From: Dokdonia sp. Dokd-P16
GTDB lineage: Bacteria; Bacteroidota; Bacteroidia; Flavobacteriales; Flavobacteriaceae
NCBI RefSeq assembly: GCF_003095655.1
Contig: NZ_CP029151.1
Coordinates: 124,001-188,000, forward strand
Length of the DNA stretch: 64,000 nucleotides
Direction of reading: 5' to 3'
The position numbers were made by a program, and so were the translations under genes. The notes beneath the pieces were generated by a model. That model worked only from the letters and a program-made list of their open reading frames with translations, searched no databases and was not told the DNA's origin. Position 1 is the first letter of the stretch; each line of letters begins with the position of its first letter. Positions 1-64,000 of the stretch are shown here, in pieces.

Positions 1-121
1 TTTTGAGTATAATGCAAAAATAATAGAATAATACTGATTATTCTGTAATATTTTAATCTATTTAACGATAACGTTATCGCAGCCATTTTACCCATTAAAA
101 CGGGCACTAAATCGATAATTA
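1..121. other. Left-edge non-coding stretch with a hairpin and a small palindrome
   Basis: No gene is visible. There is a hairpin at 25-44 (AGAATAAT, ACTG loop, ATTATTCT) and a perfect 14-bp palindrome CGATAACGTTATCG at 66-79. The palindrome has the central-CG look of LacI-family operators and could serve a gene to the left of the window. That is inference only. Confidence 0.4.
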
Positions 122-1171
122 TTAAGGAAGTTTAAATGCAGGTGCACTATCTAGCAAAGCATGGGCAAATTTACCATTACTCAACGATGCCTCCAGTGTT
201 GTTGGTTCAAAAACTATCTCCCCACCCTCTACACGCTCTACATAATATATCCCACGCTTGCCGTCTACATCCTTTACATGCACATCACAGTAACAAGCAC
301 TATGCTCAGGTATACTTTTATAGTCACTTACATCATACTCCAGCTCCTTACTACATGCTTCAATCGCATATAATATTGCAGCAAATACATAAGCTCTAGT
401 TTTCTCTCTAGCATAATCACCTGGATAGTGACCAGCTTCAAATAACACAGTTGGTACTCCCGCTTCTTGAAAAGCATCACCCACACAATTATTATTAAAA
501 GCGTCATTATACAACCCTATGTTACCATCAAGATTACTATGGAGATTGTTAAAAATATGAGCGATGATACTTGCAGACCGCTTTCGCGAAAATGTGAAAC
601 TCCTCTCCACATCTGCCGACGGTGCAAGAAAGGAAAGTATCGATGGCTTACCTGTTTCTTCAAAACCATAGATGGTTCTTTGCCCATGTAAATTGAAACA
701 ATAATCAGGTTTAAAAGAATCAAAAACACCACGCAAAATTTTTGATTCTGGCTGACTCAAATCTTGTGCATCGCGATTGAGATCTACCTCATTTGCATTT
801 ACTCTTGTCCAGTTTTTTGAGCCATCTGGATTAAGCATCGGGATCATAAAAAAGGTGCAATTTTCAATCACTTTTTTATAGAAATCTGAGTCTTTTTGTT
901 GCTCTAAAAAACAACAAAAATCGAGCATAGATTTAGTGGTTGTAGATTCATTTCCGTGCATCTGTGACCACATAAAAATCTTCACTTTTCCTGTGCCAAA
1001 AACTACCGAATGAATAGGTCGTTTCTCTACCGAAGTACCTAGGGTATCCACGCTAAAATCTGACGATAATTGAGAGACAAAATTAGTGATAAATTCCGGT
1101 GATATATATCTGCCAGAAATAGATTCTTCACGGGATTGTGAAAACAGTTGTAATAACTCAGGTAACTCCAT
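122..1171 (-). CDS. M14-family zinc carboxypeptidase-like protein
   Basis: Cytoplasmic-looking 349-aa metallopeptidase of the M14 / succinylglutamate desuccinylase type, expected to trim a C-terminal residue or an acyl group; the substrate is unknown. Visible motifs are the zinc pair H72-x-x-E75 (MHGNE), the NPDG...N-x-R segment at 114-133 typical of M14 substrate binding, a third zinc ligand at H162 (NLHGQ), and a probable catalytic E245 (FEAGH). No signal peptide is seen. An upstream in-frame ATG at 1216 is possible, but a TAnnTTTG promoter element at 1189-1196 lies between it and the ATG at 1171, so 1171 is preferred. A TTTCGCGAAA palindrome copy encodes FSRKR at about residues 195-199. 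A 38-bp palindrome sits upstream, which suggests control by the neighbouring XRE regulator. Confidence 0.8.
   Translation of the reverse strand: MELPELLQLFSQSREESISGRYISPEFITNFVSQLSSDFSVDTLGTSVEKRPIHSVVFGTGKVKIFMWSQMHGNESTTTKSMLDFCCFLEQQKDSDFYKKVIENCTFFMIPMLNPDGSKNWTRVNANEVDLNRDAQDLSQPESKILRGVFDSFKPDYCFNLHGQRTIYGFEETGKPSILSFLAPSADVERSFTFSRKRSASIIAHIFNNLHSNLDGNIGLYNDAFNNNCVGDAFQEAGVPTVLFEAGHYPGDYAREKTRAYVFAAILYAIEACSKELEYDVSDYKSIPEHSACYCDVHVKDVDGKRGIYYVERVEGGEIVFEPTTLEASLSNGKFAHALLDSAPAFKLP
582..591. repeat. TTTCGCGAAA palindrome copy, inside M14 peptidase gene
   Basis: Left arm extends to CGC (579-581 region), right arm diverges to AATGTGAAAC. Read on the minus strand as FSRKR. The 16-mer CGCGAAAATGTGAAAC (585-600) recurs exactly at 12436-12451. 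Confidence 0.9.
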
Positions 1172-1188
1172 ACGTATTCTTTGGACTA

Positions 1189-1196
1189 CAAAGATA
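1189..1196 (-). promoter_or_regulatory. TAnnTTTG promoter element for the M14 peptidase
   Basis: TATCTTTG on the minus strand, 18 bases before the ATG at 1171. It matches the Bacteroidota -7 consensus and decides the start codon. Confidence 0.65.
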
Positions 1197-1216
1197 CTTT
1201 TTTTACAACTCTTCAT

Positions 1217-1254
1217 TAAAACGTACTGTTTACAATTGTAAACAGTACGTTTTA
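1217..1254. promoter_or_regulatory. 38-bp perfect palindrome, probable operator
   Basis: Every one of 19 base pairs matches around the centre 1235/1236; the core is CTGTTTACAATTGTAAACAG. It lies 21 bp upstream of the peptidase -7 element. The core TTTACAATTGTAAA is nearly repeated (12 of 14 positions) at 1421-1434 against the XRE gene promoter, so one regulator probably binds both. It could also form a long hairpin if transcribed. Confidence 0.7.
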
Positions 1255-1420
1255 TATACAGAAGTAACGTTTTACTGGAAGATTACCACCAATTAAACAA
1301 AATTCACTTTATAAAAACTCTAATAATTTTAAATCAGTATTTTAAGTACTCAAAACTAAAGTATTAATTTAATACAATAACCCACCCAAATTAACTATTT
1401 ACACATAAGAACATCTATAG

Positions 1421-1434
1421 TTTACATTTGTAAC
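1421..1434 (+). promoter_or_regulatory. Second operator-like site at the XRE gene promoter
   Basis: TTTACATTTGTAAC, 12 of 14 positions identical to the core of the 38-bp palindrome at 1217-1254. It ends one base before the -7 element at 1436, a good position for autorepression. Confidence 0.55.
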
Positions 1435-1435
1435 G

Positions 1436-1443
1436 TATCTTTG
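1436..1443 (+). promoter_or_regulatory. TAnnTTTG promoter element for the XRE regulator
   Basis: TATCTTTG, 10 bases before the ATG at 1454, implying a very short or absent 5' leader. Confidence 0.65.
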
Positions 1444-1453
1444 CTGTATACAA

Positions 1454-1903
1454 ATGGAAACACTCATAAACAACATAAAATTTGCGCAACGCCTCCAAGA
1501 AATCATGGATGCAAACGAATTGAGCGCAACTGCTTTTTCAGAAAAACTACAGGTAGGAAGAGCTACCATATCTCATCTTATGGCTGGAAGAAATAAGCCC
1601 AGTTTAGACTTTGTAATGACCGTGGTTGCCACCTTCCCAGAAGTAGAATTACAGTGGCTTCTTTATGGTACAAAATCAAGTCCAAAAATCACCGCTCCTA
1701 CTCCATCAAACCACACTACTTTTTCGTCTGATGTGCCTTCAAAAAACGCTCAAGAATTTTCGTCAAAAACAAGTGCTACTCCACCATCAAACACGGAGCA
1801 AAAAACACTCAAAAACATCACTGCTTTTTCCTCTTCAAAATCACCTATTAAGAGAGTGATTATATTTTTAGAAGATGGAACTTTTGAGAGTTATGAGATT
1901 TAA
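1454..1903 (+). CDS. XRE-family helix-turn-helix transcriptional regulator
   Basis: 149 aa. Residues about 8-72 form a Cro/CI-type HTH (FAQRLQEIMDANELSATAFS, then VGRATISHLMAGRNKPS as the recognition region). A serine/threonine-rich, probably flexible linker of about 60 residues follows, then a short C-terminal stretch ending FLEDGTFESYEI, which has a conserved look and may be a dimer or ligand tail. The gene stands alone, divergent from the M14 peptidase gene. The operator-like site at 1421-1434 against its own promoter, and the related 38-bp palindrome in front of the peptidase, suggest autoregulation and control of the peptidase. The inducing signal is unknown. Confidence 0.8.
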   Translation: METLINNIKFAQRLQEIMDANELSATAFSEKLQVGRATISHLMAGRNKPSLDFVMTVVATFPEVELQWLLYGTKSSPKITAPTPSNHTTFSSDVPSKNAQEFSSKTSATPPSNTEQKTLKNITAFSSSKSPIKRVIIFLEDGTFESYEI

Positions 1904-2028
1904 AATTTGCCTACACCTCTTCTTCAAAAATCACCTTAATACGAGTACATTTTTGATAAGAAATTTTCAGTCATTTTACTTCTTTAAAATATCTTAAGAC
2001 TTACTCTCTATTACTCACATTCCTGTCT

Positions 2029-2036
2029 TATTTTTG
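2029..2036 (+). promoter_or_regulatory. TAnnTTTG promoter element for lipoprotein-terC operon
   Basis: TATTTTTG six bases before the ATG at 2043; near-leaderless start. Confidence 0.55.
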
Positions 2037-2042
2037 TAACCT

Positions 2043-2426
2043 ATGAAGAATCAATGGAAAGCTTTTTTTGTGATAATTAGTGTTTTCGCTTTAAGCTGTG
2101 AAAGTCCAGAACGTGACTGTACAGATTTTAAAACAGGCACATTCACGTTTGAAACATTACTAGATGGGGAACTCGTTGCAACCACTTTTAAACGTAATGA
2201 TACACTGGAAATTGATTACTTTAAAGGTAAAGCAGACTCCTCTTCTGTGCGATGGATTAACGACTGTGAGTACATCGTCAAGAAACTCCACCCACGTAGC
2301 ATGAGCGAAGAAAAAGCGCTACACATGAAAATAATAGCTACTGACGGAGATTTTTATACCTTTGAGTACTCCCTTGTAGGAGAAACCAACAAACAACGTG
2401 GCATCGCCAAAAAAACAACTGACTAA
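2043..2426 (+). CDS. Small uncharacterised lipoprotein
   Basis: 127 aa. The N-terminus is a lipoprotein signal (hydrophobic stretch ending LSC-E, Cys at residue 19), so the mature protein is about 109 aa and anchored to a membrane. A motif C-TDFKTGTFTFE follows at about 26-37 and a second Cys lies in NDCEYIV. The rest looks beta-rich. I do not recognise a characterised family; it looks like a conserved flavobacterial protein. Its stop overlaps the start of terC (TAATG), so the two are probably translationally coupled and work at the same membrane. Confidence 0.7.
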   Translation: MKNQWKAFFVIISVFALSCESPERDCTDFKTGTFTFETLLDGELVATTFKRNDTLEIDYFKGKADSSSVRWINDCEYIVKKLHPRSMSEEKALHMKIIATDGDFYTFEYSLVGETNKQRGIAKKTTD

Positions 2427-3271
2427 TGTTTGACATTCTTACCACTGCAGATGCTTGGGTAGCACTGCTTACGCTTACCTTTCTTGAAATCATATTAGGT
2501 ATTGACAACATCATTTTCATCTCCATAGCCGCCGAAAAGCTCCCACAAAAGGATCGCAAGAAGGCTACAAACATAGGTCTAGCCCTTGCTATGGGAATGC
2601 GTATTGCATTACTCTTTGGTATCTCATGGCTAGTTGCGCTTAGCGCACCATTCTGGCACATTAATCAAAGCTGGATCACTGGAGGCATAAGTTGGCAAGC
2701 GGTTATATTACTAGCAGGAGGATGTTTCTTGATCTGGAAGTCTGTACATGAGATTCATGAAAAAGTAGACGAGACAGGTCTTGAGGAGGAAGAAATTTCA
2801 AAAAAGAGTTCTACTACATTAGGTAATGCCATTGTGCAGATTGCAGTGATTAACCTTGTATTCTCCTTTGACTCTATACTTACTGCCGTAGGGATGACTA
2901 ATGGCCTTTCTGATAATCCAACAGATGCGTTAATCATTATGGTGATTGCAGTAGTAATTTCTGTTGGGATCATGATGCTTTTTGCAAACCCTGTAGGAAA
3001 CTTTATTGCAAAGCATCCATCACTACAGATATTAGGCCTCTCATTCTTAATTTTAATAGGTTTTATGCTCATTGCAGAAGGTGCTCACCTATCACACTTA
3101 GAAATCTTTGGATCAAGCGTAGGGGCTATTCCTAAGGGTTATTTATACTTTACGATTGCGTTCTCGCTTCTGGTAGAGTTTATAAACTTTAAATACCGCG
3201 CTATGAAGACTAAAGACTCTGGTGCTCAAATCCAAATGAAGAAAAACGTAGAGCACCTTACTAAAAAGTAA
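2426..3271 (+). CDS. TerC-family integral membrane protein
   Basis: 281 aa with about seven to eight membrane helices. The N-terminal segment FLEIILGIDNIIFISI (about 19-34) carries the acidic D-N pair typical of TerC, and a matching second one, NLVFSFDSILTAVGM, is at about 144-158; these acidic residues in membrane helices are thought to bind metal ions. Members are linked to tellurite resistance, manganese export or metal loading of secreted enzymes. Which applies here cannot be told. A charged loop (EKVDETGLEEEEISKK) separates the two halves. It overlaps the upstream lipoprotein gene by one base and ends at a bidirectional terminator. Confidence 0.88.
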   Translation: MFDILTTADAWVALLTLTFLEIILGIDNIIFISIAAEKLPQKDRKKATNIGLALAMGMRIALLFGISWLVALSAPFWHINQSWITGGISWQAVILLAGGCFLIWKSVHEIHEKVDETGLEEEEISKKSSTTLGNAIVQIAVINLVFSFDSILTAVGMTNGLSDNPTDALIIMVIAVVISVGIMMLFANPVGNFIAKHPSLQILGLSFLILIGFMLIAEGAHLSHLEIFGSSVGAIPKGYLYFTIAFSLLVEFINFKYRAMKTKDSGAQIQMKKNVEHLTKK

Positions 3272-3290
3272 TATTCTGCTCGCTAGCATA

Positions 3291-3327
3291 AAAAATCCCC
3301 TTGAAACTACGTTTCAAGGGGATTTTT
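3291..3327. terminator. Bidirectional terminator between terC and the histidine kinase
   Basis: Perfect 17-bp inverted repeat (AAAAATCCCCTTGAAAC, TAC loop) ending in a T-run on both strands, between convergent genes. Confidence 0.85.
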
Positions 3328-3365
3328 CTTTTCGTTATGACTATAACAAGCAGTAAGAAGTTTGA

Positions 3366-4700
3366 TTAAAAATTCTCATCCTCCATAAGCTTTTCTACCT
3401 TTTTACGCTCCCACGCCTTGTTAAACAAAGGGCTCCACCCAAACACTTCTGATGCATGACCAGCAACTCCCCAGCCCCATCCTAGTATAGGAAACAAAGC
3501 CCAAGGAAAGCTTGTAGACTGCACGTTAAAGTATATAAATACAGGTACCATAACCGCATAAATCGTAAAGTGAATGTAAAAACCTTTAAGGTCTTCTACC
3601 TTCTTCTTTGCACGCTGGTAACGTTTATCTGCAAGGAGTTCGCTCTGCCTGGGCTCAAATGTCACCTGCTCTGCTTGTGTCAATAGCGGTATTCCAACTT
3701 GAAATGTCTCACTATCATCTACTATATGCACCTCACTATTGGATAGTAAACTATATCGCTGCTTGATATTTTGCAAGCCTACACCACTACTCTTTTTTAC
3801 AACCTGTTTGGCCTGGATGTTATTTTCAATAAAGAGCCTATTCCCATCTTCGTAAATCTTAATGTATAGTTTTTTGTTAGGCGTTACCTGATTGTGTTTT
3901 ACAGCGTTTTCAAGTAATAACTGTAAGGAAAGCGGCACTACTTTATATTCTTGATGTGAGGCACTTTCTGGGATTTCCACCACAATACTATCTTCAAAAC
4001 GCATTTTGATGAGATTCATATATGTACGTGCAAAAGTGAGCTCCTCTTCAAGCGGCACTAACTCTTTATTCTTTTGCTCCAGTACATACCTGTACACTTT
4101 TGAAAGCGAAGTGGTAAACTTGGTTGCCTGTTTTGGGTTTTCCTCAATAAGACTTGCCAGCACATTTAAACTGTTGAATAAAAAATGAGGATCCAGCTGA
4201 TTTTTAAGCGCATCAAATTTTGCCGAAGCGGCTCCTGCAATAATCTTAGACTGTTTTACCCTGCTTTCCTGCTTATTTTTCCAGCGGCTCACTGCATAAA
4301 ATGAAGAAGTTGCAACGGCTGTTATCAAAAATGGAAAAATGTAATCCTCAAACCCTTCACTAGCCACATACTCATCAAATGGAATTTTATAATATCCTGT
4401 AATAAGTAATAATCGAAGTAGAAAAACGGTAATCAAAGTCACAACAATGTGCGTCACTAGTGCATAAGCGAGTACCTTAAAATTCCACAGACTGCCTGTA
4501 AAACGTTTTCTAAAGTTCACAATAACCATAGTGTTCACTGCATATAGCGCTACAGAGAATATTTGGTTTTGTATAAAAAAGGTTATTGCACCATCTCCAT
4601 ACCAAGGATTACCCAGCACATACAGTATGATACTGTGAACGATAAATATTGATAAGCCTACAATATTTGCCTTTGCAAACTCTTTTAGATAATATTTCAT
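3366..4700 (-). CDS. LytS-type sensor histidine kinase with C-terminal 2TM domain
   Basis: 444 aa. Four N-terminal membrane helices (about 12-30, 43-62, 77-100, 121-138), then a His_kinase domain with the motif QLDPHFLFNSLN, phospho-acceptor H172, and an N-box LLLENAVKHN at about 261-270. After the ATPase part comes a second membrane pair (about 375-420, FYIHFTIYAVMVPVFIYFNV) of the 2TM type, an added domain seen in flavobacterial kinases of this class. Such kinases normally signal to a LytTR response regulator; none is encoded beside it in this window. It lies 6 bp downstream of a secreted protein gene (4707-5336), probably in one operon. Confidence 0.88.
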   Translation of the reverse strand: MKYYLKEFAKANIVGLSIFIVHSIILYVLGNPWYGDGAITFFIQNQIFSVALYAVNTMVIVNFRKRFTGSLWNFKVLAYALVTHIVVTLITVFLLRLLLITGYYKIPFDEYVASEGFEDYIFPFLITAVATSSFYAVSRWKNKQESRVKQSKIIAGAASAKFDALKNQLDPHFLFNSLNVLASLIEENPKQATKFTTSLSKVYRYVLEQKNKELVPLEEELTFARTYMNLIKMRFEDSIVVEIPESASHQEYKVVPLSLQLLLENAVKHNQVTPNKKLYIKIYEDGNRLFIENNIQAKQVVKKSSGVGLQNIKQRYSLLSNSEVHIVDDSETFQVGIPLLTQAEQVTFEPRQSELLADKRYQRAKKKVEDLKGFYIHFTIYAVMVPVFIYFNVQSTSFPWALFPILGWGWGVAGHASEVFGWSPLFNKAWERKKVEKLMEDENF

Positions 4701-4706
4701 TTCTTC

Positions 4707-5336
4707 TTAATTACAAGCCTCGGCACTTTCTAAAGCTCTTTTTACATTTCCTTTAGGATGGAACTGCGACTCAGGTTTAAAGGTAGCAAAAAGCGTGATG
4801 GCACGCTGCAACTCTGCGCAATATGGCTCTATTGAGCTCCCAAAGTACTTTGCACTCCCCATGTCCCATTGTGCCTTTTCTGCTATAAAAATAGGATTGT
4901 CTGGCTCCTTATTTACTATTTTTTGATTGAGTTCTCCTATAGTACCTGCATATTTCATCCCGTATTTCATGCCATCGTGAGCAACCCAAACTGTATGAAG
5001 CTGCGCTTGCAAGTGATCTGCATACGGATTATCTGGAGCTATCGTACGCATTGTATTTATAAACTCTTGCGCCTTACCTAGCGTCGCCTTCATAGTAGCT
5101 TCCTCTCTGTTTTCAAAGTCTCTCCAGTTACGTATTATAGCAATTTGAGCAACATAATACGTAGGCAGCCAGTTGTCTTTTTCTACAGTAGCAATGCGCT
5201 CAAAGAGATTTGAAGCCTCATCGAGCTTGTTTTCTTCCCAAAACTCCATAGCTTTTGTCATTCCTTGCTCGTACTTAGTTTGAGCCATAAGAAATGTACT
5301 GCTGCATAATGCGATAATAAGAAGTAAATGTTTCAT
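4707..5336 (-). CDS. Secreted protein, possibly TPR-like
   Basis: 209 aa from the ATG at 5336. A longer reading frame continues upstream through the palindrome at 5379-5398, but the Met at 5336 starts a clean signal peptide (MKHLLLIIALCSSTFLMAQ, cleavage after MAQ), so it is chosen. The mature part is helical with repeated patterns of small and aromatic residues (NKLDEASNLFERIATVEKDN) resembling tetratricopeptide repeats. Located before the histidine kinase with a 6-bp gap. No function can be assigned; a role in the kinase's sensing or output is only a guess. Confidence 0.7.
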   Translation of the reverse strand: MKHLLLIIALCSSTFLMAQTKYEQGMTKAMEFWEENKLDEASNLFERIATVEKDNWLPTYYVAQIAIIRNWRDFENREEATMKATLGKAQEFINTMRTIAPDNPYADHLQAQLHTVWVAHDGMKYGMKYAGTIGELNQKIVNKEPDNPIFIAEKAQWDMGSAKYFGSSIEPYCAELQRAITLFATFKPESQFHPKGNVKRALESAEACN

Positions 5337-5378
5337 AATATATTGATTTGTGATTGATGATGTAAAGATGGTTTTAAG

Positions 5379-5398
5379 TACGCTTTCGCGAAAGCGTA
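5379..5398. repeat. TACGCTTTCGCGAAAGCGTA palindrome, intergenic
   Basis: 20-bp perfect palindrome, one of the three longest copies, between DUF2306 and the secreted protein gene. Confidence 0.95.
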
Positions 5399-5415
5399 AC
5401 CTACCCAACCGTCGT

Positions 5416-6087
5416 TTATAAAGTCTCAGTTGTAGTTTTCTTGCGAGGTTTTGTTTTACGTAACCAATAACCAATGAATAAAACACCGAATATAGTAGGC
5501 AGTAACCAGCTCAATAGCGCTGGAAGTACTTGATTTGTGACAAAGAAAGCAGTAAAAGCGGCGATATACCCGCCTGTTATTTTGCCTATATGAAGTCTAA
5601 GATATTTTTTACGCAATGACGCTATATCTCTCATTGCACGTATATCTCCTACAGCATTAAGAACACCAATTCCTCCAAAGATTATAAGAATCCACCCCAT
5701 AGAAGAACCAGAAAGCAATGATAACGCACCATAAACTATCATTGCCAGACCTATGAAGAGCATAGACCAAGAAATGATTTTGTCATCACGTAACTCACTC
5801 GCCTCCTTTATCTTTTTAAAACGGAGTGCTCTATACCCGGATAGCACTAGATACACACTAAAGAGTCCTACCACAAACAGAAACGGATTGTTATGATCTG
5901 GAAGCAGTGATGCCACAATACCTGAAATACCAGCGGTAAGCATCCCATAATAAAAAACCATTCCTGACTTTTTATGCCAGACATTTCCTTTGGGAGCAAT
6001 TACAGATATAGTTCCCGCTATGAGGGAGATAAAACCACCTATGGCGTGTAGTGTTATAAATATCTTGAAGAAAGTATCGTAGTTCAT
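5416..6087 (-). CDS. DUF2306-like multi-pass membrane protein
   Basis: 223 aa with about seven predicted membrane helices. The N-terminal pattern HAIGGFISLIAGTISVIAPKG-x-x-WHKKSG (about 14-41) is the H-x-x-x-G...H-R/K-x-x-G layout of DUF2306-type proteins, whose function is unknown. A cluster of basic residues ends the protein (RKTKPRKKTTTETL). It is divergent from the Crp/Fnr gene and upstream of a secreted protein gene with 79 bp between, a stretch that holds a palindrome copy. Confidence 0.65.
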   Translation of the reverse strand: MNYDTFFKIFITLHAIGGFISLIAGTISVIAPKGNVWHKKSGMVFYYGMLTAGISGIVASLLPDHNNPFLFVVGLFSVYLVLSGYRALRFKKIKEASELRDDKIISWSMLFIGLAMIVYGALSLLSGSSMGWILIIFGGIGVLNAVGDIRAMRDIASLRKKYLRLHIGKITGGYIAAFTAFFVTNQVLPALLSWLLPTIFGVLFIGYWLRKTKPRKKTTTETL

Positions 6088-6234
6088 CGGTAAGATTTTT
6101 AAATATTGAGACGCTATCTCTCATGATTGACAGTACAAATATGAGCCAGAATTCAGTAATCATAAAAAGGTTGCTACTCAATTGCCATAACAGGCTACCG
6201 AATTGTAGTTTTACAGCACCTAGTATAGATACCT

Positions 6235-6849
6235 ATGATAATTAAAGAGCTTTTTCCAAGATTTCATCCAGACCTCATTAAGGAAATAACTACACACGGC
6301 ATCATAAAGCAACTTCCTGCGCAAACAGAATTACTGCGAGAAGGACAGTATGCAAAGGTTATTCCCATCGTAATACACGGACTCATAAAGGTATATTCTC
6401 GCTATGAAGATAGAGAACTTCTACTTTATTATATAGAACCGGCAGAGAGTTGCATCATCTCTTTTTCTTCTGGAATCTCACAATTACCCAGTCGCGGATA
6501 TGCAATTACAGAAACAGATACAAAACTTCTTCTTTTACCTGTAAACAACGTACAGCAATGGCTTAAGACGCACCCTGCGCTCAACACCTTATTCTTTAAA
6601 AACTATGATGCGCGTTATCTTGACATGATGAACGCTGTAAATCATCTCCTCTTTGATAAAATGGATGCACGCATTCTAGATTACTTAAGAGAAAAAGCGC
6701 GTGTTAAAGCAACTCAAACACTACATATAACTCATAAGGAAATAGCAATAGATCTAGGCACGGCAAGGGAAGTCGTAAGCAGGATCTTAAAAAAACTGGA
6801 GATTGAAAATCACATAACCCAAGAAGGACGAACCATAAAAATCATGTAA
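6235..6849 (+). CDS. Crp/Fnr-family transcriptional regulator
   Basis: 204 aa. The N-terminal half (about 1-125) is a cyclic-nucleotide-binding-type beta barrel (LREGQYAKVIPIVIHGLIKV). No Fnr-type Fe-S cysteine cluster is visible. The C-terminal winged HTH contains THKEIAIDLGTAREVVSRIL at about 165-184 with the R-E-x-x-S-R recognition helix of the family. Directly downstream is a CRP-type half-site pair (6851-6866) and a promoter for the small DUF2892 gene, so the regulator probably activates that gene. The effector is unknown. Confidence 0.88.
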   Translation: MIIKELFPRFHPDLIKEITTHGIIKQLPAQTELLREGQYAKVIPIVIHGLIKVYSRYEDRELLLYYIEPAESCIISFSSGISQLPSRGYAITETDTKLLLLPVNNVQQWLKTHPALNTLFFKNYDARYLDMMNAVNHLLFDKMDARILDYLREKARVKATQTLHITHKEIAIDLGTAREVVSRILKKLEIENHITQEGRTIKIM

Positions 6850-6850
6850 G

Positions 6851-6866
6851 TGTGACTATAGTCACC
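6851..6866 (+). promoter_or_regulatory. CRP/FNR-type operator
   Basis: TGTGACTATAGTCACC: TGTGA, six bases, TCAC, containing the perfect 14-bp palindrome GTGACTATAGTCAC (6852-6865). Its centre is about 40 bp before the likely transcription start given the -7 element at 6888, the classic class II activator position. Confidence 0.7.
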
Positions 6867-6887
6867 GTTTACAAGAAATCCTCCCAT

Positions 6888-6895
6888 TACATTTG
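6888..6895 (+). promoter_or_regulatory. TAnnTTTG promoter element for the DUF2892 gene
   Basis: TACATTTG, 29 bases before the ATG at 6925. Confidence 0.65.
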
Positions 6896-6924
6896 TGCTG
6901 TATTACTTCTAAAAACAACACACT

Positions 6925-7131
6925 ATGAAAAAGAATATGGGAAATTTAGATCGCGGTATACGCATAGCGGCTGCAGTGATTATTGGTATATTATATGCAG
7001 CTAACGTTATAAACGGCACGGTGGCAATTATACTGGGTGTGGTTGCACTTATTTTTATTGCGACTAGCTTTATTTCTTTTTGCCCGCTTTATGCTCCCTT
7101 TAGACTAAGCACCTACAAAGTAAAAAAATAA
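6925..7131 (+). CDS. DUF2892 (YgaP-type) small membrane protein
   Basis: 68 aa with two membrane helices (about 11-27 and 30-49) and the start pattern KKNMGNLDRGIRIAAAV typical of DUF2892, followed by FCPLYAPF, the conserved C-P-L-Y segment. In other bacteria this domain is fused to rhodanese or stands next to sulfur-handling genes. Its job is unknown. A Crp/Fnr regulator gene and operator lie immediately upstream, so expression is probably controlled by that regulator. Confidence 0.85.
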   Translation: MKKNMGNLDRGIRIAAAVIIGILYAANVINGTVAIILGVVALIFIATSFISFCPLYAPFRLSTYKVKK

Positions 7132-7144
7132 CATACCCTTACAT

Positions 7145-7186
7145 CTTTAACCCTTACAAGTTATCTTGTGAGGGTTTCTTTTTTTT
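7145..7186 (+). terminator. Probable terminator after DUF2892
   Basis: AACCCTTACAAG, short loop, CTTGTGAGGGTT followed by a long T-run (7148-7186). Confidence 0.75.
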
Positions 7187-7249
7187 ACTTGCGCGAAAAC
7201 GTTACCGTAACTCCCGTAAATGCGCTATAGCTATCCCTTAAGAATACAC

Positions 7250-7257
7250 TATCTTTG
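7250..7257 (+). promoter_or_regulatory. TAnnTTTG promoter element for the SulP gene
   Basis: TATCTTTG. It overlaps the TTG that would start a longer reading frame, so translation must start at the ATG at 7279. Confidence 0.65.
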
Positions 7258-7278
7258 CGGCTTCTTAAAAACAGCCTT

Positions 7279-9150
7279 ATGAAGCGTCTTTTCAACAATT
7301 TCACCTCTAATCCTAAGAATGATATCGTTTCTGGTATTACGGTTTCATTAGCCATGATACCTGAAGTAGTTGCATTTGCATTTGTGGCTCAAATAAGTCC
7401 AATTGTGGCATTATTTGGGGCATTTGTAATTGGGATTATCTCAGCACTTTTTGGTGGTAGACCAGGATTAATCTCGGGAGCAGCAGGAGCAGTTGCCGTG
7501 ATTTTTGTACAGATGATTCAAGAAGGGCATGCAAAGGGATTACTCTTTGATCAGCCTGTTGAAAATATGGGATACTTCTATTTACTCGCCGCGGTGGTAT
7601 TAATGGGAGTTATTCAGGTTTTTGCGGGTTTATTTAAGTTGGGGAAATTCGTACGCTTGATTCCGCATCCTGTAATGATGGGGTTTGTAAATGGTCTTGC
7701 TATTGTGATATTCCTTGCACAACTAGGGATGTTTAAAGAAAACAAAAAGGATTATGCTGGTGACAACATGCGTAAAACAGCTTCAAAAGAGCTTGTTTAT
7801 ACTGTATCTGATAACGAAGTAAAAGACAAAGTCTCTAATACTGTATTATTTACAATAGAAGGAAACTCTGTAATAAACAAGGCAACAAACAAGGAGGTGT
7901 TTGTATTATCTGACGGACAAGTATATGATACAAATACGCAAAAGGTAGTTTTTAATGCTTCACAAGATGGTTTCTACTCTGTAAAAGACAAAGGAGTCGT
8001 AAAAACGTGGATGCAAGGAAAGTCACTATATACCATGATAGGGCTAGTATTACTCACCATGCTCATCGTATGGGGACTTCCTAAAATTACACCTAAGATT
8101 CCTGCAGCATTAACGGCCATTCTTATTGTATCGTTAATATCAATTTTTGGCGGATTGGACTCTGTAAACGTTGGCGAATTTATTAGAGATGGAGGTGGCG
8201 CAGGGCTCAATGGTATGGCAGAAATATCGAGTAAACTCAATGTTTTTGATTTATGGAGCAGCCTACCTTTTAATTTAGATACGCTTAAGTTTATAGCGCC
8301 TTATGCTTTTCTTGCAGCCTCAGTTGGTTTGATTGAAACGCTTATGACCATGAACTTGGTAGATGAGATGACAGACTCAAGAGGTAATGGAAACAGAGAG
8401 TGTGTAGCACAAGGAGCTGGAAATATCGTGAGTGGTGTTTTTGGAGGAACTGGTGGTTGTGGTATGATAGGCCAAACGGTAATAAACATTAACGCTGGAG
8501 GACGAGGACGACTATCTGGGGTGATGATGGCAATTACACTACTTACCTTTATCTTATTTGCAGACCGCTTTATTGAGCAAGTACCTATCGCTGCACTAGT
8601 GGGTGTAATGTTTATGATGGTTATTGAGACTTTTGCTTGGTCTAGTTTTAGAATTTTAAAGAAAATACCAGTATCAGATGCATTTGTGCTTATTATAGTA
8701 TCTGCTGTAACTGTATTCTTTGATCTTGCCATTGCAGTATTTGTAGGTGTCATTATTGCTGCCTTATCATTTGCTTGGAGCAGCGCTAAGAAAATTAGAG
8801 CTAGAAAGAGATTTAAAGCAGACGGAACAAAGGTGTACGAAATCTGGGGCCCATTATTCTTTGGAAGTATTCAGAGTTTTAATTCTAAGTTTGACATCAA
8901 CGGTGATCCAGATCATATCGAAATTGACTTTATCGAAGCAAAAGTAGCAGACCACTCTGCCCTTGAAGCTATTTTTGTACTCCTTGAGAAGTATGAGGCG
9001 GTAGGTAAAACAATTACGCTCAAGCACCTGAGTACCGAGTGTAAAGACTTAATGCGCAAAGCCTCTCCTAAGTTTGACAAGGTAATTGAAGAGAGCGTAG
9101 ACGATCCTCGCTATCACGTACTTTCTGGAGTATTAGATACGGAGTCTTAG
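7279..9150 (+). CDS. SulP-family inorganic anion transporter with STAS domain
   Basis: 623 aa from the ATG at 7279. The N-terminal half has the SulP signature (GITVSLAMIPEVVAFAFVAQ at about 20-39; GGRPGLISGAAGAVAVIFVQ), 10-12 membrane helices and a C-terminal STAS domain (about 515-610). The substrate is an anion such as sulfate or bicarbonate; it cannot be told which from the sequence. Odd point: about 95 mostly polar residues (about 160-252, between NKKDY and WMQGKSLY) are inserted between membrane helices. They contain three imperfect repeats of a VYTVSDNEV / VFVLSDGQV / VVFNASQDG type and look like a small beta domain. Confidence 0.88.
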   Translation: MKRLFNNFTSNPKNDIVSGITVSLAMIPEVVAFAFVAQISPIVALFGAFVIGIISALFGGRPGLISGAAGAVAVIFVQMIQEGHAKGLLFDQPVENMGYFYLLAAVVLMGVIQVFAGLFKLGKFVRLIPHPVMMGFVNGLAIVIFLAQLGMFKENKKDYAGDNMRKTASKELVYTVSDNEVKDKVSNTVLFTIEGNSVINKATNKEVFVLSDGQVYDTNTQKVVFNASQDGFYSVKDKGVVKTWMQGKSLYTMIGLVLLTMLIVWGLPKITPKIPAALTAILIVSLISIFGGLDSVNVGEFIRDGGGAGLNGMAEISSKLNVFDLWSSLPFNLDTLKFIAPYAFLAASVGLIETLMTMNLVDEMTDSRGNGNRECVAQGAGNIVSGVFGGTGGCGMIGQTVININAGGRGRLSGVMMAITLLTFILFADRFIEQVPIAALVGVMFMMVIETFAWSSFRILKKIPVSDAFVLIIVSAVTVFFDLAIAVFVGVIIAALSFAWSSAKKIRARKRFKADGTKVYEIWGPLFFGSIQSFNSKFDINGDPDHIEIDFIEAKVADHSALEAIFVLLEKYEAVGKTITLKHLSTECKDLMRKASPKFDKVIEESVDDPRYHVLSGVLDTES

Positions 9151-9181
9151 ATGAAGTAGGATTGAGGAAGGCTTTTTTCTG

Positions 9182-9382
9182 AAAAAAGCTTTTTTCCCCA
9201 CCCTGAAGGGTGAGCTTAGTTTGAAAAAGCTTTTCCCCGCCCCTAAAGGGAGAGCTTTTTTTTGTACGTAAAAATTTTTCTTGGCATTTGAAGGTGAATT
9301 TTTGATTCCAAAAAGCTTTCCCCCGGCCCTAAAGGGTGAGCTTGTTTTAAAAAGCTTTTCCCCGACCCTAAAGGGTGAGTTT
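9182..9382. repeat. Repeat family A, copies 1-4
   Basis: Four copies of a unit of about 34 bp starting AAAAAGCTTTTCCCC and ending CCCTAAAGGGTGAGCTT, at about 9183-9216, 9224-9257, 9310-9343 and 9349-9382. Each holds an inner palindrome CCCTAAAGGG (or CCCTGAAGGG), and the ends AAGCTTTT/GAGCTTTT are similar. Copies come in close pairs. Confidence 0.85.
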
Positions 9383-9426
9383 TTTTCTCTCAATACTCTT
9401 TACGACCATCAGTGATAAGCTTTTCC

Positions 9427-9513
9427 TGATTAACAACTGCACTAACTGCTAGCCCCGATTGTAATGGAAATCCCGCAGTGTAGCGATAGCGAAGCGAGGA
9501 ATTGCAATGAAAG
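9427..9513. repeat. Repeat family B, copy 1 (long)
   Basis: Starts GATTAACAACTGCACTAACT, continues GCCCCGATTGTAATGGAAAT, then CCCGCAGTGTAGCGATAGCG and ends AAGCGGGA. CCCGC near the left and GCGGG at the end can pair, giving a hairpin. Nearly repeated at 9790-9873. Confidence 0.85.
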
Positions 9514-9580
9514 CGGGAGACTACTATTGTGAATAAGCGCAATGTGAGCGCTCCAAATACTTGCTAAAAACGTAAATAAG

Positions 9581-9608
9581 AATCCCGCAGTGAAGCGAGG
9601 AATTGTAA
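9581..9608. repeat. Repeat family B, partial copy
   Basis: AATCCCGCAGTGAAGCGAGG then AATTGTAA; only the middle of the family B unit is present. Confidence 0.75.
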
Positions 9609-9629
9609 TAACATGCCAGCTTTTAATTT

Positions 9630-9747
9630 CAAAAAGCTTTTCCCATCTCTGAAGGGTGAGTTTGGTTTGAAAAAGCTTTTCCCAGACCGTGAAAGTGAGC
9701 TTTTGATTCCAAAAAGCTTTTCCCCAGCCCTAAAGGGTGAGCTTTTT
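9630..9747. repeat. Repeat family A, copies 5-7
   Basis: Copies at about 9631-9664, 9670-9704 and 9711-9747. Copies 5 and 6 are the most diverged (CCCATCTCTGAAGGG, CCCAGACCGTGAAAG); copy 7 matches the consensus. Confidence 0.85.
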
Positions 9748-9789
9748 TAAACCTAAAGATTTTTACGTACTCATAAAATTGAGCTTTTG

Positions 9790-9873
9790 CAGATTAACAA
9801 CTGCATTAGCCACTAGCCCCGATTGTAATGGAAATCCCGCAGTGTAGCGAGGAATTGTAATGCAAAGCGGGAA
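9790..9873. repeat. Repeat family B, copy 2 (long)
   Basis: Same order as copy 1 (AGATTAACAACTGCATTAGC, GCCCCGATTGTAATGGAAAT, CCCGCAGTGTAGCGAGGAAT, AAGCGGGA) but missing the 9-base GATAGCGAA insertion seen in copy 1. Confidence 0.85.
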
Positions 9874-9928
9874 ACAACCCTCGCAAAGAAGCAAAACGCT
9901 AATGCTCCTCCAGCTAACGATTAGACAC

Positions 9929-9966
9929 AAAAAATCCCCTCAATAACTATTGAGAGGATTTTTTTA
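9929..9966. terminator. Terminator for rho
   Basis: AAAAATCCCCTCAATA, ACTA-type loop, TATTGAGAGGATTTTTT: one mismatch in the stem and T-runs on both strands. Confidence 0.8.
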
Positions 9967-9982
9967 TACTTAAACGAACTTC

Positions 9983-11755
9983 TTATTGATTCATTGAAAT
10001 CAAGAATTCCTCGTTATTTTTTGTGCTCTTAATACGATCACTCATGAACTCCATTGCTTCTACTGGATTCATATCTGCAAGGTATTTACGTAATACCCAT
10101 AGACGCTGCGTGGTGTCTTTACTGTGTAGTAAGTCATCACGACGTGTAGATGAAGAAGTAAGATCGATCGCTGGGAAAATACGGCGGTTTGCAATATTAC
10201 GATCCAGTTGTAGCTCCATGTTACCTGTACCCTTGAATTCTTCAAAGATTACTTCGTCCATTTTTGAACCTGTGTCTGTAAGTGCAGTAGCAAGAATGGT
10301 AAGTGATCCACCTCCTTCTATGTTACGTGCTGCTCCAAAGAAACGCTTAGGCTTGTGTAATGCATTTGCATCTACACCTCCAGAAAGAATCTTTCCAGAT
10401 GCTGGCTGTACGGTATTATATGCACGTGCGAGACGTGTGATAGAGTCTAGAAGTATTACTACATCGTGACCACACTCCACAAGACGTTTTGCTTTTTCAA
10501 GAACAATGTTTGCAACTTTTACGTGCTCATGCGCTTCTTTATCAAATGTAGAGGCTACCACCTCTCCATTTACATTACGTTGCATGTCTGTAACTTCTTC
10601 TGGACGTTCATCTATAAGAAGTACAATTTGGTATACTTCAGGATGATTTGCTGCAATAGCATTTGCCACATCCTTAAGTAACATGGTTTTACCCGTTTTA
10701 GGTTGTGATACAATCATACCACGTTGACCTTTACCTATAGGTGCAAACATATCCATCACACGAGTAGATATACTCGCTTGACGATCTGCTAGGTTAAACT
10801 TTTCTGTAGGGAATAATGGGGTTAAGTGCTCAAAAGAAACACGATCTCTAACGATGTTAGGGTTCAAACCATTAATCTTACTTACTTTAATAAGAGGGAA
10901 ATACTTTTCTCCTTCTTTTGGAGGGCGTATTACACCTAATACAGTATCACCAGTTTTAAGACCAAAAAGTCTTATCTGTGATTGTGATACATAAATATCA
11001 TCTGGAGATGCAAGGTAATTGTAGTCAGAACTACGCAAAAAGCCGTAGCCATCTTGCATAATATCTAAAACTCCTTCACTCTCTATAATTCCTTCAAATT
11101 CATAATCTGGCTCGCGGTAACGGTTACGGCTATCCTTGTTACCATTGTTACCATGCGTATTTCCGTCTTTTTGATTACGGTTATTGCGTGGCGTATTAGC
11201 ACGTGTATTTGAGTTGCGATTATTATCGCGAGGTGCACGCTTATCATTGCTTTGACGGTTGTCATTGCTGTTGCGCTTATCGTTATTACGAGTATCTTTT
11301 TGATTATCTCGTTTTTGTGGTGTCTTTGTATCGTCTCCACCTTTACCCTTTGCAGGCTCACGTTTTACCGCTTCTCTTTTTGCTTGAGGTTCTCTTTTTG
11401 CAGGAGCTTCCTTTTTTACAGGAGATTTTCCTTTTGCAGGAGCATCTTTAGCTTCCTCAGTGTTTGCTGCAGGAGCATCCTTGGTATCTTTTGCAGTTTT
11501 TGCTGGACGTGGAGCACGAGGTTTACGCTCTTCTCTAGGCTTACGTTCTGTCTTAGGAGCAGGAGCTTGTGCAGCTGCTTCCTTTACTTTAGGCACTACT
11601 GCCTCAATTTTTTTTGGGTCTGCTGCTTGTAAATCAAGTATTCTGTAAACAAGGTCTAGCTTTTTTAATGTTCTGTATTTAGGAACATTAATCCCTTTTG
11701 CAATCTCTTGAAGCTCGGGAAGCTTCTTTGCTTTTAATTCTGAAATATCAAACAT
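9983..11755 (-). CDS. rho: Transcription termination factor Rho
   Basis: 590-aa hexameric RNA helicase that ends transcription. N-terminal Rho_N domain (about 1-48), then a long low-complexity basic stretch (about 60-215) rich in K, R, P, A and then N and R, the RNA-binding cold-shock-like domain (about 220-300), and the ATPase core with Walker A PKTGKT (about 353-358), [15 protein letters not shown] and [15 protein letters not shown] (Walker B). E. coli Rho is 419 aa; the extra length is the basic insertion, common in Bacteroidota. Convergence with the repeat cluster and a terminator mark its end; DUF4293 is divergent from it. Confidence 0.97.
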
Positions 11756-11957
11756 CTAGTAATGTGGGTAAATTATTAATCGGGTGATTAGAGCGTACCA
11801 AAAGAAGAATTTGATACTGTAAATATTAAGCAATTAAGTAACAAGCGGAGAGCCTTTTACATAATCACAAGACAATGATACAATTTTATTTTCAAAGTTT
11901 TCTTAGCAATATCACAAAATGAGACTTATTTTTACCACAGTTTAAAATGAGAATCAC
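11756..11957. other. Intergenic region between divergent rho and DUF4293 genes
   Basis: 202 bases, AT-rich, probably containing both promoters. No exact TAnnTTTG element was found for either gene. Confidence 0.4.
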
Positions 11958-12368
11958 GTGATACAACGTATACAGACTATATATCTTTTACTAGCAGCCT
12001 TAGTTTCACTAGGATTGCCATACGCCTTTAGCCTTTATTCTAATATGGATGGTGAGGCCGTGTGGGCAGTAGATGACATTTCTTACATAACACTTTTTAG
12101 TCTTAGTGCTGTATTCTCATTTATTTCCATATTTTTATGGAATAATAGAAAGAACCAATTCGTCTTAGGACGTCTCAATATCTTATTAAACTTTGCATTA
12201 TTAGGTATTTTGGTATATCGATCACAAATGTTATCTGGAGGAACGGCGGTTCTTGAGAAGGGTATTGGGATGATCATTCCGCTTGTTTCTATCGTTTTAC
12301 TAGTCTTGGCAAACAAGGCAATCAAGCGCGATGAAGATCTTGTAAAATCTGTAGATAGGTTACGATAA
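11958..12368 (+). CDS. DUF4293 membrane protein
   Basis: 136 aa starting with GTG. The start is set because an ATG at 11947 runs into a stop after four codons and the product MIQRIQTIYLLLAALVSLGL has the usual family N-terminus. Four membrane helices (about 5-22, 44-62, 71-88, 101-119). DUF4293 proteins are found next to rho in many Bacteroidota; function unknown. Followed by a hairpin terminator. Confidence 0.8.
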   Translation: MIQRIQTIYLLLAALVSLGLPYAFSLYSNMDGEAVWAVDDISYITLFSLSAVFSFISIFLWNNRKNQFVLGRLNILLNFALLGILVYRSQMLSGGTAVLEKGIGMIIPLVSIVLLVLANKAIKRDEDLVKSVDRLR

Positions 12369-12398
12369 GTCTATAATCTTAGTTTTATTAGTGCGTAA

Positions 12399-12430
12399 AG
12401 CCTCTCATTTATTTGGGAGGCTTTTTTTAT
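12399..12430 (+). terminator. Terminator after DUF4293
   Basis: AAGCCTCTCA, short loop, TTTGGGAGGCTTTTTTT (one G-T pair in the stem). Confidence 0.75.
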
Positions 12431-12451
12431 GCTTACGCGAAAATGTGAAAC
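12431..12451. repeat. Degenerate palindrome copy GCTTACGCGAAAATGTGAAAC
   Basis: Variant of the TTTCGCGAAA element in the gap after DUF4293. Its last 16 bases are identical to 585-600 in the M14 gene, including the flank outside the palindrome. Confidence 0.6.
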
Positions 12452-12622
12452 CAAAAATTACCCGTTATCAAATAAGCCCCCTTCCCTCTTGTATATAATG
12501 CTCGTCAATGAGCAGTAAAACTTAGGATTCACTTTTGTGCTATTTAAATCAGTAATAAACATACAGAACAAAGAAGTTTAGTAAATTACAAGCTCAATAA
12601 CCCCACACGCATTAAAATCTCT

Positions 12623-14197
12623 ATGAGCCAAAAAGACTTAACATACGATTATATTATAGTAGGAAGTGGCTTTGGTGGCTCTGTAAGTGCTCTACGCCTA
12701 TCACAAAAGGGATATAAAGTGCTCGTTGTTGAAAAAGGAAAATGGTACAAAGCAACCGACTTCCCCAAAACCAACTGGAATCTTAGAAAATGGCTCTGGA
12801 TGCCATACCTGCGCTTTTTTGGGATTATGAAACTATCCATATTTAAACACATTGCCATTATTTCTGGAACTGGTGTAGGTGGCGGCTCCCTAGTATATGC
12901 AAATACATTACCTACTCCTAAAAGTGCTTTCTTTAACTCTGGAAGTTGGAAATCGCTTAATGATTGGGAAACCGACTTAAAACCTTACTATAAGGAAGCA
13001 TTAAGAATGCTAGGTGCAGCGCAAAATCCTTCCTTATATGACGGAGATAAAGCTCTCAAAGCCGTAGCAGACGATTTAAATATCGCACAAAAGTTTAATC
13101 CTACACGTGTCGCTGTATTCTTTGGAACTCCTAATAAAACAGTAAAAGACCCTTATTTTAATGGAGAAGGACCAGATCGCGCTGGATGTAATTTTTGTGG
13201 TGCTTGTATGACTGGTTGCCGCCATAATGCAAAAAACACGCTTGACAAGAACTACTTGTACCTTGCTCAAAAACACGGAGCCACCATACTAGCCGAAAAT
13301 GAAGTGTATGATGTACAACCATTAAATAAAAATGACAGCGCTCTAGGATATGAAGTCTCCATAAAGAGAAGTACACGCATCTTTGGTAAACATCAAAAAA
13401 TCACCACCAAAGGCGTTATCTTTTCTGGCGGCGTACTAGGAACAATAAAGCTCTTGCTAGCTTTAAAAACTAATTCGTTACCACATATATCAGATCATCT
13501 AGGTGAGGATATACGTAGTAATAATGAAACACTCATAAGTGTCTCTACACTTGAAAAAGATAAAAATCTCTCAAAAGGTGTCGCTATAGGAAGTATTCTG
13601 GATACAGATGAAAATAGTCATCTAGAAATATGTAGATATGGAGAAGGATCTAATGCTTGGAAACTTGCACATTTACCTTACGTGACAGGCTCAAACGTGT
13701 TCTCAAGACTTTTTAAAACAGCCATCAAGCTAATCAAAAATCCAGTAGACTATTTTAAAATCTACATTGCTAATGGCTGGGCAAAAAATACGGTTGTCTT
13801 ATTATTTATGCAAACGCTAGATAGCACATTACGTTTTAAAAGAAATGCTTTTGGGAAGATGACATCTACAGTAAGTTCTGGAAAGGCTCCTACCCCATTT
13901 ATACCAGAATCTATAGCGCTTGTGAAATCTTACAGCAAGGCTATAAAAGGAGTAAGTACCTCTTTTGCTTTAGAAACACTTGCTGGAATACCATCTACAG
14001 CACACATACTAGGCGGTGCAGTAATGGGAGAAAATACAGAAAGTGGAGTTATAGATAAAGACAATAAGGTTTTTGGCTATAAGAATATGCTTGTGGTTGA
14101 TGGGTCTATGATTTCGGCAAATCCTGGTGTAAATCCGTCACTTACCATTACTGCCATTGCAGAACGAGCGATGGATCAAATACCAAATAAGCAATAA
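12623..14197 (+). CDS. GMC-family FAD-dependent oxidoreductase
   Basis: 524 aa. FAD-binding dinucleotide fold at the N-terminus (IIVGSGFGGSVSALRLSQKG, about 11-30; E at the end of the second strand, VVEKG), a second FAD contact SGTGVGGGSLVYAN (about 81-94) and the C-terminal GMC part (AHILGGAVMG; VVDGSMISANPGVNPSLTIT). A cysteine cluster GCNFCGACMTGC lies at about 190-201, as in cholesterol-oxidase-like members; it may hold a metal centre. Likely oxidises an alcohol or sterol-like lipid; the substrate is unknown. No signal peptide. It sits alone, upstream of a small protein and the proteorhodopsin gene. Confidence 0.82.
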   Translation: MSQKDLTYDYIIVGSGFGGSVSALRLSQKGYKVLVVEKGKWYKATDFPKTNWNLRKWLWMPYLRFFGIMKLSIFKHIAIISGTGVGGGSLVYANTLPTPKSAFFNSGSWKSLNDWETDLKPYYKEALRMLGAAQNPSLYDGDKALKAVADDLNIAQKFNPTRVAVFFGTPNKTVKDPYFNGEGPDRAGCNFCGACMTGCRHNAKNTLDKNYLYLAQKHGATILAENEVYDVQPLNKNDSALGYEVSIKRSTRIFGKHQKITTKGVIFSGGVLGTIKLLLALKTNSLPHISDHLGEDIRSNNETLISVSTLEKDKNLSKGVAIGSILDTDENSHLEICRYGEGSNAWKLAHLPYVTGSNVFSRLFKTAIKLIKNPVDYFKIYIANGWAKNTVVLLFMQTLDSTLRFKRNAFGKMTSTVSSGKAPTPFIPESIALVKSYSKAIKGVSTSFALETLAGIPSTAHILGGAVMGENTESGVIDKDNKVFGYKNMLVVDGSMISANPGVNPSLTITAIAERAMDQIPNKQ

Positions 14198-14320
14198 GAC
14201 AAAGATTAAGATGCGCCTCCCTTTAACCAACAAGGTATCATCTCAAACCACAAAAAAATCATCTTCCCAGATATAAAAAAGTGATACTTTTCCCTTTTAA
14301 ACACTACCTTCACCGCCACT

Positions 14321-14671
14321 ATGGAAAAAACAGAATTTTTAGAACAGCACTTATTTAATGGTTTGACTAATCTTAACAAAGAGTCAGAGGCAGATGACTC
14401 TTATCAGTTCTCTGAGGCAGATTTTGAGATTGTACTTCAGCGCGCAGAGCATTTTGGATTAGGTGTCTTTACCATCGAATCATGGTACAACGGAGTAACT
14501 ACTGGTGTATCAAAGCATGAAGATTTTAGAAAAAAGGCAACAGATGCCAAGTGGTATAAAAAAGCTTTTTTGACTTCTAGAAAAGGTCAAGCAGGACTTA
14601 CCTATGCTGGAACATATAAGATTTCTAGTAAATTGTTATCAAGAGAGTCTTTTCAAGAAGAGGAAGAGTAA
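14321..14671 (+). CDS. Conserved-looking hypothetical protein
   Basis: 116 aa, soluble, no signal peptide, with acidic ends (N-terminal NKESEADDSYQFSEADFE, C-terminal QEEEE). Aromatic-rich middle (FTIESWYNGVTTG, KWYKKAF). I do not recognise a family. It lies between the GMC oxidoreductase and the proteorhodopsin gene, convergent with the latter. Confidence 0.6.
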   Translation: MEKTEFLEQHLFNGLTNLNKESEADDSYQFSEADFEIVLQRAEHFGLGVFTIESWYNGVTTGVSKHEDFRKKATDAKWYKKAFLTSRKGQAGLTYAGTYKISSKLLSRESFQEEEE

Positions 14672-14820
14672 GTCCCACAGACAATTTATTGAACGTCTAC
14701 AGGTTTTTAAAAGTAACAGCTCACAAATGTTGGCAATTATTAAATGACTTAGAATTTTTTTTGCGAAAGCTTAATACATCTATTTTACAGCATAATGATT
14801 ACTAAAACCGACACATAAAA
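14672..14820. other. Intergenic stretch before the proteorhodopsin terminator
   Basis: About 150 bases between convergent genes; only a half copy of the palindrome (TTTGCGAAAGCTT near 14759-14772) is seen. Confidence 0.4.
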
Positions 14821-14848
14821 AAAACGCAACCATTGCTGGTTGCGTTTT
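14815..14848 (-). terminator. Terminator for proteorhodopsin gene
   Basis: On the minus strand AAAACGCAACCAGCAATGGT then TGCGTTTTTTTTATG: 10-bp stem with a T-run. Confidence 0.85.
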
Positions 14849-14882
14849 CCAATTGAGTGTTCTCACCTTTTACTAATCAAAC

Positions 14883-15617
14883 TTAAACAACATCAACTTC
14901 ATTCTTTTTTACAGCTAGTGCATAAATCACTAGTCCAAACCCTATCTTATTGATAGCATCTGCAATGTTATAAGCGACATCTACACTTCCTTTTCCTAAT
15001 ATGCTCGTGTACCATCCATCTGTACCTAGCATATATCCTAATGGATAAATAGCCCAACCTACGAGTACGAACCAGCATAGTATTTTATGTGCTTTAAGAA
15101 TATCTCCACCAGCAGCAACTGCAAGTTTCTTTGCGCTTCCTAACCATATTTCATATACTATATAGAAATATGCAGCTCCAGAAATAGCTCCCCATAATGC
15201 TGCTTGATCTTGGAATACCGCTTCTCCAAAGTATCCTGTTACTAACATGATAACTGAGAATAAGATAAGCTTCCACATAAGTGCAGGTTTTGCACCAGCT
15301 ACTTTTAAGATTAAGTAGAATTCAACACACATTAATGGAACGGTAAGCACCCAGTCTACATATCTAAAAAATGTAGGAGACTCTTGAATAGCAAACCAGT
15401 AATCTCTCATGTACCAGTAGTGCACTGCGGCAATAAAAGTAATTAAACCAGATACAAGGACTGAGGTTCGCCACTTCTTGTTAAATTGGTTAAGCGATAG
15501 AAAAAAGAAAGCAGAAGCTGCCATCATCGCCATCGCACCCACAAAGAATGTAAATCCTACATAATCACTTGGATCAAGTTTTGTAGGGTCGGCCAGTAAT
15601 AGTAATAAAAATTTCAT
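14883..15617 (-). CDS. Proteorhodopsin, light-driven proton pump
   Basis: 244-aa seven-helix retinal protein of the inner membrane that pumps protons out in light. Key residues by alignment in my head to the marine proteorhodopsin: proton acceptor D88 with T92 and donor E99 (the DTE pattern of H+ pumps, in RYVDWVLTVPLMCVEFYLIL), H66 partnering the acceptor, R85, and the retinal Schiff-base lysine K224 (DAINKIGFG). Tuning position is M96 (the residue 105 equivalent), expected for green absorption. The N-terminus MKFLLLLLADPTKLDP fits a short cleaved or embedded leader. Divergent from blh, whose product makes the retinal. Ends at a strong terminator. Confidence 0.97.
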   Translation of the reverse strand: MKFLLLLLADPTKLDPSDYVGFTFFVGAMAMMAASAFFFLSLNQFNKKWRTSVLVSGLITFIAAVHYWYMRDYWFAIQESPTFFRYVDWVLTVPLMCVEFYLILKVAGAKPALMWKLILFSVIMLVTGYFGEAVFQDQAALWGAISGAAYFYIVYEIWLGSAKKLAVAAGGDILKAHKILCWFVLVGWAIYPLGYMLGTDGWYTSILGKGSVDVAYNIADAINKIGFGLVIYALAVKKNEVDVV

Positions 15618-15731
15618 AGCATTGATATTTTTAATTAAACATTTGTTTAAGTAAATTTAAATAATGTTAAACAAATAAATAATTATTTTCTCATAATTTT
15701 TTACTTAAAATTATCAATACAAAAATCATTA
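15618..15731. promoter_or_regulatory. Shared AT-rich promoter region of proteorhodopsin and blh
   Basis: 114 bp between divergent starts. An inverted repeat TTAAACATTTGTTTAA occupies 15635-15650, and a direct copy of TTAAACA is at 15667-15673. Near-consensus -7 elements are AACATTTG at 15638-15645 (plus strand, towards blh) and TTTATTTG at 15672-15679 (minus strand, towards proteorhodopsin), each one base off TAnnTTTG. A light- or redox-responsive operator is plausible but not shown. Confidence 0.45.
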
Positions 15732-16637
15732 ATGAAAAAAATTCATAATATCACAATTATAGGCAGTTTTGCAGGATTATGGGTTGCCACACTATTTTCT
15801 ACTAAAGTTGAGCTGATTTTGGGTTTTTTACTTATTCTCACCTTTGGTATCATACACGGATCAAATGATATATTATTAATAGAGAAGTTATTTACTAAGG
15901 AGAAAAAAAGGAACTTCCTTAAATCGCTCTTCTTTTATGTGCTTACAGTGTTGCTTACTTTTCTAGCATTTTATACCATCCCTTCTATCACAGTAATTCT
16001 ATTTATCATTTTTAGCGCATATCATTTTGGTGAACAGCACTGGGAGTCTAAAGTTGATTCAAAACACAAGTTATTATCCACTATACTACAACTCAGTTAT
16101 GGGGCGCTTATACTCATGATATTGTTTTATTTTAATGAGCAGCAAGTGGAGAGTATTGTTATGGCAATTACTGGAGTAACTTTTCCTCATTTATTTCTCT
16201 TATACTCCTTATACATTGTGCTCGCAGTATTTATTATAACAGGAGCCATACTAACTTATAAAAGTGATAGTTTTAAAAAACTCATATTAAAAGAACTCTT
16301 CTTTTTAGGCTTGCTTATTGTAATCTTCAAAATGTCATCTCTCATCTGGGGTTTTACTATATACTTCGTGTTGTGGCATAGTCTTCCATCTCTTTTTGAA
16401 CAAATACACTTTATATACGGTAGATTTACTAATCAAACTATCTGGCTCTATATAAAAAATGCGTTGCCTTATTGGATTATTTCAATCATCGGGATTGGTT
16501 TAAGCTACTTTTGGCTTAAGGAAAGTGTGCTTTTCTTTGCAATTTTCTTTTCCTTTATCGCCGCAGTGACATTTCCACACTCGTTGATTATATCATTGAT
16601 GTTCAAAAAGAAAAACAATAACAACAAAACTCCATAA
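15732..16637 (+). CDS. blh: Brp/Blh-family beta-carotene 15,15'-dioxygenase
   Basis: 301-aa membrane enzyme that cleaves beta-carotene into two retinal molecules for proteorhodopsin. About eight to ten membrane helices. Histidines expected to bind the iron are visible: H42 (IIHGSNDILL), H98 and H103 (YHFGEQHWE), H216 (LWHSLPSLFEQ) and H283 (TFPHSLI). Divergent from the proteorhodopsin gene with a 114-bp shared promoter region, the usual flavobacterial arrangement. Its stop is one base from the next start (16639), so it is probably translated together with the DsrE gene. Low GC like its neighbours. Confidence 0.95.
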   Translation: MKKIHNITIIGSFAGLWVATLFSTKVELILGFLLILTFGIIHGSNDILLIEKLFTKEKKRNFLKSLFFYVLTVLLTFLAFYTIPSITVILFIIFSAYHFGEQHWESKVDSKHKLLSTILQLSYGALILMILFYFNEQQVESIVMAITGVTFPHLFLLYSLYIVLAVFIITGAILTYKSDSFKKLILKELFFLGLLIVIFKMSSLIWGFTIYFVLWHSLPSLFEQIHFIYGRFTNQTIWLYIKNALPYWIISIIGIGLSYFWLKESVLFFAIFFSFIAAVTFPHSLIISLMFKKKNNNNKTP

Positions 16638-16638
16638 C

Positions 16639-17178
16639 ATGAAATATACTTTCTTACTTTTTTTAAGTCTCGCTTTCGCGAAAGCGTATGCTCAACAACC
16701 CGTATCTACTCCTGGTAATGTCATAAGTGAGTTCGGAAAAACCTATGAGGTTGACAATCCAGATTTTAAAACAGATACTACGGCTATTTTCAAAGTAGTG
16801 TTTGATGTGGCAAAAGCACCTGAAAATCCAAGTCAGCGCAATCCATACATCGAGACAATGGCTAGATTTCTTAACATGCAAGAGAAAGCAGGAGTTCCCG
16901 TTGCAAATATGAATATACGCGCTGCTATCCATGGACAAGCAGCCTATGGAATGCTTACCAATGAATTATATAAAGAGAAATTTGGCGTAGATAATCCTAA
17001 TATTGAATTACTAGAAGCCTTAAAAGAAGCAAACGTATCACTCATCCTTTGTGGTCAAACTGCTGGAGCGCGTAATATTACTAAAGAGCGAAGACTGAAA
17101 ATGATTGATGTAGGACTTTCGGCAATGACAGTTTTAAGTCAATCGCAAATGGAAGGTTACACGCTCATTGCTTTTTAA
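16639..17178 (+). CDS. Secreted DsrE-family protein
   Basis: 179 aa. The signal peptide MKYTFLLFLSLAFAKAYAQ ends at the AYAQ site; its FAKA part is encoded by a copy of the CGCTTTCGCGAAAGCG palindrome. The mature part shows the DsrE/DsrF fold: strand KVVFDVA, an ARFLN helix, NIRAAIHG, then LILCGQTAGARNI with a single Cys at about 143 that matches the catalytic or sulfur-carrying position of DsrE-like proteins. Probably periplasmic. Being coupled to blh by a one-base gap is unexpected and suggests co-expression with retinal synthesis; the link is unknown. Confidence 0.75.
   Translation: MKYTFLLFLSLAFAKAYAQQPVSTPGNVISEFGKTYEVDNPDFKTDTTAIFKVVFDVAKAPENPSQRNPYIETMARFLNMQEKAGVPVANMNIRAAIHGQAAYGMLTNELYKEKFGVDNPNIELLEALKEANVSLILCGQTAGARNITKERRLKMIDVGLSAMTVLSQSQMEGYTLIAF
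16671..16686. repeat. CGCTTTCGCGAAAGCG palindrome in the DsrE signal peptide
   Basis: Full 16-mer read as FAKA inside the signal peptide (residues about 12-15). Confidence 0.95.
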
Positions 17179-17225
17179 AGCTACTTTACATTCATAAATC
17201 TGCACCATTAGATAATTACACTCAC

Positions 17226-18845
17226 ATGCGCTTACTATTTACCCTAGTTTTTTCTTTTATCACACTATCTGTGTTTTCTCAAGAGGCTACCCGTCAAGAC
17301 AGCCTTCGCGGATCAATCACTCCACAAAGAGCCTGGTGGGACCTTGTTCATTATGATCTTTCTGTTACGGTGATGCCAGAATCAAAATCTTTAATGGGCA
17401 CTAATATAATGACCTATCGTGTACTAGAAGAAGGCACGACCGAGTTACAAATAGATCTTCAATCCCCTATGGAGCTCACAGCAGTAATGCAAGACGGACA
17501 CTCTCTTAACGTGCGTTCTGAAGGTGCGGCCCATTTTATACAACTAGAATCTGCTCAAAAAGCAGGAGAACTAAAAGCAATAAGATTAAGCTTTGAAGGT
17601 AAACCTCGCGCTGCTGTAAACCCACCATGGGATGGCGGTATCACTTGGCAGCAAGATAGTAACGGCAAACATTTTATCGCGTCTTCAAATCAAGGAATAG
17701 GATCCAGTGTCTGGTGGCCTAATCGTGATCACCCAGCAGACGAAGTGGACAGCCTAGACATGCATGTTACAGTACCTAAAGATCTTGTAGATGTATCTAA
17801 TGGACGATTAGTGGGTATAGATAGTACAACATCTTCAAAAACTTATCACTGGGCTGTGAGAAATCCTATAAATAATTACGGAGTTAATCTTAATATAGGA
17901 GATTATGTAAACTTCTCTGAGGTATATAAAGGTGAGAATGGGCAACTAGAAATGAGCTACTGGGTACTTCGTGAAGATGAGGAAAAAGCGAGAGCTCAGT
18001 TTACACAAGCCCCTATGATGATGGAAGCTTTTGAACATTGGTTTGGTCCTTATCCATTCTATGAAGATAGTTTTAAACTCGTGCAAGCTCCTTACTTAGG
18101 CATGGAACATCAAAGCTCTGTAACTTATGGAAACAAGTTTGAGAATGGCTATTTAGGAAGAGATTTATCTGGTACAGGACAAGGACTCAAATTTGATTTT
18201 ATAATCATACATGAATCTGGTCATGAATGGTTTGCAAACAACATTACAAATAAGGATGTTGCAGATATGTGGATTCATGAGAGCTTCACTAACTACTCAG
18301 AAAATCTATATCTAGATTATCATTTTGGAAAAGACGCTGCTAGCGAATATGTAATTGGACTGCGTAAAAACATTAGAAATGATAGACCGATCATAGGCAC
18401 TTACGATGTAAATCGCTCTGGAAGTGGCGACATGTACTATAAAGGTGCAAATATGCTACACACCATACGCACCATTGTAAATAATGATGAGCTATGGCGA
18501 GAGACGTTGCGTGGACTTAATAAAGAGTTTTATCATAAAACTACCACAAGCGCAATGGTAGAAGATTTTATGTCTAAAAAACTGAATCAGAACCTCACTC
18601 CTATATTTGATCAGTATTTAAGAACGGTAAAAATCCCAACCTTTGAATATAAAGTGAGTAAAAAGAAGCTGAGTTATCGCTACACAAATGTGATAAGTGA
18701 TTTCTCTATGCCACTTTCTATAAAGATAAATGGTACATTACAATGGCTCGCGCCTACAGATCAGTGGCAAGAGTTTAAAATGTCTAAGAAAATAATTGAC
18801 ATGAGTATACCAGAGGATTTCTATATACATACAAGGAAACTGTAG
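17226..18845 (+). CDS. M1-family aminopeptidase, secreted
   Basis: 539 aa. Signal peptide at about 1-18 (cleavage after VFSQ). Zinc motif HESGHEW with H329 and H333 as ligands and a third ligand at about E352 (MWIHESFTNYSENL), plus the substrate loop GMEHQSSVTYG (about 295-305) replacing the usual GAMEN. The expected role is removing N-terminal residues from peptides outside the cytoplasm. It is shorter than E. coli PepN (870 aa) and lacks the C-terminal helical domain, like many Bacteroidota forms. It lies 47 bp after the DsrE gene on the same strand. Confidence 0.88.
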   Translation: MRLLFTLVFSFITLSVFSQEATRQDSLRGSITPQRAWWDLVHYDLSVTVMPESKSLMGTNIMTYRVLEEGTTELQIDLQSPMELTAVMQDGHSLNVRSEGAAHFIQLESAQKAGELKAIRLSFEGKPRAAVNPPWDGGITWQQDSNGKHFIASSNQGIGSSVWWPNRDHPADEVDSLDMHVTVPKDLVDVSNGRLVGIDSTTSSKTYHWAVRNPINNYGVNLNIGDYVNFSEVYKGENGQLEMSYWVLREDEEKARAQFTQAPMMMEAFEHWFGPYPFYEDSFKLVQAPYLGMEHQSSVTYGNKFENGYLGRDLSGTGQGLKFDFIIIHESGHEWFANNITNKDVADMWIHESFTNYSENLYLDYHFGKDAASEYVIGLRKNIRNDRPIIGTYDVNRSGSGDMYYKGANMLHTIRTIVNNDELWRETLRGLNKEFYHKTTTSAMVEDFMSKKLNQNLTPIFDQYLRTVKIPTFEYKVSKKKLSYRYTNVISDFSMPLSIKINGTLQWLAPTDQWQEFKMSKKIIDMSIPEDFYIHTRKL

Positions 18846-18894
18846 TTAATTAAACCAATACACTGTTGCTTTATAATGAGCAACCATCTATCAT

Positions 18895-19392
18895 ATGCTA
18901 TTAAAATGGAGTTTACTCTTCTTATGCTTGTTCATTACTGTGCCTTCAGTGACCTTAGATGAATTTTCAAAAGGAAAACAGCAACAGCACTTCCCAAAAA
19001 AGCTTAAAAAGAAACAACTGTACCTTGGTATGACTTTAAAAAAGTTCCACAAGAAAGCGCCAAATGCTACTCGTATAGATACAGCGTCGGAGTTTAAAAT
19101 AGAATATACAGAAGCTATAAGTGATAGCTCAATTACATCATATAGCTATTTATTTACAAAAGATCAAGAGCCTTTATTATATGCCATCACCATTGCGTAT
19201 AAAGATATGAGCACCGTACGAGCCCTTGCCGAATCACTGATGGGCAAACCTAAAAATAACGAGGAGTGGCGTATGGAGCCCTCCATGATAAAAGAAGACT
19301 TTACAATGGGCGCATGGACCTTTGGTCACAAGCTAGTTTATGGAGCAACTATTATCAATAGCGAATGGGAACAAGGATTTCAATCTAATTAA
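18895..19392 (+). CDS. Exported hypothetical protein
   Basis: 165 aa with an N-terminal hydrophobic signal (about 3-20) and a lysine-rich segment (KKLKKKQLYLGMTLKKFHKK) at about 35-55. The later part alternates polar and hydrophobic residues (YLFTKDQEPLLYAITIAYKD). No family recognised. It follows the M1 aminopeptidase by 49 bp on the same strand and may be in its operon. Confidence 0.6.
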   Translation: MLLKWSLLFLCLFITVPSVTLDEFSKGKQQQHFPKKLKKKQLYLGMTLKKFHKKAPNATRIDTASEFKIEYTEAISDSSITSYSYLFTKDQEPLLYAITIAYKDMSTVRALAESLMGKPKNNEEWRMEPSMIKEDFTMGAWTFGHKLVYGATIINSEWEQGFQSN

Positions 19393-19405
19393 TCACTATA
19401 ATCAA

Positions 19406-20638
19406 TTACTCAAAACGTATTGCTTTTACTGGGCTTATTTTAGTTATGATATAAGATGGGATAAGAAGTATAAGAACACACACGACAAACACACCTACAT
19501 TAAGAGATAGAATATGCCAAAAGTCTATAAGCACTGGCGCCTCACTTACATAGTATGTGGATGGATCAAGCTTTACAAAACCAAATATTTTCTGAGCATA
19601 TAATATTCCTAAGCCTATAAGATTACCCCAGAAGAGCCCAAGACCTATTAAGTACATTGCATTATAAATAAAAATCTTACGCACACTCCAGTCTGACGCT
19701 CCAAGTGCCTTGAGTACTCCTATCATTTTTGTACGCTCTAGCACTAGTACAAGCAGCGCCACAATCATATTAATACCAGCAATCAATATCATGATAACAA
19801 TGATTAAAATGATATTGAAATCAAATAGTTTAATCCACTCAAAAATATTGTAATTACTCTGTATTACAGAGATAGATCTTAAAGTAGAACCAGAGTTTTC
19901 ATACACCTTATTATTCAGTGCCTCAAGATTATCAAAATCATCTACAAAAACCTCAAAAGCTCCTACCTCATCTTTCTCCCAGTTATTAATACGGGTAAGG
20001 TGACGGCGATCACCCATAATGTACACTTTATCAAACTCTTGATATGCACTTTCATAAAGTCCTACAATCTCTAAGGCCCTCGGTCTAAAACGCGTGTTAT
20101 CTTTATTTACAAATTGTATGATAGCTTTATCACCTACTTTAAAGCCTAAGCGGTTTGCTAGATACGTACTAAAGATAGTCTCATTATTAAGCGCTCCCGT
20201 AAGTTCTGGTTTTCTGCCTTCTACTATATATTCCTCGATACGATTCCAGTCATAATCATCACCCAACCCTTTATATATTACTCCTTCAAAGGTTTCTGCA
20301 GTCCTTATAACGCCAGCTTTTACAGTAATTGCTTGTACATGTGTAACCTCTGGTACTGCGTTAAAATCTGGGTAAAAATCTTGATCTATAGAAATTGGAT
20401 TTGTCGTCTCTTCACTATTATTTCCGTCAAAATTTGACACGACAATATCTCCAGAAAAGGCAGACACTTTTTGTCTTATCTCTCGCTGGAGTCCTAGTCC
20501 TGTAGCAATCGATATAAGCATCATCACCATTCCAATCGCAATTGCTACGATAGCAATTTTAATTATCGTACTGGAAGCACTACTTTTATACGATGTCGCG
20601 CTACTTAGGCGTTTGGCTATAAAATACTCTAAATTCAA
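19406..20638 (-). CDS. LolC/E-like (FtsX-type) ABC transporter permease
   Basis: 410 aa with the layout of lipoprotein-releasing permeases: one N-terminal helix (about 22-48), a large periplasmic domain (about 50-270), then three helices at about 275-300, 320-345 and 365-395. The cytoplasmic coupling motif MIGVLKALGASDWSVRKIFI is at about 306-325. It would partner with a LolD-type ATPase elsewhere to move lipoproteins towards the outer membrane. Start: TTG at 20638, because no ATG exists before an in-frame stop, and the product MNLEYFIAKRL is the family's usual beginning. It touches the NamZ-like gene head to head with no gap. Confidence 0.88.
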   Translation of the reverse strand: MNLEYFIAKRLSSATSYKSSASSTIIKIAIVAIAIGMVMMLISIATGLGLQREIRQKVSAFSGDIVVSNFDGNNSEETTNPISIDQDFYPDFNAVPEVTHVQAITVKAGVIRTAETFEGVIYKGLGDDYDWNRIEEYIVEGRKPELTGALNNETIFSTYLANRLGFKVGDKAIIQFVNKDNTRFRPRALEIVGLYESAYQEFDKVYIMGDRRHLTRINNWEKDEVGAFEVFVDDFDNLEALNNKVYENSGSTLRSISVIQSNYNIFEWIKLFDFNIILIIVIMILIAGINMIVALLVLVLERTKMIGVLKALGASDWSVRKIFIYNAMYLIGLGLFWGNLIGLGILYAQKIFGFVKLDPSTYYVSEAPVLIDFWHILSLNVGVFVVCVLILLIPSYIITKISPVKAIRFE

Positions 20639-21901
20639 ATGCGTCTCATTTTCTTCAAAAATACCCTTTTTTTAATGCTCACACTGCTTATTTCTTGTGC
20701 AAATAGCGGTGGAGATAGTAACGCTTTCGCGAAAGCGGAATTTAAAAAAGAAACTGTACTACAAGAAACTCCTTCTCAAGAACCCATCGTTACCGCTGCC
20801 AATAGGACAGCGCTCTACTTACCGTTACTTAAAGATAAAAAAGTAGGTGTAGTAACTAACAAAAGTGGACTCATATTTAAAAGCACTCCGCATACTGAAA
20901 AGGAAAGTACACACCTAGTAGATTCTCTTATCTCAAGCTTGATTACAGTTACACGTGTTTTCTCACCAGAACATGGATTTCGCGGTGATGTAGATGCTGG
21001 AGAGCAAGTAAAAGATGGTAAAGATCCAAAGACTGGTCTCAATATTATCTCTCTTTACGGTAAAAACAAGAAACCAAGCCAGGAACAACTAGAAGAACTC
21101 GATGTAATCCTCTTTGACATACAAGATGTGGGTGTTCGATTTTATACCTATATATCTACACTCACCTACGTAATGGAAGCCGCTGCCGAGAAAGGAATTC
21201 CTGTGATTGTACTAGACAGACCTAACCCTAACGCTCATTACATAGACGGTCCTACGCTAGAAAAGGAGCACTCCAGTTTCTTAGGGATGCATGAAGTGCC
21301 TTTAGTGTATGGTATGACCATAGGTGAATATGCGATGATGGTGAATGGTGAGGGCTGGCTCAAAAATAAAATGCAATGTGATATTACGGTGATTCCATTA
21401 GAAAATTGGGATTACACGACTCCATATTCTTTACCTACGCGTCCTTCTCCTAATTTACCTAATGATAAAAGTATTAACCTCTACCCTAGCCTAGGCTTCT
21501 TTGAAGGAACTACCATTAATGCCGGAAGAGGAACAGAAATGCAGTTTCAAATCTTTGGGGCTCCAGATTTTTCACCTAGCAATTTTACATATTCTTACAC
21601 TCCTCAGCCTAACTTTGGCTCAAAAGATCCTAAACATAATGGACAGCTTTGTTATGGCATGGACTTACGCGATCAAGAGTACATGAGCCGTGTAAATCTT
21701 GAGTGGGTCATAGAAGCTTATACCGCAAGTACTGATAAAAAGAACTTCTTTAAAACCGCTAGTTTCACGCTTCATGCAGGTAATAAAAAATTACAGCAGC
21801 AAATTCAAGATGGATATACCTTTAAAGAGATTAAACGTGACTGGATAAAGGATATAGAAAACTTTAAAAACATACGTAAGCAGTACCTTATGTATGAATA
21901 A
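20639..21901 (+). CDS. DUF1343 / NamZ-like exo-beta-N-acetylmuramidase, lipoprotein
   Basis: 420 aa. Lipoprotein signal MRLIFFKNTLFLMLTLLISC with the lipidated Cys at residue 20. The DUF1343 core shows VGVVTNKSG, FSPEHGFRGDVDAGEQV, LIVLDRPNPN-like (VIVLDRPNPN at about 197-206) and TINAGRGTEMQFQIFGAP. Characterised NamZ members remove terminal MurNAc from peptidoglycan fragments, so a wall-recycling role outside the cytoplasm is likely. A palindrome copy encodes NAFAKAEF just after the lipid anchor. The downstream gene starts 8 bp before its stop. The start codon directly abuts the opposing permease start. Confidence 0.85.
   Translation: MRLIFFKNTLFLMLTLLISCANSGGDSNAFAKAEFKKETVLQETPSQEPIVTAANRTALYLPLLKDKKVGVVTNKSGLIFKSTPHTEKESTHLVDSLISSLITVTRVFSPEHGFRGDVDAGEQVKDGKDPKTGLNIISLYGKNKKPSQEQLEELDVILFDIQDVGVRFYTYISTLTYVMEAAAEKGIPVIVLDRPNPNAHYIDGPTLEKEHSSFLGMHEVPLVYGMTIGEYAMMVNGEGWLKNKMQCDITVIPLENWDYTTPYSLPTRPSPNLPNDKSINLYPSLGFFEGTTINAGRGTEMQFQIFGAPDFSPSNFTYSYTPQPNFGSKDPKHNGQLCYGMDLRDQEYMSRVNLEWVIEAYTASTDKKNFFKTASFTLHAGNKKLQQQIQDGYTFKEIKRDWIKDIENFKNIRKQYLMYE
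20722..20737. repeat. CGCTTTCGCGAAAGCG palindrome in the NamZ-like gene
   Basis: Read as FAKA in the linker just after the lipoprotein anchor. Confidence 0.95.
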
Positions 21902-22571
21902 CGATTCTTTTAATAGTGCGCTTAAAGCGAAAATTGGACAGGTTTTCACTCAATTTAAAAGTCAGTCTATAACAGCAGAGCAACTAGCTATAGCTGAAGA
22001 AGGATTTGTATTCTCTGAAGTAAATCCTCAAGCCAAAATACTAGTAATGGGCATTAATCCCTCGTTAAGAAATGACTTTGTAAGCAGTAATGGATATAGC
22101 TACAACTATGACCACTTAAGTACTGATCGCTACTTCAAAAAATTCTCCACGCTACTTAAAGATTTTGAACAGTTTGGAATTACCTATTGTGATTTATTTT
22201 ATCAACGTCATACAGAGCAAAAACAAATAGAACATTTCCTAAAAGATGAGAATGGCCGCGACTTCTTAAAAAACCAATTAGCCATCACAAAGGAAGTTAT
22301 TGAGCATATTTCACCAGAGCTCATCTTACTATTTAATAGAAAAGGAGCTATGTTTTTTTCTAAAGAATGGATTGGTTATAGATTAGAACAACAAGCACAG
22401 CAAGAACCTCACTTTGAACAGATCGATGATTTATATAATATAAACGAGCTAGAAACCTTAATATATTGCTCCTCTTTCCTAGGTTACAGAACCCGCAAAG
22501 AGACATACACTCGCATCTACAACGATATCGCACTGTTAATCAAGTCGGTAACACGGTTCTTAAAGAATTAG
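21894..22571 (+). CDS. Uracil-DNA-glycosylase-like hypothetical protein
   Basis: 225 aa, cytoplasmic-looking. Residues about 50-62 read ILVMGINPSLRND, resembling the motif A (GINPG/S) of the uracil-DNA glycosylase superfamily, and LLLFNRKGAMF (about 148-158) could be the second conserved strand. The usual catalytic residues cannot be confirmed by eye, so the call is weak. Overlaps the NamZ-like gene by 8 bp, suggesting translation coupling. It may act on DNA bases or be a related hydrolase. Confidence 0.4.
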   Translation: MNNDSFNSALKAKIGQVFTQFKSQSITAEQLAIAEEGFVFSEVNPQAKILVMGINPSLRNDFVSSNGYSYNYDHLSTDRYFKKFSTLLKDFEQFGITYCDLFYQRHTEQKQIEHFLKDENGRDFLKNQLAITKEVIEHISPELILLFNRKGAMFFSKEWIGYRLEQQAQQEPHFEQIDDLYNINELETLIYCSSFLGYRTRKETYTRIYNDIALLIKSVTRFLKN

Positions 22572-22750
22572 CATAAAAGTCAGTGACAATGGCTGCTCGC
22601 ATCCTCTTTTCTAATGAAAAATATAAATTATCTGATTTTTATTAAAAAATAGATATGAAATATCAGTTTGCGTTGAATTTTTATCTTAGTTTTAACACAA
22701 ATTAACAGGTATTTAATATCTGTTAAAATTTATAAACTAACAAATCAACT
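22572..22750. promoter_or_regulatory. Leader region of the TonB receptor gene
   Basis: 179 bases, very AT-rich. A near-consensus promoter element TATCTTAG lies at about 22682-22689, followed by an untranslated leader of about 60 bases with TTAACAGG/TGTTAAAA repeats (TATTTAATATCTGTTAAAAT). Confidence 0.35.
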
Positions 22751-25555
22751 ATGCTCAAACTCAAGTTAACTCTTTTAGGTCTATTAATTGGTATGACCTC
22801 ATTTGCCCAAGTTACTGTTACAGGTACGGTGACAGATAAAAACAATGTTCCCATCTCTGGCGCAAACGTCATTGAAAAAGGAACTACCAATGGCGCTATC
22901 ACCGATTTTGATGGTAATTATAATATCACGGTACAAAGCGACGGTACTTTAGAAATAAGCTACTTAGGTTTTGATACAAAACGCGTAGCAGTAAATGGTA
23001 AATCATCAATTAATGTAACACTTGAAGAAGGTGTAGGTCTTGGTGAAGTGGTACTTGTGGGGTCAAGAACTGCTCCTAGAAGTCAGGTAGACACTGCTGT
23101 ACCAGTAGATGTAGTATCTGCAAAAGAATTACAAACTACAGGACAAGTGACATTTGATAAAGCCTTACAGTATAAGATACCATCATTTAATACAGTACAA
23201 ACTCCTGTAAATGATGCAACTTCTCTTCTAGATCCTTATGAAATAAGAAACATGGGGCCTTCTAGAACCTTAATCTTAATTAATGGTAAAAGAAAGAATT
23301 TAAGTGCACTTCTTTATACTCAAACTTCTCCAGGACGTGGAGAGACTGGTGCAGATATCTCTGCTATACCTACAGATGCAATAAAGCGAGTAGAAATTTT
23401 ACGTGATGGTGCATCTGCACAATACGGATCTGACGCAATTGCCGGTGTAATGAACGTTATCTTAAAAGACAATGATAATCAAGGATCGGCGACGCTAAGA
23501 ACAGGAATCACTTCTGAAGGTGATGGCGAAATGGTAGGAATCAGTGTAAATAATGGCTCTACTATAGGAGATGACAAAGGTTTTATAAATTATACTGTAG
23601 ACTTCTCTAAAGTAAACCTTGCAAATAGACCTGGTACTGTTGATGCTGCTGGAGAAGCTGGTGACTTTGAAGCAGACCTTGCAGATGTTCAAGAATTTTT
23701 ATCTCGTAACCCAGATGCAAATAACATTAACGGATCACCGGAAACTGCATCTTCAAAATTTCTTGTAAATGGAGGTTTTGATTTAAGTGATAATACTGAG
23801 TTGTATTTCAATACCGCTTATGTTTATAAGAAGGTAAATAGTTTTGCAAACTACAGAACTCCATATTGGAGAACTATAGAAGAGTTTCCTTATTTAGCAG
23901 ACTTTTTCCCAGGTGATAACCCTAACAACCCAGGTGGTTATGATGGATATGTACCTACCTTCGAAGGACTTCTTAATGATTATAATGGTACAATTGGAAT
24001 TAGAACTACCATTAATGACTGGAATGTTGACGCTAGTTATACAACGGGTGGAAACACACAAACGTACCAAGTAAATAACTCTCAAAATGGAAATTTTGTC
24101 TACTCTCCTGCCGTATTTATTGATGAAAATGGTAATGGTACTGTTGAGGATGGAGAACTTACGGAAGGATCTCAACTGTATAGAGAGAACAGTGCTAGAT
24201 CATTTGATCCGGGTGGAACAAAGTTTACTCATAATGTAGGTAACATTGATATCTCTAGAGTACTTTCAGACAAAGTAAGTATTGGATTTGGAGCTGAGTT
24301 TAGAAACGAAGTTTTTGAAGTAATTGAAGGAAAACTAGACTCTTATGATGGTGGTGGAGCAGATTCTTTTGCAGGTAACAGCCCAGAAAACTCTGGAAAA
24401 TTCAACCGTTATAACTTTGGAGGATATTTCTCTTTGGATTATGACGTTACTGATGCCTTCTTGTTAAGCGGAACAGTTAGAACAGAAAATTACTCTGACT
24501 TTGGAAATACGTTTGTTTATAAATTTAGTTCTCGCTATAAGCTTACAGACAATCTTACAGTAAGAGGTTCACTATCTACTGGATTTAGAGCTCCAACATT
24601 ACACCAGATTTATACACAAAAAGCACAATATAGCTTTATCCCAGGACAGGGGATACAAGTGGGAGGTTTAGTAAATAACGTGTCTACACAAGCACAATTA
24701 TTAGGAATCGATGAACTAGATGCAGAAACATCAAATAACTTCACCATAGGTTTTGGTGGTAAACTAGCAAACAATCTTACGTTTACAGTAGATTACTACA
24801 ACATTGCTGTAAAAGATCGTATTGTTTTAGGATCTGAAATTACAGGAACTGCTTTTGATGATGATGGTAATAATATAGGTACTACTCCACTAGATGATAT
24901 TTTAAGAGACAATAACCTGAGCGATGTAAGCTTCTTTTCTAATGCTATTGACACAAGAACTTCTGGACTTGACGTGGTTATTAGTAAAAGAAATATCGAG
25001 CTTGGTAACGGTAAGCTTGGACTTAATCTATCTGGTAATTATACAATTACAAATGAACGTGATGGTTCTGTAAAAAATCCACAACTTGTTGAGGATTCTG
25101 GACAGTCTGTAGTAAATGCTACGCAAGAAGCATTATTCTTCACGTCTAGACCTAGAACTAAATGGATTTTAGGTGGTAACTATGATATTGGGAAGTTTGC
25201 TTTCTCTCTAAACAATACATATTTCGGAAAGACTACATTTAAGCAACAAGGGCTTGATGACAACTTACGCACAGAGTTTATCCCTAAGATTGTTACAGAT
25301 CTTGGTATCAACTATAACGTAACTGAAAAGATCACGCTTGCACTTAACGTAAACAACTTATTGAATGTATTACCAGAGTGGGAATTTAAAGCAGAAAATG
25401 CAGCAGGGTCAGCTATCCTAGCAGATGCTGCAGCAACGCAAAATCAGTCTAATTTAATAACTTTTAATCAGCGTTATTCTCAGATGACGTATGATGGTTA
25501 TCACTTTAGCCAGTTAGGTACGATGTTTAACTTATCTCTTAACTACCAGTTCTAA
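22751..25555 (+). CDS. TonB-dependent outer-membrane receptor with carboxypeptidase-like domain
   Basis: 934 aa. Signal peptide to about residue 19 (TSFAQ), then a carboxypeptidase-regulatory-like domain (about 22-100, VTVTGTVTDKNNVPISGANV...NVTLEEGV), a plug (about 115-240, with LRDGASAQYGSDAIAGVMNV), and a beta-barrel ending in FNLSLNYQF. It imports an unknown ligand across the outer membrane using TonB. It is not SusC-like in context: no SusD homologue follows. The next gene, an S41 protease lipoprotein, lies behind a strong terminator. Confidence 0.9.
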   Translation: MLKLKLTLLGLLIGMTSFAQVTVTGTVTDKNNVPISGANVIEKGTTNGAITDFDGNYNITVQSDGTLEISYLGFDTKRVAVNGKSSINVTLEEGVGLGEVVLVGSRTAPRSQVDTAVPVDVVSAKELQTTGQVTFDKALQYKIPSFNTVQTPVNDATSLLDPYEIRNMGPSRTLILINGKRKNLSALLYTQTSPGRGETGADISAIPTDAIKRVEILRDGASAQYGSDAIAGVMNVILKDNDNQGSATLRTGITSEGDGEMVGISVNNGSTIGDDKGFINYTVDFSKVNLANRPGTVDAAGEAGDFEADLADVQEFLSRNPDANNINGSPETASSKFLVNGGFDLSDNTELYFNTAYVYKKVNSFANYRTPYWRTIEEFPYLADFFPGDNPNNPGGYDGYVPTFEGLLNDYNGTIGIRTTINDWNVDASYTTGGNTQTYQVNNSQNGNFVYSPAVFIDENGNGTVEDGELTEGSQLYRENSARSFDPGGTKFTHNVGNIDISRVLSDKVSIGFGAEFRNEVFEVIEGKLDSYDGGGADSFAGNSPENSGKFNRYNFGGYFSLDYDVTDAFLLSGTVRTENYSDFGNTFVYKFSSRYKLTDNLTVRGSLSTGFRAPTLHQIYTQKAQYSFIPGQGIQVGGLVNNVSTQAQLLGIDELDAETSNNFTIGFGGKLANNLTFTVDYYNIAVKDRIVLGSEITGTAFDDDGNNIGTTPLDDILRDNNLSDVSFFSNAIDTRTSGLDVVISKRNIELGNGKLGLNLSGNYTITNERDGSVKNPQLVEDSGQSVVNATQEALFFTSRPRTKWILGGNYDIGKFAFSLNNTYFGKTTFKQQGLDDNLRTEFIPKIVTDLGINYNVTEKITLALNVNNLLNVLPEWEFKAENAAGSAILADAAATQNQSNLITFNQRYSQMTYDGYHFSQLGTMFNLSLNYQF

Positions 25556-25572
25556 GGATCTGATTTTTAATA

Positions 25573-25609
25573 AAAACCTCTCTATATTCATTTATAGAGA
25601 GGTTTTTTT
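25573..25609 (+). terminator. Terminator after the TonB receptor
   Basis: AAAACCTCTCTATA, TTCAT loop, TTATAGAGAGGTTTTTTTA. Confidence 0.85.
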
Positions 25610-25695
25610 ATGAAATTACGTGATTCCTTGTAATCTTTGCTGTGCTATTACGTTTAACTATATTTACAGTAAGTCACATTAAACCCTCATTATTG

Positions 25696-27135
25696 ATGAA
25701 AAACATAACACTCCTATCACTTTTACTTCTTGTATTCTTAAGTTCTTGTGATGATGACCTTGATGATAATCTAAGACCAGCTAGTAGCACAGAAATCTCG
25801 GACTTTGTATATCGAGGGCTAAATTATTGGTCTTTATACAAAGAAGACGTACCAGAACTAGCAAATGACTTTTTTGATAATGACGCCGCAAGATTTGATT
25901 ATTTAAGTCAGTTCTCTTCTCCAGAAGCGGCTTTTGATGCGCTTACATCTACAAGAGATCGCTTCAGTATATTAAGAGATGACTATGTTGCTCTTGAAAA
26001 CTCCCTTGCAGGTATACGTACTTCTTCTGGATTAAATCTATCTTTATTAATTATGCCTAACGATCCTACTACTGCTTTTGGAGTTGTACGTTACGTAGTA
26101 AATGATAGCCCAGCAGATCTTGCCGGAGCAGAGCGAGGAATGATATTCACACTTGTAGATGGACAACCACTCACAAGTAGCGATGGACAAGCGATAGATG
26201 GAAGCACAAATTTTAATAGCTTTTTTGCTCCAGATACTTACACCATAGGATTAGCAACCTATGATGGAACAGACTTTACCACGACAGGGGAAGAAATTGT
26301 AATTACAAAAACTGAACTCACCATAAACCCTGTACATACGGTAAACGTACTAAGTGTAGGAGGTAATGAAATAGGATATTTACATTACACAGGATTTACT
26401 AATGAATTTGATAGCGAACTCAACGCTGCTTTTGCACAATTCCGTAGTGCGGGAGTTACAGATCTTGTTCTTGATCTAAGATATAATGGAGGTGGATCTA
26501 TAGAAACCGCAAATGATCTCTCTACAATGATTACTGGACAGTTTAACGGTGAAGAATTCATAACGCAAGAGTATAACGCAGATAGAAATCAAGCAAATGA
26601 ATTTGTGAGAAGATTTAATAATAACCTGGGCTCTGGAGATGATGGCCCTGCTATAAACAGCTTAGGCTTAACGAGAGTTTTTGTATTAACAACAGGAAGA
26701 TCTGCAAGTGCGAGCGAGCTTATACTAAGTGGTCTTGATCCTTACATTGAGGTAATTCAAATAGGAACTAACACCGTAGGTAAATTTGAAGGTTCATTTT
26801 TATTATATGATGCTCCTTCACCTAATTTCCGTCGTTCTGAGGCAAATCCTAATCACCGTTATGTAATGCTTCCATTAGTATTAAAATCTGTAAACGCTGA
26901 TGGGCTAACAGACTACTTTGATGGGTTTACACCAGACTTACTAATTGCCGAAGATTTTGAAAACTTTGGACAACTAGGTGAACAAGGTGAGCCACTATTA
27001 GATGCAGCTATAGACATTATATTAAATGGTAGAAGTAGCACAAACTATAATACCAGCATACAACGATCTATTTACGATTCAGAACAAGAAGATCCATTAT
27101 ACCAGCGTATGATGGTGGATCGCATCGATTTATAA
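25696..27135 (+). CDS. S41-family peptidase, lipoprotein
   Basis: 479 aa from the ATG at 25696, chosen because it begins a lipoprotein signal (MKNITLLSLLLLVFLSSC, Cys at 18) followed by an acidic run DDDLDDN; the reading frame extends 54 bases further up. A PDZ-like part (about 115-185) with GVVRYVVNDSPADLAG comes before the C-terminal protease core with LVLDLRYNGGGSIETA (about 275-290) and VLTTGRSASASELILSGL (about 335-352), the catalytic-serine segment of tail-specific proteases. Probably surface-exposed processing protease. A perfect hairpin terminator ends the gene. Confidence 0.85.
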   Translation: MKNITLLSLLLLVFLSSCDDDLDDNLRPASSTEISDFVYRGLNYWSLYKEDVPELANDFFDNDAARFDYLSQFSSPEAAFDALTSTRDRFSILRDDYVALENSLAGIRTSSGLNLSLLIMPNDPTTAFGVVRYVVNDSPADLAGAERGMIFTLVDGQPLTSSDGQAIDGSTNFNSFFAPDTYTIGLATYDGTDFTTTGEEIVITKTELTINPVHTVNVLSVGGNEIGYLHYTGFTNEFDSELNAAFAQFRSAGVTDLVLDLRYNGGGSIETANDLSTMITGQFNGEEFITQEYNADRNQANEFVRRFNNNLGSGDDGPAINSLGLTRVFVLTTGRSASASELILSGLDPYIEVIQIGTNTVGKFEGSFLLYDAPSPNFRRSEANPNHRYVMLPLVLKSVNADGLTDYFDGFTPDLLIAEDFENFGQLGEQGEPLLDAAIDIILNGRSSTNYNTSIQRSIYDSEQEDPLYQRMMVDRIDL

Positions 27136-27154
27136 ACATCAATTTAAGAGTAAT

Positions 27155-27188
27155 AAAAAAAGGGGTAACAATACGTTACCCCTTTTTT
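27155..27188. terminator. Terminator between S41 protease and BtuG-like genes
   Basis: AAAAAAAGGGGTAAC, AATAC loop, GTTACCCCTTTTTT; works for both convergent genes. Confidence 0.85.
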
Positions 27189-27214
27189 ATTATAATCTAT
27201 TCTAGAAATGAATA

Positions 27215-28288
27215 CTACTCATTAAAATAAATGTTTTCAGGTATGACACCAACTGTAAGTGTATTAATTAACTCTCCTGTTGAAACATTATAAACTTCAA
27301 CCGAACCGTTGCTTGCAAAATCTCCTGCATTTGTACCTAATAAAGTATCTCCTCGTACAATCATATTAAATAAAGATAATCCTGTTAATTCTGGAGTCGT
27401 AGGTATTTCAAAATCTGTAGTAGAAGAAACAAAAACCTCCCCATTTAAATAGTAATAAAGGTTCTGGCCTTCTATATTAATATAGTTAGGGTGATCTGTC
27501 ACTCCAAAATCAAATGAAGCAGATACAGTATTGGTAGTTGTATTGATTACAGATAAACTCCCTGCAGTCTCAGTACCTGTAAATGATGGTGAACCACCGG
27601 CAAGCACCCATAAATTCCCTGAGCTATCTAACTCTAATCCATTAGGCGCATCACCTACTGGTATTGTTGTTACCACAGTATCTGTAGCAGGATCAATTAC
27701 CGTAACAATGTCATTTACGCCAAAACCACCTTGGTTTGTAACATAAAGATAAGTCCCGTTGTAAAGGATTTCCTCAGGTCCTTCTTCTACTGCGATAGTA
27801 TTTGTAACTGTATTAGTGCTAAGATCTATAACTGCGATATAATCATCTGTAGCATCTGCTCCATCTCCCCAGTTAGTCAAATATCCTTTCCCGTTTGCAC
27901 TTGTAAAAAATCTTGGATTAGATAAACCAGTCTCTATACGAGCTACTTCCTCAAATGTAAATCTGTCTACTATCGTTAGTCTATTCCCAATATTTGCAAC
28001 CACATAAGCATTATCCTCTGTAAACCCTATTGATTGTACAATGTTACCTAGGTTATCATCATTTACCGTTTGATAAATATTATTTTCTGAAGTAGTTAAT
28101 CCTTCGTCGATAAACGAGACTGTTCCAAAACCATTATTAAAAGGTCCTTGATTAGTCACTAAAAATCCATTCTCGTAGGCCTCATCTTCTACTTCTACTT
28201 CTATAATCGGCTCTGTGAAGTCATCATCACTTTCACAAGAGAAAGCAAATAGCGATAGTACGGATAATAAATAAATTGTTTTTTTCAT
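27215..28288 (-). CDS. BtuG-like beta-propeller surface lipoprotein (B12 binding)
   Basis: 357 aa. Lipoprotein signal (SLFAFSC, Cys at 18) with an acidic DDD tail after the Cys, the usual surface-export pattern in Bacteroidota. The rest is built from repeated blades of the YVTN/YncE type (TIVDRFTFEEVARIETG; IAVIDLSTNTVTNTIAVEEG; VTVIDPATDTVVTTIPVGDA; LSVINTTTNTVSASFDFG). It lies 8 bp downstream of the btuB-like gene and shares its cobalamin riboswitch. In gut Bacteroides, BtuG is a seven-bladed propeller that binds B12 and hands it to BtuB; size and position match, so this is inferred to be its counterpart. Confidence 0.78.
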   Translation of the reverse strand: MKKTIYLLSVLSLFAFSCESDDDFTEPIIEVEVEDEAYENGFLVTNQGPFNNGFGTVSFIDEGLTTSENNIYQTVNDDNLGNIVQSIGFTEDNAYVVANIGNRLTIVDRFTFEEVARIETGLSNPRFFTSANGKGYLTNWGDGADATDDYIAVIDLSTNTVTNTIAVEEGPEEILYNGTYLYVTNQGGFGVNDIVTVIDPATDTVVTTIPVGDAPNGLELDSSGNLWVLAGGSPSFTGTETAGSLSVINTTTNTVSASFDFGVTDHPNYINIEGQNLYYYLNGEVFVSSTTDFEIPTTPELTGLSLFNMIVRGDTLLGTNAGDFASNGSVEVYNVSTGELINTLTVGVIPENIYFNE

Positions 28289-28296
28289 AATTGTGT

Positions 28297-30153
28297 TTAA
28301 AAAGTGTACGTTGTTTGTATTAAAAAGTTGCGGCCAGGATTAGGTCTAAAAGCGACCGTCTGGTAATTTGTATTCAAGACATTATTTAATTGGGTAGACA
28401 AGGTCATCTTATGATTTCCATTCTTAAAAAGCTCTGCACTTATGCCTGCATTTGCAACAAAAGACTCTGCCACTGTTGAAGTATTATCTGTTGTAGTAAA
28501 TACACTTCCATTATAAATACCCTGCACATATGAACTAAGCCAACTATAATTATAACTCACTCCCGCAGTTCCTTTATTTTTAGGAACATAAATAAGTTGC
28601 TTATTAGTTTCTACATTCTCTGCAATTGTATAGGCGTATGCTGCGCTTGCTGCAAGACGATGCTGTCCTATTTTCTTATCTATATTAAAAGAAAATTCAG
28701 CACCATAATGCTCCGTATCTTCAATGTTTACTGGACTCCATATTCCCGCACTATTGGGTTGCCACTTAATGAGATCGTCCGTATCTATATAAAAACCTCG
28801 CAAACCTAAGGTGATGTTGTTCTTGCTTCTAGAAACCCCTAACTCGGCTTGTTTACTAGTTTCTGGTTGAATATCTGGATTCCCTCTAGCCCCAGATCCT
28901 GCCCAGTAGGTGTCATTAAATGTAGGTATACGGTAATTGCGGGAAGCGTTGAATGAAAATTTATACGCTTTCGCGAAAGCGTAATCCAAACCAACCCCTA
29001 GTAAGAATGGACTACTATAATCTTCAACAACTTCCTGCCTTACCTGTATTTCATAACTTAATGCCGACAGCAATTGGTGTTTCCACAATGCAACAGCAGA
29101 TGCACTCGTTCTAGATGCTTTCTCAATAGAAGCTCCCGCTGCCGAAATGGTGTTTATTTCTCCCAAAAAAGTAAACCTCTTGGATGGATCTATTTTTAAA
29201 GTCCCCTCATAATTTGCTAGATAGCGCGTGGCTTTTCCTAAGTCATTGAGGTCTGACTCATTGTTTGCAAAATATCTGAATTGCTCGTAAATATGAGCTA
29301 GTCTCAAGATTCCATCATATCGCTTGCTTAGATTTTCCCAACTTACTAAGGTTCTCGTGTTGCAATCCTCATAAGCATCATTAGATGGTGCGGTAAGCGT
29401 ACCAGAAAAATTACGATCGCCTACGTATGTGTTATGGTGTAATTTTAAAATTTGAGTATTATCTCCATCACTTGATAACAGGTAGCCAGCATTGAGATTG
29501 AGATCTAGATTCTCGTATTGACCGTTAGCATTGAACAAGTTATCTGTATCCAGATAGTCAAAATCATTTTCAGACTGCTGGAAATCTGCTCCTACATCGA
29601 CATATAACTTCTCTGTAGAAAATCGAGTTTTGGCATGTGCTACCTGCGTATCAAAACTCCCGTAACCAGCAGAAATTGTAGTCTCAGCACGTTTGTAGAA
29701 CTGGATTTCATTATTAAGGTGGACGCTCCCTCCTATTGCTCCTGATCCATAAATGATACTACCACCACCTGCACGTACATCAAGATTGTCATAATTATTG
29801 GTGGAGATAGTATTAAAATCAGTTTGACCTGTGAGCTGACTGTTGATGTTGATACCATTCCACACCACGGCTGTTTGAGAAGCATTTGTTCCTCTAAAAG
29901 ACGCCGAAGAAACCCCACCAGGACCATTTTCTCTAAAGTATATACTTGTATTATTCTTTAAAACATCTGTAAGAGATGTTCTAGATTGCTGTAATATACT
30001 ATCAGATATTTTTTGAATAGCAATCCCCACGCTGTGCTCTCGCAACTTTATGTCACTCAAAATCACTTCAGGTAAAACTTGAAGTGTATCTATCTGTCCA
30101 ACAGATGCGTGTGCATACAGCATCACTGCAATAAAAAGAAAAATATGTCTCAT
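28297..30153 (-). CDS. btuB: TonB-dependent vitamin B12 receptor (BtuB-like)
   Basis: 618 aa. Signal peptide to about residue 18 (HASVGQ). The plug (about 45-150) has SFRGTNASQTAVVWNGININ and GGGSIIYGSGAIGGSVHLNN; the barrel ends in RNFLIQTTYTF. Its length matches E. coli BtuB (614 aa). The ligand call rests on the cobalamin riboswitch upstream and on the btuFCD genes on the other side. A palindrome copy encodes DYAFAKAYKF in the barrel. Part of a two-gene operon with the BtuG-like lipoprotein. Expression should be shut down when B12 is plentiful. Confidence 0.88.
   Translation of the reverse strand: MRHIFLFIAVMLYAHASVGQIDTLQVLPEVILSDIKLREHSVGIAIQKISDSILQQSRTSLTDVLKNNTSIYFRENGPGGVSSASFRGTNASQTAVVWNGININSQLTGQTDFNTISTNNYDNLDVRAGGGSIIYGSGAIGGSVHLNNEIQFYKRAETTISAGYGSFDTQVAHAKTRFSTEKLYVDVGADFQQSENDFDYLDTDNLFNANGQYENLDLNLNAGYLLSSDGDNTQILKLHHNTYVGDRNFSGTLTAPSNDAYEDCNTRTLVSWENLSKRYDGILRLAHIYEQFRYFANNESDLNDLGKATRYLANYEGTLKIDPSKRFTFLGEINTISAAGASIEKASRTSASAVALWKHQLLSALSYEIQVRQEVVEDYSSPFLLGVGLDYAFAKAYKFSFNASRNYRIPTFNDTYWAGSGARGNPDIQPETSKQAELGVSRSKNNITLGLRGFYIDTDDLIKWQPNSAGIWSPVNIEDTEHYGAEFSFNIDKKIGQHRLAASAAYAYTIAENVETNKQLIYVPKNKGTAGVSYNYSWLSSYVQGIYNGSVFTTTDNTSTVAESFVANAGISAELFKNGNHKMTLSTQLNNVLNTNYQTVAFRPNPGRNFLIQTTYTF
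28964..28983. repeat. TACGCTTTCGCGAAAGCGTA palindrome inside btuB
   Basis: 20-bp perfect copy read as YAFAKAY on the minus strand. Confidence 0.95.
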
Positions 30154-30197
30154 TATCTACCGCCTCTTTACCCGAGAGTCGCTTGATTTTAATTAAG

Positions 30198-30380
30198 AAT
30201 TGTGGCAGGTCTCCTGGCTTGCTTTTGTTACACCTTCCCATCACAACACCTTGTGACAGTGGCTTTGTAGTAGTAACAAACCCATAACGGGCTTAGCTTA
30301 CAGTTGCGGGAACAGCTTCCGATTTTAACGGAATTCCCTATTAATCCTCCGTGCTCGTGTGACACATCAGAACCAAAATT
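30198..30380 (-). ncRNA. Cobalamin riboswitch
   Basis: On the minus strand the leader contains, in order, GATTAATAGGGAATTCCGTT, AATCGGAAGCTGTTCCCGCA followed by ACTGTAA, CACTG..., and the B12-box GCCAGGAGACCTGCC (30204-30218), all hallmarks of the adenosylcobalamin riboswitch. It sits 45 bases before btuB and so should repress btuB and the btuG-like gene when the cofactor is bound. The exact ends are approximate. Confidence 0.95.
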
Positions 30381-30385
30381 CGGCA

Positions 30386-30393
30386 CAAATATA
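30386..30393 (-). promoter_or_regulatory. TAnnTTTG promoter element for the riboswitch-btuB transcript
   Basis: TATATTTG on the minus strand, just upstream of the riboswitch. Confidence 0.65.
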
Positions 30394-30500
30394 CATAACT
30401 ATGTTTCAGTCTATCTATAAATAGTTGAAAACTAATCACAACCTCAAGTCGCAAATTTCTAAACTTAAATGAGCCCTTGTCGCATTGATTATTTTAATGC

Positions 30501-30508
30501 TACTTTTG
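30501..30508 (+). promoter_or_regulatory. TAnnTTTG promoter element for btuFCD
   Basis: TACTTTTG four bases before the ATG at 30513. The mRNA would be nearly leaderless, so there is no room for a riboswitch on this side. Confidence 0.65.
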
Positions 30509-30512
30509 ACAG

Positions 30513-31694
30513 ATGAAGAATACTACCCTATTTCTAATTGGCATATTATCGCTTTTCATTTCATGTAAAGAGAAATCAAAAAAGGTTAAAAACAACGAAA
30601 GCCAAGGCACTTCTTTGTCTATAGATTATGCAAACGGATTCTCTATAAAACAATACACAAATCATACAATTATTACAGTTACAGAAGCATTTCCTGGAGC
30701 GCAAAAGGAGTTTAAATATGCTCTAATACCGAGAGATTCTTCTGGAAATAATACAGATATAGAGCTGTCTAAAACACTAGAAGAAACGCTTAAATCACAA
30801 GGTGTTGATGCAATTCTCAAAACGCCGTTAAACACTGTTGTCGTTACTTCTACGACACATATTCCTTCGTTAGAAATGCTAGGTGTAGCAAAGACTTTAA
30901 AAGGCTTTCCTAATCTTGATTATATTTCTAGTCCGCTTTCGCGAAAGCGTATTGCAAACAAAGAAATTATTGACCTTGGGCAAAATGAATCACTCAATAC
31001 AGAACTCACTATCGAGCTGCGTCCAGAAGTAATTATAAGTTTTGGTGTAGAGGGAGAAAACAAGTCGCTTAACAGTGTAGAACGAGCTGGAATTCCTGTA
31101 CTATATAATGGAGATTGGGTAGAGAAAGACCCGTTAGGAAAAGCAGAATGGATAAAGTTTTTTGGCGCACTATATGGCAAAGAGCGAGAGGCAGATAGCA
31201 TTTTTAATCACATAAAAACGAACTACAACCTACTAAAAGAGCAAATAGCCAATATAGAAAATAAGCCCACAGTTTTAAGTGGCGGCATGTTTAAAGATAT
31301 CTGGTATCTACCTAAAGGTGACAGCTGGCAAGCAAAAGTACTTGAGGATGCTGGCGGTAATTACTTGTGGTCTGAGACCGAAGGAGCTGGAAGTATCGCA
31401 CTAAGTATAGAATCTGTGTTAGAAAAAGGACAGCAAGCTGACTTCTGGATAGCACCAGGACAGTACACTAGTTATGCTAAGCTTGCGAGTGACAATCCCA
31501 CTTATGCTCAATTTGACGCATTTAAAAACAAGAAGGTTTACACGTTTGCAAAATATAAAGGAGAAACTGGCGGATTGTTATATTACGAGTTAGCACCTAA
31601 CAGACCTGATTTAGTATTGCGAGATCTTGCAAAAATCTTACACCCAGAAATAATCACAGAAGACTTTACATTTTTTGACACACTAGATGAATAA
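30513..31694 (+). CDS. btuF: Cobalamin ABC transporter substrate-binding lipoprotein (BtuF-like)
   Basis: 393 aa. Lipoprotein signal MKNTTLFLIGILSLFISC (Cys at 18), then two lobes of a periplasmic binding protein of the BtuF/FecB type (TTHIPSLEMLGVAKTLKGFP; LRPEVIISFGVEG; IPVLYNGDWVEKDPLGKAEW; VLSGGMFKDIWYLPKGDSWQ). It binds a metal-chelate ligand and passes it to the permease encoded next, which starts 8 bp before its stop. Cobalamin is inferred from the riboswitch and btuB next door; heme or iron-siderophore cannot be excluded. A palindrome copy encodes LSRKR at about 141-145. Confidence 0.85.
   Translation: MKNTTLFLIGILSLFISCKEKSKKVKNNESQGTSLSIDYANGFSIKQYTNHTIITVTEAFPGAQKEFKYALIPRDSSGNNTDIELSKTLEETLKSQGVDAILKTPLNTVVVTSTTHIPSLEMLGVAKTLKGFPNLDYISSPLSRKRIANKEIIDLGQNESLNTELTIELRPEVIISFGVEGENKSLNSVERAGIPVLYNGDWVEKDPLGKAEWIKFFGALYGKEREADSIFNHIKTNYNLLKEQIANIENKPTVLSGGMFKDIWYLPKGDSWQAKVLEDAGGNYLWSETEGAGSIALSIESVLEKGQQADFWIAPGQYTSYAKLASDNPTYAQFDAFKNKKVYTFAKYKGETGGLLYYELAPNRPDLVLRDLAKILHPEIITEDFTFFDTLDE
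30934..30949. repeat. CGCTTTCGCGAAAGCG palindrome inside btuF
   Basis: Read as LSRKR in the binding-protein gene. Confidence 0.95.
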
Positions 31695-32712
31695 TAGTAG
31701 TTACAGCCTTACTTTTCTCATTCTTGCTCTTGTTTTGATAGTATGTATACTAGCAAATCTAAGTCTAGGATCTGTTGCTATACCTATAAAGGATGTTATT
31801 GCGAGCCTTGTAGGTTCTGAGGTTTCAAAATCTTCTTGGGAATATATTATTTTAGACTACAGATTACCTAAAACTATCACTGCAATTATTGCCGGATCTG
31901 GACTTGCGGTATCTGGATTGCTCATGCAAACACTTTTTCGTAATCCGCTGGCTGGTCCTTTTGTATTAGGTATTAGTAGTGGAGCAAGTTTAGGGGTTGC
32001 ATTATATATTCTGGGAGGTACCGCTCTGGGACTTTCTACAGCACTTCTTTCTGGAAAATGGGGTCTTATAATCGCTGCCAGCGCAGGTAGTTTTCTAGTA
32101 TTACTTATGGTTATAGGAGTTGCCACACGTGTAAAAGATACCATGGCATTGCTCATTATAGGCCTTATGGTAGGCAGCCTTACTAGCGCCGTAGTGAGCG
32201 TTCTCGCTTACTTCAGTAAAGCTGAGGAGTTACAGCGTTTTGTTTTTTGGTCTTTCGGGAGTCTTGGTGATTTATCCTGGAGTGGCGTTGGAATTTTGGC
32301 ACTTTGCTTTGCCGTAGGATTAATTTTATCCATCGCAAGTCTAAAATCACTTGATAGCTTTTTACTTGGCGATGCCTATGCAAGAACATTAGGAACTAGA
32401 TTCTCACGTTCAAGATTACTTATTATCATCGCAACTAGCCTGCTAGCCGGTAGTATTACTGCCTTTGCAGGTCCTATTGCTTTTATTGGGCTTGCAGTAC
32501 CGCATCTTATTCGTCAGGTGATAAAAACCACAAGACACATTATATTATTACCAGCGGTAATTATGGGAGGTGCTATTTTAATGCTTATTTGTGACACAAT
32601 TGCGCAAGTACCTTTTAGCGAATTTACACTTCCCATCAACGCAATTTCTGCGATGGTAGGAGCTCCTGTTGTAATTTGGTTATTAGTCCGCAAAAAGAAA
32701 TTACTTTTCTAG
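31687..32712 (+). CDS. btuC: FecCD/BtuC-type ABC permease
   Basis: 341 aa with about ten membrane helices. Family segments seen: LPKTITAIIAGSGLAVSGLLMQ (about 60-80), NPLAGPFVLGISSGASLG (about 84-101) and the C-terminal GLAVPHLIRQVIKTTRH that contacts the ATPase (about 263-279). It forms the channel for the ligand carried by the BtuF-like protein. Overlaps btuF by 8 bp and is directly abutted by btuD. Confidence 0.9.
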   Translation: MNNSSYSLTFLILALVLIVCILANLSLGSVAIPIKDVIASLVGSEVSKSSWEYIILDYRLPKTITAIIAGSGLAVSGLLMQTLFRNPLAGPFVLGISSGASLGVALYILGGTALGLSTALLSGKWGLIIAASAGSFLVLLMVIGVATRVKDTMALLIIGLMVGSLTSAVVSVLAYFSKAEELQRFVFWSFGSLGDLSWSGVGILALCFAVGLILSIASLKSLDSFLLGDAYARTLGTRFSRSRLLIIIATSLLAGSITAFAGPIAFIGLAVPHLIRQVIKTTRHIILLPAVIMGGAILMLICDTIAQVPFSEFTLPINAISAMVGAPVVIWLLVRKKKLLF

Positions 32713-33504
32713 ATGAATAACCCGAGCTCACATAGCATTTTACAAACTAGAGATCTTTCCATAGGCTATCTGGCATCGCCAGTAAATACTGTCATTGCTA
32801 GCGACATAAACCTAGATATAAACAAAGGAGAACTCGTAGGTGTTGTGGGAATTAACGGCGCAGGAAAGTCCACATTGCTCCGCACATTATCAGGATTGCA
32901 ACCTGCTGTGAGTGGTGAGGTTACGCTTTCGCGAAAGCAAATAAAAAACATTACTCCATCCCTACTCGCACAACAACTTAGTGTTGTACTTACTAACCAA
33001 CCTATCTCAAAAAATCTATCTGTTGCCGAACTTGTAGCCTTAGGAAGACAACCCTACACCAACTGGTTAGGAACCATTTCTGATACCGATAGAAAAGTAA
33101 TTATCGAGGCTCTTAAAAATACGGAGACCTTCACACTCAAAGATAAAAAATGCTACGAGCTTAGTGATGGGCAGCTGCAGCGAGTTTTAATAGCACGTGC
33201 GCTCGCTCAGAACACAGACGTAATTTTGCTTGATGAGCCTATGACACATTTAGACCTACATCACAAGGCTTCTTTGTTAAAACTACTTACGTCTATTGCC
33301 CATACGCATGGTAAAACAATATTATTCTCCACACATGATATCCCTTATGCGCTAAACGCCTGTGACAAAATGATAGTCATGAAAAGTGGTACAACGCACT
33401 TTGATACACCATCTACCTTGATAAGCGACGGAGTTTTTGATACATTGTTTCCTTCTAAACATGTAGCGTTTGACAGAGAAAAGCGTATCTTTTTTCTCAA
33501 ATAA
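32713..33504 (+). CDS. btuD: BtuD-like ABC transporter ATP-binding protein
   Basis: 263 aa. Walker A GINGAGKST (about 45-53), signature LSDGQLQRVLIARAL (about 148-162), Walker B VILLDEPMTHLD (about 170-181) and the H-loop FSTHD. It hydrolyses ATP to power the permease. Starts directly after the btuC stop. A palindrome copy encodes TLSRKQ at about 71-76. A small lipoprotein gene follows after 5 bp. Confidence 0.9.
   Translation: MNNPSSHSILQTRDLSIGYLASPVNTVIASDINLDINKGELVGVVGINGAGKSTLLRTLSGLQPAVSGEVTLSRKQIKNITPSLLAQQLSVVLTNQPISKNLSVAELVALGRQPYTNWLGTISDTDRKVIIEALKNTETFTLKDKKCYELSDGQLQRVLIARALAQNTDVILLDEPMTHLDLHHKASLLKLLTSIAHTHGKTILFSTHDIPYALNACDKMIVMKSGTTHFDTPSTLISDGVFDTLFPSKHVAFDREKRIFFLK
32925..32938. 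repeat. GCTTTCGCGAAAGC palindrome inside btuD
   Basis: 14-bp copy (right end AAAT instead of GTA), read as LSRK. Confidence 0.9.
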
Positions 33505-33509
33505 TCAAA

Positions 33510-34037
33510 ATGAAACGTTTTTACACAAGTATAGTACTCCTAATAATCATTACGAGTTGCTCGACGTATACCAATACTATAAAAGACGTTGCCGAGATTA
33601 ATAAAATACACGCAGAGGATCCAATAACGTCAAATGAAGTTTATAAAATTATAGATACCACAAAACTGTATAAGCTTGTCGCTCATTATTATAAGTATGA
33701 TGAAGATAAGGTAAACGCAGTGACTACTTATAATTATAAAAAATACTTGAAGTTTTATAAAGACGGCAGGCTAGCGGTTTTTGATGCATTTGACTTGAAT
33801 AGTCTAGATACACTAAGAGCTCAAAAAACAGACCAGGGCTATTATGACTATAATTACAACACCTTATCTACGAGGAACTATATTACAAATAAAAATGGCA
33901 AACAGCTCTATAATCCGCAATATCAAGAGCTCGCGGGAGATACCTTATCTCTTTATTCTCAAAGTACAAAGAACATAAGCCACTATCTTTCTGTCGATAT
34001 CCCATCACATGTTTTTGTTGAAAAAGCAAACTGGTAA
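33510..34037 (+). CDS. Uncharacterised lipoprotein after btuD
   Basis: 175 aa. Lipoprotein signal MKRFYTSIVLLIIITSC (Cys at 17). Rich in Tyr and Asp (YYKYDEDKVN, TYNYKKYLKFYKDG), with a repeat-like feel to about residue 130. No family recognised. It starts 5 bp after btuD, so it is probably the last gene of the B12 uptake operon. A link to B12 use is guilt by association only. Confidence 0.6.
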   Translation: MKRFYTSIVLLIIITSCSTYTNTIKDVAEINKIHAEDPITSNEVYKIIDTTKLYKLVAHYYKYDEDKVNAVTTYNYKKYLKFYKDGRLAVFDAFDLNSLDTLRAQKTDQGYYDYNYNTLSTRNYITNKNGKQLYNPQYQELAGDTLSLYSQSTKNISHYLSVDIPSHVFVEKANW

Positions 34038-34119
34038 ATCGAGTGTATGTTTACCACTTCTCCTATCTTTATAGCATATTTCCAAATATTAGGAATTACT
34101 ATCAAAAATAAAGAGATCG

Positions 34120-35355
34120 ATGACTGATAAAATAAAATGCCCTAATTGTGCTCACAACTTTGACGTAGAAGAGGCGTTATCAGGAAAACTACAGGCGCAG
34201 TTTAAAGCGCAATACGAACGTAAAGTAGCCGAACAAGCCGAAAAATTTAATGCAGAACGTGCAAAGCTTGAAAAGGAAGTAGCACTCTTTGAAGAAAAAA
34301 AAGAGCGTGAGAATGAGCTTTTTAAGGCAAAATTAGAGCAGCGCCTAGTTAAAGAGCAGGAGAAAATCGAAAAGTCAACTCAAGAAGCTTTTGAGCAACA
34401 ATTAAAATCACTTCAGTCAGAAAACGACAAGCGCAAGGAAGAAAACCGCGCATTAAAGTCGGCTGAAATAGATTTACTCAAGCGTGAAAATCAGCTAAAA
34501 GAACAAGCCGAAGAGTTACAACTCACCATGCAAAAACAGCTCCTTGAAAGTCAAAAAGAAATAGAAGATAAAGCTCGAGCAAAAGAGCGTGAAGCCATGT
34601 TCCTTAAAGAAAAGGAATTTGAAAAAAAGCTGAACGATCAAAAGAAGCTTATAGACGAGATGAAGCGCAAGGCAGAGCAAGGAAGTATGCAAATGCAAGG
34701 AGAAGTCCAAGAACTTGCACTAGAGGAGCTACTGTCTCACTCCTACCCTTTTGATAACATTAGTGAGGTAGGTAAAGGAATACGTGGTGCAGACTGTATT
34801 CAAACCGTGATGAATAGACTCCAGCAACAATGCGGTTCTATCGTTTATGAAAGTAAGCGTACCAAGAATTTCTCAAATGACTGGATAGAAAAACTCAAGC
34901 AAGATCAAATACAATGTAAGGCAGATATTGCTGTTATTGTTACCGAAACGTTCCCTAGCGATATGGATCGTTTTGGGGAGAAAGATGGTGTCTGGATTTG
35001 TGGCTTTCATGAGGTAAAAAGTGTATCATTTGTGCTGAGAGAAATGCTCATTAAAACGCAATCTGTAAAATCATCTGACGAGAATAAAGGAGACAAAATG
35101 GAGCTTCTTTATGGATACCTTACCAGTAATGAGTTTGTCCAAAACATAAAACGCATTGTAGAGAACTACGACGGTATGATTAATCAGCTCAACTCTGAGA
35201 AAAAAGCGATGCACAGAATATGGGCATCTCGTGAGAAGCAAATTTGGGTGGTACAAGAAAATATTTCGGCGTTATTCGGCTCTATAAAAGGGATTGCTGG
35301 TAATGCGCTCGAGACTTCTGCCGTATTGGATTTACCAGACACTCAGATAGATTAA
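34120..35355 (+). CDS. DUF2130-family coiled-coil protein
   Basis: 411 aa. N-terminal zinc-ribbon-like IKCPNCAHNF (C6, C9), a long charged coiled coil (about 30-195, rich in EKEKA and QEEK), and a C-terminal globular part (about 215-380) with IRGADCIQTVMNR, YESKRTKNFSNDWIEKLK and ADIAVIVTETFPSD, the DUF2130 core. Function unknown. The next gene (49 bp on) is rmuC, a pairing which suggests a role in DNA handling or genome maintenance. Confidence 0.85.
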   Translation: MTDKIKCPNCAHNFDVEEALSGKLQAQFKAQYERKVAEQAEKFNAERAKLEKEVALFEEKKERENELFKAKLEQRLVKEQEKIEKSTQEAFEQQLKSLQSENDKRKEENRALKSAEIDLLKRENQLKEQAEELQLTMQKQLLESQKEIEDKARAKEREAMFLKEKEFEKKLNDQKKLIDEMKRKAEQGSMQMQGEVQELALEELLSHSYPFDNISEVGKGIRGADCIQTVMNRLQQQCGSIVYESKRTKNFSNDWIEKLKQDQIQCKADIAVIVTETFPSDMDRFGEKDGVWICGFHEVKSVSFVLREMLIKTQSVKSSDENKGDKMELLYGYLTSNEFVQNIKRIVENYDGMINQLNSEKKAMHRIWASREKQIWVVQENISALFGSIKGIAGNALETSAVLDLPDTQID

Positions 35356-35403
35356 CTCTAGTAAATAGCCATTTTCAAAATTTCTTATCACCTCTTTAAT
35401 TAT

Positions 35404-36813
35404 ATGGATAACACACTTCTTCTTATTATCGTTGGTTCCTTGGGCATTCTCGTAGGAGGACTATTAGGGTTTTATATTGCAAATCTTAAGAAGAAAGGAC
35501 AGCTTATAAGTTTACAAGAACGCCTTCACAATGAGCAAGAGAAGGTAGTTGAGGGTAAGACCGCTTTCGCGAAAGCGCAACAAGAAACCACATCGCTTCG
35601 ACAAGAAAGCAGTAATCAGCTTCATGCACTACGCGCCGAAAGTGACAAGCAAATAGCTTACATAAGAGAAGAGAAAGATCAATTTCAAAATGAGCTTACG
35701 GCACGTAATGTTGCCTATGAGAATCTCAAACTTCGCATGGATGAGAAGACCAACGAGCTAGAGCAATTACAAGAAAAATTCACCAAGGATTTTGAAATTA
35801 TAGCTAGTAAAATACTCGATGAAAAGTCGAATAAATTTACGCTACAGAATCAAAAGAATATTGACAGTATATTAAAACCTCTTCAAGAAAAAATAGAAAA
35901 ATTTGAACTTAAAGTAGAATCTACCAATAAGGAGGCAATACACAGAAGTTCTGCCTTGCACGAGCAAATTAAAGGTCTTACCGCTCTCAATGAGCAAATG
36001 ACTAAGGAGGCAAATAATCTCACCAAAGCACTCAAAGGAGATAGTAAGATGCAAGGTAACTGGGGAGAGCTTGTACTAGAAAGAGTGCTAGAAAAATCTG
36101 GTCTAGAAAAAGATAGAGAATATTTTATACAACAAAGCTTTACAACAGATGAAGGTAACAGAGTATTACCAGATGTGGTGATTCACCTCCCTGATAACAA
36201 GAAAATGATTGTAGATAGTAAAGTCTCACTTCGCGCTTATGAACGTTTTGTAAATGAGGAAGAATTACATTTACGTGACGCACATTTAAAAGATCATGTA
36301 GCTGCTCTAAAACGTCACATACAACAGCTAAGTGATAAAAATTACCACGATCTTTACCAGATTGAAAGTCCAGATTTTGTATTACTTTTCATCCCTATTG
36401 AACCAGCGTTTGCGGTTGCGATAAACTATGATAACCAACTATATAATCAAACTTTTGAGAAGAACATTGTGATTGTTACTCCATCCACGCTGTTAGCAAC
36501 ATTGCGCACCATCGATTCCATGTGGAATAATGAGAAGCAACAACAGAACGCACTAGAGATTGCAAAGCAAGCCGGAGGATTATATGATAAATTTCACGGC
36601 CTAGTGACCGACTTAACTGCTGTAGGCAAAAAAATGGATGATGCTAAGACAGGATATTCGGCAGCAATGAATAAACTTGTAGAAGGGAATGGAAACCTAA
36701 TTACGAGAGTTGAAAAATTGAAAAAAATGGGAGCAAAAGCAAAGAAGCAACTTCCAGAAAACATCGTTAATCGCGCTATTGCAAGTGATGACGATATAAC
36801 TTTAATAGAATAA
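35404..36813 (+). CDS. rmuC: RmuC-family DNA recombination protein
   Basis: 469 aa. N-terminal membrane anchor (about 5-26), a coiled coil (about 30-165), and the RmuC nuclease-like domain (about 205-400) with GNWGELVLERVLEKSGLEKD, VLPDVVIHLPDNKKMIVDSK (DSK of the fold) and VLLFIPIEPAFAVA. It is thought to limit DNA inversion between repeats. A palindrome copy encodes TAFAKAQQE in the coiled coil (about 53-60). A small membrane protein gene follows after 7 bp. Confidence 0.92.
   Translation: MDNTLLLIIVGSLGILVGGLLGFYIANLKKKGQLISLQERLHNEQEKVVEGKTAFAKAQQETTSLRQESSNQLHALRAESDKQIAYIREEKDQFQNELTARNVAYENLKLRMDEKTNELEQLQEKFTKDFEIIASKILDEKSNKFTLQNQKNIDSILKPLQEKIEKFELKVESTNKEAIHRSSALHEQIKGLTALNEQMTKEANNLTKALKGDSKMQGNWGELVLERVLEKSGLEKDREYFIQQSFTTDEGNRVLPDVVIHLPDNKKMIVDSKVSLRAYERFVNEEELHLRDAHLKDHVAALKRHIQQLSDKNYHDLYQIESPDFVLLFIPIEPAFAVAINYDNQLYNQTFEKNIVIVTPSTLLATLRTIDSMWNNEKQQQNALEIAKQAGGLYDKFHGLVTDLTAVGKKMDDAKTGYSAAMNKLVEGNGNLITRVEKLKKMGAKAKKQLPENIVNRAIASDDDITLIE
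35562..35577. repeat. CGCTTTCGCGAAAGCG palindrome inside rmuC
   Basis: Read as FAKA in the coiled-coil region. Confidence 0.95.
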
Positions 36814-36820
36814 ATCAATT

Positions 36821-37189
36821 ATGAAAAAAATATTATTTGTAGTGTTAACTACCATATTTCTTATGGCTGCGGGATGGTTTGCATTTATATATTATGTGCC
36901 TTATAGTAAAGGAACTCGCGCTGGAGAACTTATAAAATTTTCAAATAAAGGAGTGGTTTTTAAAACTTGGGAAGGTGAGATAAGTCAAGGTATAAGTGGC
37001 GCACAAATATTTAGTTTCTCAGTATTAGATCAAGAAAAAGAAGCTATTGAAGCGCTTAATGAATATCAAGGGCAATATGTGAAGCTAGAATATATAGAAC
37101 GATTTGGGACATTTTCTTTTTGGGGAGATTCAAAATACTTTGTGACAAAAGTAATTCCAGAACAATCACCACATTTTAATAGACAATAA
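36821..37189 (+). CDS. Small membrane-anchored hypothetical protein
   Basis: 122 aa with an N-terminal hydrophobic helix (about 3-24) and a beta-rich soluble part (GELIKFSNKGVVFKTWEGEI; YQGQYVKLEYIERFGTFSFWGDSKYFV). It resembles small conserved flavobacterial proteins; no function can be given. It starts 7 bp after rmuC and ends at a hairpin terminator, so it is probably in the same operon. Confidence 0.7.
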   Translation: MKKILFVVLTTIFLMAAGWFAFIYYVPYSKGTRAGELIKFSNKGVVFKTWEGEISQGISGAQIFSFSVLDQEKEAIEALNEYQGQYVKLEYIERFGTFSFWGDSKYFVTKVIPEQSPHFNRQ

Positions 37190-37218
37190 AAAAAGCCGCA
37201 AATTGCGGCTTTTTTTAT
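37188..37218. terminator. Terminator after the rmuC operon
   Basis: AAAAAAAGCCGCAA, then ATTGCGGCTTTTTTT; strong for both strands. Confidence 0.85.
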
Positions 37219-37234
37219 GAGTATGATTTTAGTG

Positions 37235-37576
37235 CTAATTTTTAACTAGCCTCTTTGTAGTAGTGCGTTTACCATCTGTAAAAGAAACTATATAAATACC
37301 CGCTTGTAATCTTGTTATATCAATGTAATCATCATTTCCAGTGACGCTTTTACTTAGCATGGAATCTCCTAAGATATTATAGATTTCGACCTTAAGTTTA
37401 CTATCAGAATCATTAGAGATTTGAACTTTATCAATCGCAGGATTAGGATAAATAGATACCGCTTCTGCAAGAGAATTTTGGCTTACATTATCGAGCTTTT
37501 TATAGTTATTTTGAGCAACAACCGCACTTACCGATAGGAAAAAGAAGCTCAATAAAAGTAATTTTTTAATCATCAA
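37235..37576 (-). CDS. Very small secreted protein with a T9SS type A sorting domain
   Basis: 113 aa. Signal peptide (about 1-22, SAVVAQ; the second Met at 37573 may be the true start), about 20 residues of linker, then a C-terminal domain of about 70 residues of the T9SS sorting type: VSIYPNPAIDKVQIS (the Y-P-N-P motif at about 44-47), VEIYNILGDSMLS, LQAGIYIVSFTDGKRTTTKRLVKN. Such domains route proteins through the type IX system to the surface. Here almost no passenger remains, which is unusual; it may be a surface or pilus-like subunit or a remnant of a longer gene. Confidence 0.75.
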   Translation of the reverse strand: MMIKKLLLLSFFFLSVSAVVAQNNYKKLDNVSQNSLAEAVSIYPNPAIDKVQISNDSDSKLKVEIYNILGDSMLSKSVTGNDDYIDITRLQAGIYIVSFTDGKRTTTKRLVKN

Positions 37577-37772
37577 TGGGGGGAAAATTAATTGTCTGTT
37601 CTTACAATATAAGATTGATTTTTTTAAAATCTTATCATTGAAAGAATAAACCTACAATTATCTTACAATAGCACGTCAAAATGCAAAATTTTTAACAATA
37701 TTAAGCAAAGAAAGTAAACATTATACTCTCATGTACAGCTTGTTAGTTTTATTTGAGCCAACTGTTTAGCAC
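37577..37772. other. Gene-free gap between T9SS protein and carB terminator
   Basis: About 200 AT-rich bases; nothing else recognisable. Confidence 0.4.
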
Positions 37773-37804
37773 AAAAAAGCCTACTTAATCAAGTAGGCTT
37801 TTCA
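37773..37804 (-). terminator. Terminator for carB
   Basis: On the minus strand AAAAGCCTACTT, short loop, AAGTAGGCTTTTTT. Confidence 0.8.
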
Positions 37805-37824
37805 AAATTATTATGAGGTAATAT

Positions 37825-40677
37825 TTAATTACTCAAGTACATTTTTCTACGAGCATATAGATCATAAAATGCATCATCTCTTAAGTTGTCAATAAAGAGT
37901 ATACTTTCTCCAGTACTCTTCATTTCTGGTCCTAAGTTTTTATTCACATTAGGAAATTTATTGAAAGAGAATACTGGCTGCTTGATCGCATATCCTTCTA
38001 GTTTCGGGTTAAAAGTAAAATCCTTTGCTTTTTTAGCTCCTAGCATTACCTTAGTTGCATAATTTACATAAGGTTCTTTGTAAGCCTTAGCAATAAATGG
38101 AACCGTACGAGATGCACGAGGATTTGCCTCTATAATAAACACCTTATCATCTTTAACAGCAAACTGGATGTTTATAAGACCTACCGTATCAAGAGCTAGT
38201 GCAATTTTTCTAGTGTGATCTTTTATTTGCTCCATTACAAGATCTCCAAGGTTAAAAGGAGGTAATGTTGCGTTAGAGTCTCCAGAATGGATACCACACG
38301 GTTCTATGTGCTCCATAATACCTATGATGTAAACATCTTCACCGTCACATATAGCATCTGCCTCTGCCTCTATAGCTCCATCTAGGTAATGATCTAATAA
38401 TAATTTATTGTTAGGGATTTTACGAAGTAAATCTACTACGTGCTCCTCAAGTTCATTGTCATTTATTACAATCTTCATTCCTTGCCCTCCTAATACATAA
38501 GATGGTCTTACAAGAATAGGGTAATCAAGTTTTGCTGCTACGGCTAGAGCTTCATCTGCTGTTTCGGCAACATCAAATTCTGGATAAGGTATATTAAGAT
38601 CTTTTAGAAGTGTAGAAAAACTTCCACGGTCTTCGGCAAGATCAAGTGCTTTATAGCTTGTTCCTAATATTTTGATACCGTAACGATCTAACTTTTCAGC
38701 CAACTTAAGAGCTGTTTGCCCTCCTAGTTGAACAATTACACCTTCTGGTTTCTCATGACGAATGATGTCATAAATATGTTCCCAGAATACAGGTTCAAAG
38801 TAAAGTTTATCTGCCGTATCAAAATCTGTAGACACCGTTTCAGGATTACAGTTAATCATGATTGTTTCATAACCACACTCTGCAGCTGCCATTACACCGT
38901 GTACACAGCAGTAATCAAATTCTATTCCTTGACCTATACGGTTAGGACCAGAACCTAATACGATAACCTTTTTCTTATCTGAAACAACACTCTCATTGTG
39001 AGTAGTTAATGTTCCGTCTGCAAGCTCTACATCATTCTCAAAAGTAGAATAGAAATAAGGAGTTTTTGCAACAAACTCTGCTGCACAAGTATCTACAAGC
39101 TTAAACGTTCGGTTTACACGCAGTTCGTCGCGTTTAAATGTTACTTCGCTTTCTAAGCATCCTAACATATGTGCAATCTGACGATCTGCAAAACCTTGTT
39201 GCTTAGCTTCCATAAGTAAATTTCGCGGAAGCGTATCTAATTTATAGGTAGAGATTTCTTTCTCCATTGCATGCATCTCCTCATATTGTTTAAGGAACCA
39301 CATGTCAATTTTAGTAATCTCATGAATACGATTTAATGGAATACCCATCTGGATGGCATCATAAATTACAAATACACGATCCCAACTCGCATACGTAAGC
39401 TTCTCTATAATCTGATCATAGCTTTTATAACCCTTACCATCTGCTCCTAATCCATTACGCTTAATCTCAAGAGATTGTGTTGCTTTGTGTAATGCTTCTT
39501 GAAAAGAACGACCTATACCCATCACTTCTCCTACAGATTTCATCTGTAAGCCAAGTGTGCGATCACTTCCTTCAAATTTATCAAAATTCCAACGTGGGAT
39601 TTTTACAATAACATAATCTAATGTAGGCTCAAAAAGTGCCGATGTAGACTTTGTAATTTGATTATCAAGCTCATCGAGGTGGTAACCTATAGCTAGCTTA
39701 GTTGCAATTTTTGCAATAGGATATCCAGTTGCTTTAGATGCTAGTGCAGATGATCTTGATACACGTGGGTTAATTTCAATTGCAATAATCTCCTCTTCAT
39801 TATCTGGATTTATTGCAAATTGTACATTACATCCTCCTGCAAAGTCACCTATACTACGCATCATATGGATAGCCATATCACGCATTTTTTGATAAGTCAC
39901 GTCAGAAAGTGTCATCGCTGGAGCTACTGTTATAGAATCTCCAGTGTGGATTCCCATAGGATCCATATTCTCTATCGCACAGATTATTACTACGTTATCA
40001 TTTGCATCACGTAATAATTCTAGCTCATATTCCTTCCAGCCTAAAAGAGCCTTATCTATCATTACCTCGTGTACTGGCGATGCTTCAAGACCATGTGAAA
40101 GTAATTTATCAAAATCTTTTTCTTCAAATACAAATGAAGCTCCTGCTCCACCTAGTGTAAATGAAGATCGTATTACTAATGGAAAACCAAACTCTTGCGC
40201 AATCTCCTTTCCTTTCAAGAACGAGTTTGCACTTGCTTGTGGTGCCATTGGTATACCTATGTCGCGCATTAAGTTTTTAAACTGATCGCGATCTTCTGTA
40301 ATATTAATCGCAGCAATATCAACCCCTATAAGTTCTACACCAAAGTCTTTCCAGATTCCTTTTTCATCTGCCTCGATACAAAGGTTAAGCGCAGTTTGTC
40401 CACCCATTGTAGGAAGTACAGCGTCTATCTGAGGATGTTCCTTTAAGATTTGAACAATTGACTTCGTATTTAATGGTAATAAATAAACATGATCCGCCAT
40501 TGTCGGATCAGTCATAATAGTAGCAGGGTTAGAATTGATAAGAATTGTCTCAATACCATCTTCTCGTAAAGAACGTAGAGATTGAGATCCAGCATAATCA
40601 AATTCACACGCTTGACCAATGACTATAGGCCCTGAGCCTATAAGTAGAATCGATTTTAAGTTTTGATTTTTAGGCAT
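37825..40677 (-). CDS. carB: Carbamoyl-phosphate synthase large subunit (lacking allosteric domain)
   Basis: 950 aa. Makes carbamoyl phosphate for pyrimidines and arginine, with CarA (not in the window) supplying ammonia. Two repeated halves each contain a PurK-like start (LLIGSGPIVIGQACEFDYAG; VIVLGSGPNRIGQGIEFDY), an ATP-grasp part (FKNLMRDIGIPMAPQ...; FSTLLKDLNIPYPEF...) and the Mg2+-binding NPR motif EINPRVSRSS / EANPRASRTV. E. coli CarB is 1073 aa; here the protein stops after FSFNKFPNVNKNLGPEMKST, so the C-terminal MGS-like domain that binds UMP, IMP and ornithine is absent. rpmH lies upstream, 107 bp away. Confidence 0.96.
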   Translation of the reverse strand: MPKNQNLKSILLIGSGPIVIGQACEFDYAGSQSLRSLREDGIETILINSNPATIMTDPTMADHVYLLPLNTKSIVQILKEHPQIDAVLPTMGGQTALNLCIEADEKGIWKDFGVELIGVDIAAINITEDRDQFKNLMRDIGIPMAPQASANSFLKGKEIAQEFGFPLVIRSSFTLGGAGASFVFEEKDFDKLLSHGLEASPVHEVMIDKALLGWKEYELELLRDANDNVVIICAIENMDPMGIHTGDSITVAPAMTLSDVTYQKMRDMAIHMMRSIGDFAGGCNVQFAINPDNEEEIIAIEINPRVSRSSALASKATGYPIAKIATKLAIGYHLDELDNQITKSTSALFEPTLDYVIVKIPRWNFDKFEGSDRTLGLQMKSVGEVMGIGRSFQEALHKATQSLEIKRNGLGADGKGYKSYDQIIEKLTYASWDRVFVIYDAIQMGIPLNRIHEITKIDMWFLKQYEEMHAMEKEISTYKLDTLPRNLLMEAKQQGFADRQIAHMLGCLESEVTFKRDELRVNRTFKLVDTCAAEFVAKTPYFYSTFENDVELADGTLTTHNESVVSDKKKVIVLGSGPNRIGQGIEFDYCCVHGVMAAAECGYETIMINCNPETVSTDFDTADKLYFEPVFWEHIYDIIRHEKPEGVIVQLGGQTALKLAEKLDRYGIKILGTSYKALDLAEDRGSFSTLLKDLNIPYPEFDVAETADEALAVAAKLDYPILVRPSYVLGGQGMKIVINDNELEEHVVDLLRKIPNNKLLLDHYLDGAIEAEADAICDGEDVYIIGIMEHIEPCGIHSGDSNATLPPFNLGDLVMEQIKDHTRKIALALDTVGLINIQFAVKDDKVFIIEANPRASRTVPFIAKAYKEPYVNYATKVMLGAKKAKDFTFNPKLEGYAIKQPVFSFNKFPNVNKNLGPEMKSTGESILFIDNLRDDAFYDLYARRKMYLSN

Positions 40678-40727
40678 TTACTTAATTTTTTTTCTAATGT
40701 TTTCTAAAATTAGGAACTTACAGGGTA

Positions 40728-40763
40728 TAAAAAAAGGTGTCACTTAAAAAAAGCAACACCTTA
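40728..40763 (-). terminator. Terminator for rpmH
   Basis: On the minus strand AAGGTGTTGC, long T-rich loop, GTGACACCTTTTTTTA. Confidence 0.7.
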
Positions 40764-40784
40764 TATATACATCTTAAAGATGCA

Positions 40785-40946
40785 TTATTTTTTGTGACGA
40801 GTTTCAGAAGATACACTGATTTTCTTTCTTCCTTTAGCACGACGACGTGCTAAAACTTTACGACCGTTTACTGAAGCCATACGCTCTCTAAAACCGTGTT
40901 TGTTTCTTCTTTTTCTTTTTGATGGCTGAAACGTTCTCTTGCTCAT
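40785..40946 (-). CDS. rpmH: 50S ribosomal protein L34
   Basis: 53 aa, basic: [20 protein letters not shown], then [20 protein letters not shown] and [13 protein letters not shown]. It matches L34 (the R-T-x-Q-P-S, KHGFR-x-RM, GRKVL-x-RRRAKGR motifs), a late-assembly protein of the large ribosomal subunit. The promoter element TATATTTG lies at 41018-41025 upstream. Placing it beside carB rather than near dnaA is typical for this group. Confidence 0.97.
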
Positions 40947-41017
40947 TTTGTATCTTCTTTAAGGTCTTTATAAGACCGCCTTTAATTTCTTTTTATTACA
41001 GCTCTCTAAGCTGGGCG

Positions 41018-41025
41018 CAAATATA
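41018..41025 (-). promoter_or_regulatory. TAnnTTTG promoter element for rpmH
   Basis: TATATTTG on the minus strand, 72 bases before the rpmH start, in the gap between divergent genes. Confidence 0.6.
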
Positions 41026-41081
41026 CGAGAAGTTTTTACTTCTGCAAATGGAAAAATGAAAATATTTTATCTCCTTTTGTA

Positions 41082-41089
41082 TACCTTTG
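41082..41089 (+). promoter_or_regulatory. TAnnTTTG promoter element for the 41146 gene
   Basis: TACCTTTG on the plus strand, with a TTG 5-6 bases further upstream. Confidence 0.6.
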
Positions 41090-41145
41090 CAATCGCCTCA
41101 CAGAGTCAGGCAAAAATAACAAATCATTCGACCTAAATACAATAT

Positions 41146-41727
41146 ATGTTCAATAAAAATATCAAACTTGTTCTTGCCCTAGCCACACTGGCCGCTGCTG
41201 TATGGCAGTTTATTGAGAATGAAATAGGAAATGGCATCATGCTCTTACTATTAATGGGAATATTTATATTCTTATACTTTAAGAACGAAATTATACTCCT
41301 AGCCTTCTTACGCCTACGTAAACAAGACTTTCCTGGAGCACAGAAATGGCTTGAAAAAATCAAAACCCCAACCACTGCACTCGTAAAAAAGCAAGAAGGA
41401 TATTACAATTACCTGCAAGGATTAATGGTATCACAAACTAATATGAGCCTTGCCGAAAAATATTTTAGAAAAGCTATAGAGCTAGGTTTATCTATGGACG
41501 CAGATCTTGCAATGGCAAAACTTAGCCTTGCAGGTATCGCAATGAGCAAGAACCGCAAGCGAGAAGCACAAGTCCTTATGAAAGAAGCAGAGTCTCACGA
41601 TAAGCACAATATGCTAGGTGACCAACTCAAAATGATGAAAGAGAATATGAAACGTGCGGGTAACCAACCTAAACAACAGTATGGACAGCGCACATCTGCC
41701 CGTGCTGGAAGAAGGCAAGGGAGATAA
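41146..41727 (+). CDS. Membrane protein with TPR-like repeats
   Basis: 193 aa. Two membrane helices (about 5-23 and 30-58), then a helical part (about 65-155) with two tetratricopeptide-like units (YYNYLQGLMVSQTNMSLAEKYFRKAIELG; ADLAMAKLSLAGIAMSKNRKREAQVLMKEAESH) and a basic tail ending GQRTSARAGRRQGR. The family is unknown; a scaffold at the inner membrane is likely. It is followed by an aminotransferase gene 86 bp on, with a palindrome core in between. Confidence 0.65.
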   Translation: MFNKNIKLVLALATLAAAVWQFIENEIGNGIMLLLLMGIFIFLYFKNEIILLAFLRLRKQDFPGAQKWLEKIKTPTTALVKKQEGYYNYLQGLMVSQTNMSLAEKYFRKAIELGLSMDADLAMAKLSLAGIAMSKNRKREAQVLMKEAESHDKHNMLGDQLKMMKENMKRAGNQPKQQYGQRTSARAGRRQGR

Positions 41728-41771
41728 CATAGCCCTTATTATTCTTTAGAAAAACGTGTTTTTGATTTCGC

Positions 41772-41781
41772 TTTCGCGAAA
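41772..41781. repeat. TTTCGCGAAA palindrome, intergenic
   Basis: Left arm ends CGC, right arm diverges to AATTTGAGA (the 12431 variant has AATGTGAAA). Upstream of the aminotransferase gene. Confidence 0.85.
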
Positions 41782-41813
41782 ATTTGAGATCTCCCAGTGT
41801 CATCTACTATTAT

Positions 41814-42992
41814 ATGAAATCAGATTTCCTCACCTACCAAGCGCAAACCACTCCGCATCCACTAGCGATGGAAGTGGCACGTGCAAAAGGAAGTTATATA
41901 TATGACACTGCAGATAAAAAATATCTAGATTTTGTCGCTGGAGTTTCTGCTTGCAGCTTAGGACATCAACACCCTAGAGTAAAAAAAGCAATTACAGATC
42001 AGCTAGACAAATATCTACACGTAATGGTCTATGGAGAATATGCACAATCTCCTGCCGTACAACTCACAAAACTTCTTGCACAACATCTTCCTGAGTCACT
42101 AGAGAGCACGTACCTCGTAAATAGCGGCACAGAGGCAATAGATGGTGCTATAAAACTCGCAAGACGTGCAACAGGAAGAACAGAAATAATTGCTGCCGTA
42201 GATGCATATCACGGTAATAGCTATGGAGCGTTAAGCTTGATGAGTAACGAGGAGCGCACAGCGCCCTTCCGCCCTATGATAGGTGATGTCGCTTTTATTA
42301 AGTTTAATTGCGAGCGTTATCTTGAGCGTATAACAGAAAAAACTGCTGGTGTCGTTTTAGAAACAATCCAAGGTGGAGCTGGTTTTATAGAACCTACTCA
42401 TAATTTTCTAGCAAAAGTTAAAGCAAGATGTCAGGAAGTTGGCGCTTTATTAATCTTGGACGAAATTCAGCCAGGAATGGGTCGTACTGGCAAACTCTTC
42501 GGTTTTGAGCATTATAATGTGACTCCAGATATTCTTGTTACTGGAAAAGGATTAGGTGGCGGTATGCCTATAGGCGCATTCACTGCTTCACGAGAGATCA
42601 TGTCTTTGCTTTCAGATAATCCAAAACTTGGTCATATCACCACTTTTGGCGGTCATCCAGTAATTGCAGCGGCAGCGCTGGCTACACTTCAAGAAATTAC
42701 CGAGAGCAACCTAATGCAAGAAGCATTAGAAAAAGAACAATTAATCAGATCATTATTAGTTCACCCGCTTATCACAGAAATACGTGGCCGCGGCCTCATG
42801 CTTGCTGCCATGACACCTTCGGCAGAGATTGCTTCTGAAGTTATCCTTAAGTGCCAAGATCGCGGTTTGATTTTATTCTGGCTACTTTTTGAAAGTACTG
42901 CGATAAGAATCACACCGCCACTTACTATTTCAATGGATGAAATTAAGGAAGGTTGTGAGATTCTTTTGAAAGCTTTGGACGAGGTTCACTAA
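41814..42992 (+). CDS. Class III PLP-dependent aminotransferase
   Basis: 392 aa from the ATG at 41814; the TTG that begins a longer frame at 41784 lies in the palindrome flank and gives no family match. PLP-binding segments: NSGTEAIDGAIKLARRATGR (about 102-121), LILDEIQPGMGRTG (about 217-230) and the PLP lysine K245 in GKGLGGGMPIGAF. The family covers ornithine, 4-aminobutyrate and similar amino-group transferases. The exact substrate cannot be told by eye. Confidence 0.85.
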   Translation: MKSDFLTYQAQTTPHPLAMEVARAKGSYIYDTADKKYLDFVAGVSACSLGHQHPRVKKAITDQLDKYLHVMVYGEYAQSPAVQLTKLLAQHLPESLESTYLVNSGTEAIDGAIKLARRATGRTEIIAAVDAYHGNSYGALSLMSNEERTAPFRPMIGDVAFIKFNCERYLERITEKTAGVVLETIQGGAGFIEPTHNFLAKVKARCQEVGALLILDEIQPGMGRTGKLFGFEHYNVTPDILVTGKGLGGGMPIGAFTASREIMSLLSDNPKLGHITTFGGHPVIAAAALATLQEITESNLMQEALEKEQLIRSLLVHPLITEIRGRGLMLAAMTPSAEIASEVILKCQDRGLILFWLLFESTAIRITPPLTISMDEIKEGCEILLKALDEVH

Positions 42993-43050
42993 GCACTTTC
43001 TCTATAAATAGATTAGGTTTCATTATTTCTAACATTTCATTGGGAGTCTC

Positions 43051-43068
43051 ACGCTTTCGCGAAAGCGT
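43051..43068. repeat. ACGCTTTCGCGAAAGCGT palindrome, intergenic upstream of uvrB
   Basis: 18-bp copy, 33 bases before the uvrB start. Confidence 0.95.
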
Positions 43069-43100
43069 AAAAACTCGTAATTTTATAAAAAATTCTGCTC

Positions 43101-45101
43101 TTGAAATTCAAACTTGAATCACCCTTTAAACCTACTGGCGATCAGCCCACTGCTATTAAATCGCTAGTAGATGGCGTTAACGCAAACGAAGCTTACCAAA
43201 CACTACTAGGTGTGACCGGAAGTGGAAAGACATTTACCGTGGCAAACGTGATTCAAGAAACGCAAAAACCAACACTGGTTCTTGCACATAACAAGACTCT
43301 TGCTGCCCAATTATACAGCGAGTTCAAAGCATTTTTTCCAAATAATGCCGTAGAGTATTTTGTTTCTTACTATGATTACTACCAGCCAGAAGCGTTTATT
43401 CCTTCCTCTGGAGTTTATATTGAGAAAGATCTGTCTATTAATGAGGAGATAGAAAAAATGCGATTGAGCACCACCACTTCCCTACTTTCAGGGAGACGTG
43501 ATGTGATTGTGATAGCCTCTGTTTCTTGCTTATACGGTATAGGAAACCCTGCCGAATTTCAAAAAAATATTATTGAAATTAAGCAAGATCAGGTCATTGC
43601 ACGCACGATGTTACTTAAAAAGCTAGTGCAAAGTTTATATTCTAGAACAGAGAGCGAGTTTAATCATGGGAATTTTAGAATTAAAGGAGATACCGTAGAG
43701 GTGTTTCCTGGATATGCAGATATGGCTTTTAGGATTCACTTCTTTGGTGATGAGATTGAGGAGATTGAAGCTTTTGACCCAACGTCTGCAGAGGTGATAG
43801 AGAAGTACTCGCAGTTACGCATCTACCCTGCAAATATGTTTGTAACCTCGCAAGATGTTCTGCAAGGAGCAATAAATCAAATAGGGGAAGATCTCACGAA
43901 GCAAGTTGGCTTTTTTGAAGGCGTAGGCAAACACCTAGAAGCAAAACGCCTTGATGAGCGCACTAATTTTGACCTTGAGATGATACGTGAACTAGGCTAT
44001 TGCTCAGGTATAGAGAATTACTCAAGATATCTTGATGGCCGTGAGCCAGGCACAAGACCGTTCTGTTTATTAGACTTTTTTCCAGACGACTATTTAATGG
44101 TAGTAGATGAAAGTCACGTGACAGTTTCTCAAGTAAGTGCAATGTATGGTGGCGATAGAAGTAGGAAAGAAAATCTAGTTGAATACGGTTTTAGACTCCC
44201 CGCAGCGATGGATAACAGGCCTCTTAAATTTGAGGAATGGGAAGCAATGCAGAACCAAGTCATATACGTATCTGCAACTCCAGCAGATTATGAATTACAG
44301 AAAACGGAAGGAGCCTATGTAGAGCAAATCATTAGACCTACAGGCTTACTAGACCCTATTGTAGAAGTACGTCCATCCCTTAACCAGATAGATGATCTTA
44401 TAGAAGAAATCACAAAAGTTACTGCCCGTAATGAACGTATTCTAGTCACTACACTTACCAAGCGTATGGCAGAAGAACTCACAAAATACCTCACAAGAAT
44501 AGACATAAGAACTCGCTACATACACTCTGATGTAGATACGCTAGAACGTGTAGAAATCATGCAAGATTTGCGTAAAGGATTATACGACGTACTCGTAGGA
44601 GTGAACTTATTAAGAGAAGGACTGGATCTTCCGGAAGTCTCTCTAGTGGCTATTCTAGATGCAGATAAGGAAGGTTTTTTACGTAGCAATAGATCGCTCA
44701 CACAAACGATAGGTCGTGCTGCCCGTAATATTAACGGTAAGGCGATCATGTATGCAGATAAAATTACTCGCTCTATGCAAGAAACCATAGATGACAGTAA
44801 TTACCGCAGGCAAAAACAAATAGACTACAATACCAAGCACGGATTGAGCCCTATGGCAATTAAAAAATCGCTTGATAATGCAATGACTCAAAAAGAAGCT
44901 TATAAAATAGAAGCCGAAGAGCTTGTAAACCTAGCTGCCGAAGATGCTCAAGAATATCAAACAAAACCACAGATTGAAAAGAAAATAAGAAGCACTCGTA
45001 AGGCTATGGAAGCTGCTGCAAAAGAACTAGACTTTATGCAGGCTGCAAAGCTCAGAGATCAGATTAAGGTCTACCAAGATAAACTTAAGGAACTCGCATA
45101 A
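43101..45101 (+). CDS. uvrB: Excinuclease ABC subunit B
   Basis: 666 aa; opens DNA around lesions in nucleotide excision repair with UvrA and UvrC. Walker A GVTGSGKTFT (about 38-47), the beta-hairpin region SYYDYYQPEAFIPSSGVYIE (about 92-111), helicase motif DESHV (about 339-343), motif VI TIGRAARN and the C-terminal UVR domain (about 623-660, AMEAAAKELDFMQAAKLRDQ). It starts with TTG at 43101, because the protein then reads MKFKLESPFKPTGDQPTAIK, the standard N-terminus, and no ATG is near. The palindrome at 43051 is just upstream. Confidence 0.97.
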   Translation: MKFKLESPFKPTGDQPTAIKSLVDGVNANEAYQTLLGVTGSGKTFTVANVIQETQKPTLVLAHNKTLAAQLYSEFKAFFPNNAVEYFVSYYDYYQPEAFIPSSGVYIEKDLSINEEIEKMRLSTTTSLLSGRRDVIVIASVSCLYGIGNPAEFQKNIIEIKQDQVIARTMLLKKLVQSLYSRTESEFNHGNFRIKGDTVEVFPGYADMAFRIHFFGDEIEEIEAFDPTSAEVIEKYSQLRIYPANMFVTSQDVLQGAINQIGEDLTKQVGFFEGVGKHLEAKRLDERTNFDLEMIRELGYCSGIENYSRYLDGREPGTRPFCLLDFFPDDYLMVVDESHVTVSQVSAMYGGDRSRKENLVEYGFRLPAAMDNRPLKFEEWEAMQNQVIYVSATPADYELQKTEGAYVEQIIRPTGLLDPIVEVRPSLNQIDDLIEEITKVTARNERILVTTLTKRMAEELTKYLTRIDIRTRYIHSDVDTLERVEIMQDLRKGLYDVLVGVNLLREGLDLPEVSLVAILDADKEGFLRSNRSLTQTIGRAARNINGKAIMYADKITRSMQETIDDSNYRRQKQIDYNTKHGLSPMAIKKSLDNAMTQKEAYKIEAEELVNLAAEDAQEYQTKPQIEKKIRSTRKAMEAAAKELDFMQAAKLRDQIKVYQDKLKELA

Positions 45102-45155
45102 ATAAGAAAGGGTCTCCTTACGGAAACCCAATCTCAAACTAACCAACTTAAATTG

Positions 45156-45590
45156 TTATGCTATCTCGATTAATCGAGATGGCTGCACACGTGCTTCCTC
45201 ACGTTTAGGCAATCCTATTGCAAGAATTCCATCTACATATTCGGCTGTTATTTTTGCTGTATTTACAGACTCAGGTAAGTTGAACGAGCGCTTAAACGAA
45301 GTGTAATTAAATTCTCTTCTCGTAAATTTCTGAGTTTCTACAGTCTCTTCATCTTTCTTAATTTCAGAAGAGATTGTGAGCAAATCATTATCTAACTGAA
45401 TATTAAAGTTTTCTTTCTTGAGACCCGGAGCAGCTACTTGTACCGTAAAGGAATCGTCCTTCTCTATAATATTTACAGAAGGAGTTGCAGTTGCAAATGT
45501 GTTTGTTCTTCCACCTAGCCAGTCAGTATTTAATAATTCTTCAAAAACTGATGGTAAATATGGAGCTGTATTTTTTCTAACTAAAGTCAT
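45156..45590 (-). CDS. Small heat-shock protein (Hsp20 family)
   Basis: 144 aa. Alpha-crystallin domain about 40-135: VNIIEKDDSFTVQVAAPGLK, FTRREFNYTSFKRSFNLPES, and the conserved AEYVDGILAIGLPK (A-x-x-x-G-I-L) at about 113-126. ATP-independent chaperone that holds unfolding proteins. Convergent with uvrB. It stands alone with no recognisable heat-shock operator in the 121-base gap upstream. Confidence 0.9.
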   Translation of the reverse strand: MTLVRKNTAPYLPSVFEELLNTDWLGGRTNTFATATPSVNIIEKDDSFTVQVAAPGLKKENFNIQLDNDLLTISSEIKKDEETVETQKFTRREFNYTSFKRSFNLPESVNTAKITAEYVDGILAIGLPKREEARVQPSRLIEIA

Positions 45591-45711
45591 AATTATAAAT
45601 TTAAAGTTTAACTGATTTTGCTATGGGTTAGGCAAATTCAGTTCCAATGTAAATTTTATGACGTTTTGACAGATTTACAGTATTTAATACTGTCTTTTTG
45701 TCAATTTTTGG

Positions 45712-46107
45712 TTAATTATAAAACCGTCTAAAAATCTCAACAAGACGATGAGAAGGAATCATTTTATGCTCATAATCTCCCATTTCACTTAGGATTTGCT
45801 GCACTGCTTCTGCGCGTATACCTAGCTTTAAGCCGTAATTGCGTAGCGTGTCAATTTCAACAAATTGAGTTTCCTCGTCTACATTCATAACCAATAAGAG
45901 CCTATGAAACTGCGTGAGGCGTTGCATTTCTGTCTTATACACCATCTTATCTTGAGGACTTTTTACAAGCGCATCAACCTCATCTTTTGATATTCCCATG
46001 CGTTTTGCAACCATAAGTATAAAATCATACTCGCGTTCATGTAAGTGATTATCTGCTTTTGCCATGAGCAACATATCAGATATAATTTGGAGATTTTCGG
46101 AGTTCAT
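45712..46107 (-). CDS. TerB-like helical protein
   Basis: 131 aa, all helical, soluble. MAKADNHLHEREYDFILMVAKRMGISKDEV at about 14-43 is the TerB-like start (acidic D/E residues in the helix may bind metal). It resembles tellurite-resistance TerB-domain proteins; role unknown. Divergent from the amidohydrolase gene, with a 20-bp palindrome in the 159-base gap between. Confidence 0.65.
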   Translation of the reverse strand: MNSENLQIISDMLLMAKADNHLHEREYDFILMVAKRMGISKDEVDALVKSPQDKMVYKTEMQRLTQFHRLLLVMNVDEETQFVEIDTLRNYGLKLGIRAEAVQQILSEMGDYEHKMIPSHRLVEIFRRFYN

Positions 46108-46210
46108 AGTATTTCTTTAAAGCGCAATGTAATTGATAATTTAGAGCGAGCGACATCCCTCCTATTAATAGTTGGCTATTTTGTAATTTTAGGACTTAGC
46201 TTTCAGGAAC

Positions 46211-46230
46211 TACGCTTTCGCGAAAGCGTA
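46211..46230. repeat. TACGCTTTCGCGAAAGCGTA palindrome, intergenic
   Basis: 20-bp perfect copy in the gap between TerB-like and amidohydrolase genes. Confidence 0.95.
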
Positions 46231-46266
46231 ACAGTAAAACCAACTAAAACAGATACCATCAATTAT

Positions 46267-47640
46267 ATGAAGTATATATACTCAATCTTAGCGATACTTT
46301 TACTACTAGTAAGTTGTAAACCTAAGGACACAACGCCCGCTTATGACCTCAAGATAAGCAATGTCTCCATTATAGACGAAAATGGAGCGCTAAGTAGTAA
46401 TAAAAATGTGTATCTCAGTAATGATTCGATTTATAAAATTGAAGAGATAAGCACTCTTTTGGATGACAAAGATGGTAATGTAATAGACGGTAGTGGTAAG
46501 TTTTTACTTCTTGGGTTTTGGGATAATCATACTCATTTTCGCGGAGGCGAAGCTCTTATTCCTCAGAATGAAAAATTTCTTGAACAATTTATAAAATATG
46601 GAATTACAACCGTGCGCGATGCTGGTGGCGATCTCACTACTCAAGTACAGCAATGGAATGAAGAAATAAAAAATAAAAAGCGCATAGGTCCTACTATTTA
46701 TACATCTGGACCCAAACTAGATGGAAAAAACGCTCGCTGGGCAGGTTCTATAGGCGTGAATACAGATGACGAGATAAGCAAAGCACTAGATTCTTTGCAA
46801 CAACTAGGCGTTGATTATGTAAAACTCTATGATAGTACGATCGCTAGAGAGACTTACCTATCCATAATAACACAAGCCGAAGAGCGCGGAATGATCACTT
46901 CTGGACACATGCCTTTTACAGTGACACTAGATGAAACCGTAGCTGCTGGAATCGATAATATTGAACACCTCTATTATATCTTGAAAGGATGCTCTTCTCG
47001 TGAAAATGAGATCACTCAAGACATAAAAGATGGAAAGCTAGGGTTTTGGGGAAGCATGGAACAGCTTATAGCAAGCTATGATGAGGAAACAGCGCTAAGT
47101 ACTTTTGAGAAATTAAAAAGCAATAATGTTTACGTCACTCCTACTTTATACATAGGCGATGTGCTAAGTTATATGGACGAGGTAAATCACAGTGATGATG
47201 CCTATTTAAAAACGTTAGATGCAGATTTTATAGCCACTTATGAAGGGAGGAACAAAGGAGCATTGAATGCTAGCCCAAAAGCCAAGCAAGATAGAAAAGA
47301 GCTGCAGCAATTTTTTCTAAAACTCGTTGCTTCATTAGATAAAGCTGGAGTTAATCTCCTTTCGGGATCAGATAGCGGCGCTTACAACTCATATATCTAC
47401 GCAGGACCATCGTTACATGGTGAGTTACAAGAAATGGTAAAAGCTGGCATCACTCCAGCAAATGCAATCGCAACGATGTATCAAGGTGCAAATTTTTTAC
47501 ACAAGAAAGGCTACCAGTTAGCCCCAGGTAACAAAGCAGATTTAGTGTTGCTTAATAGTAACCCGCTACTAGATATAAGCGCTACACAAGATATACATCT
47601 GGTGATTAAGGATGGTACAATCGTACACATTGAAAAATAA
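46267..47640 (+). CDS. Amidohydrolase-family lipoprotein
   Basis: 457 aa from the ATG at 46267 (MKYIYSILAILLLLVSC), since the longer frame upstream runs through the palindrome at 46211. Lipidated Cys at 17. Metal-binding motif GFWDNHTHFRG (H-x-H at about 84-86), a likely further ligand in HMPFTVTLDE, and DSGAYNS with the Asp near the C-terminal active site; the end GNKADLVLLNSNPLLDISAT is typical of imidazolonepropionase/dipeptidase-like members. Probably a periplasmic or surface hydrolase of cyclic amides or peptides; substrate unknown. Confidence 0.8.
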   Translation: MKYIYSILAILLLLVSCKPKDTTPAYDLKISNVSIIDENGALSSNKNVYLSNDSIYKIEEISTLLDDKDGNVIDGSGKFLLLGFWDNHTHFRGGEALIPQNEKFLEQFIKYGITTVRDAGGDLTTQVQQWNEEIKNKKRIGPTIYTSGPKLDGKNARWAGSIGVNTDDEISKALDSLQQLGVDYVKLYDSTIARETYLSIITQAEERGMITSGHMPFTVTLDETVAAGIDNIEHLYYILKGCSSRENEITQDIKDGKLGFWGSMEQLIASYDEETALSTFEKLKSNNVYVTPTLYIGDVLSYMDEVNHSDDAYLKTLDADFIATYEGRNKGALNASPKAKQDRKELQQFFLKLVASLDKAGVNLLSGSDSGAYNSYIYAGPSLHGELQEMVKAGITPANAIATMYQGANFLHKKGYQLAPGNKADLVLLNSNPLLDISATQDIHLVIKDGTIVHIEK

Positions 47641-47643
47641 ATT

Positions 47644-47759
47644 TATAAGCTTATTCACTTATAAATAGGCTTTATAAGCATATACACTTATAAATGCACT
47701 CTATAAGCTTATTTACTTATAAATGTATTCTATAAGCATATTTGCTTATATTTGAATAT
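47644..47759. repeat. Four 29-bp iterons upstream of satD
   Basis: Four direct repeats of exactly 29 bp, starting TATAAGC at 47644, 47673, 47702 and 47731. Each carries TATAAG(C), eight bases, CTTATA: an inverted repeat, perfect TATAAGC-N6-GCTTATA in the fourth. The spacer alternates CTTATTCA / CATATACA. The last copy overlaps a promoter element at 47747-47754, so the array looks like an operator for autoregulation. Confidence 0.9.
47747..47754 (+). promoter_or_regulatory. TAnnTTTG promoter element overlapping the fourth iteron
   Basis: TATATTTG, 21 bases before the GTG at 47775. Confidence 0.65.
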
Positions 47760-47774
47760 TAAAGTATTCAAAAG

Positions 47775-48467
47775 GTGGATTATACCAATCATATAGTAAT
47801 TTCTGGTGATTTTATTGCCTATACAAGTTTAAGCACGGACGAAAAGAAAACGCTCGAACAACAACTCTTGCAGCTGTTTCAGCAACTAGAGACTAAGTAT
47901 AACACGTTCTCTAGACTCATTAAAGGAGATTATCTTGAGTGTGTAGTTCCAGATCCCGAAAATGGACTAGCCGTAGCGCTGGCAATCAAAACATTTATAA
48001 AGTCTCTAGAAATAGAAGAAAAAGTAGAAAATAACAGAACAAGAGTTTTTCAAACCTATAGTATTCGCCTTGCTATGGGTTTAGGCAGACTAGATAGATT
48101 TAATAGAGCAGAAAATATTATAGATGGCGATGCTATCTACAGGAGTGGTCGCGCCATAAGCAGTGAAAGCACTCATAATAAAGAGCGTATGGTTATAAAA
48201 AATACGCTATTCTTTAGCTCTATAAATGAAGAACTTAACCTCAACATAGATGCGATTATCTCATTACTAGATCACTTACTAGCACGAGCAACTAGCAGAC
48301 AAAGCGAGGTCTTATTTCTAAAAATCATGGGTAATAGCGAGAAGGTCATAGCAAAAAAATTAGGCGTAAGCCAGTCTTCTATTAACCAGCACTCCACAGC
48401 CTCTGGATGGAATGGAATGGACAAAGCCATCAGGTATTTTAATCACACGTTAAGCAAGATTTCGTAA
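47775..48467 (+). CDS. SatD-family protein with a C-terminal HTH
   Basis: 230 aa starting with GTG (MDYTNHIVISGDFIAYTSLS); no ATG fits. The N-terminal part (about 1-155) has the SatD look (VISGDF, LIKGDYLECV, LAMGLGRL...IDGDAIYRSGRAIS), and the C-terminal part (about 178-222) is a likely helix-turn-helix: SEVLFLKIMGNSEKVIAKKL, GVSQSSINQHST. SatD was named for an acid-tolerance operon in Streptococcus; its activity is not known. It lies behind four 29-bp iterons, which its HTH may bind. It overlaps the DUF3307 gene by one base (TAATGG). Confidence 0.75.
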   Translation: MDYTNHIVISGDFIAYTSLSTDEKKTLEQQLLQLFQQLETKYNTFSRLIKGDYLECVVPDPENGLAVALAIKTFIKSLEIEEKVENNRTRVFQTYSIRLAMGLGRLDRFNRAENIIDGDAIYRSGRAISSESTHNKERMVIKNTLFFSSINEELNLNIDAIISLLDHLLARATSRQSEVLFLKIMGNSEKVIAKKLGVSQSSINQHSTASGWNGMDKAIRYFNHTLSKIS

Positions 48468-49183
48468 TGGATATAGCAACTCTCATCGCCCTACAAACCA
48501 TAGGTCATCTACTAGCAGATTATACCTTTCAATCTAAGAAAACTGCAAAGTCAAAGGCAAAAAAAGGCTTTAAAAGCAAACACCTCAAGTGGCATATTCT
48601 CACAGTGTTCTTAAGTTCTTTTATCATCTCTCTTGACTTCAGATTTCTTCCTTGGGCCATAGCAATAGCTGGTATACACTGGATTATAGACGGCTTAAAA
48701 CCTCAATTACTTAACAACAAATGGTTACATAAAGGTGCATTCTTTATCGACCAGTTACTTCACATCATCACTTATGTGGCAGCAAGTATTCTTTATGTAA
48801 ATATTGTGAGGTGGCAACCACTTATATTAGATGCTACATACTTTCCAATAATATGCCTTATTGCTATGTTTTTACTTTGTACAAAGCCAGCAAACATTGT
48901 GATAAAAGAGATTTTCAATCTATTTTCTGTATCGTTTACAGAGAAATCACAAGACTTACCTAACGCTGGCCGACTCATAGGTATCACAGAAAGATCGCTA
49001 GTACTTGTGCTTATCATCGTAGGACAGTTCAGCGCTGTAGGGTTTTTGATTACTGCAAAATCTATCTTGAGATTTAAAGATGGAGACTACCTAAAAACAG
49101 AATATGTATTGATAGGTACTATGTTGAGTTTTGCTATTGCCATTGGGTGTGCATTACTATACACACTATTTATCGCGCCATAG
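48467..49183 (+). CDS. DUF3307 membrane protein
   Basis: 238 aa with about six membrane helices. N-terminal pattern TIGHLLADYTFQSKKTAKSKA and IHWIIDGLKPQLL with the conserved H-D pairs (HLLADY; HWIID) of DUF3307 (YqxB-type). Function unknown. It overlaps satD by one base, a pairing that recurs in many genomes and suggests that the SatD-like HTH protein and this membrane protein form one system. Confidence 0.8.
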   Translation: MDIATLIALQTIGHLLADYTFQSKKTAKSKAKKGFKSKHLKWHILTVFLSSFIISLDFRFLPWAIAIAGIHWIIDGLKPQLLNNKWLHKGAFFIDQLLHIITYVAASILYVNIVRWQPLILDATYFPIICLIAMFLLCTKPANIVIKEIFNLFSVSFTEKSQDLPNAGRLIGITERSLVLVLIIVGQFSAVGFLITAKSILRFKDGDYLKTEYVLIGTMLSFAIAIGCALLYTLFIAP

Positions 49184-49265
49184 CATATTCGTTAAAAACG
49201 TCATTATCGCCGTATGTTTAGCTACTAGATGCTATTTTTATAAGTACAACCAAAATTTACAATCC

Positions 49266-50762
49266 ATGTATTTCAAACACATTCTCGCGGGTATCATTGT
49301 TGTTTCCGCTTTCGCGAAAGCGTATTCTCAAAAAGTCTCGGTTCCTGTAGATACCACCATCGTATCAAATCATTCTATCACTATTAAAGGAAAAACGATT
49401 CCCTATACAGCTACAGCTGGTTTTCAACCAGTTTGGGATGATGAAGGAATGCCTGTTGCAAATTTATTATACACCTACTATAAACGATCTGATATTAAAA
49501 ATGACGAGACTAGACCCTTAGTCATCTCTTTTAATGGAGGTCCAGGCTCTGCCTCTGTGTGGATGCACATTGCTTATACAGGGCCGCGCATTCTCAAAAT
49601 AGATGATGAAGGTTTTCCTGTCCAGCCGTACGGAATAAAAAGCAACCCAAATTCAATCTTAGACGTAGCAGATATTGTTTTTGTAAATCCTGTAAATACT
49701 GGCTATAGCCGTATGCTTCCTAATGAAAAAGGAGAAATGCCGGACTCTAAACAGTTTTTTGGGGTCAATGCAGATATTAAGTATCTAGCCGATTGGGTAA
49801 ATACTTTTGTAACAAGAAATAATCGCTGGCGTTCTCCAAAGTTTTTAATTGGCGAAAGTTATGGTACCACCCGCGTATCTGGACTTGCCGCCGAACTTCA
49901 AGACAATAAATGGATGTTTATTAATGGGGTGGTACTCGTATCTCCTACAGAAATAGGTTTTGATTTTGATGGCCCTGTAGAGGTTGCAAACCGCCTTCCT
50001 TACTTTACGGCTGCTGCTTGGTACCACAATATGCTACCTCCAGCCCTACAGCAAAAAGACCTTACAGAAGTACTTGCCGAAAGTGAAAACTATGCCGTAA
50101 ACGAACTCTTACCACTACTGGTGAAATCTGGCTATCTGGAAGCAAATAAAAAAGAGGCTGCTATCAAAAAAATGGCCTACTACTCTGGACTCTCAGAAAC
50201 TACCATAAGACAAAACAACCTTGAAGTTCCTTTTAATTATTTCTGGAAAGATTTACTGAGAAACCGCGACGGACTTACCATAGGGCGTCTTGATTCTCGT
50301 TATAAAGGACTAGACGTAAAAGAAGCTGGCGATGGACCAGATTACAACAGTGAGCTTACCTCATGGTTACATTCTTTTACTCCAGCAATTAACTATTACT
50401 ACAGTCAAGAATTAGGACTAAAGACAGACCTTACTTATAATATGTTTGGACCAGTGCGTCCTTGGGATCGTTCTAACAACAATGCTGGCGCTAGTTTACG
50501 CAAGGCTATGGGAGTAAATCCTAACCTCAACGTGATGATACAAAGCGGTTATTATGATGGTGCAACCACATACTTTAATGCAAAATATGTGATGTGGCAA
50601 CTTAATGCAAGTGGTAAGCTAGCTGACAGATTAAGTTTTAAAGGTTATAGATCTGGACACATGATGTACCTGCGCAATGAAGATCTTATCAATGCAAATG
50701 ACGATTTACGTGATTTTATCAAAAAGTCCTCTGTCGGTATTGAAAAAGGAGCAAAACATTAA
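49266..50762 (+). CDS. S10-family serine carboxypeptidase
   Basis: 498 aa from the ATG at 49266; the frame extends upstream but overlaps DUF3307 and has no signal there. Signal peptide MYFKHILAGIIVVSAFAKAY ends near YSQ; its FAKA part is a palindrome copy. Oxyanion segment NGGPGSASVWMH (about 80-91), nucleophile S198 in GESYG, then the Asp region SGYYDGATTYF (about 419-429) and catalytic His in YRSGHMMYL (about 460-468). Expected to cut C-terminal residues from peptides outside the cytoplasm. A hairpin terminator follows. Confidence 0.88.
   Translation: MYFKHILAGIIVVSAFAKAYSQKVSVPVDTTIVSNHSITIKGKTIPYTATAGFQPVWDDEGMPVANLLYTYYKRSDIKNDETRPLVISFNGGPGSASVWMHIAYTGPRILKIDDEGFPVQPYGIKSNPNSILDVADIVFVNPVNTGYSRMLPNEKGEMPDSKQFFGVNADIKYLADWVNTFVTRNNRWRSPKFLIGESYGTTRVSGLAAELQDNKWMFINGVVLVSPTEIGFDFDGPVEVANRLPYFTAAAWYHNMLPPALQQKDLTEVLAESENYAVNELLPLLVKSGYLEANKKEAAIKKMAYYSGLSETTIRQNNLEVPFNYFWKDLLRNRDGLTIGRLDSRYKGLDVKEAGDGPDYNSELTSWLHSFTPAINYYYSQELGLKTDLTYNMFGPVRPWDRSNNNAGASLRKAMGVNPNLNVMIQSGYYDGATTYFNAKYVMWQLNASGKLADRLSFKGYRSGHMMYLRNEDLINANDDLRDFIKKSSVGIEKGAKH
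49307..49322. repeat. CGCTTTCGCGAAAGCG palindrome in the S10 signal peptide
   Basis: Read as FAKA, just before the cleavage site YSQ; the second signal peptide built this way. Confidence 0.95.
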
Positions 50763-50799
50763 ATAATGCTTAAAAGGATTTTCATATAATTTAATAAAT

Positions 50800-50832
50800 A
50801 CAGCCCTTGTAACTTACTCAAGGGCTGTTTAA
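50800..50832 (+). terminator. Terminator after the S10 peptidase
   Basis: ACAGCCCTTG, nine-base loop, CAAGGGCTGTTTAATAA. Confidence 0.7.
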
Positions 50833-50838
50833 TAATAT

Positions 50839-51516
50839 ATAGCTATCAACAAGACCACTACTCTTATTAAATACTATCTATACCTCTGGGGATTATACAT
50901 TATCTTCTTTACAATATTCGGGATTCTTAAAACTCAATTTCCAGAGATATTTGAACGAGACTATGAGCAATCTGCTTTGCGTGAGTTATTGAAGAATAAT
51001 CCGCTTAAGTTATTTGTGCTAGCGGTTCTATTTGCTCCCGTTATTGAGGAAATGATGTTTCGCACGCTTATAAAGCCAAGTCACTCAGACATCATACTCC
51101 TCCTCTGCTCCTGGCCGCTCTTTTACTCAAATAAATTTATACCTGCAGATGTACACTGGGCTGTAAAACTTGGATTTATAGCTATCTTCTTATTTACTGT
51201 ATTCACTATTCTCAAACAACTTATACCAGAGCAACGTACACTTAAGATACGTAACTTCTTATCACGTCACTCTATGGTTGTTCTTATTGCGAGTTCGCTA
51301 CTTTTCGGTATGGTGCACATTAATAATTATGTAGACACCTTTGTACTTAATGCAGCACTTATTGCACTCATCATCCCGAGAATTATTTCAGGATTTATGA
51401 TGGGATTGCTTAAAATCAAGAATAAAAATATCGTTTGGCCTATGGCGCTTCATGCGATGAATAACGGTTTTGTAATTATCATTTTGATACTCTCTAAAAC
51501 AATGGAAAATTCTTAA
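50839..51516 (+). CDS. CPBP-family intramembrane protease with no ordinary start codon
   Basis: About 225 codons in one open frame. Reading upstream from the first TTG (50977), the frame encodes a clear membrane helix (LYLWGLYIIFFTIFGILKTQ, 50878-50937) and reaches a stop at 50833-50835 with no ATG, GTG or TTG. The ATA at 50839 (ATA GCT ATC AAC AAG) stands where the start is expected and could be a mutated ATG; ATT at 50866 is another option. Family motifs: APVIEEMMFRTLI (EExxxR, about 57-68), and HxxN-type HALHAMNNGF near the C-terminus, the abortive-infection/CAAX protease signature. Five to six helices. Coupled with the GNAT gene 3 bp on. Confidence 0.75.
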   Translation: MAINKTTTLIKYYLYLWGLYIIFFTIFGILKTQFPEIFERDYEQSALRELLKNNPLKLFVLAVLFAPVIEEMMFRTLIKPSHSDIILLLCSWPLFYSNKFIPADVHWAVKLGFIAIFLFTVFTILKQLIPEQRTLKIRNFLSRHSMVVLIASSLLFGMVHINNYVDTFVLNAALIALIIPRIISGFMMGLLKIKNKNIVWPMALHAMNNGFVIIILILSKTMENS

Positions 51517-51519
51517 GCT

Positions 51520-52029
51520 ATGGTTGTCACGCCTATAAAAAACAGTGAATTAGATGTCCTACAAGATCTTGCAATACGCACCTATTCGGCAGCATTTGCT
51601 CATAAAAATAAACCAGAAGTCATCGCCGATTATTATGAGTACGCTTTCGCGAAAGCGCACCTCAACAAACAATTAGCTACTAAGGATTCACTATGGTTCT
51701 TTGCCCGTGACGATGATAATATTATAGGGTATCTAAAGTTGAACATTAACCAGGCTCAAACAGAATTCCGAGAGCCAAATGGGCTAGAAATAGAACGTAT
51801 TTATATAGATACTCCTTACTTGCGCAAGGGTTATGGGCAAAGGCTTATAGATTTTTCGATTTCCAAAGCGAGACAGCATAAAAAAAACTACATTTGGCTC
51901 GGCGTTTGGGAGGAAAATCCAGAAGCCATTTTATTCTACAAAAAACAAGGTTTTATCATCACAGGCACTCATGATTATGATATGATTGCAGAGGTTCAAA
52001 CCGACTATATAATGACGCTTGATATATGA
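51520..52029 (+). CDS. GNAT-family N-acetyltransferase
   Basis: 169 aa. Acetyl-CoA-binding motif A: EIERIYIDTPYLRKGYGQRL (about 88-107, with R-K-G-Y-G), and a following FYKKQGFIITGT. Target unknown. A palindrome copy encodes YAFAKAHL at about residues 40-47. It begins 3 bp after the CPBP gene and its stop overlaps the serine deaminase start by 4 bp (ATGA), so the three are probably one transcript. Confidence 0.85.
   Translation: MVVTPIKNSELDVLQDLAIRTYSAAFAHKNKPEVIADYYEYAFAKAHLNKQLATKDSLWFFARDDDNIIGYLKLNINQAQTEFREPNGLEIERIYIDTPYLRKGYGQRLIDFSISKARQHKKNYIWLGVWEENPEAILFYKKQGFIITGTHDYDMIAEVQTDYIMTLDI
51642..51657. repeat. CGCTTTCGCGAAAGCG palindrome in the GNAT gene
   Basis: Read as FAKA. Confidence 0.95.
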
Positions 52030-53462
52030 ATAAGCAAATAGAGTCCATCTCCGTATTTGACATGCTTAAGATAGGCGTGGGACCTTCAAGTTCACACACG
52101 CTTGGTCCTTGGCGTGCAGCAAAACGCTTTATTAAAAAATTAAAAGACACTAATAAATTTGAGATGGTTTCTACTATAAAAGTAGACCTTTATGGATCGC
52201 TATCTCTCACTGGCAAAGGCCATGCTACAGATGTCGCAGTGATTATGGGCCTTACAGGTGCAGACCCGCAAACCTGTAATATAGATGAAATTCCTACTAC
52301 TGTAGATCACATAAAACTTTTTAGACGTCTTGACCTCGATGGCGAATTTACCTTTGACTTCAACCCTGATGAGGATATCGTATTTAATAGAAAATTTTTA
52401 CCCTTTCACCCTAACGGGATACGGTTTACTGCAACCTTAACTAATGATAAGAAGGTAAGAGAAAAGTATTATTCTATAGGAGGAGGCTTTGTCGTACAAG
52501 AAGAACGCAAACGTGCCGAACGCAAGAAAATAGCATTTGAATGTTTCCCAAGACCGGTAGAAAAAGCGACAGACCTACTCAAGTTCTGTAAACAAGAAGG
52601 AAAACCTATTTCTCAGATTGTTTTAGAAAACGAACTGTATCTCCACACAGAAGAGGAAATTAATGAGCGTTTTAAACAAATATGGGATGTGATGCTAGAC
52701 TCTATGTACATAGGTTGTCACACAGAGGGAACATTACCTGGCGGACTAAATGTAAGAAGACGAGCATATGATTCTCATTTAAAACTTCAAAAAAACACCA
52801 ACTATACAGATAAGTATGAGTGGATAAAAGCAATACGAAGCCAAGAGGTACGCTTTCGCGAAATATTGAAGTGGGTATCTTGTTTTGCTCTTGCAGTAAA
52901 TGAGGTAAATGCATCTCTAGGCCGAGTGGTTACCGCTCCTACTAATGGAAGCGCAGGAGTAATCCCTTCTGTATTGATGTACTATATCGTTATAGAAAAT
53001 CACGATGCAAATTTTGAAGATATTAAAAGGTTCCTTCTCGTAGCAGGTGAGGTAGGAAGCTTATTTAAAAAAGGAGCAACCATCTCTGCAGCAATGGGTG
53101 GATGTCAGGCAGAAATAGGAGTATCTAGTGCAATGGCAGCAGCTGGTCTTACAGAACTCATGGGTGGAAGCCCAGAGCAAGTTCTCATGGCTGCAGAGAT
53201 CGCTATGGAACATCACTTAGGCCTCACTTGTGACCCTATAGGAGGACTTGTACAGATTCCTTGTATAGAACGCAATGCCATGGGAGCAATTAAGGCTATT
53301 AATGCCTGTGAGATGGCTCTAGATGGAGATGCTGCAAACGCTAAGGTCCCTTTAGATAAAGTGATTGACACTATGTGGCAAACAGCTCAAGACATGAACA
53401 CGAAGTATAAAGAAACCTCAGAAGGTGGGCTCGCTATTAATGTAGCTATGGCAGATTGTTAA
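52026..53462 (+). CDS. sdaA: L-serine ammonia-lyase (single chain)
   Basis: 478 aa. Turns serine into pyruvate and ammonia. N-terminal part begins SVFDMLKIGVGPSSSHTLGP (about 8-27, the substrate/metal-site SSSHT); C-terminal part contains the cysteines of the [4Fe-4S] cluster and the catalytic region (GCQAEIGVSSAMAAAGL, LTCDPIGGLVQIPCIERNAM, NACEMAL). A single-polypeptide form with both alpha and beta domains, 478 aa as in gamma-proteobacterial SdaA (about 454). A palindrome core encodes VRFREIL, where the right arm departs from the repeat. Overlaps the GNAT gene. Confidence 0.92.
   Translation: MNKQIESISVFDMLKIGVGPSSSHTLGPWRAAKRFIKKLKDTNKFEMVSTIKVDLYGSLSLTGKGHATDVAVIMGLTGADPQTCNIDEIPTTVDHIKLFRRLDLDGEFTFDFNPDEDIVFNRKFLPFHPNGIRFTATLTNDKKVREKYYSIGGGFVVQEERKRAERKKIAFECFPRPVEKATDLLKFCKQEGKPISQIVLENELYLHTEEEINERFKQIWDVMLDSMYIGCHTEGTLPGGLNVRRRAYDSHLKLQKNTNYTDKYEWIKAIRSQEVRFREILKWVSCFALAVNEVNASLGRVVTAPTNGSAGVIPSVLMYYIVIENHDANFEDIKRFLLVAGEVGSLFKKGATISAAMGGCQAEIGVSSAMAAAGLTELMGGSPEQVLMAAEIAMEHHLGLTCDPIGGLVQIPCIERNAMGAIKAINACEMALDGDAANAKVPLDKVIDTMWQTAQDMNTKYKETSEGGLAINVAMADC
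52854..52863. repeat. TTTCGCGAAA palindrome inside sdaA
   Basis: Left arm extends to CGC, right arm is ATATTG; read as FRE. Only coding copy in this frame. Confidence 0.85.
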
Positions 53463-53542
53463 GAGTGCTTTTATAAATCCAACGCAACCTTATGGCGGAG
53501 AGTGCATCTTTATAGAGAATCTTACTTAAATCCTACACTATA

Positions 53543-54286
53543 ATGAGACTTACATTCACTTGTCTATGCGCGTTATTTTTACTAACTAGTAATTTACAAG
53601 CTCAAGATACTCGAGAAGAGCGCAAGGCGCTAAGAGAACAAAAACGTTTAGATAAATGGGCTAGAAAAGATAGCTTACAAAGTTTACCTATCCAATCTTA
53701 CTTATCGCTTGATGTGATAAGTGCTGTTTTACCCAATCCTCTAGGACGTCTCAATATAGGTTATATAACCCCTTTAAATGAACGCTGGTCTATAGGAGGA
53801 AGTGCTGGCGTAGGTATCAATGCTACGGCATGGATTACAAGTAAGGAAGATTACTTTTTATGGGAAGTTCGCCCAGAAGTTATTTATAACTTAGGTAAAG
53901 GTAAACGCTTTCAACACTATCTAGGTGTAGAGCTTTTTTATATATCTAACAAAGAAACACTCATTGATGAAGATTTTGAGCCAGTAAACACAGTAAATGG
54001 CACTGTTAATTTGATTTCATTTGAGCGCGCCGATTACAGAAGAAATAAAGCAGGGTTTTTAGTCAATTTTGGAGAATATATTAATTTTTCTGATAGATGG
54101 GCTTTCCGAACAACAGTTGGGATTGGTACACGAAGAAAAGACAACTCTTACTCGAATCTTATAAATGCTCGTATTCAAAATGACAATGATGAGCCATTTT
54201 TCAATCTTGATGGATCTCAAAAAGAAGGAACTCGATGGGGTGTAGAACTAAACTTAGACTTGAGGCTAATTTATAAGATAAAATAG
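53543..54286 (+). CDS. Secreted outer-membrane-type hypothetical protein
   Basis: 247 aa. Signal peptide (about 1-20, SNLQAQ), a charged helix rich in E, R and K (DTREERKALREQKRLDKWAR), then a beta-barrel-like part with alternating strands (PLGRLNIGYITPLNERWSIG; RAFRTTVGIGTRR; WGVELNLDLRLIYKIK). It ends in an aromatic/positive strand, the pattern of outer-membrane proteins. No family recognised. It is alone on this strand, ending at a terminator for the neighbour. Confidence 0.6.
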   Translation: MRLTFTCLCALFLLTSNLQAQDTREERKALREQKRLDKWARKDSLQSLPIQSYLSLDVISAVLPNPLGRLNIGYITPLNERWSIGGSAGVGINATAWITSKEDYFLWEVRPEVIYNLGKGKRFQHYLGVELFYISNKETLIDEDFEPVNTVNGTVNLISFERADYRRNKAGFLVNFGEYINFSDRWAFRTTVGIGTRRKDNSYSNLINARIQNDNDEPFFNLDGSQKEGTRWGVELNLDLRLIYKIK

Positions 54287-54327
54287 TAGCAACTCCTTTA
54301 AAAAAAAAGGAACTACCTTAACTATAA

Positions 54328-54361
54328 AAAAGCCCAGAAGTATCTCTACTCCTAGGCTCTA
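54328..54361 (-). terminator. Terminator for the 440-aa lipoprotein gene
   Basis: On the minus strand AGCCTAGGAGTA, short loop, TACTTCTGGGCTTTTTT, with two mismatches in the stem. Confidence 0.6.
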
Positions 54362-54407
54362 ACAAAATCAAACTAACAATCAATAAGAGTTGAAAATTCG
54401 TTAATTC

Positions 54408-55730
54408 TTAATTATTTCTTGGTTCTCCAATCTGTGTACCTATTACTGCACTCTCTGGTTGTGTAATTACTGGACAGTTAATGATTGCTCCTGTTCCTGT
54501 CAATAAATCAGATAGTGAATTTGCAAGTGGAATTGGATTTGCATTACCTCTAAAAGGAATTAAAGTCCCATCTGCTAGCAATTGATTTACTTGATCAAAA
54601 CTTCTTAATATTGGGCGTTCATTTTCTGGTACTGTAAACTCTGTGATATGAGCATCCCACATTGGAGCATATCTTGTATCACGTGGATCTATAGGGAAAG
54701 TATTTGTAGGATCTTGCACTTGACGATCACTTAAAGAAGCAGTATTAAGACCTTGTACTCCAAAACCATCTGTGTCTGTTGTTCTACCATTTGCAGTAGG
54801 ACTGAAAGGCAACATTGAACCTCCTGGGAATACACCAAAAGAAGGAAGATTATTAAGCTTTGGAGCATAAACTCCTAGCTCTATCGTTGCTGGGCCCGGA
54901 TCTGATGTATCTGTTACAATATGGAAATAGTATGGTCTGTTATCATGCCATCCATCAAGTAATTGCATTACTACAGATGCTTGATTCTTTGCAAGGTTTG
55001 GATTATTTTGATCATCCTCATCTTCTTGTTCATTGCCATTTGGGTTTGGAATTCTATCATGTATTCCTGTACTATTTGCAACTAGTTGTGCATTGATTAC
55101 GATATCTGTTCCTGGTAATACTACGTAAGACGACCAATTATCATCTGCCACCGCTCCAGGGCTCACTGCTGCTGGTGGAAAACCAAACAACTCTCCGTCT
55201 GTACCTCCTGCGGTTAATGATCTAGTAGGAGAAAAATCTACAGATCCTTCAAAAATAAGTCTACCATCTTCTGTCCATTCAGAATTTTGCTCTCCTCCTG
55301 ATCCTATTGCATTTGCCATTCTAGGAGCAAAAATTACACCTAATTCCTCTGCAAATTCACTGTTTGAAGCTTCTGTAATGACATAATATCCTTCTCTACG
55401 CTCTCCATTTGGTAGTGTTTCCCATCCTTGAAACATAGGGAATCTTGCTGTAGGACCAGCAGGTACAACATCACGATCTACTCTGTAATCTATCCCTAAT
55501 ATACTTGGTAAGAATACGTTTTGTTCACTTGTAAATGATAGTACGGGGTTTTGTGCGTTGTAAGGTATTCCGCCGTCTGCTTCTATACTCGCAAGCAATA
55601 AGCTCGCTGCTGTTGGTGTAACTGTAGTTACTGTAGGATCTATACTATTGTTTTGGTCATCATCTGATGAGCAGCTGTAAATTGTTATCGCTGCAATTGC
55701 ACTGAGTGCAATAAGTCTAATCGTTTTCAT
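54408..55730 (-). CDS. Large uncharacterised lipoprotein
   Basis: 440 aa. Lipoprotein signal (SAIAAITIYSC, Cys at about 20) followed by the acidic SSDDDQNN tail of surface-exposed lipoproteins. Later features include repeated W, P and G residues (FPMFQGWETLPNGERREGYY), an acidic stretch (NEQEDEDDQNN), YYFHIVTDTSDPGP, APMWDAHITEFTVP and a late Cys (INCPVITQPES). I do not recognise the family; it may carry a ligand or metal through the H and C residues near the end. It sits alone between two long non-coding gaps. Confidence 0.65.
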   Translation of the reverse strand: MKTIRLIALSAIAAITIYSCSSDDDQNNSIDPTVTTVTPTAASLLLASIEADGGIPYNAQNPVLSFTSEQNVFLPSILGIDYRVDRDVVPAGPTARFPMFQGWETLPNGERREGYYVITEASNSEFAEELGVIFAPRMANAIGSGGEQNSEWTEDGRLIFEGSVDFSPTRSLTAGGTDGELFGFPPAAVSPGAVADDNWSSYVVLPGTDIVINAQLVANSTGIHDRIPNPNGNEQEDEDDQNNPNLAKNQASVVMQLLDGWHDNRPYYFHIVTDTSDPGPATIELGVYAPKLNNLPSFGVFPGGSMLPFSPTANGRTTDTDGFGVQGLNTASLSDRQVQDPTNTFPIDPRDTRYAPMWDAHITEFTVPENERPILRSFDQVNQLLADGTLIPFRGNANPIPLANSLSDLLTGTGAIINCPVITQPESAVIGTQIGEPRNN

Positions 55731-56127
55731 TTTGTTTGAATATTTTAGATTGTTATAAAAGGTCTATCTAAAAAATAAAATTCGGCCGAAGAATTTTTCT
55801 AGTATCAAAAAGCAATGTTTTTCTGATGCTTATTCGGACGTTGAGAAATTTCTATTCTTACAGAAGAATTACAAACAAAGTGTAAAATAATTTTTATCAC
55901 AAAATTAAAAAAACCCTGAAACGTATACTATGACTAGCGTTCGATTAAAAAACGCCAACATCAATAAAGATTGAAATAAAAATTTAATTAATAGGAATCA
56001 TGAAGAATTCCTGTACTCGGCAGCCTAAGTAATGTCAGCCAGCTTACATAAAATGAAAGGCAAATCTCGAGTAAGAGCAAACTGTTATTTAAAAAAGCAA
56101 ATAAGTAGATAGTATTTGTATCGAAAC
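55731..56127. other. 397-base gap upstream of the large lipoprotein
   Basis: No gene. Contains a TTCGGCCGAA palindrome at 55781-55790 and a short inverted repeat (AGGAAT...ATTCCT) near 55993-56012. No TAnnTTTG promoter was found for the lipoprotein gene. Confidence 0.4.
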
Positions 56128-56637
56128 CTACCCCCGCTTTTCTACACAGTCTTCCCGATCTCTTGTATCTACTATATAAAAGATTTTCCAGACTCCGTTG
56201 CGCTTAAAAAGTTGGAAACTATTTGTACCACAATGGCTAAGGCTACCATTAATATAAAATGAATATGGTGTCCATACATTTGCCATTTTACCGTCCATTT
56301 TTATCTCATAATCTGTTATCCGTTCTTCAAAACTAGTAGTTTCTGGTATAGAACAAATAGATAGTAAAAACTGACTAAAGTCTTGCTTACTCAATTCTAT
56401 CTCCCCAAGTTTCCCTTTACCTATAGACTGCATCATAACGTCTTCATGAACTACCTTTTTAATAAGTAATGAATCCTGCTTATGGAAACCTTCAAAGAAT
56501 ATTTGCACCACCTCTTTTACTTCTTGTTCGCCCTGAGGATCTTGATTCAAAGACCTGTAATAATGGTTATCTGCCTTAACAAAAGCAAATAACGCAAAGA
56601 CAGCAATCATCGGGATAAAAAGATATTTGAGACGCAT
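56128..56637 (-). CDS. NTF2/SnoaL-like exported protein
   Basis: 169 aa. N-terminal helix (about 6-22) as signal or anchor. The rest (about 40-160) has the NTF2-like fold: [40 protein letters not shown], and the later strands [20 protein letters not shown] and [16 protein letters not shown], as in SnoaL/DUF4440-type domains. It may bind or process a small ligand; substrate unknown. Divergent from panB, whose promoter lies just after its start. Confidence 0.65.
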
Positions 56638-56671
56638 AAAGAATGATTTACAGTATGGGTATCTAATTTAC

Positions 56672-56679
56672 TACTTTTG
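56672..56679 (+). promoter_or_regulatory. TAnnTTTG promoter element for panB
   Basis: TACTTTTG, 20 bases before the ATG at 56699. It lies inside a longer open frame that begins at 56627 and so argues for the 56699 start. Confidence 0.65.
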
Positions 56680-56698
56680 CGTCACAAAAAATAGTCAA

Positions 56699-57517
56699 AT
56701 GTCTACAGCTAAAAAAGAGTACAAACGTGTAACCGTAAAGTCCCTCACCGAGATGAAAGCTCGTGGAGAAAAAATATCAATGCTTACTGCCTATGATTAT
56801 ACCATGGCAAAAATAGTCGATGGTGCAGGCATAGATGTTATTCTCGTAGGAGATAGTGCTTCAAATGTAATGGCTGGACACGAGACCACACTACCTATTA
56901 CGCTAGATCAAATGATATACCACGCCTCTTCTGTGGTGCGTGCTATAAACAGAGCCCTAGTAGTAGTTGATTTACCATTTGGTAGTTACCAGAGTGATCC
57001 AAAAGAAGCGTTACGATCTGCAATACGCATCATGAAGGAATCTGGAGGGCACTCTATAAAATTAGAAGGTGGTAAAGAGGTAAAAGAAAGTATTAAGCGT
57101 ATTCTTAATGCAGGAATCCCTGTAATGGGCCACCTAGGGCTTACACCACAAAGTATCTATAAATTTGGTACTTATACGGTAAGAGCAAAGGAAGAAGAAG
57201 AAGCTCAAAAACTTAAAGATGACGCACTTATGCTTCAAAAAGCAGGTTGTTTTGCCCTTGTACTTGAAAAAGTACCGGCACAACTTGCAAAGGAGGTTGC
57301 AGATAGCCTAACGATTCCAGTAATTGGTATAGGGGCTGGTGCTGGTGTAGATGGTCAAGTACTTGTAACGCATGATATGGTTGGAATGACACATGAATTC
57401 AATCCGCGTTTTTTGAGACGTTACCTAGATCTTCATACAGAAATGACAAAAGCATTTGAGCAATATAGCACAGATGTAAAAAATCAAAGCTTCCCTAACG
57501 AAGATGAGCAATATTAA
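56699..57517 (+). CDS. panB: 3-methyl-2-oxobutanoate hydroxymethyltransferase
   Basis: 272 aa from the ATG at 56699. Adds a hydroxymethyl group from methylene-THF to 2-oxoisovalerate, the first step of pantothenate synthesis. TIM-barrel enzyme with [39 protein letters not shown] (about 46-64, the Mg2+ and substrate site), DLPFGSYQ and [21 protein letters not shown] (about 196-216). An rluA-type gene follows 100 bp on the same strand. Confidence 0.96.
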
Positions 57518-57617
57518 TACAACGTATTAAATTCCCTTATACCCATATTATCACGCAGAGCTATATGCACTCGTGATAAGGTGGATATAATTATAGCTTC
57601 TAAAAGAAAAGCCGTCA

Positions 57618-58316
57618 ATGAATAATACCCTATCTACAGCAGACAACCTCAACGTTATTTATGAGGATAATCACATTATTGTGATTAACAAACGTAGTGG
57701 AGATATTGTACAGGGAGATAAGACAGGTGATGCACCATTAAGTGAGGTGGTAAAAAAATATATTGCTATAAAGTATGATAAACCAGGCGCCGTTTATCTA
57801 GGTGTTGTACATAGATTAGACAGGCCTACTTCTGGAATTGTTGTATTTGCTAGAACAAGCAAAGCACTACCACGCCTTAATAAAGCTTTTGCAGAGAGGG
57901 AAACAAAAAAGACTTACTGGGCACTCGTAAAAAATCCGCCGCCAGCAGAGAGTGGAACTCTTATTCATTACCTAAAAAGGAATCCAAAGCAAAACAAAAG
58001 CTACGCACATAAGCATGAGGTTCCAGATAGTAAAAAGGCTATTTTGGATTATAGAGTTATAAAAAAACTTAAAACTTTTTATCTCCTAGAGATTGACTTG
58101 CACACGGGCAGACATCACCAGATTAGGGCTCAACTTACAGCTATAGGATCTCCTATAAAAGGCGATCTTAAATATGGTTTTGACCGTAGCAATCCTGATG
58201 GTAGTATAAGTTTGCTTTCGCGAAAGCTTACCCTCACACATCCTGTACAAAAGGAAGAAATGACATTTACTGCCCAAGTGCCCGAAGGAGATGCTGTGTG
58301 GAAGGCGTGTAATTAA
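57618..58316 (+). CDS. RluA-family pseudouridine synthase
   Basis: 232 aa. Isomerises uridine in rRNA or tRNA. Catalytic Asp in HRLDRPTSGIVVFA (about 67-80, R-L-D), followed by TKKTYWALVKN and the C-terminal DLHTGRHHQIRAQLTAIGSPIKGDLKYGF (about 156-184). No N-terminal S4 domain is present, so it is the short RluA/TruC-like kind. A 14-bp palindrome copy encodes LLSRKLTL near the end. Confidence 0.9.
   Translation: MNNTLSTADNLNVIYEDNHIIVINKRSGDIVQGDKTGDAPLSEVVKKYIAIKYDKPGAVYLGVVHRLDRPTSGIVVFARTSKALPRLNKAFAERETKKTYWALVKNPPPAESGTLIHYLKRNPKQNKSYAHKHEVPDSKKAILDYRVIKKLKTFYLLEIDLHTGRHHQIRAQLTAIGSPIKGDLKYGFDRSNPDGSISLLSRKLTLTHPVQKEEMTFTAQVPEGDAVWKACN
58214..58227. repeat. GCTTTCGCGAAAGC palindrome inside the rluA-type gene
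   Basis: Read as LSRK; right flank CTTA. Confidence 0.9.
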
Positions 58317-58323
58317 AAAGTAC

Positions 58324-59181
58324 CTACTTACTTCTAGACGCTCTTAAACTCTCGACCACTACACTAAATAGTATTAAAGAACCTCCTAATACGGTACGCC
58401 ATCCAGGGATTTCATTAAGGAAAATAATCCCTAGAATTATTCCATAGATAGGCTGTACACTACCCATTAAACTTGCAGCTGTAACAGAAAATCTTTTGAT
58501 ACTAAAGAGAAACATCGTGTGTCCTAAGGCGGTGGTTACAAGGGCTAGTAATCCTATATAAGGTAGCTCTGCGACAAAGCCCTCTGCATCAAAAATGAAA
58601 TATGCTGGTATAAGCATAATTGCTATCACCAGTGTTTGATACCACATTACCACAGATCCATTATAGGAACCTATTTTTGTCTTTACTAATAAATTACGTA
58701 TCGCAAAGCATAATGCAGAAAGCAAGCCTATGAGTATCGCAAGGAAGTAATCATTTTCTGTATCAAAAGTAGGTGCAAGAAAGTAAATACCTATCAAGAC
58801 AAGCACCCCTAGTAACAAGTGCATTTTTGAAAACTTAGTCTTCAAAAATAGCGGTTCTAGCAAACTAGTCATCACAGGATAAGTGAATAGCGAGAGCATC
58901 CCGATAGCCACATTAGATAGTTGTAATGAGTAGAAGTAGGTAATCCAGTGTAGTCCCATAAAAACTCCAGAAAGAGCAATCGCAAGCATATCTTTTCGCG
59001 CAAGCGTAAAAGAAAAACCTTTCCACTTTATAAAGAGGCCAAGTAATAGCATTGCTCCAAAAGATCTGATACCTATGGTTACTGCAGGAGGTAAATCTAT
59101 ATACCTCCCCAAAACACCAGATGTGCTCACAAAAAGCATGGCAAGATTAATTTCTAATATATGTTTAGTGCTATTTTTCAT
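58324..59181 (-). CDS. EamA-family membrane transporter
   Basis: 285 aa with ten predicted membrane helices in two similar halves (about 10-30 to 125-140, and 150-170 to 265-283), as usual for drug/metabolite transporters. The substrate cannot be told. A degenerate palindrome (CTTTTCGCGCAAGCGT at 58992) encodes FTLARKD. The stop lies 7 bp from the convergent rluA-type gene. Confidence 0.85.
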   Translation of the reverse strand: MKNSTKHILEINLAMLFVSTSGVLGRYIDLPPAVTIGIRSFGAMLLLGLFIKWKGFSFTLARKDMLAIALSGVFMGLHWITYFYSLQLSNVAIGMLSLFTYPVMTSLLEPLFLKTKFSKMHLLLGVLVLIGIYFLAPTFDTENDYFLAILIGLLSALCFAIRNLLVKTKIGSYNGSVVMWYQTLVIAIMLIPAYFIFDAEGFVAELPYIGLLALVTTALGHTMFLFSIKRFSVTAASLMGSVQPIYGIILGIIFLNEIPGWRTVLGGSLILFSVVVESLRASRSK

Positions 59182-59220
59182 ATGATAATTATAGTTGAGG
59201 GAACACTATGATGTACATAA

Positions 59221-60783
59221 TTAACGCAAAGATTGATGCGCTTTATTTTTGATTATATCTGCCACAGGTTTATTCTCTATTTTACTCTCTAACCAGGACA
59301 ATACATCTAAGTATAAAAATGCTCTTCGCTCATAAGGATCTTCCTCATATTGCTTGAGCGTGCTGTGTAAATTCTTAAAAGCTCCCTTGAGTTCGTGAGG
59401 GTATATATCGCCTAAGTTTCGCACAAATTTAATCATCTCTTTTTGTACCTCATGCATATCATCCATCTTAATTAAAAACTTATAGGTGCTTCTTAATAGC
59501 GACTCTAGATGATAGTCCTTACCAGCTTCATAATGAGCAATGAGATTAAGAATACGTGAGAAGCACATGAGATCTTCTCTACTTTTGAGACTATGATTAT
59601 TGATTATTTTTTGACAGTACTCTATACATTTCACGTTATCTCCGGCTCCAAAGTATAGACTTGCAATCTTATAATAGAATATCATTACATGATGCTCATC
59701 TATTCTATATTTAGGTGATTTTAATCCTGCAAGCACCTCTTTTACGAGTCCATCCTCATCACTAAAACTTCCCGTCATAAACTTATGATTAAAGCGATTA
59801 CTTGAAGTATATAGAAATAGTAGCGTATCTAGGTTATCACCCTTAGGAAAGTTGGGATTCTCCTTTACGGTAGTAAGCTTATCTAGGGCTTCCTTAAACT
59901 TTGATTCGTGTTTGAGGTAATATAAAGATTCGAGCAAATAATGTATTCCCTTTAGGTAAAATACTGGGTTTTGCTTAATCATCGTGGGGTTATCATCAAA
60001 AAGTCTCACATAGCGATCTGCATACTTGTAACTAGTCAGGAAGTCTTGCGTTAAAAAACTATACCAAAGATGTGCTTTGTACAACCATAACTTTTCTCTA
60101 AAGTTGAGTGTGTCATAATTATATTTAGGTAAATGCCCATCAAAGTAGTCAGTAAGGCGCTGCTTCTCTGCATCACTTTTCACATAGCCCGTCTTGAGCA
60201 TGATACTATATAATTGTAATGAGAGGTTAGATAGCTTACTAGCCATTACATTTTGCTCACTTAGCATTTTTGCTTGTACAGCAAGCTCATCTGCTCGAGT
60301 AGCTATACTTCTAGTGATATACTGAGTTTCTATAATTTTCTCTAATTCTACAATCTCGTAGGCAACATTTTTCTCCTCATTCTCGAGCGCCATACTTTTG
60401 GCCTTATCTAGAATTTTGAGGCTTTGTTTATACAACCCTTTCTGATATAAGATGGTTGCAAAATCTAGCTGCTCTCGTATTTGAACACGTATATTTTGAT
60501 GCGCAGGAGTGAGTCGTAAGCTTATTAATAGTTGCCTATAAAGATGCGCTTTAAGGTTAGAAAGTTGTGTTTTAGTAACAATACCAGACTTTAAAATTGC
60601 AGTCTCATTGTATATTTTCTCTTTATCTAGGAATTCAAAAAGTTGTAAAAATTTTGCCTCGCTATTTCCTACGAGTCGGCCTACGTACAGTTTAAACTGG
60701 CGCTTCTCACTCTTAGATAATGACTTTATTAAAATAAATAAAGAATCATTATGATCATTAAGCGTTGTAATGATTTTTCTCAT
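59221..60783 (-). CDS. Large helical cytoplasmic protein, conserved-looking
   Basis: 520 aa with no signal peptide or membrane segment. Almost all helical; several stretches look like degenerate tetratricopeptide repeats (LYQKGLYKQSLKILDKAKSM; VMIFYYKIASLYFGAGDNVK). N-terminal part SLSKSEKRQFKLYVGRLVGN is basic. No function can be assigned. It stands alone and is divergent from leuA. Confidence 0.6.
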   Translation of the reverse strand: MRKIITTLNDHNDSLFILIKSLSKSEKRQFKLYVGRLVGNSEAKFLQLFEFLDKEKIYNETAILKSGIVTKTQLSNLKAHLYRQLLISLRLTPAHQNIRVQIREQLDFATILYQKGLYKQSLKILDKAKSMALENEEKNVAYEIVELEKIIETQYITRSIATRADELAVQAKMLSEQNVMASKLSNLSLQLYSIMLKTGYVKSDAEKQRLTDYFDGHLPKYNYDTLNFREKLWLYKAHLWYSFLTQDFLTSYKYADRYVRLFDDNPTMIKQNPVFYLKGIHYLLESLYYLKHESKFKEALDKLTTVKENPNFPKGDNLDTLLFLYTSSNRFNHKFMTGSFSDEDGLVKEVLAGLKSPKYRIDEHHVMIFYYKIASLYFGAGDNVKCIEYCQKIINNHSLKSREDLMCFSRILNLIAHYEAGKDYHLESLLRSTYKFLIKMDDMHEVQKEMIKFVRNLGDIYPHELKGAFKNLHSTLKQYEEDPYERRAFLYLDVLSWLESKIENKPVADIIKNKAHQSLR

Positions 60784-60892
60784 AACTAATTGAAATACAG
60801 ATATTTGATTAGACTAAAATTAACCTTGATATCGTAAGCTTCTTTATAACTCACATCGTTTAAGAATAAGCAAGGTATAAATTCGTGTAGAA

Positions 60893-62074
60893 ATGAATGC
60901 TATGCAAAACGACAAAGTTCAGATTTTTGATACGACTCTTAGAGATGGAGAGCAGGTTCCTGGTTGTAAATTAGACAAAAAAGAAAAGCTCACCATAGCA
61001 GAGCGTCTGGACCTTCTAGGTGTAGATGTTATAGAAGCTGGATTCCCTATTTCATCACCTGGAGATTTTACCTCTGTGGCAGAGATATCAAAACTCGTAA
61101 AAAACGCAACCGTATGTGGTCTAACTCGCGCAGTTGAGAAAGATATTGAAGTTGCCGCGCAAGCTTTAAAATATGCCGTTAGACCTAGAATACATACGGG
61201 TATTGGAACTAGCGATTCGCATATGAAATATAAATTTAACGCCACACCAGAACAGATTATTGAGCGCGCTGTTAAGGCTACCGCTTACGCGAAAAATTTT
61301 GTGGATGATGTAGAGTTTTATGCAGAAGATGCGGGTCGTACAGATAATGCTTTTCTTGCAAAGGTTCTTGAGCAAGTAATCGCAGCAGGCGCTACCGTCC
61401 TTAATATTCCAGATACTACAGGTTATTGTTTACCTGAAGAGTATGGAGCAAAAATTAAATACTTACGCGAAAACGTAAAAGGTATAGAAAACGTAATCCT
61501 CTCTTGTCACTGTCATAATGATCTTGGTCTAGCCACTGCAAATAGTATTGCTGGCGTTATAAATGGAGCAAGACAGATAGAATGTACCATAAACGGTATA
61601 GGAGAGCGTGCTGGTAATACCTCTCTAGAGGAAGTGGTGATGATACTTAAACAACATCCTACCCTCAATCTTCACACAGATATAAATACCCAACTCCTTT
61701 TTGACACGAGCCGTATGGTGAGTGATAAGATGGGAATGGTCGTACAACCTAACAAGGCTATTGTAGGTGCAAATGCATTTGCGCACAGCTCAGGAATCCA
61801 TCAGGATGGTATGATTAAAAATAGAGAGACCTACGAGATTATGAACCCTAAAGATGTGGGAGTAAATGAGACTTCTATCGTGCTTACTGCAAGAAGTGGT
61901 AGAGCAGCACTTGCTTACAGATCTAAAAAAGTAGGATACGAATTGACCAAGATTCAACTAGATGCAGCTTATGAACAGTTTCTTAATGTAGCAGATAGAC
62001 AAAAAGAAGTAAAGGATAATGACATCCATATGATAATGGATCGCATACAGCTTAAATCAGGAGCAGTAGCTTAA
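60893..62074 (+). CDS. leuA: 2-isopropylmalate synthase (short form)
   Basis: 393 aa; condenses acetyl-CoA with 2-oxoisovalerate in the first step of leucine synthesis. N-terminal catalytic TIM barrel: [20 protein letters not shown] (about 10-29, D-G-E metal and base site), then [12 protein letters not shown]-x-H in [11 protein letters not shown] (about 203-213) and [12 protein letters not shown]. coli LeuA is 523 aa; this one stops after the linker, without the C-terminal leucine-binding regulatory domain. leuC follows 49 bp on and leuD overlaps it. Confidence 0.93.
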
Positions 62075-62123
62075 CAATAACCAACTCTATTTTTACAAAG
62101 TGAAATTTGAGTAACACAATACA

Positions 62124-63509
62124 ATGGGAAAAACACTATTTGATAAAGTCTGGGATGCACACGTAGTAGATACGGTAGATAACGGTCCACAGATTTTATA
62201 TATCGATAAGCATTTAATACATGAAGTTACCAGTCCGCAGGCATTTAATGAGCTTGAGGAACGAGGCATTCCTGTGGCGCGTCCAGATCAAATAGTTGCC
62301 ACGGCAGATCATAACACCCCAACGGAAAATCAGCATCTTCCTATCAAGGATGAGATGTCGCGCAAACAGTTGCAACAACTCACTAATAACTGTGAGAAAC
62401 ACGGTATTACACTCTATGGTCTAGGTCACAAATACAATGGCATTGTGCACGTGATGGCACCAGAACTGGGCATCACACAACCAGGTATGACTATGGTATG
62501 TGGTGATAGTCACACTTCAACCCACGGGGCTTTTGGCACTATTGCCTTTGGTATCGGGACGAGTCAGGTGGGACAAGTATTTGCGAGTCAGAGCCTATTA
62601 CTTAACAAACCTAAAAGCCTACGCGTTTCTGTAAATGGAACCCTTGCACCGCACGTTTCTCCTAAGGATGTGATTTTATACATCATCTCAAAAATTGGCA
62701 CGAACGCTGGTACTGGTTACTTCTGTGAGTATGCGGGTAATGTTTTTGAGGAAATGAGTATGGAAGGTCGTATGACGGTTTGTAATATGAGTATCGAGAT
62801 GGGTGCTCGTGGCGGTATGATTGCCCCAGATCAAACCACATTTGATTATGTAGAAGGACGCAAATTTGCTCCGCAGGGTGACGCTTTCGCGAAAGCGGTA
62901 TCCTACTGGAAAACACTCCCTACAGATCAAGATGCCACTTTTGACAAAGAATACCACTTTGATGCCGAAGATATAGCACCTATGCTCACCTACGGCACAA
63001 ACCCAGGAATGGGGATAAAAATAAACGGCGCTATTCCCGAGAAAGGCGATATGACCTTTGAAAAAGCGCTTGAGTATATGAACTTCAAGGGTGGAGATCA
63101 ACTGCTAGATACGCCTATTAATTATGTGTTTTTAGGAAGTTGTACAAACTCAAGAATAGAAGATTTTAGAATAGCCGCAGCATACGTGCGCGGAAAACAT
63201 AAAGCTGCAAATGTGAACGCCTGGCTAGTACCTGGCTCACAACAAGTAGCAAAGCAACTCGAAGAAGAGGGGCTTAAAGAGGTGTTTGAAGAGGCTGGGT
63301 TTGCCTTACGGCAGCCTGGCTGTTCAGCCTGTCTAGCGATGAATGATGATAAAATTCCCGCTGGAGAGTACTGTGTTTCTACCTCAAATAGAAATTTTGA
63401 AGGCCGCCAAGGTCAAGGTGCGAGAACAATCCTCGCTTCTCCCCTTGTAGCTGCCGCTACTGCCATTGCAGGAAAAATAGTAGACGTCACAAAAGAAGCT
63501 GTAGCCTAA
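62124..63509 (+). CDS. leuC: 3-isopropylmalate dehydratase large subunit
   Basis: 461 aa. Aconitase-type isomerase; the cysteines expected to bind the [4Fe-4S] cluster are C340 (GSCTNS), C400 and C403 ([10 protein letters not shown]). Active-site context [10 protein letters not shown] and [17 protein letters not shown] at the N-terminus. It works with LeuD as a heterodimer. A palindrome copy encodes DAFAKAV near residue 255. The stop overlaps the leuD start (TAATGG). Confidence 0.95.
62882..62897. repeat. CGCTTTCGCGAAAGCG palindrome inside leuC
   Basis: Read as FAKA in leuC. Confidence 0.95.
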
Positions 63510-64000
63510 TGGAAAAATTTACAAAACTCATAAGCACCGCGGTTCCGCTTCCTATAGAAAATATAGATACAGACCAGATTATCCCTGCACGCTTCTTGAA
63601 GGCGACAGATAAGAAAGGATTTGGTAATAATGTTTTTAGAGACTGGCGTTTTACAAAAGAAGGGACGCTAGATGCAGATTTCCCTATTAACAAACCACAA
63701 TATGCAGGAGCAAAAATTCTGGTAGCTGGAGATAACTTTGGTTGTGGATCTAGCCGTGAACACGCTGCTTGGGCAATTGTAGGGTATGGATTTAAGGTTG
63801 TGATATCAAGTTTTTTTGCAGATATTTTTAAAGGTAATGCACTTAACAATGGCTTGCTTCCTATTCAGGTGACTCCGGAGTATCTTAAGGAATTACTAGC
63901 AAGTATAGAAGCAAACCCTGAGTTGCCTATTACAATAGATCTAGAAAATCAAGTGGTTGAGATGGCTGGAGTTTATGCTGAGCAAGGTCGAAGTACGAAA
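63509..64000 (+). CDS. leuD: 3-isopropylmalate dehydratase small subunit, cut by the window edge
   Basis: First 164 codons are present; the gene runs out of the window. It begins [20 protein letters not shown], then [20 protein letters not shown], and carries [16 protein letters not shown] (about 76-91), the family signature next to the substrate site. It completes the LeuCD isomerase. It overlaps leuC by one base (TAATG) for coupled translation. Confidence 0.95.

Follow-up and report, generated by a model that had tools for sequence, protein, structure and literature searches.

Autoregulators that act through a repeated operator are a known general kind of control system. The ParR/parC and TubR/tubC partition arrays consist of tandem sites lying on the promoter of the gene for their own DNA-binding protein. 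Regulators of the LuxR/GerE type carry a receiver or autoinducer domain, and certain mycobacterial proteins (e.g., Rv0386 and Rv1358) have a cyclase-fold domain and a LuxR-type helix-turn-helix (HTH) in one protein; these proteins are large, with an ATPase-like region between the cyclase and HTH domains. The SatD family (PF16264) takes its name from the sat operon of Streptococcus mutans. One report mentions S. mutans SatCDE beside Ffh and YlxM (PMC12077213), and another contains a Fusobacterium SatD whose acid-resistance annotation derives solely from the family name (PMC10326533). The literature searched contained no DNA-binding role or array for the SatD family and no experimentally shown function of SatD or DUF3307.

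We analyzed a repeat array and the two genes that follow it in Dokdonia sp. Dokd-P16. The window (i.e., the whole stretch of DNA that was analyzed; 64,000 nucleotides) contains the following features at this locus:

47644..47663, no strand assigned: array site 1, TATAAG-N8-CTTATA, exact pattern match
47673..47692, no strand assigned: array site 2, TATAAG-N8-CTTATA, exact pattern match
47702..47721, no strand assigned: array site 3, TATAAG-N8-CTTATA, exact pattern match
47731..47750, no strand assigned: array site 4, TATAAG-N8-CTTATA, its last four bases shared with the start of the putative promoter box
47747..47754, + strand: putative -7 box TATATTTG, matching the consensus TAnnTTTG and overlapping site 4
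47775..48467, + strand: satD-like gene, GTG start, TAA stop, 230 aa
48467..49183, + strand: DUF3307 membrane protein gene, ATG start, 238 aa, one-base overlap with satD

The initial annotation of this locus had described four repeats at 29-bp spacing, each with TATAAG-N8-CTTATA, and exact matches do start at 47644, 47673, 47702, and 47731. TRF reported the array at 47635-47750 (period, 29; score, 121), and site 1 starts three bases past the stop codon of the upstream amidohydrolase gene (ORF end, 47640). The exact pattern occurred five times in the whole 3.62-Mb genome, with four of these occurrences in the array, while a reversed control pattern occurred twice. The one-base gene overlap was also confirmed, given that satD ends and DUF3307 begins at 48467. 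The placement of the sites on nearly the same DNA face proved incorrect: 29 bp corresponds to 2.76 helical turns (10.5 bp per turn), each site falling ~86 degrees short of being in phase, so that the four sites do not share a face of the helix. Same-face phasing is thus rejected by arithmetic for steps of 28-29 bp (2.67-2.76 turns). A Pfam scan of the eight neighbors at 43101-53459 identified UvrB, Hsp20, TerB-like, amidohydrolase, peptidase S10, Rce1-like, GNAT, and serine dehydratase proteins. No replication gene or initiator was detected by Pfam among the ten operon and neighboring proteins of this region, and the earlier remark that no replication gene is nearby accordingly holds for the eight scanned neighbors. 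Two tandem repeats with a 39-bp period are located elsewhere in the window (9183-9383 and 9618-9746; TRF scores, 143 and 142).

The SatD-like protein was predicted to consist of a nucleotidyl-cyclase-like domain (residues ~1-165) and a LuxR/sigma4-like HTH (~173-210). Its match to SatD (PF16264) is near full length (residues 7-211 on profile positions 2-196; E 3.7e-5), and its score (23.9 bits) does not reach the gathering cutoff of 29; we therefore refer to the protein as SatD-like. The C-terminal HTH that had been recognized from the translation matched GerE at residues 173-207 (E 3.5e-4), yet at 20.6 bits the match is under the Pfam cutoff of 23.5. At a permissive threshold (E<=10), 34 of 36 SatD proteins matched GerE (best, 6.6e-7). 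A weak CARF-family match over the SatD HTH was obtained from PADLOC-DB (E 0.0039), where DUF3307 had no match.

An AlphaFold2 model of SatD prepared from 36 sequences had a pLDDT of 90.6. Nucleotidyl cyclases accounted for 49 of the best 50 Foldseek matches of this model (best E, 4.9e-4), with three matches in all reaching E 0.001, and Foldseek favors class III cyclases for the modeled domain. A second structure comparison aligned 143 residues with Rv1625c (Z 12.2; rmsd 3.1). Z scores near the best were obtained for Cas10 (Cmr2) (11.4), GTP cyclohydrolase III (11.2), and GGDEF (11.1); because Z scores within 1 represent ties, the SatD domain belongs to the wider cyclase/palm fold. Regarding sequence profiles, the SatD-cyclase comparison was weak (probability, 13-15%; P ~0.002), and in this weak alignment D12 and D52 of SatD were in register with D15 and D59 of the cyclase set. 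Each of these two metal aspartates was present in 51 of 51 diverse SatDs. Residue 48, four places before the second Asp, is mainly I, L, V, F, or M, and no Lys was among the residues listed there (49/51 SatDs), compared with 17/18 for the cyclase set. The catalytic Asn (17/18 in the cyclase set) was likewise not among the residues listed at position 122 (50/51), which is mainly Y, Q, V, or I and for which the register was taken from motif spacing. Arg126 was kept in 33 of the 51. Given that the typical Lys and Asn were not seen, ligand binding is likelier than a cyclase role for this domain, judging from its residues.

The downstream protein matched PF11750 (DUF3307) with 78.4 bits, above the cutoff of 23, and for DUF3307 the earlier label, a membrane system of unknown function, still applies. 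The protein was predicted to be all-helical, with conserved His, Asp, and Gln. For its model (pLDDT, 89.4), no confident fold match was found by Foldseek (best E, 0.59) or by the second comparison (Z <=5.8).

The two genes form a near-obligate pair. Among 395 sampled Bacteroidota genomes, 59 matched a SatD alignment (used because the Pfam SatD profile did not recover the SatD of the window from its genome) and 95 matched DUF3307. DUF3307 was directly 3' of satD in 73 of 75 loci, both misses being contig ends. Starting from DUF3307, SatD was upstream in 30/30 (the best 30 of 95 loci; some genomes were common to the satD set). For genomes without a match to the first SatD profile, SatD was upstream of DUF3307 in 13 of 14 loci, L137 being the exception. 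SatD-like proteins also matched 10 plasmid records, including six of 3,770 bp, and DUF3307 follows in all four that were inspected. In pEC34A (NC_019077.1; 3,770 bp), the pair (1792-3481) makes up the main cargo, alongside rop and mobA; by eye, two AACC-type dyads with centers 29 bp apart precede it. No near match of the satD-DUF3307 pair was found in an E. coli genome collection. A phage origin of the pair was considered and rejected: tblastn against phage records matched neither SatD nor DUF3307, though DUF3307 matches phage family phrog_2470 (E 6.2e-15).

As the initial annotation had proposed, the same array was sought ahead of satD in other genomes. Removal of similar upstream sequences reduced the 75 satD loci to 61 nonredundant Bacteroidota upstreams. 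A significant dyad array (p<=0.01; 200 shuffles) was present in 48 of these, compared with 0 of 59 control windows located further upstream (60 shuffles each; control windows were absent for two of the 61). The first finder detected no significant array in 13/61. A second finder recovered a usable array in 99 of 105 loci; the six without one include L065 and L069, which keep Gln200. Regarding the Dokdonia group, 10 of 18 genomes had a SatD match, and 14 of the 18 were searched for the exact site. The annotation had named close relatives with the gene pair and without the array as evidence against its proposal; in fact, all nine searched genomes with a close satD (9/9) carry tandem sites. No tandem sites were found in the five searched genomes without a SatD match, which contained 0, 0, 2, 0, and 1 scattered sites.

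The step between sites is nearly constant. When steps of 22-40 bp were allowed, 86 of 128 gap lengths were 29 bp and 13 were 28 bp. A set of 114 arrays was picked by a finder that accepted only steps from 28 to 30, which makes its own step counts and autocorrelation circular, and the autocorrelation was therefore redone without array selection. In the 61 upstreams, lag 29 gave 0.413 (other lags from 15 to 45, <=0.325), and in 62 hold-out upstreams, mostly from Flavobacterium, lag 28 gave 0.482 (others, <=0.36). Perfect 6-bp dyads with a spacer of 8 numbered 94, compared with a shuffle mean of 10.6 and a maximum of 15 (20 shuffles); L054 and L017 (both duplicates), L056 (on a short contig), and L060 (no start motif detected) were omitted from the count. 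Spacers of 10, 12, and 23 were likewise in excess (69, 56, and 64, respectively), as longer arms and neighboring sites would produce. The upstream of satD at L041 contains three consecutive, identical 24-base sites at 29-bp intervals, which points to a recent duplication or conversion event. The array at L062 has seven similar copies.

TAnnTTTG is the consensus of the Bacteroidota -7 box (PMC9723704). Of the 114 arrays, 64 have this motif close to where the last site ends (shuffled mean, 5.5; maximum, 10), and in 28 of these 64 it starts within the last site; the motif was absent from this region in the other 50. The claim that the window's array ends on the satD promoter stands in the form that its last site overlaps a putative promoter box, identified by a sequence match to the consensus. 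The position of the last site on this putative -7 box suggests repression.

The half-sites vary by lineage (TATTAC, TATAAG, TATCGG, TATTAG, TATCGT, TATAGG, TATAGC, and others), while the step stays at 28-29 bp. We ranked residue-base pairs between the SatD HTH and the half-site for 94 of 105 loci, after p and coherence filters. With 50 representatives of <70% identity, the top pair was residue 205 and half-site position 4: C at position 4 (C4) accompanied an acidic residue 205 in 12/13 cases and a nonacidic residue in 2/37 (Fisher 9e-9, with kinship ignored). The same pair was also top at <90% identity, but it was fourth at <50% identity. Near-twin helices illustrate the association, NISQGLKR occurring with TATTAG and NISEGLKR with TATCTG. 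For residue 200, TAT was found in 45 of 48 Gln200-bearing representatives of <70% identity. Two of the 105 loci, L116 and L132, encode Arg200, and TGTTAC is confined to these two, while their relatives with Gln200 carry TATTAC. Recognition of A by Gln and of G by Arg is a classical type of contact.

On a tree constructed without the HTH columns, acidity at residue 205 switches six times and C4 nine times. Counting well-supported branches gave two independent paired changes and counting all branches gave six, numbers too small to be significant, so that kinship is only partly ruled out for the co-variation of residue 205 with C4. In the NQHS group, the helix hardly varies, yet half-site positions 4-6 do. 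The HTH residues thus explain part of the half-site changes and not every one.

Two rules, for residues 200 and 205, were fixed beforehand and applied to 64 further loci, of which 56 passed the filter; many of these are close kin of the training loci (Flavobacterium, TATTAC). Omitted were the repeats L180, L184, L197, L238, and L241, two short upstreams, and six filter failures, and L173 (a repeat) was not entered. Gln200 occurred with A at position 2 (A2) in 51/53 loci, and Lys, Ser, or Glu at residue 200 occurred without A2 in 3/3 (ATTGGC or GCCAAT); no hold-out locus had Arg200. An acidic residue 205 was accompanied by C4 in 3/4 loci, and a nonacidic residue occurred without C4 in 46/52, all six failures having Ala, Gly, or Ser. 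By eye, the exceptions L189 and L220 are apparent register slips of the array finder, and the counts were left uncorrected. The Gln200 rule is upheld where tested, and the 205 rule is upheld in part and needs widening to small residues. A Flavobacterium subgroup (L228, L231, L232, L233, L234, and L235) combines SatDs lacking Gln200 with sites of the ATTGG type or related ones; the array filter rejected three of the six.

We classify the repeats as an operator array because they are linked to satD and co-vary with its own HTH, kinship being partly excluded. Self-regulation by the SatD-like protein, as suspected in the initial annotation, is strongly supported by this comparison of gene linkage and half-site co-variation, together with the overlap of the window's last site and a putative promoter box. 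On the basis of the computed array conservation, step, HTH co-variation, promoter-box proximity, near-obligate gene pair, and predicted fold, we consider it likely that the array is the operator of satD-DUF3307 read by SatD, which would be a cooperative autoregulator, probably nucleotide-responsive, controlling its membrane partner. A SatD dimer would occupy each inverted repeat via the C-terminal HTH, with Gln200 reading the A of TAT and residue 205 influencing half-site position 4. Adjacent dimers would touch at the fixed 28-29 bp step, leading to cooperative filling of the array. Half-sites alternate in orientation every ~14-15 bp, and a step that is constant while the letters change most probably reflects contacts between neighboring proteins. 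Because sites separated by 2.67-2.76 turns wind round the helix, the complex would be a spiral rather than a one-faced row. Cooperative binding is thus plausible from the fixed step rather than from a shared DNA face. A filled array, with its last site on or beside the -7 box, would turn the operon off (i.e., autorepression rather than activation). The cyclase-like domain, with its two metal-binding aspartates, probably binds a nucleotide or related ligand, which would make DNA binding tighter or looser, and SatD binding tuned in this way would set the level of the DUF3307 membrane protein as the operon's presumed effector.

Beyond the array, the genome has one further exact site (L168), inside a reading frame, and a near-copy of site 4, AATAAGTATATTTGCTTATA at C1:535796 (L167), which ends 19 bases before the ATG of an alpha/beta-hydrolase-like ORF and is possibly a second operator. 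Judged from the exact sites and this single one of the one-mismatch sites, a wide SatD regulon was rejected.

A reading in which another host DNA-binding protein recognizes the array, with SatD downstream by chance, would be compatible with the half-site variation under the nearly constant NQHS helix, and SatD binding itself was inferred from co-variation. We regard this as unlikely, however, given that half-site changes track the SatD recognition helix among the training loci and outside them, that the five searched Dokdonia-group genomes without a SatD match lack tandem sites, and that the exact site is nearly confined to the satD locus (4/5 genome occurrences). Fixed-step tandem sites held by the promoter of a DNA-binding protein, a membrane partner, and the presence of the gene pair on some plasmids would also suit a partition or tether element, with a centromere-like array coated by SatD and fixed to the membrane through DUF3307. 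This seems very unlikely, since the distance of the locus from dnaA ranges from 0.009 to 0.494 genome lengths (25 single-contig genomes), there is no motor gene among the scanned window neighbors, and no DUF3307 match was obtained for 300 of the 395 Bacteroidota genomes sampled.

The iteron-like look of the repeats recalls the replication iterons of an integrated plasmid, an origin that we consider hardly credible: none of the eight scanned neighbors is a replication gene, the distance to dnaA is not constant, and, by eye, arrays precede satD in many genomes with differing sequence further upstream. A replication or origin role of the array was rejected on the first two of these grounds. It is highly improbable that the repeats act at the RNA level, as terminator or leader hairpins belonging to the upstream gene, even though all sites are inverted repeats and site 1 starts just past the upstream stop codon; the array tracks satD from genome to genome with a constant step and a varying 8-base middle, and in the window the sites run up to the putative -7 box, which would place them upstream of the satD transcript start. 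Tandem copies can come from slippage, and L062 has its seven similar copies, but a neutral slippage repeat has next to no plausibility in view of the arms being kept within an array while the middle drifts, and changing in step across lineages.

The favored reading, an operator read by SatD, can be extended to the phylum. SatD proteins would then be phylum-wide nucleotide-gated DNA-binding regulators that use a disabled cyclase domain as sensor and dimer surface, form a regular superhelix on half-sites at ~14-bp intervals, and together with the DUF3307 membrane effector constitute a mobile stress or defense module. This extension is doubtful; its mobile stress or defense aspect is hinted at by tiny plasmids that carry the pair as their main cargo. 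Should SatD sense a nucleotide via a disabled cyclase fold, nucleotide signaling would be linked to a widespread membrane protein, DUF3307. The array offers a direct handle, comprising the DNA that SatD would read, the candidate reading residues, and a measurable promoter, and the variation of half-sites with HTH residues is a ready data set for a protein-DNA recognition code.

Regarding known systems, the protein of the window is a weak, near full-length match to the SatD family, below the gathering score. Its N-terminal domain resembles class III nucleotidyl cyclases (PF00211, e.g., Rv1625c) in predicted fold, in both metal aspartates, and in the SatD motif order GD, R-x5-G, G-x7-R, whereas the typical Lys/Asn were not seen, Arg126 is present in only 33/51 SatDs, and an HTH is fused to the domain. 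The HTH is like that of LuxR/GerE-type regulators (GerE matched by 34/36 at E<=10), but SatD has a cyclase-like domain at the place of the receiver or autoinducer domain. A PucR/CdaR-type regulator (Rv2242 fragment, 9f80) ranked 13 in Foldseek for the SatD model (E 2.8e-3), with a TM-score of 0.25, i.e., no real structural match. In contrast to ParR/parC and TubR/tubC, the satD array is chromosomal here, is not tied to dnaA, and has no motor gene among the scanned neighbors. No account of SatD as a regulator, cyclase relative, or array binder was found in the literature searched, most subscription papers lying outside it. Within that literature, the SatD architecture, the fixed-step array across many Bacteroidota, and the co-variation of half-site and HTH appear to be new.
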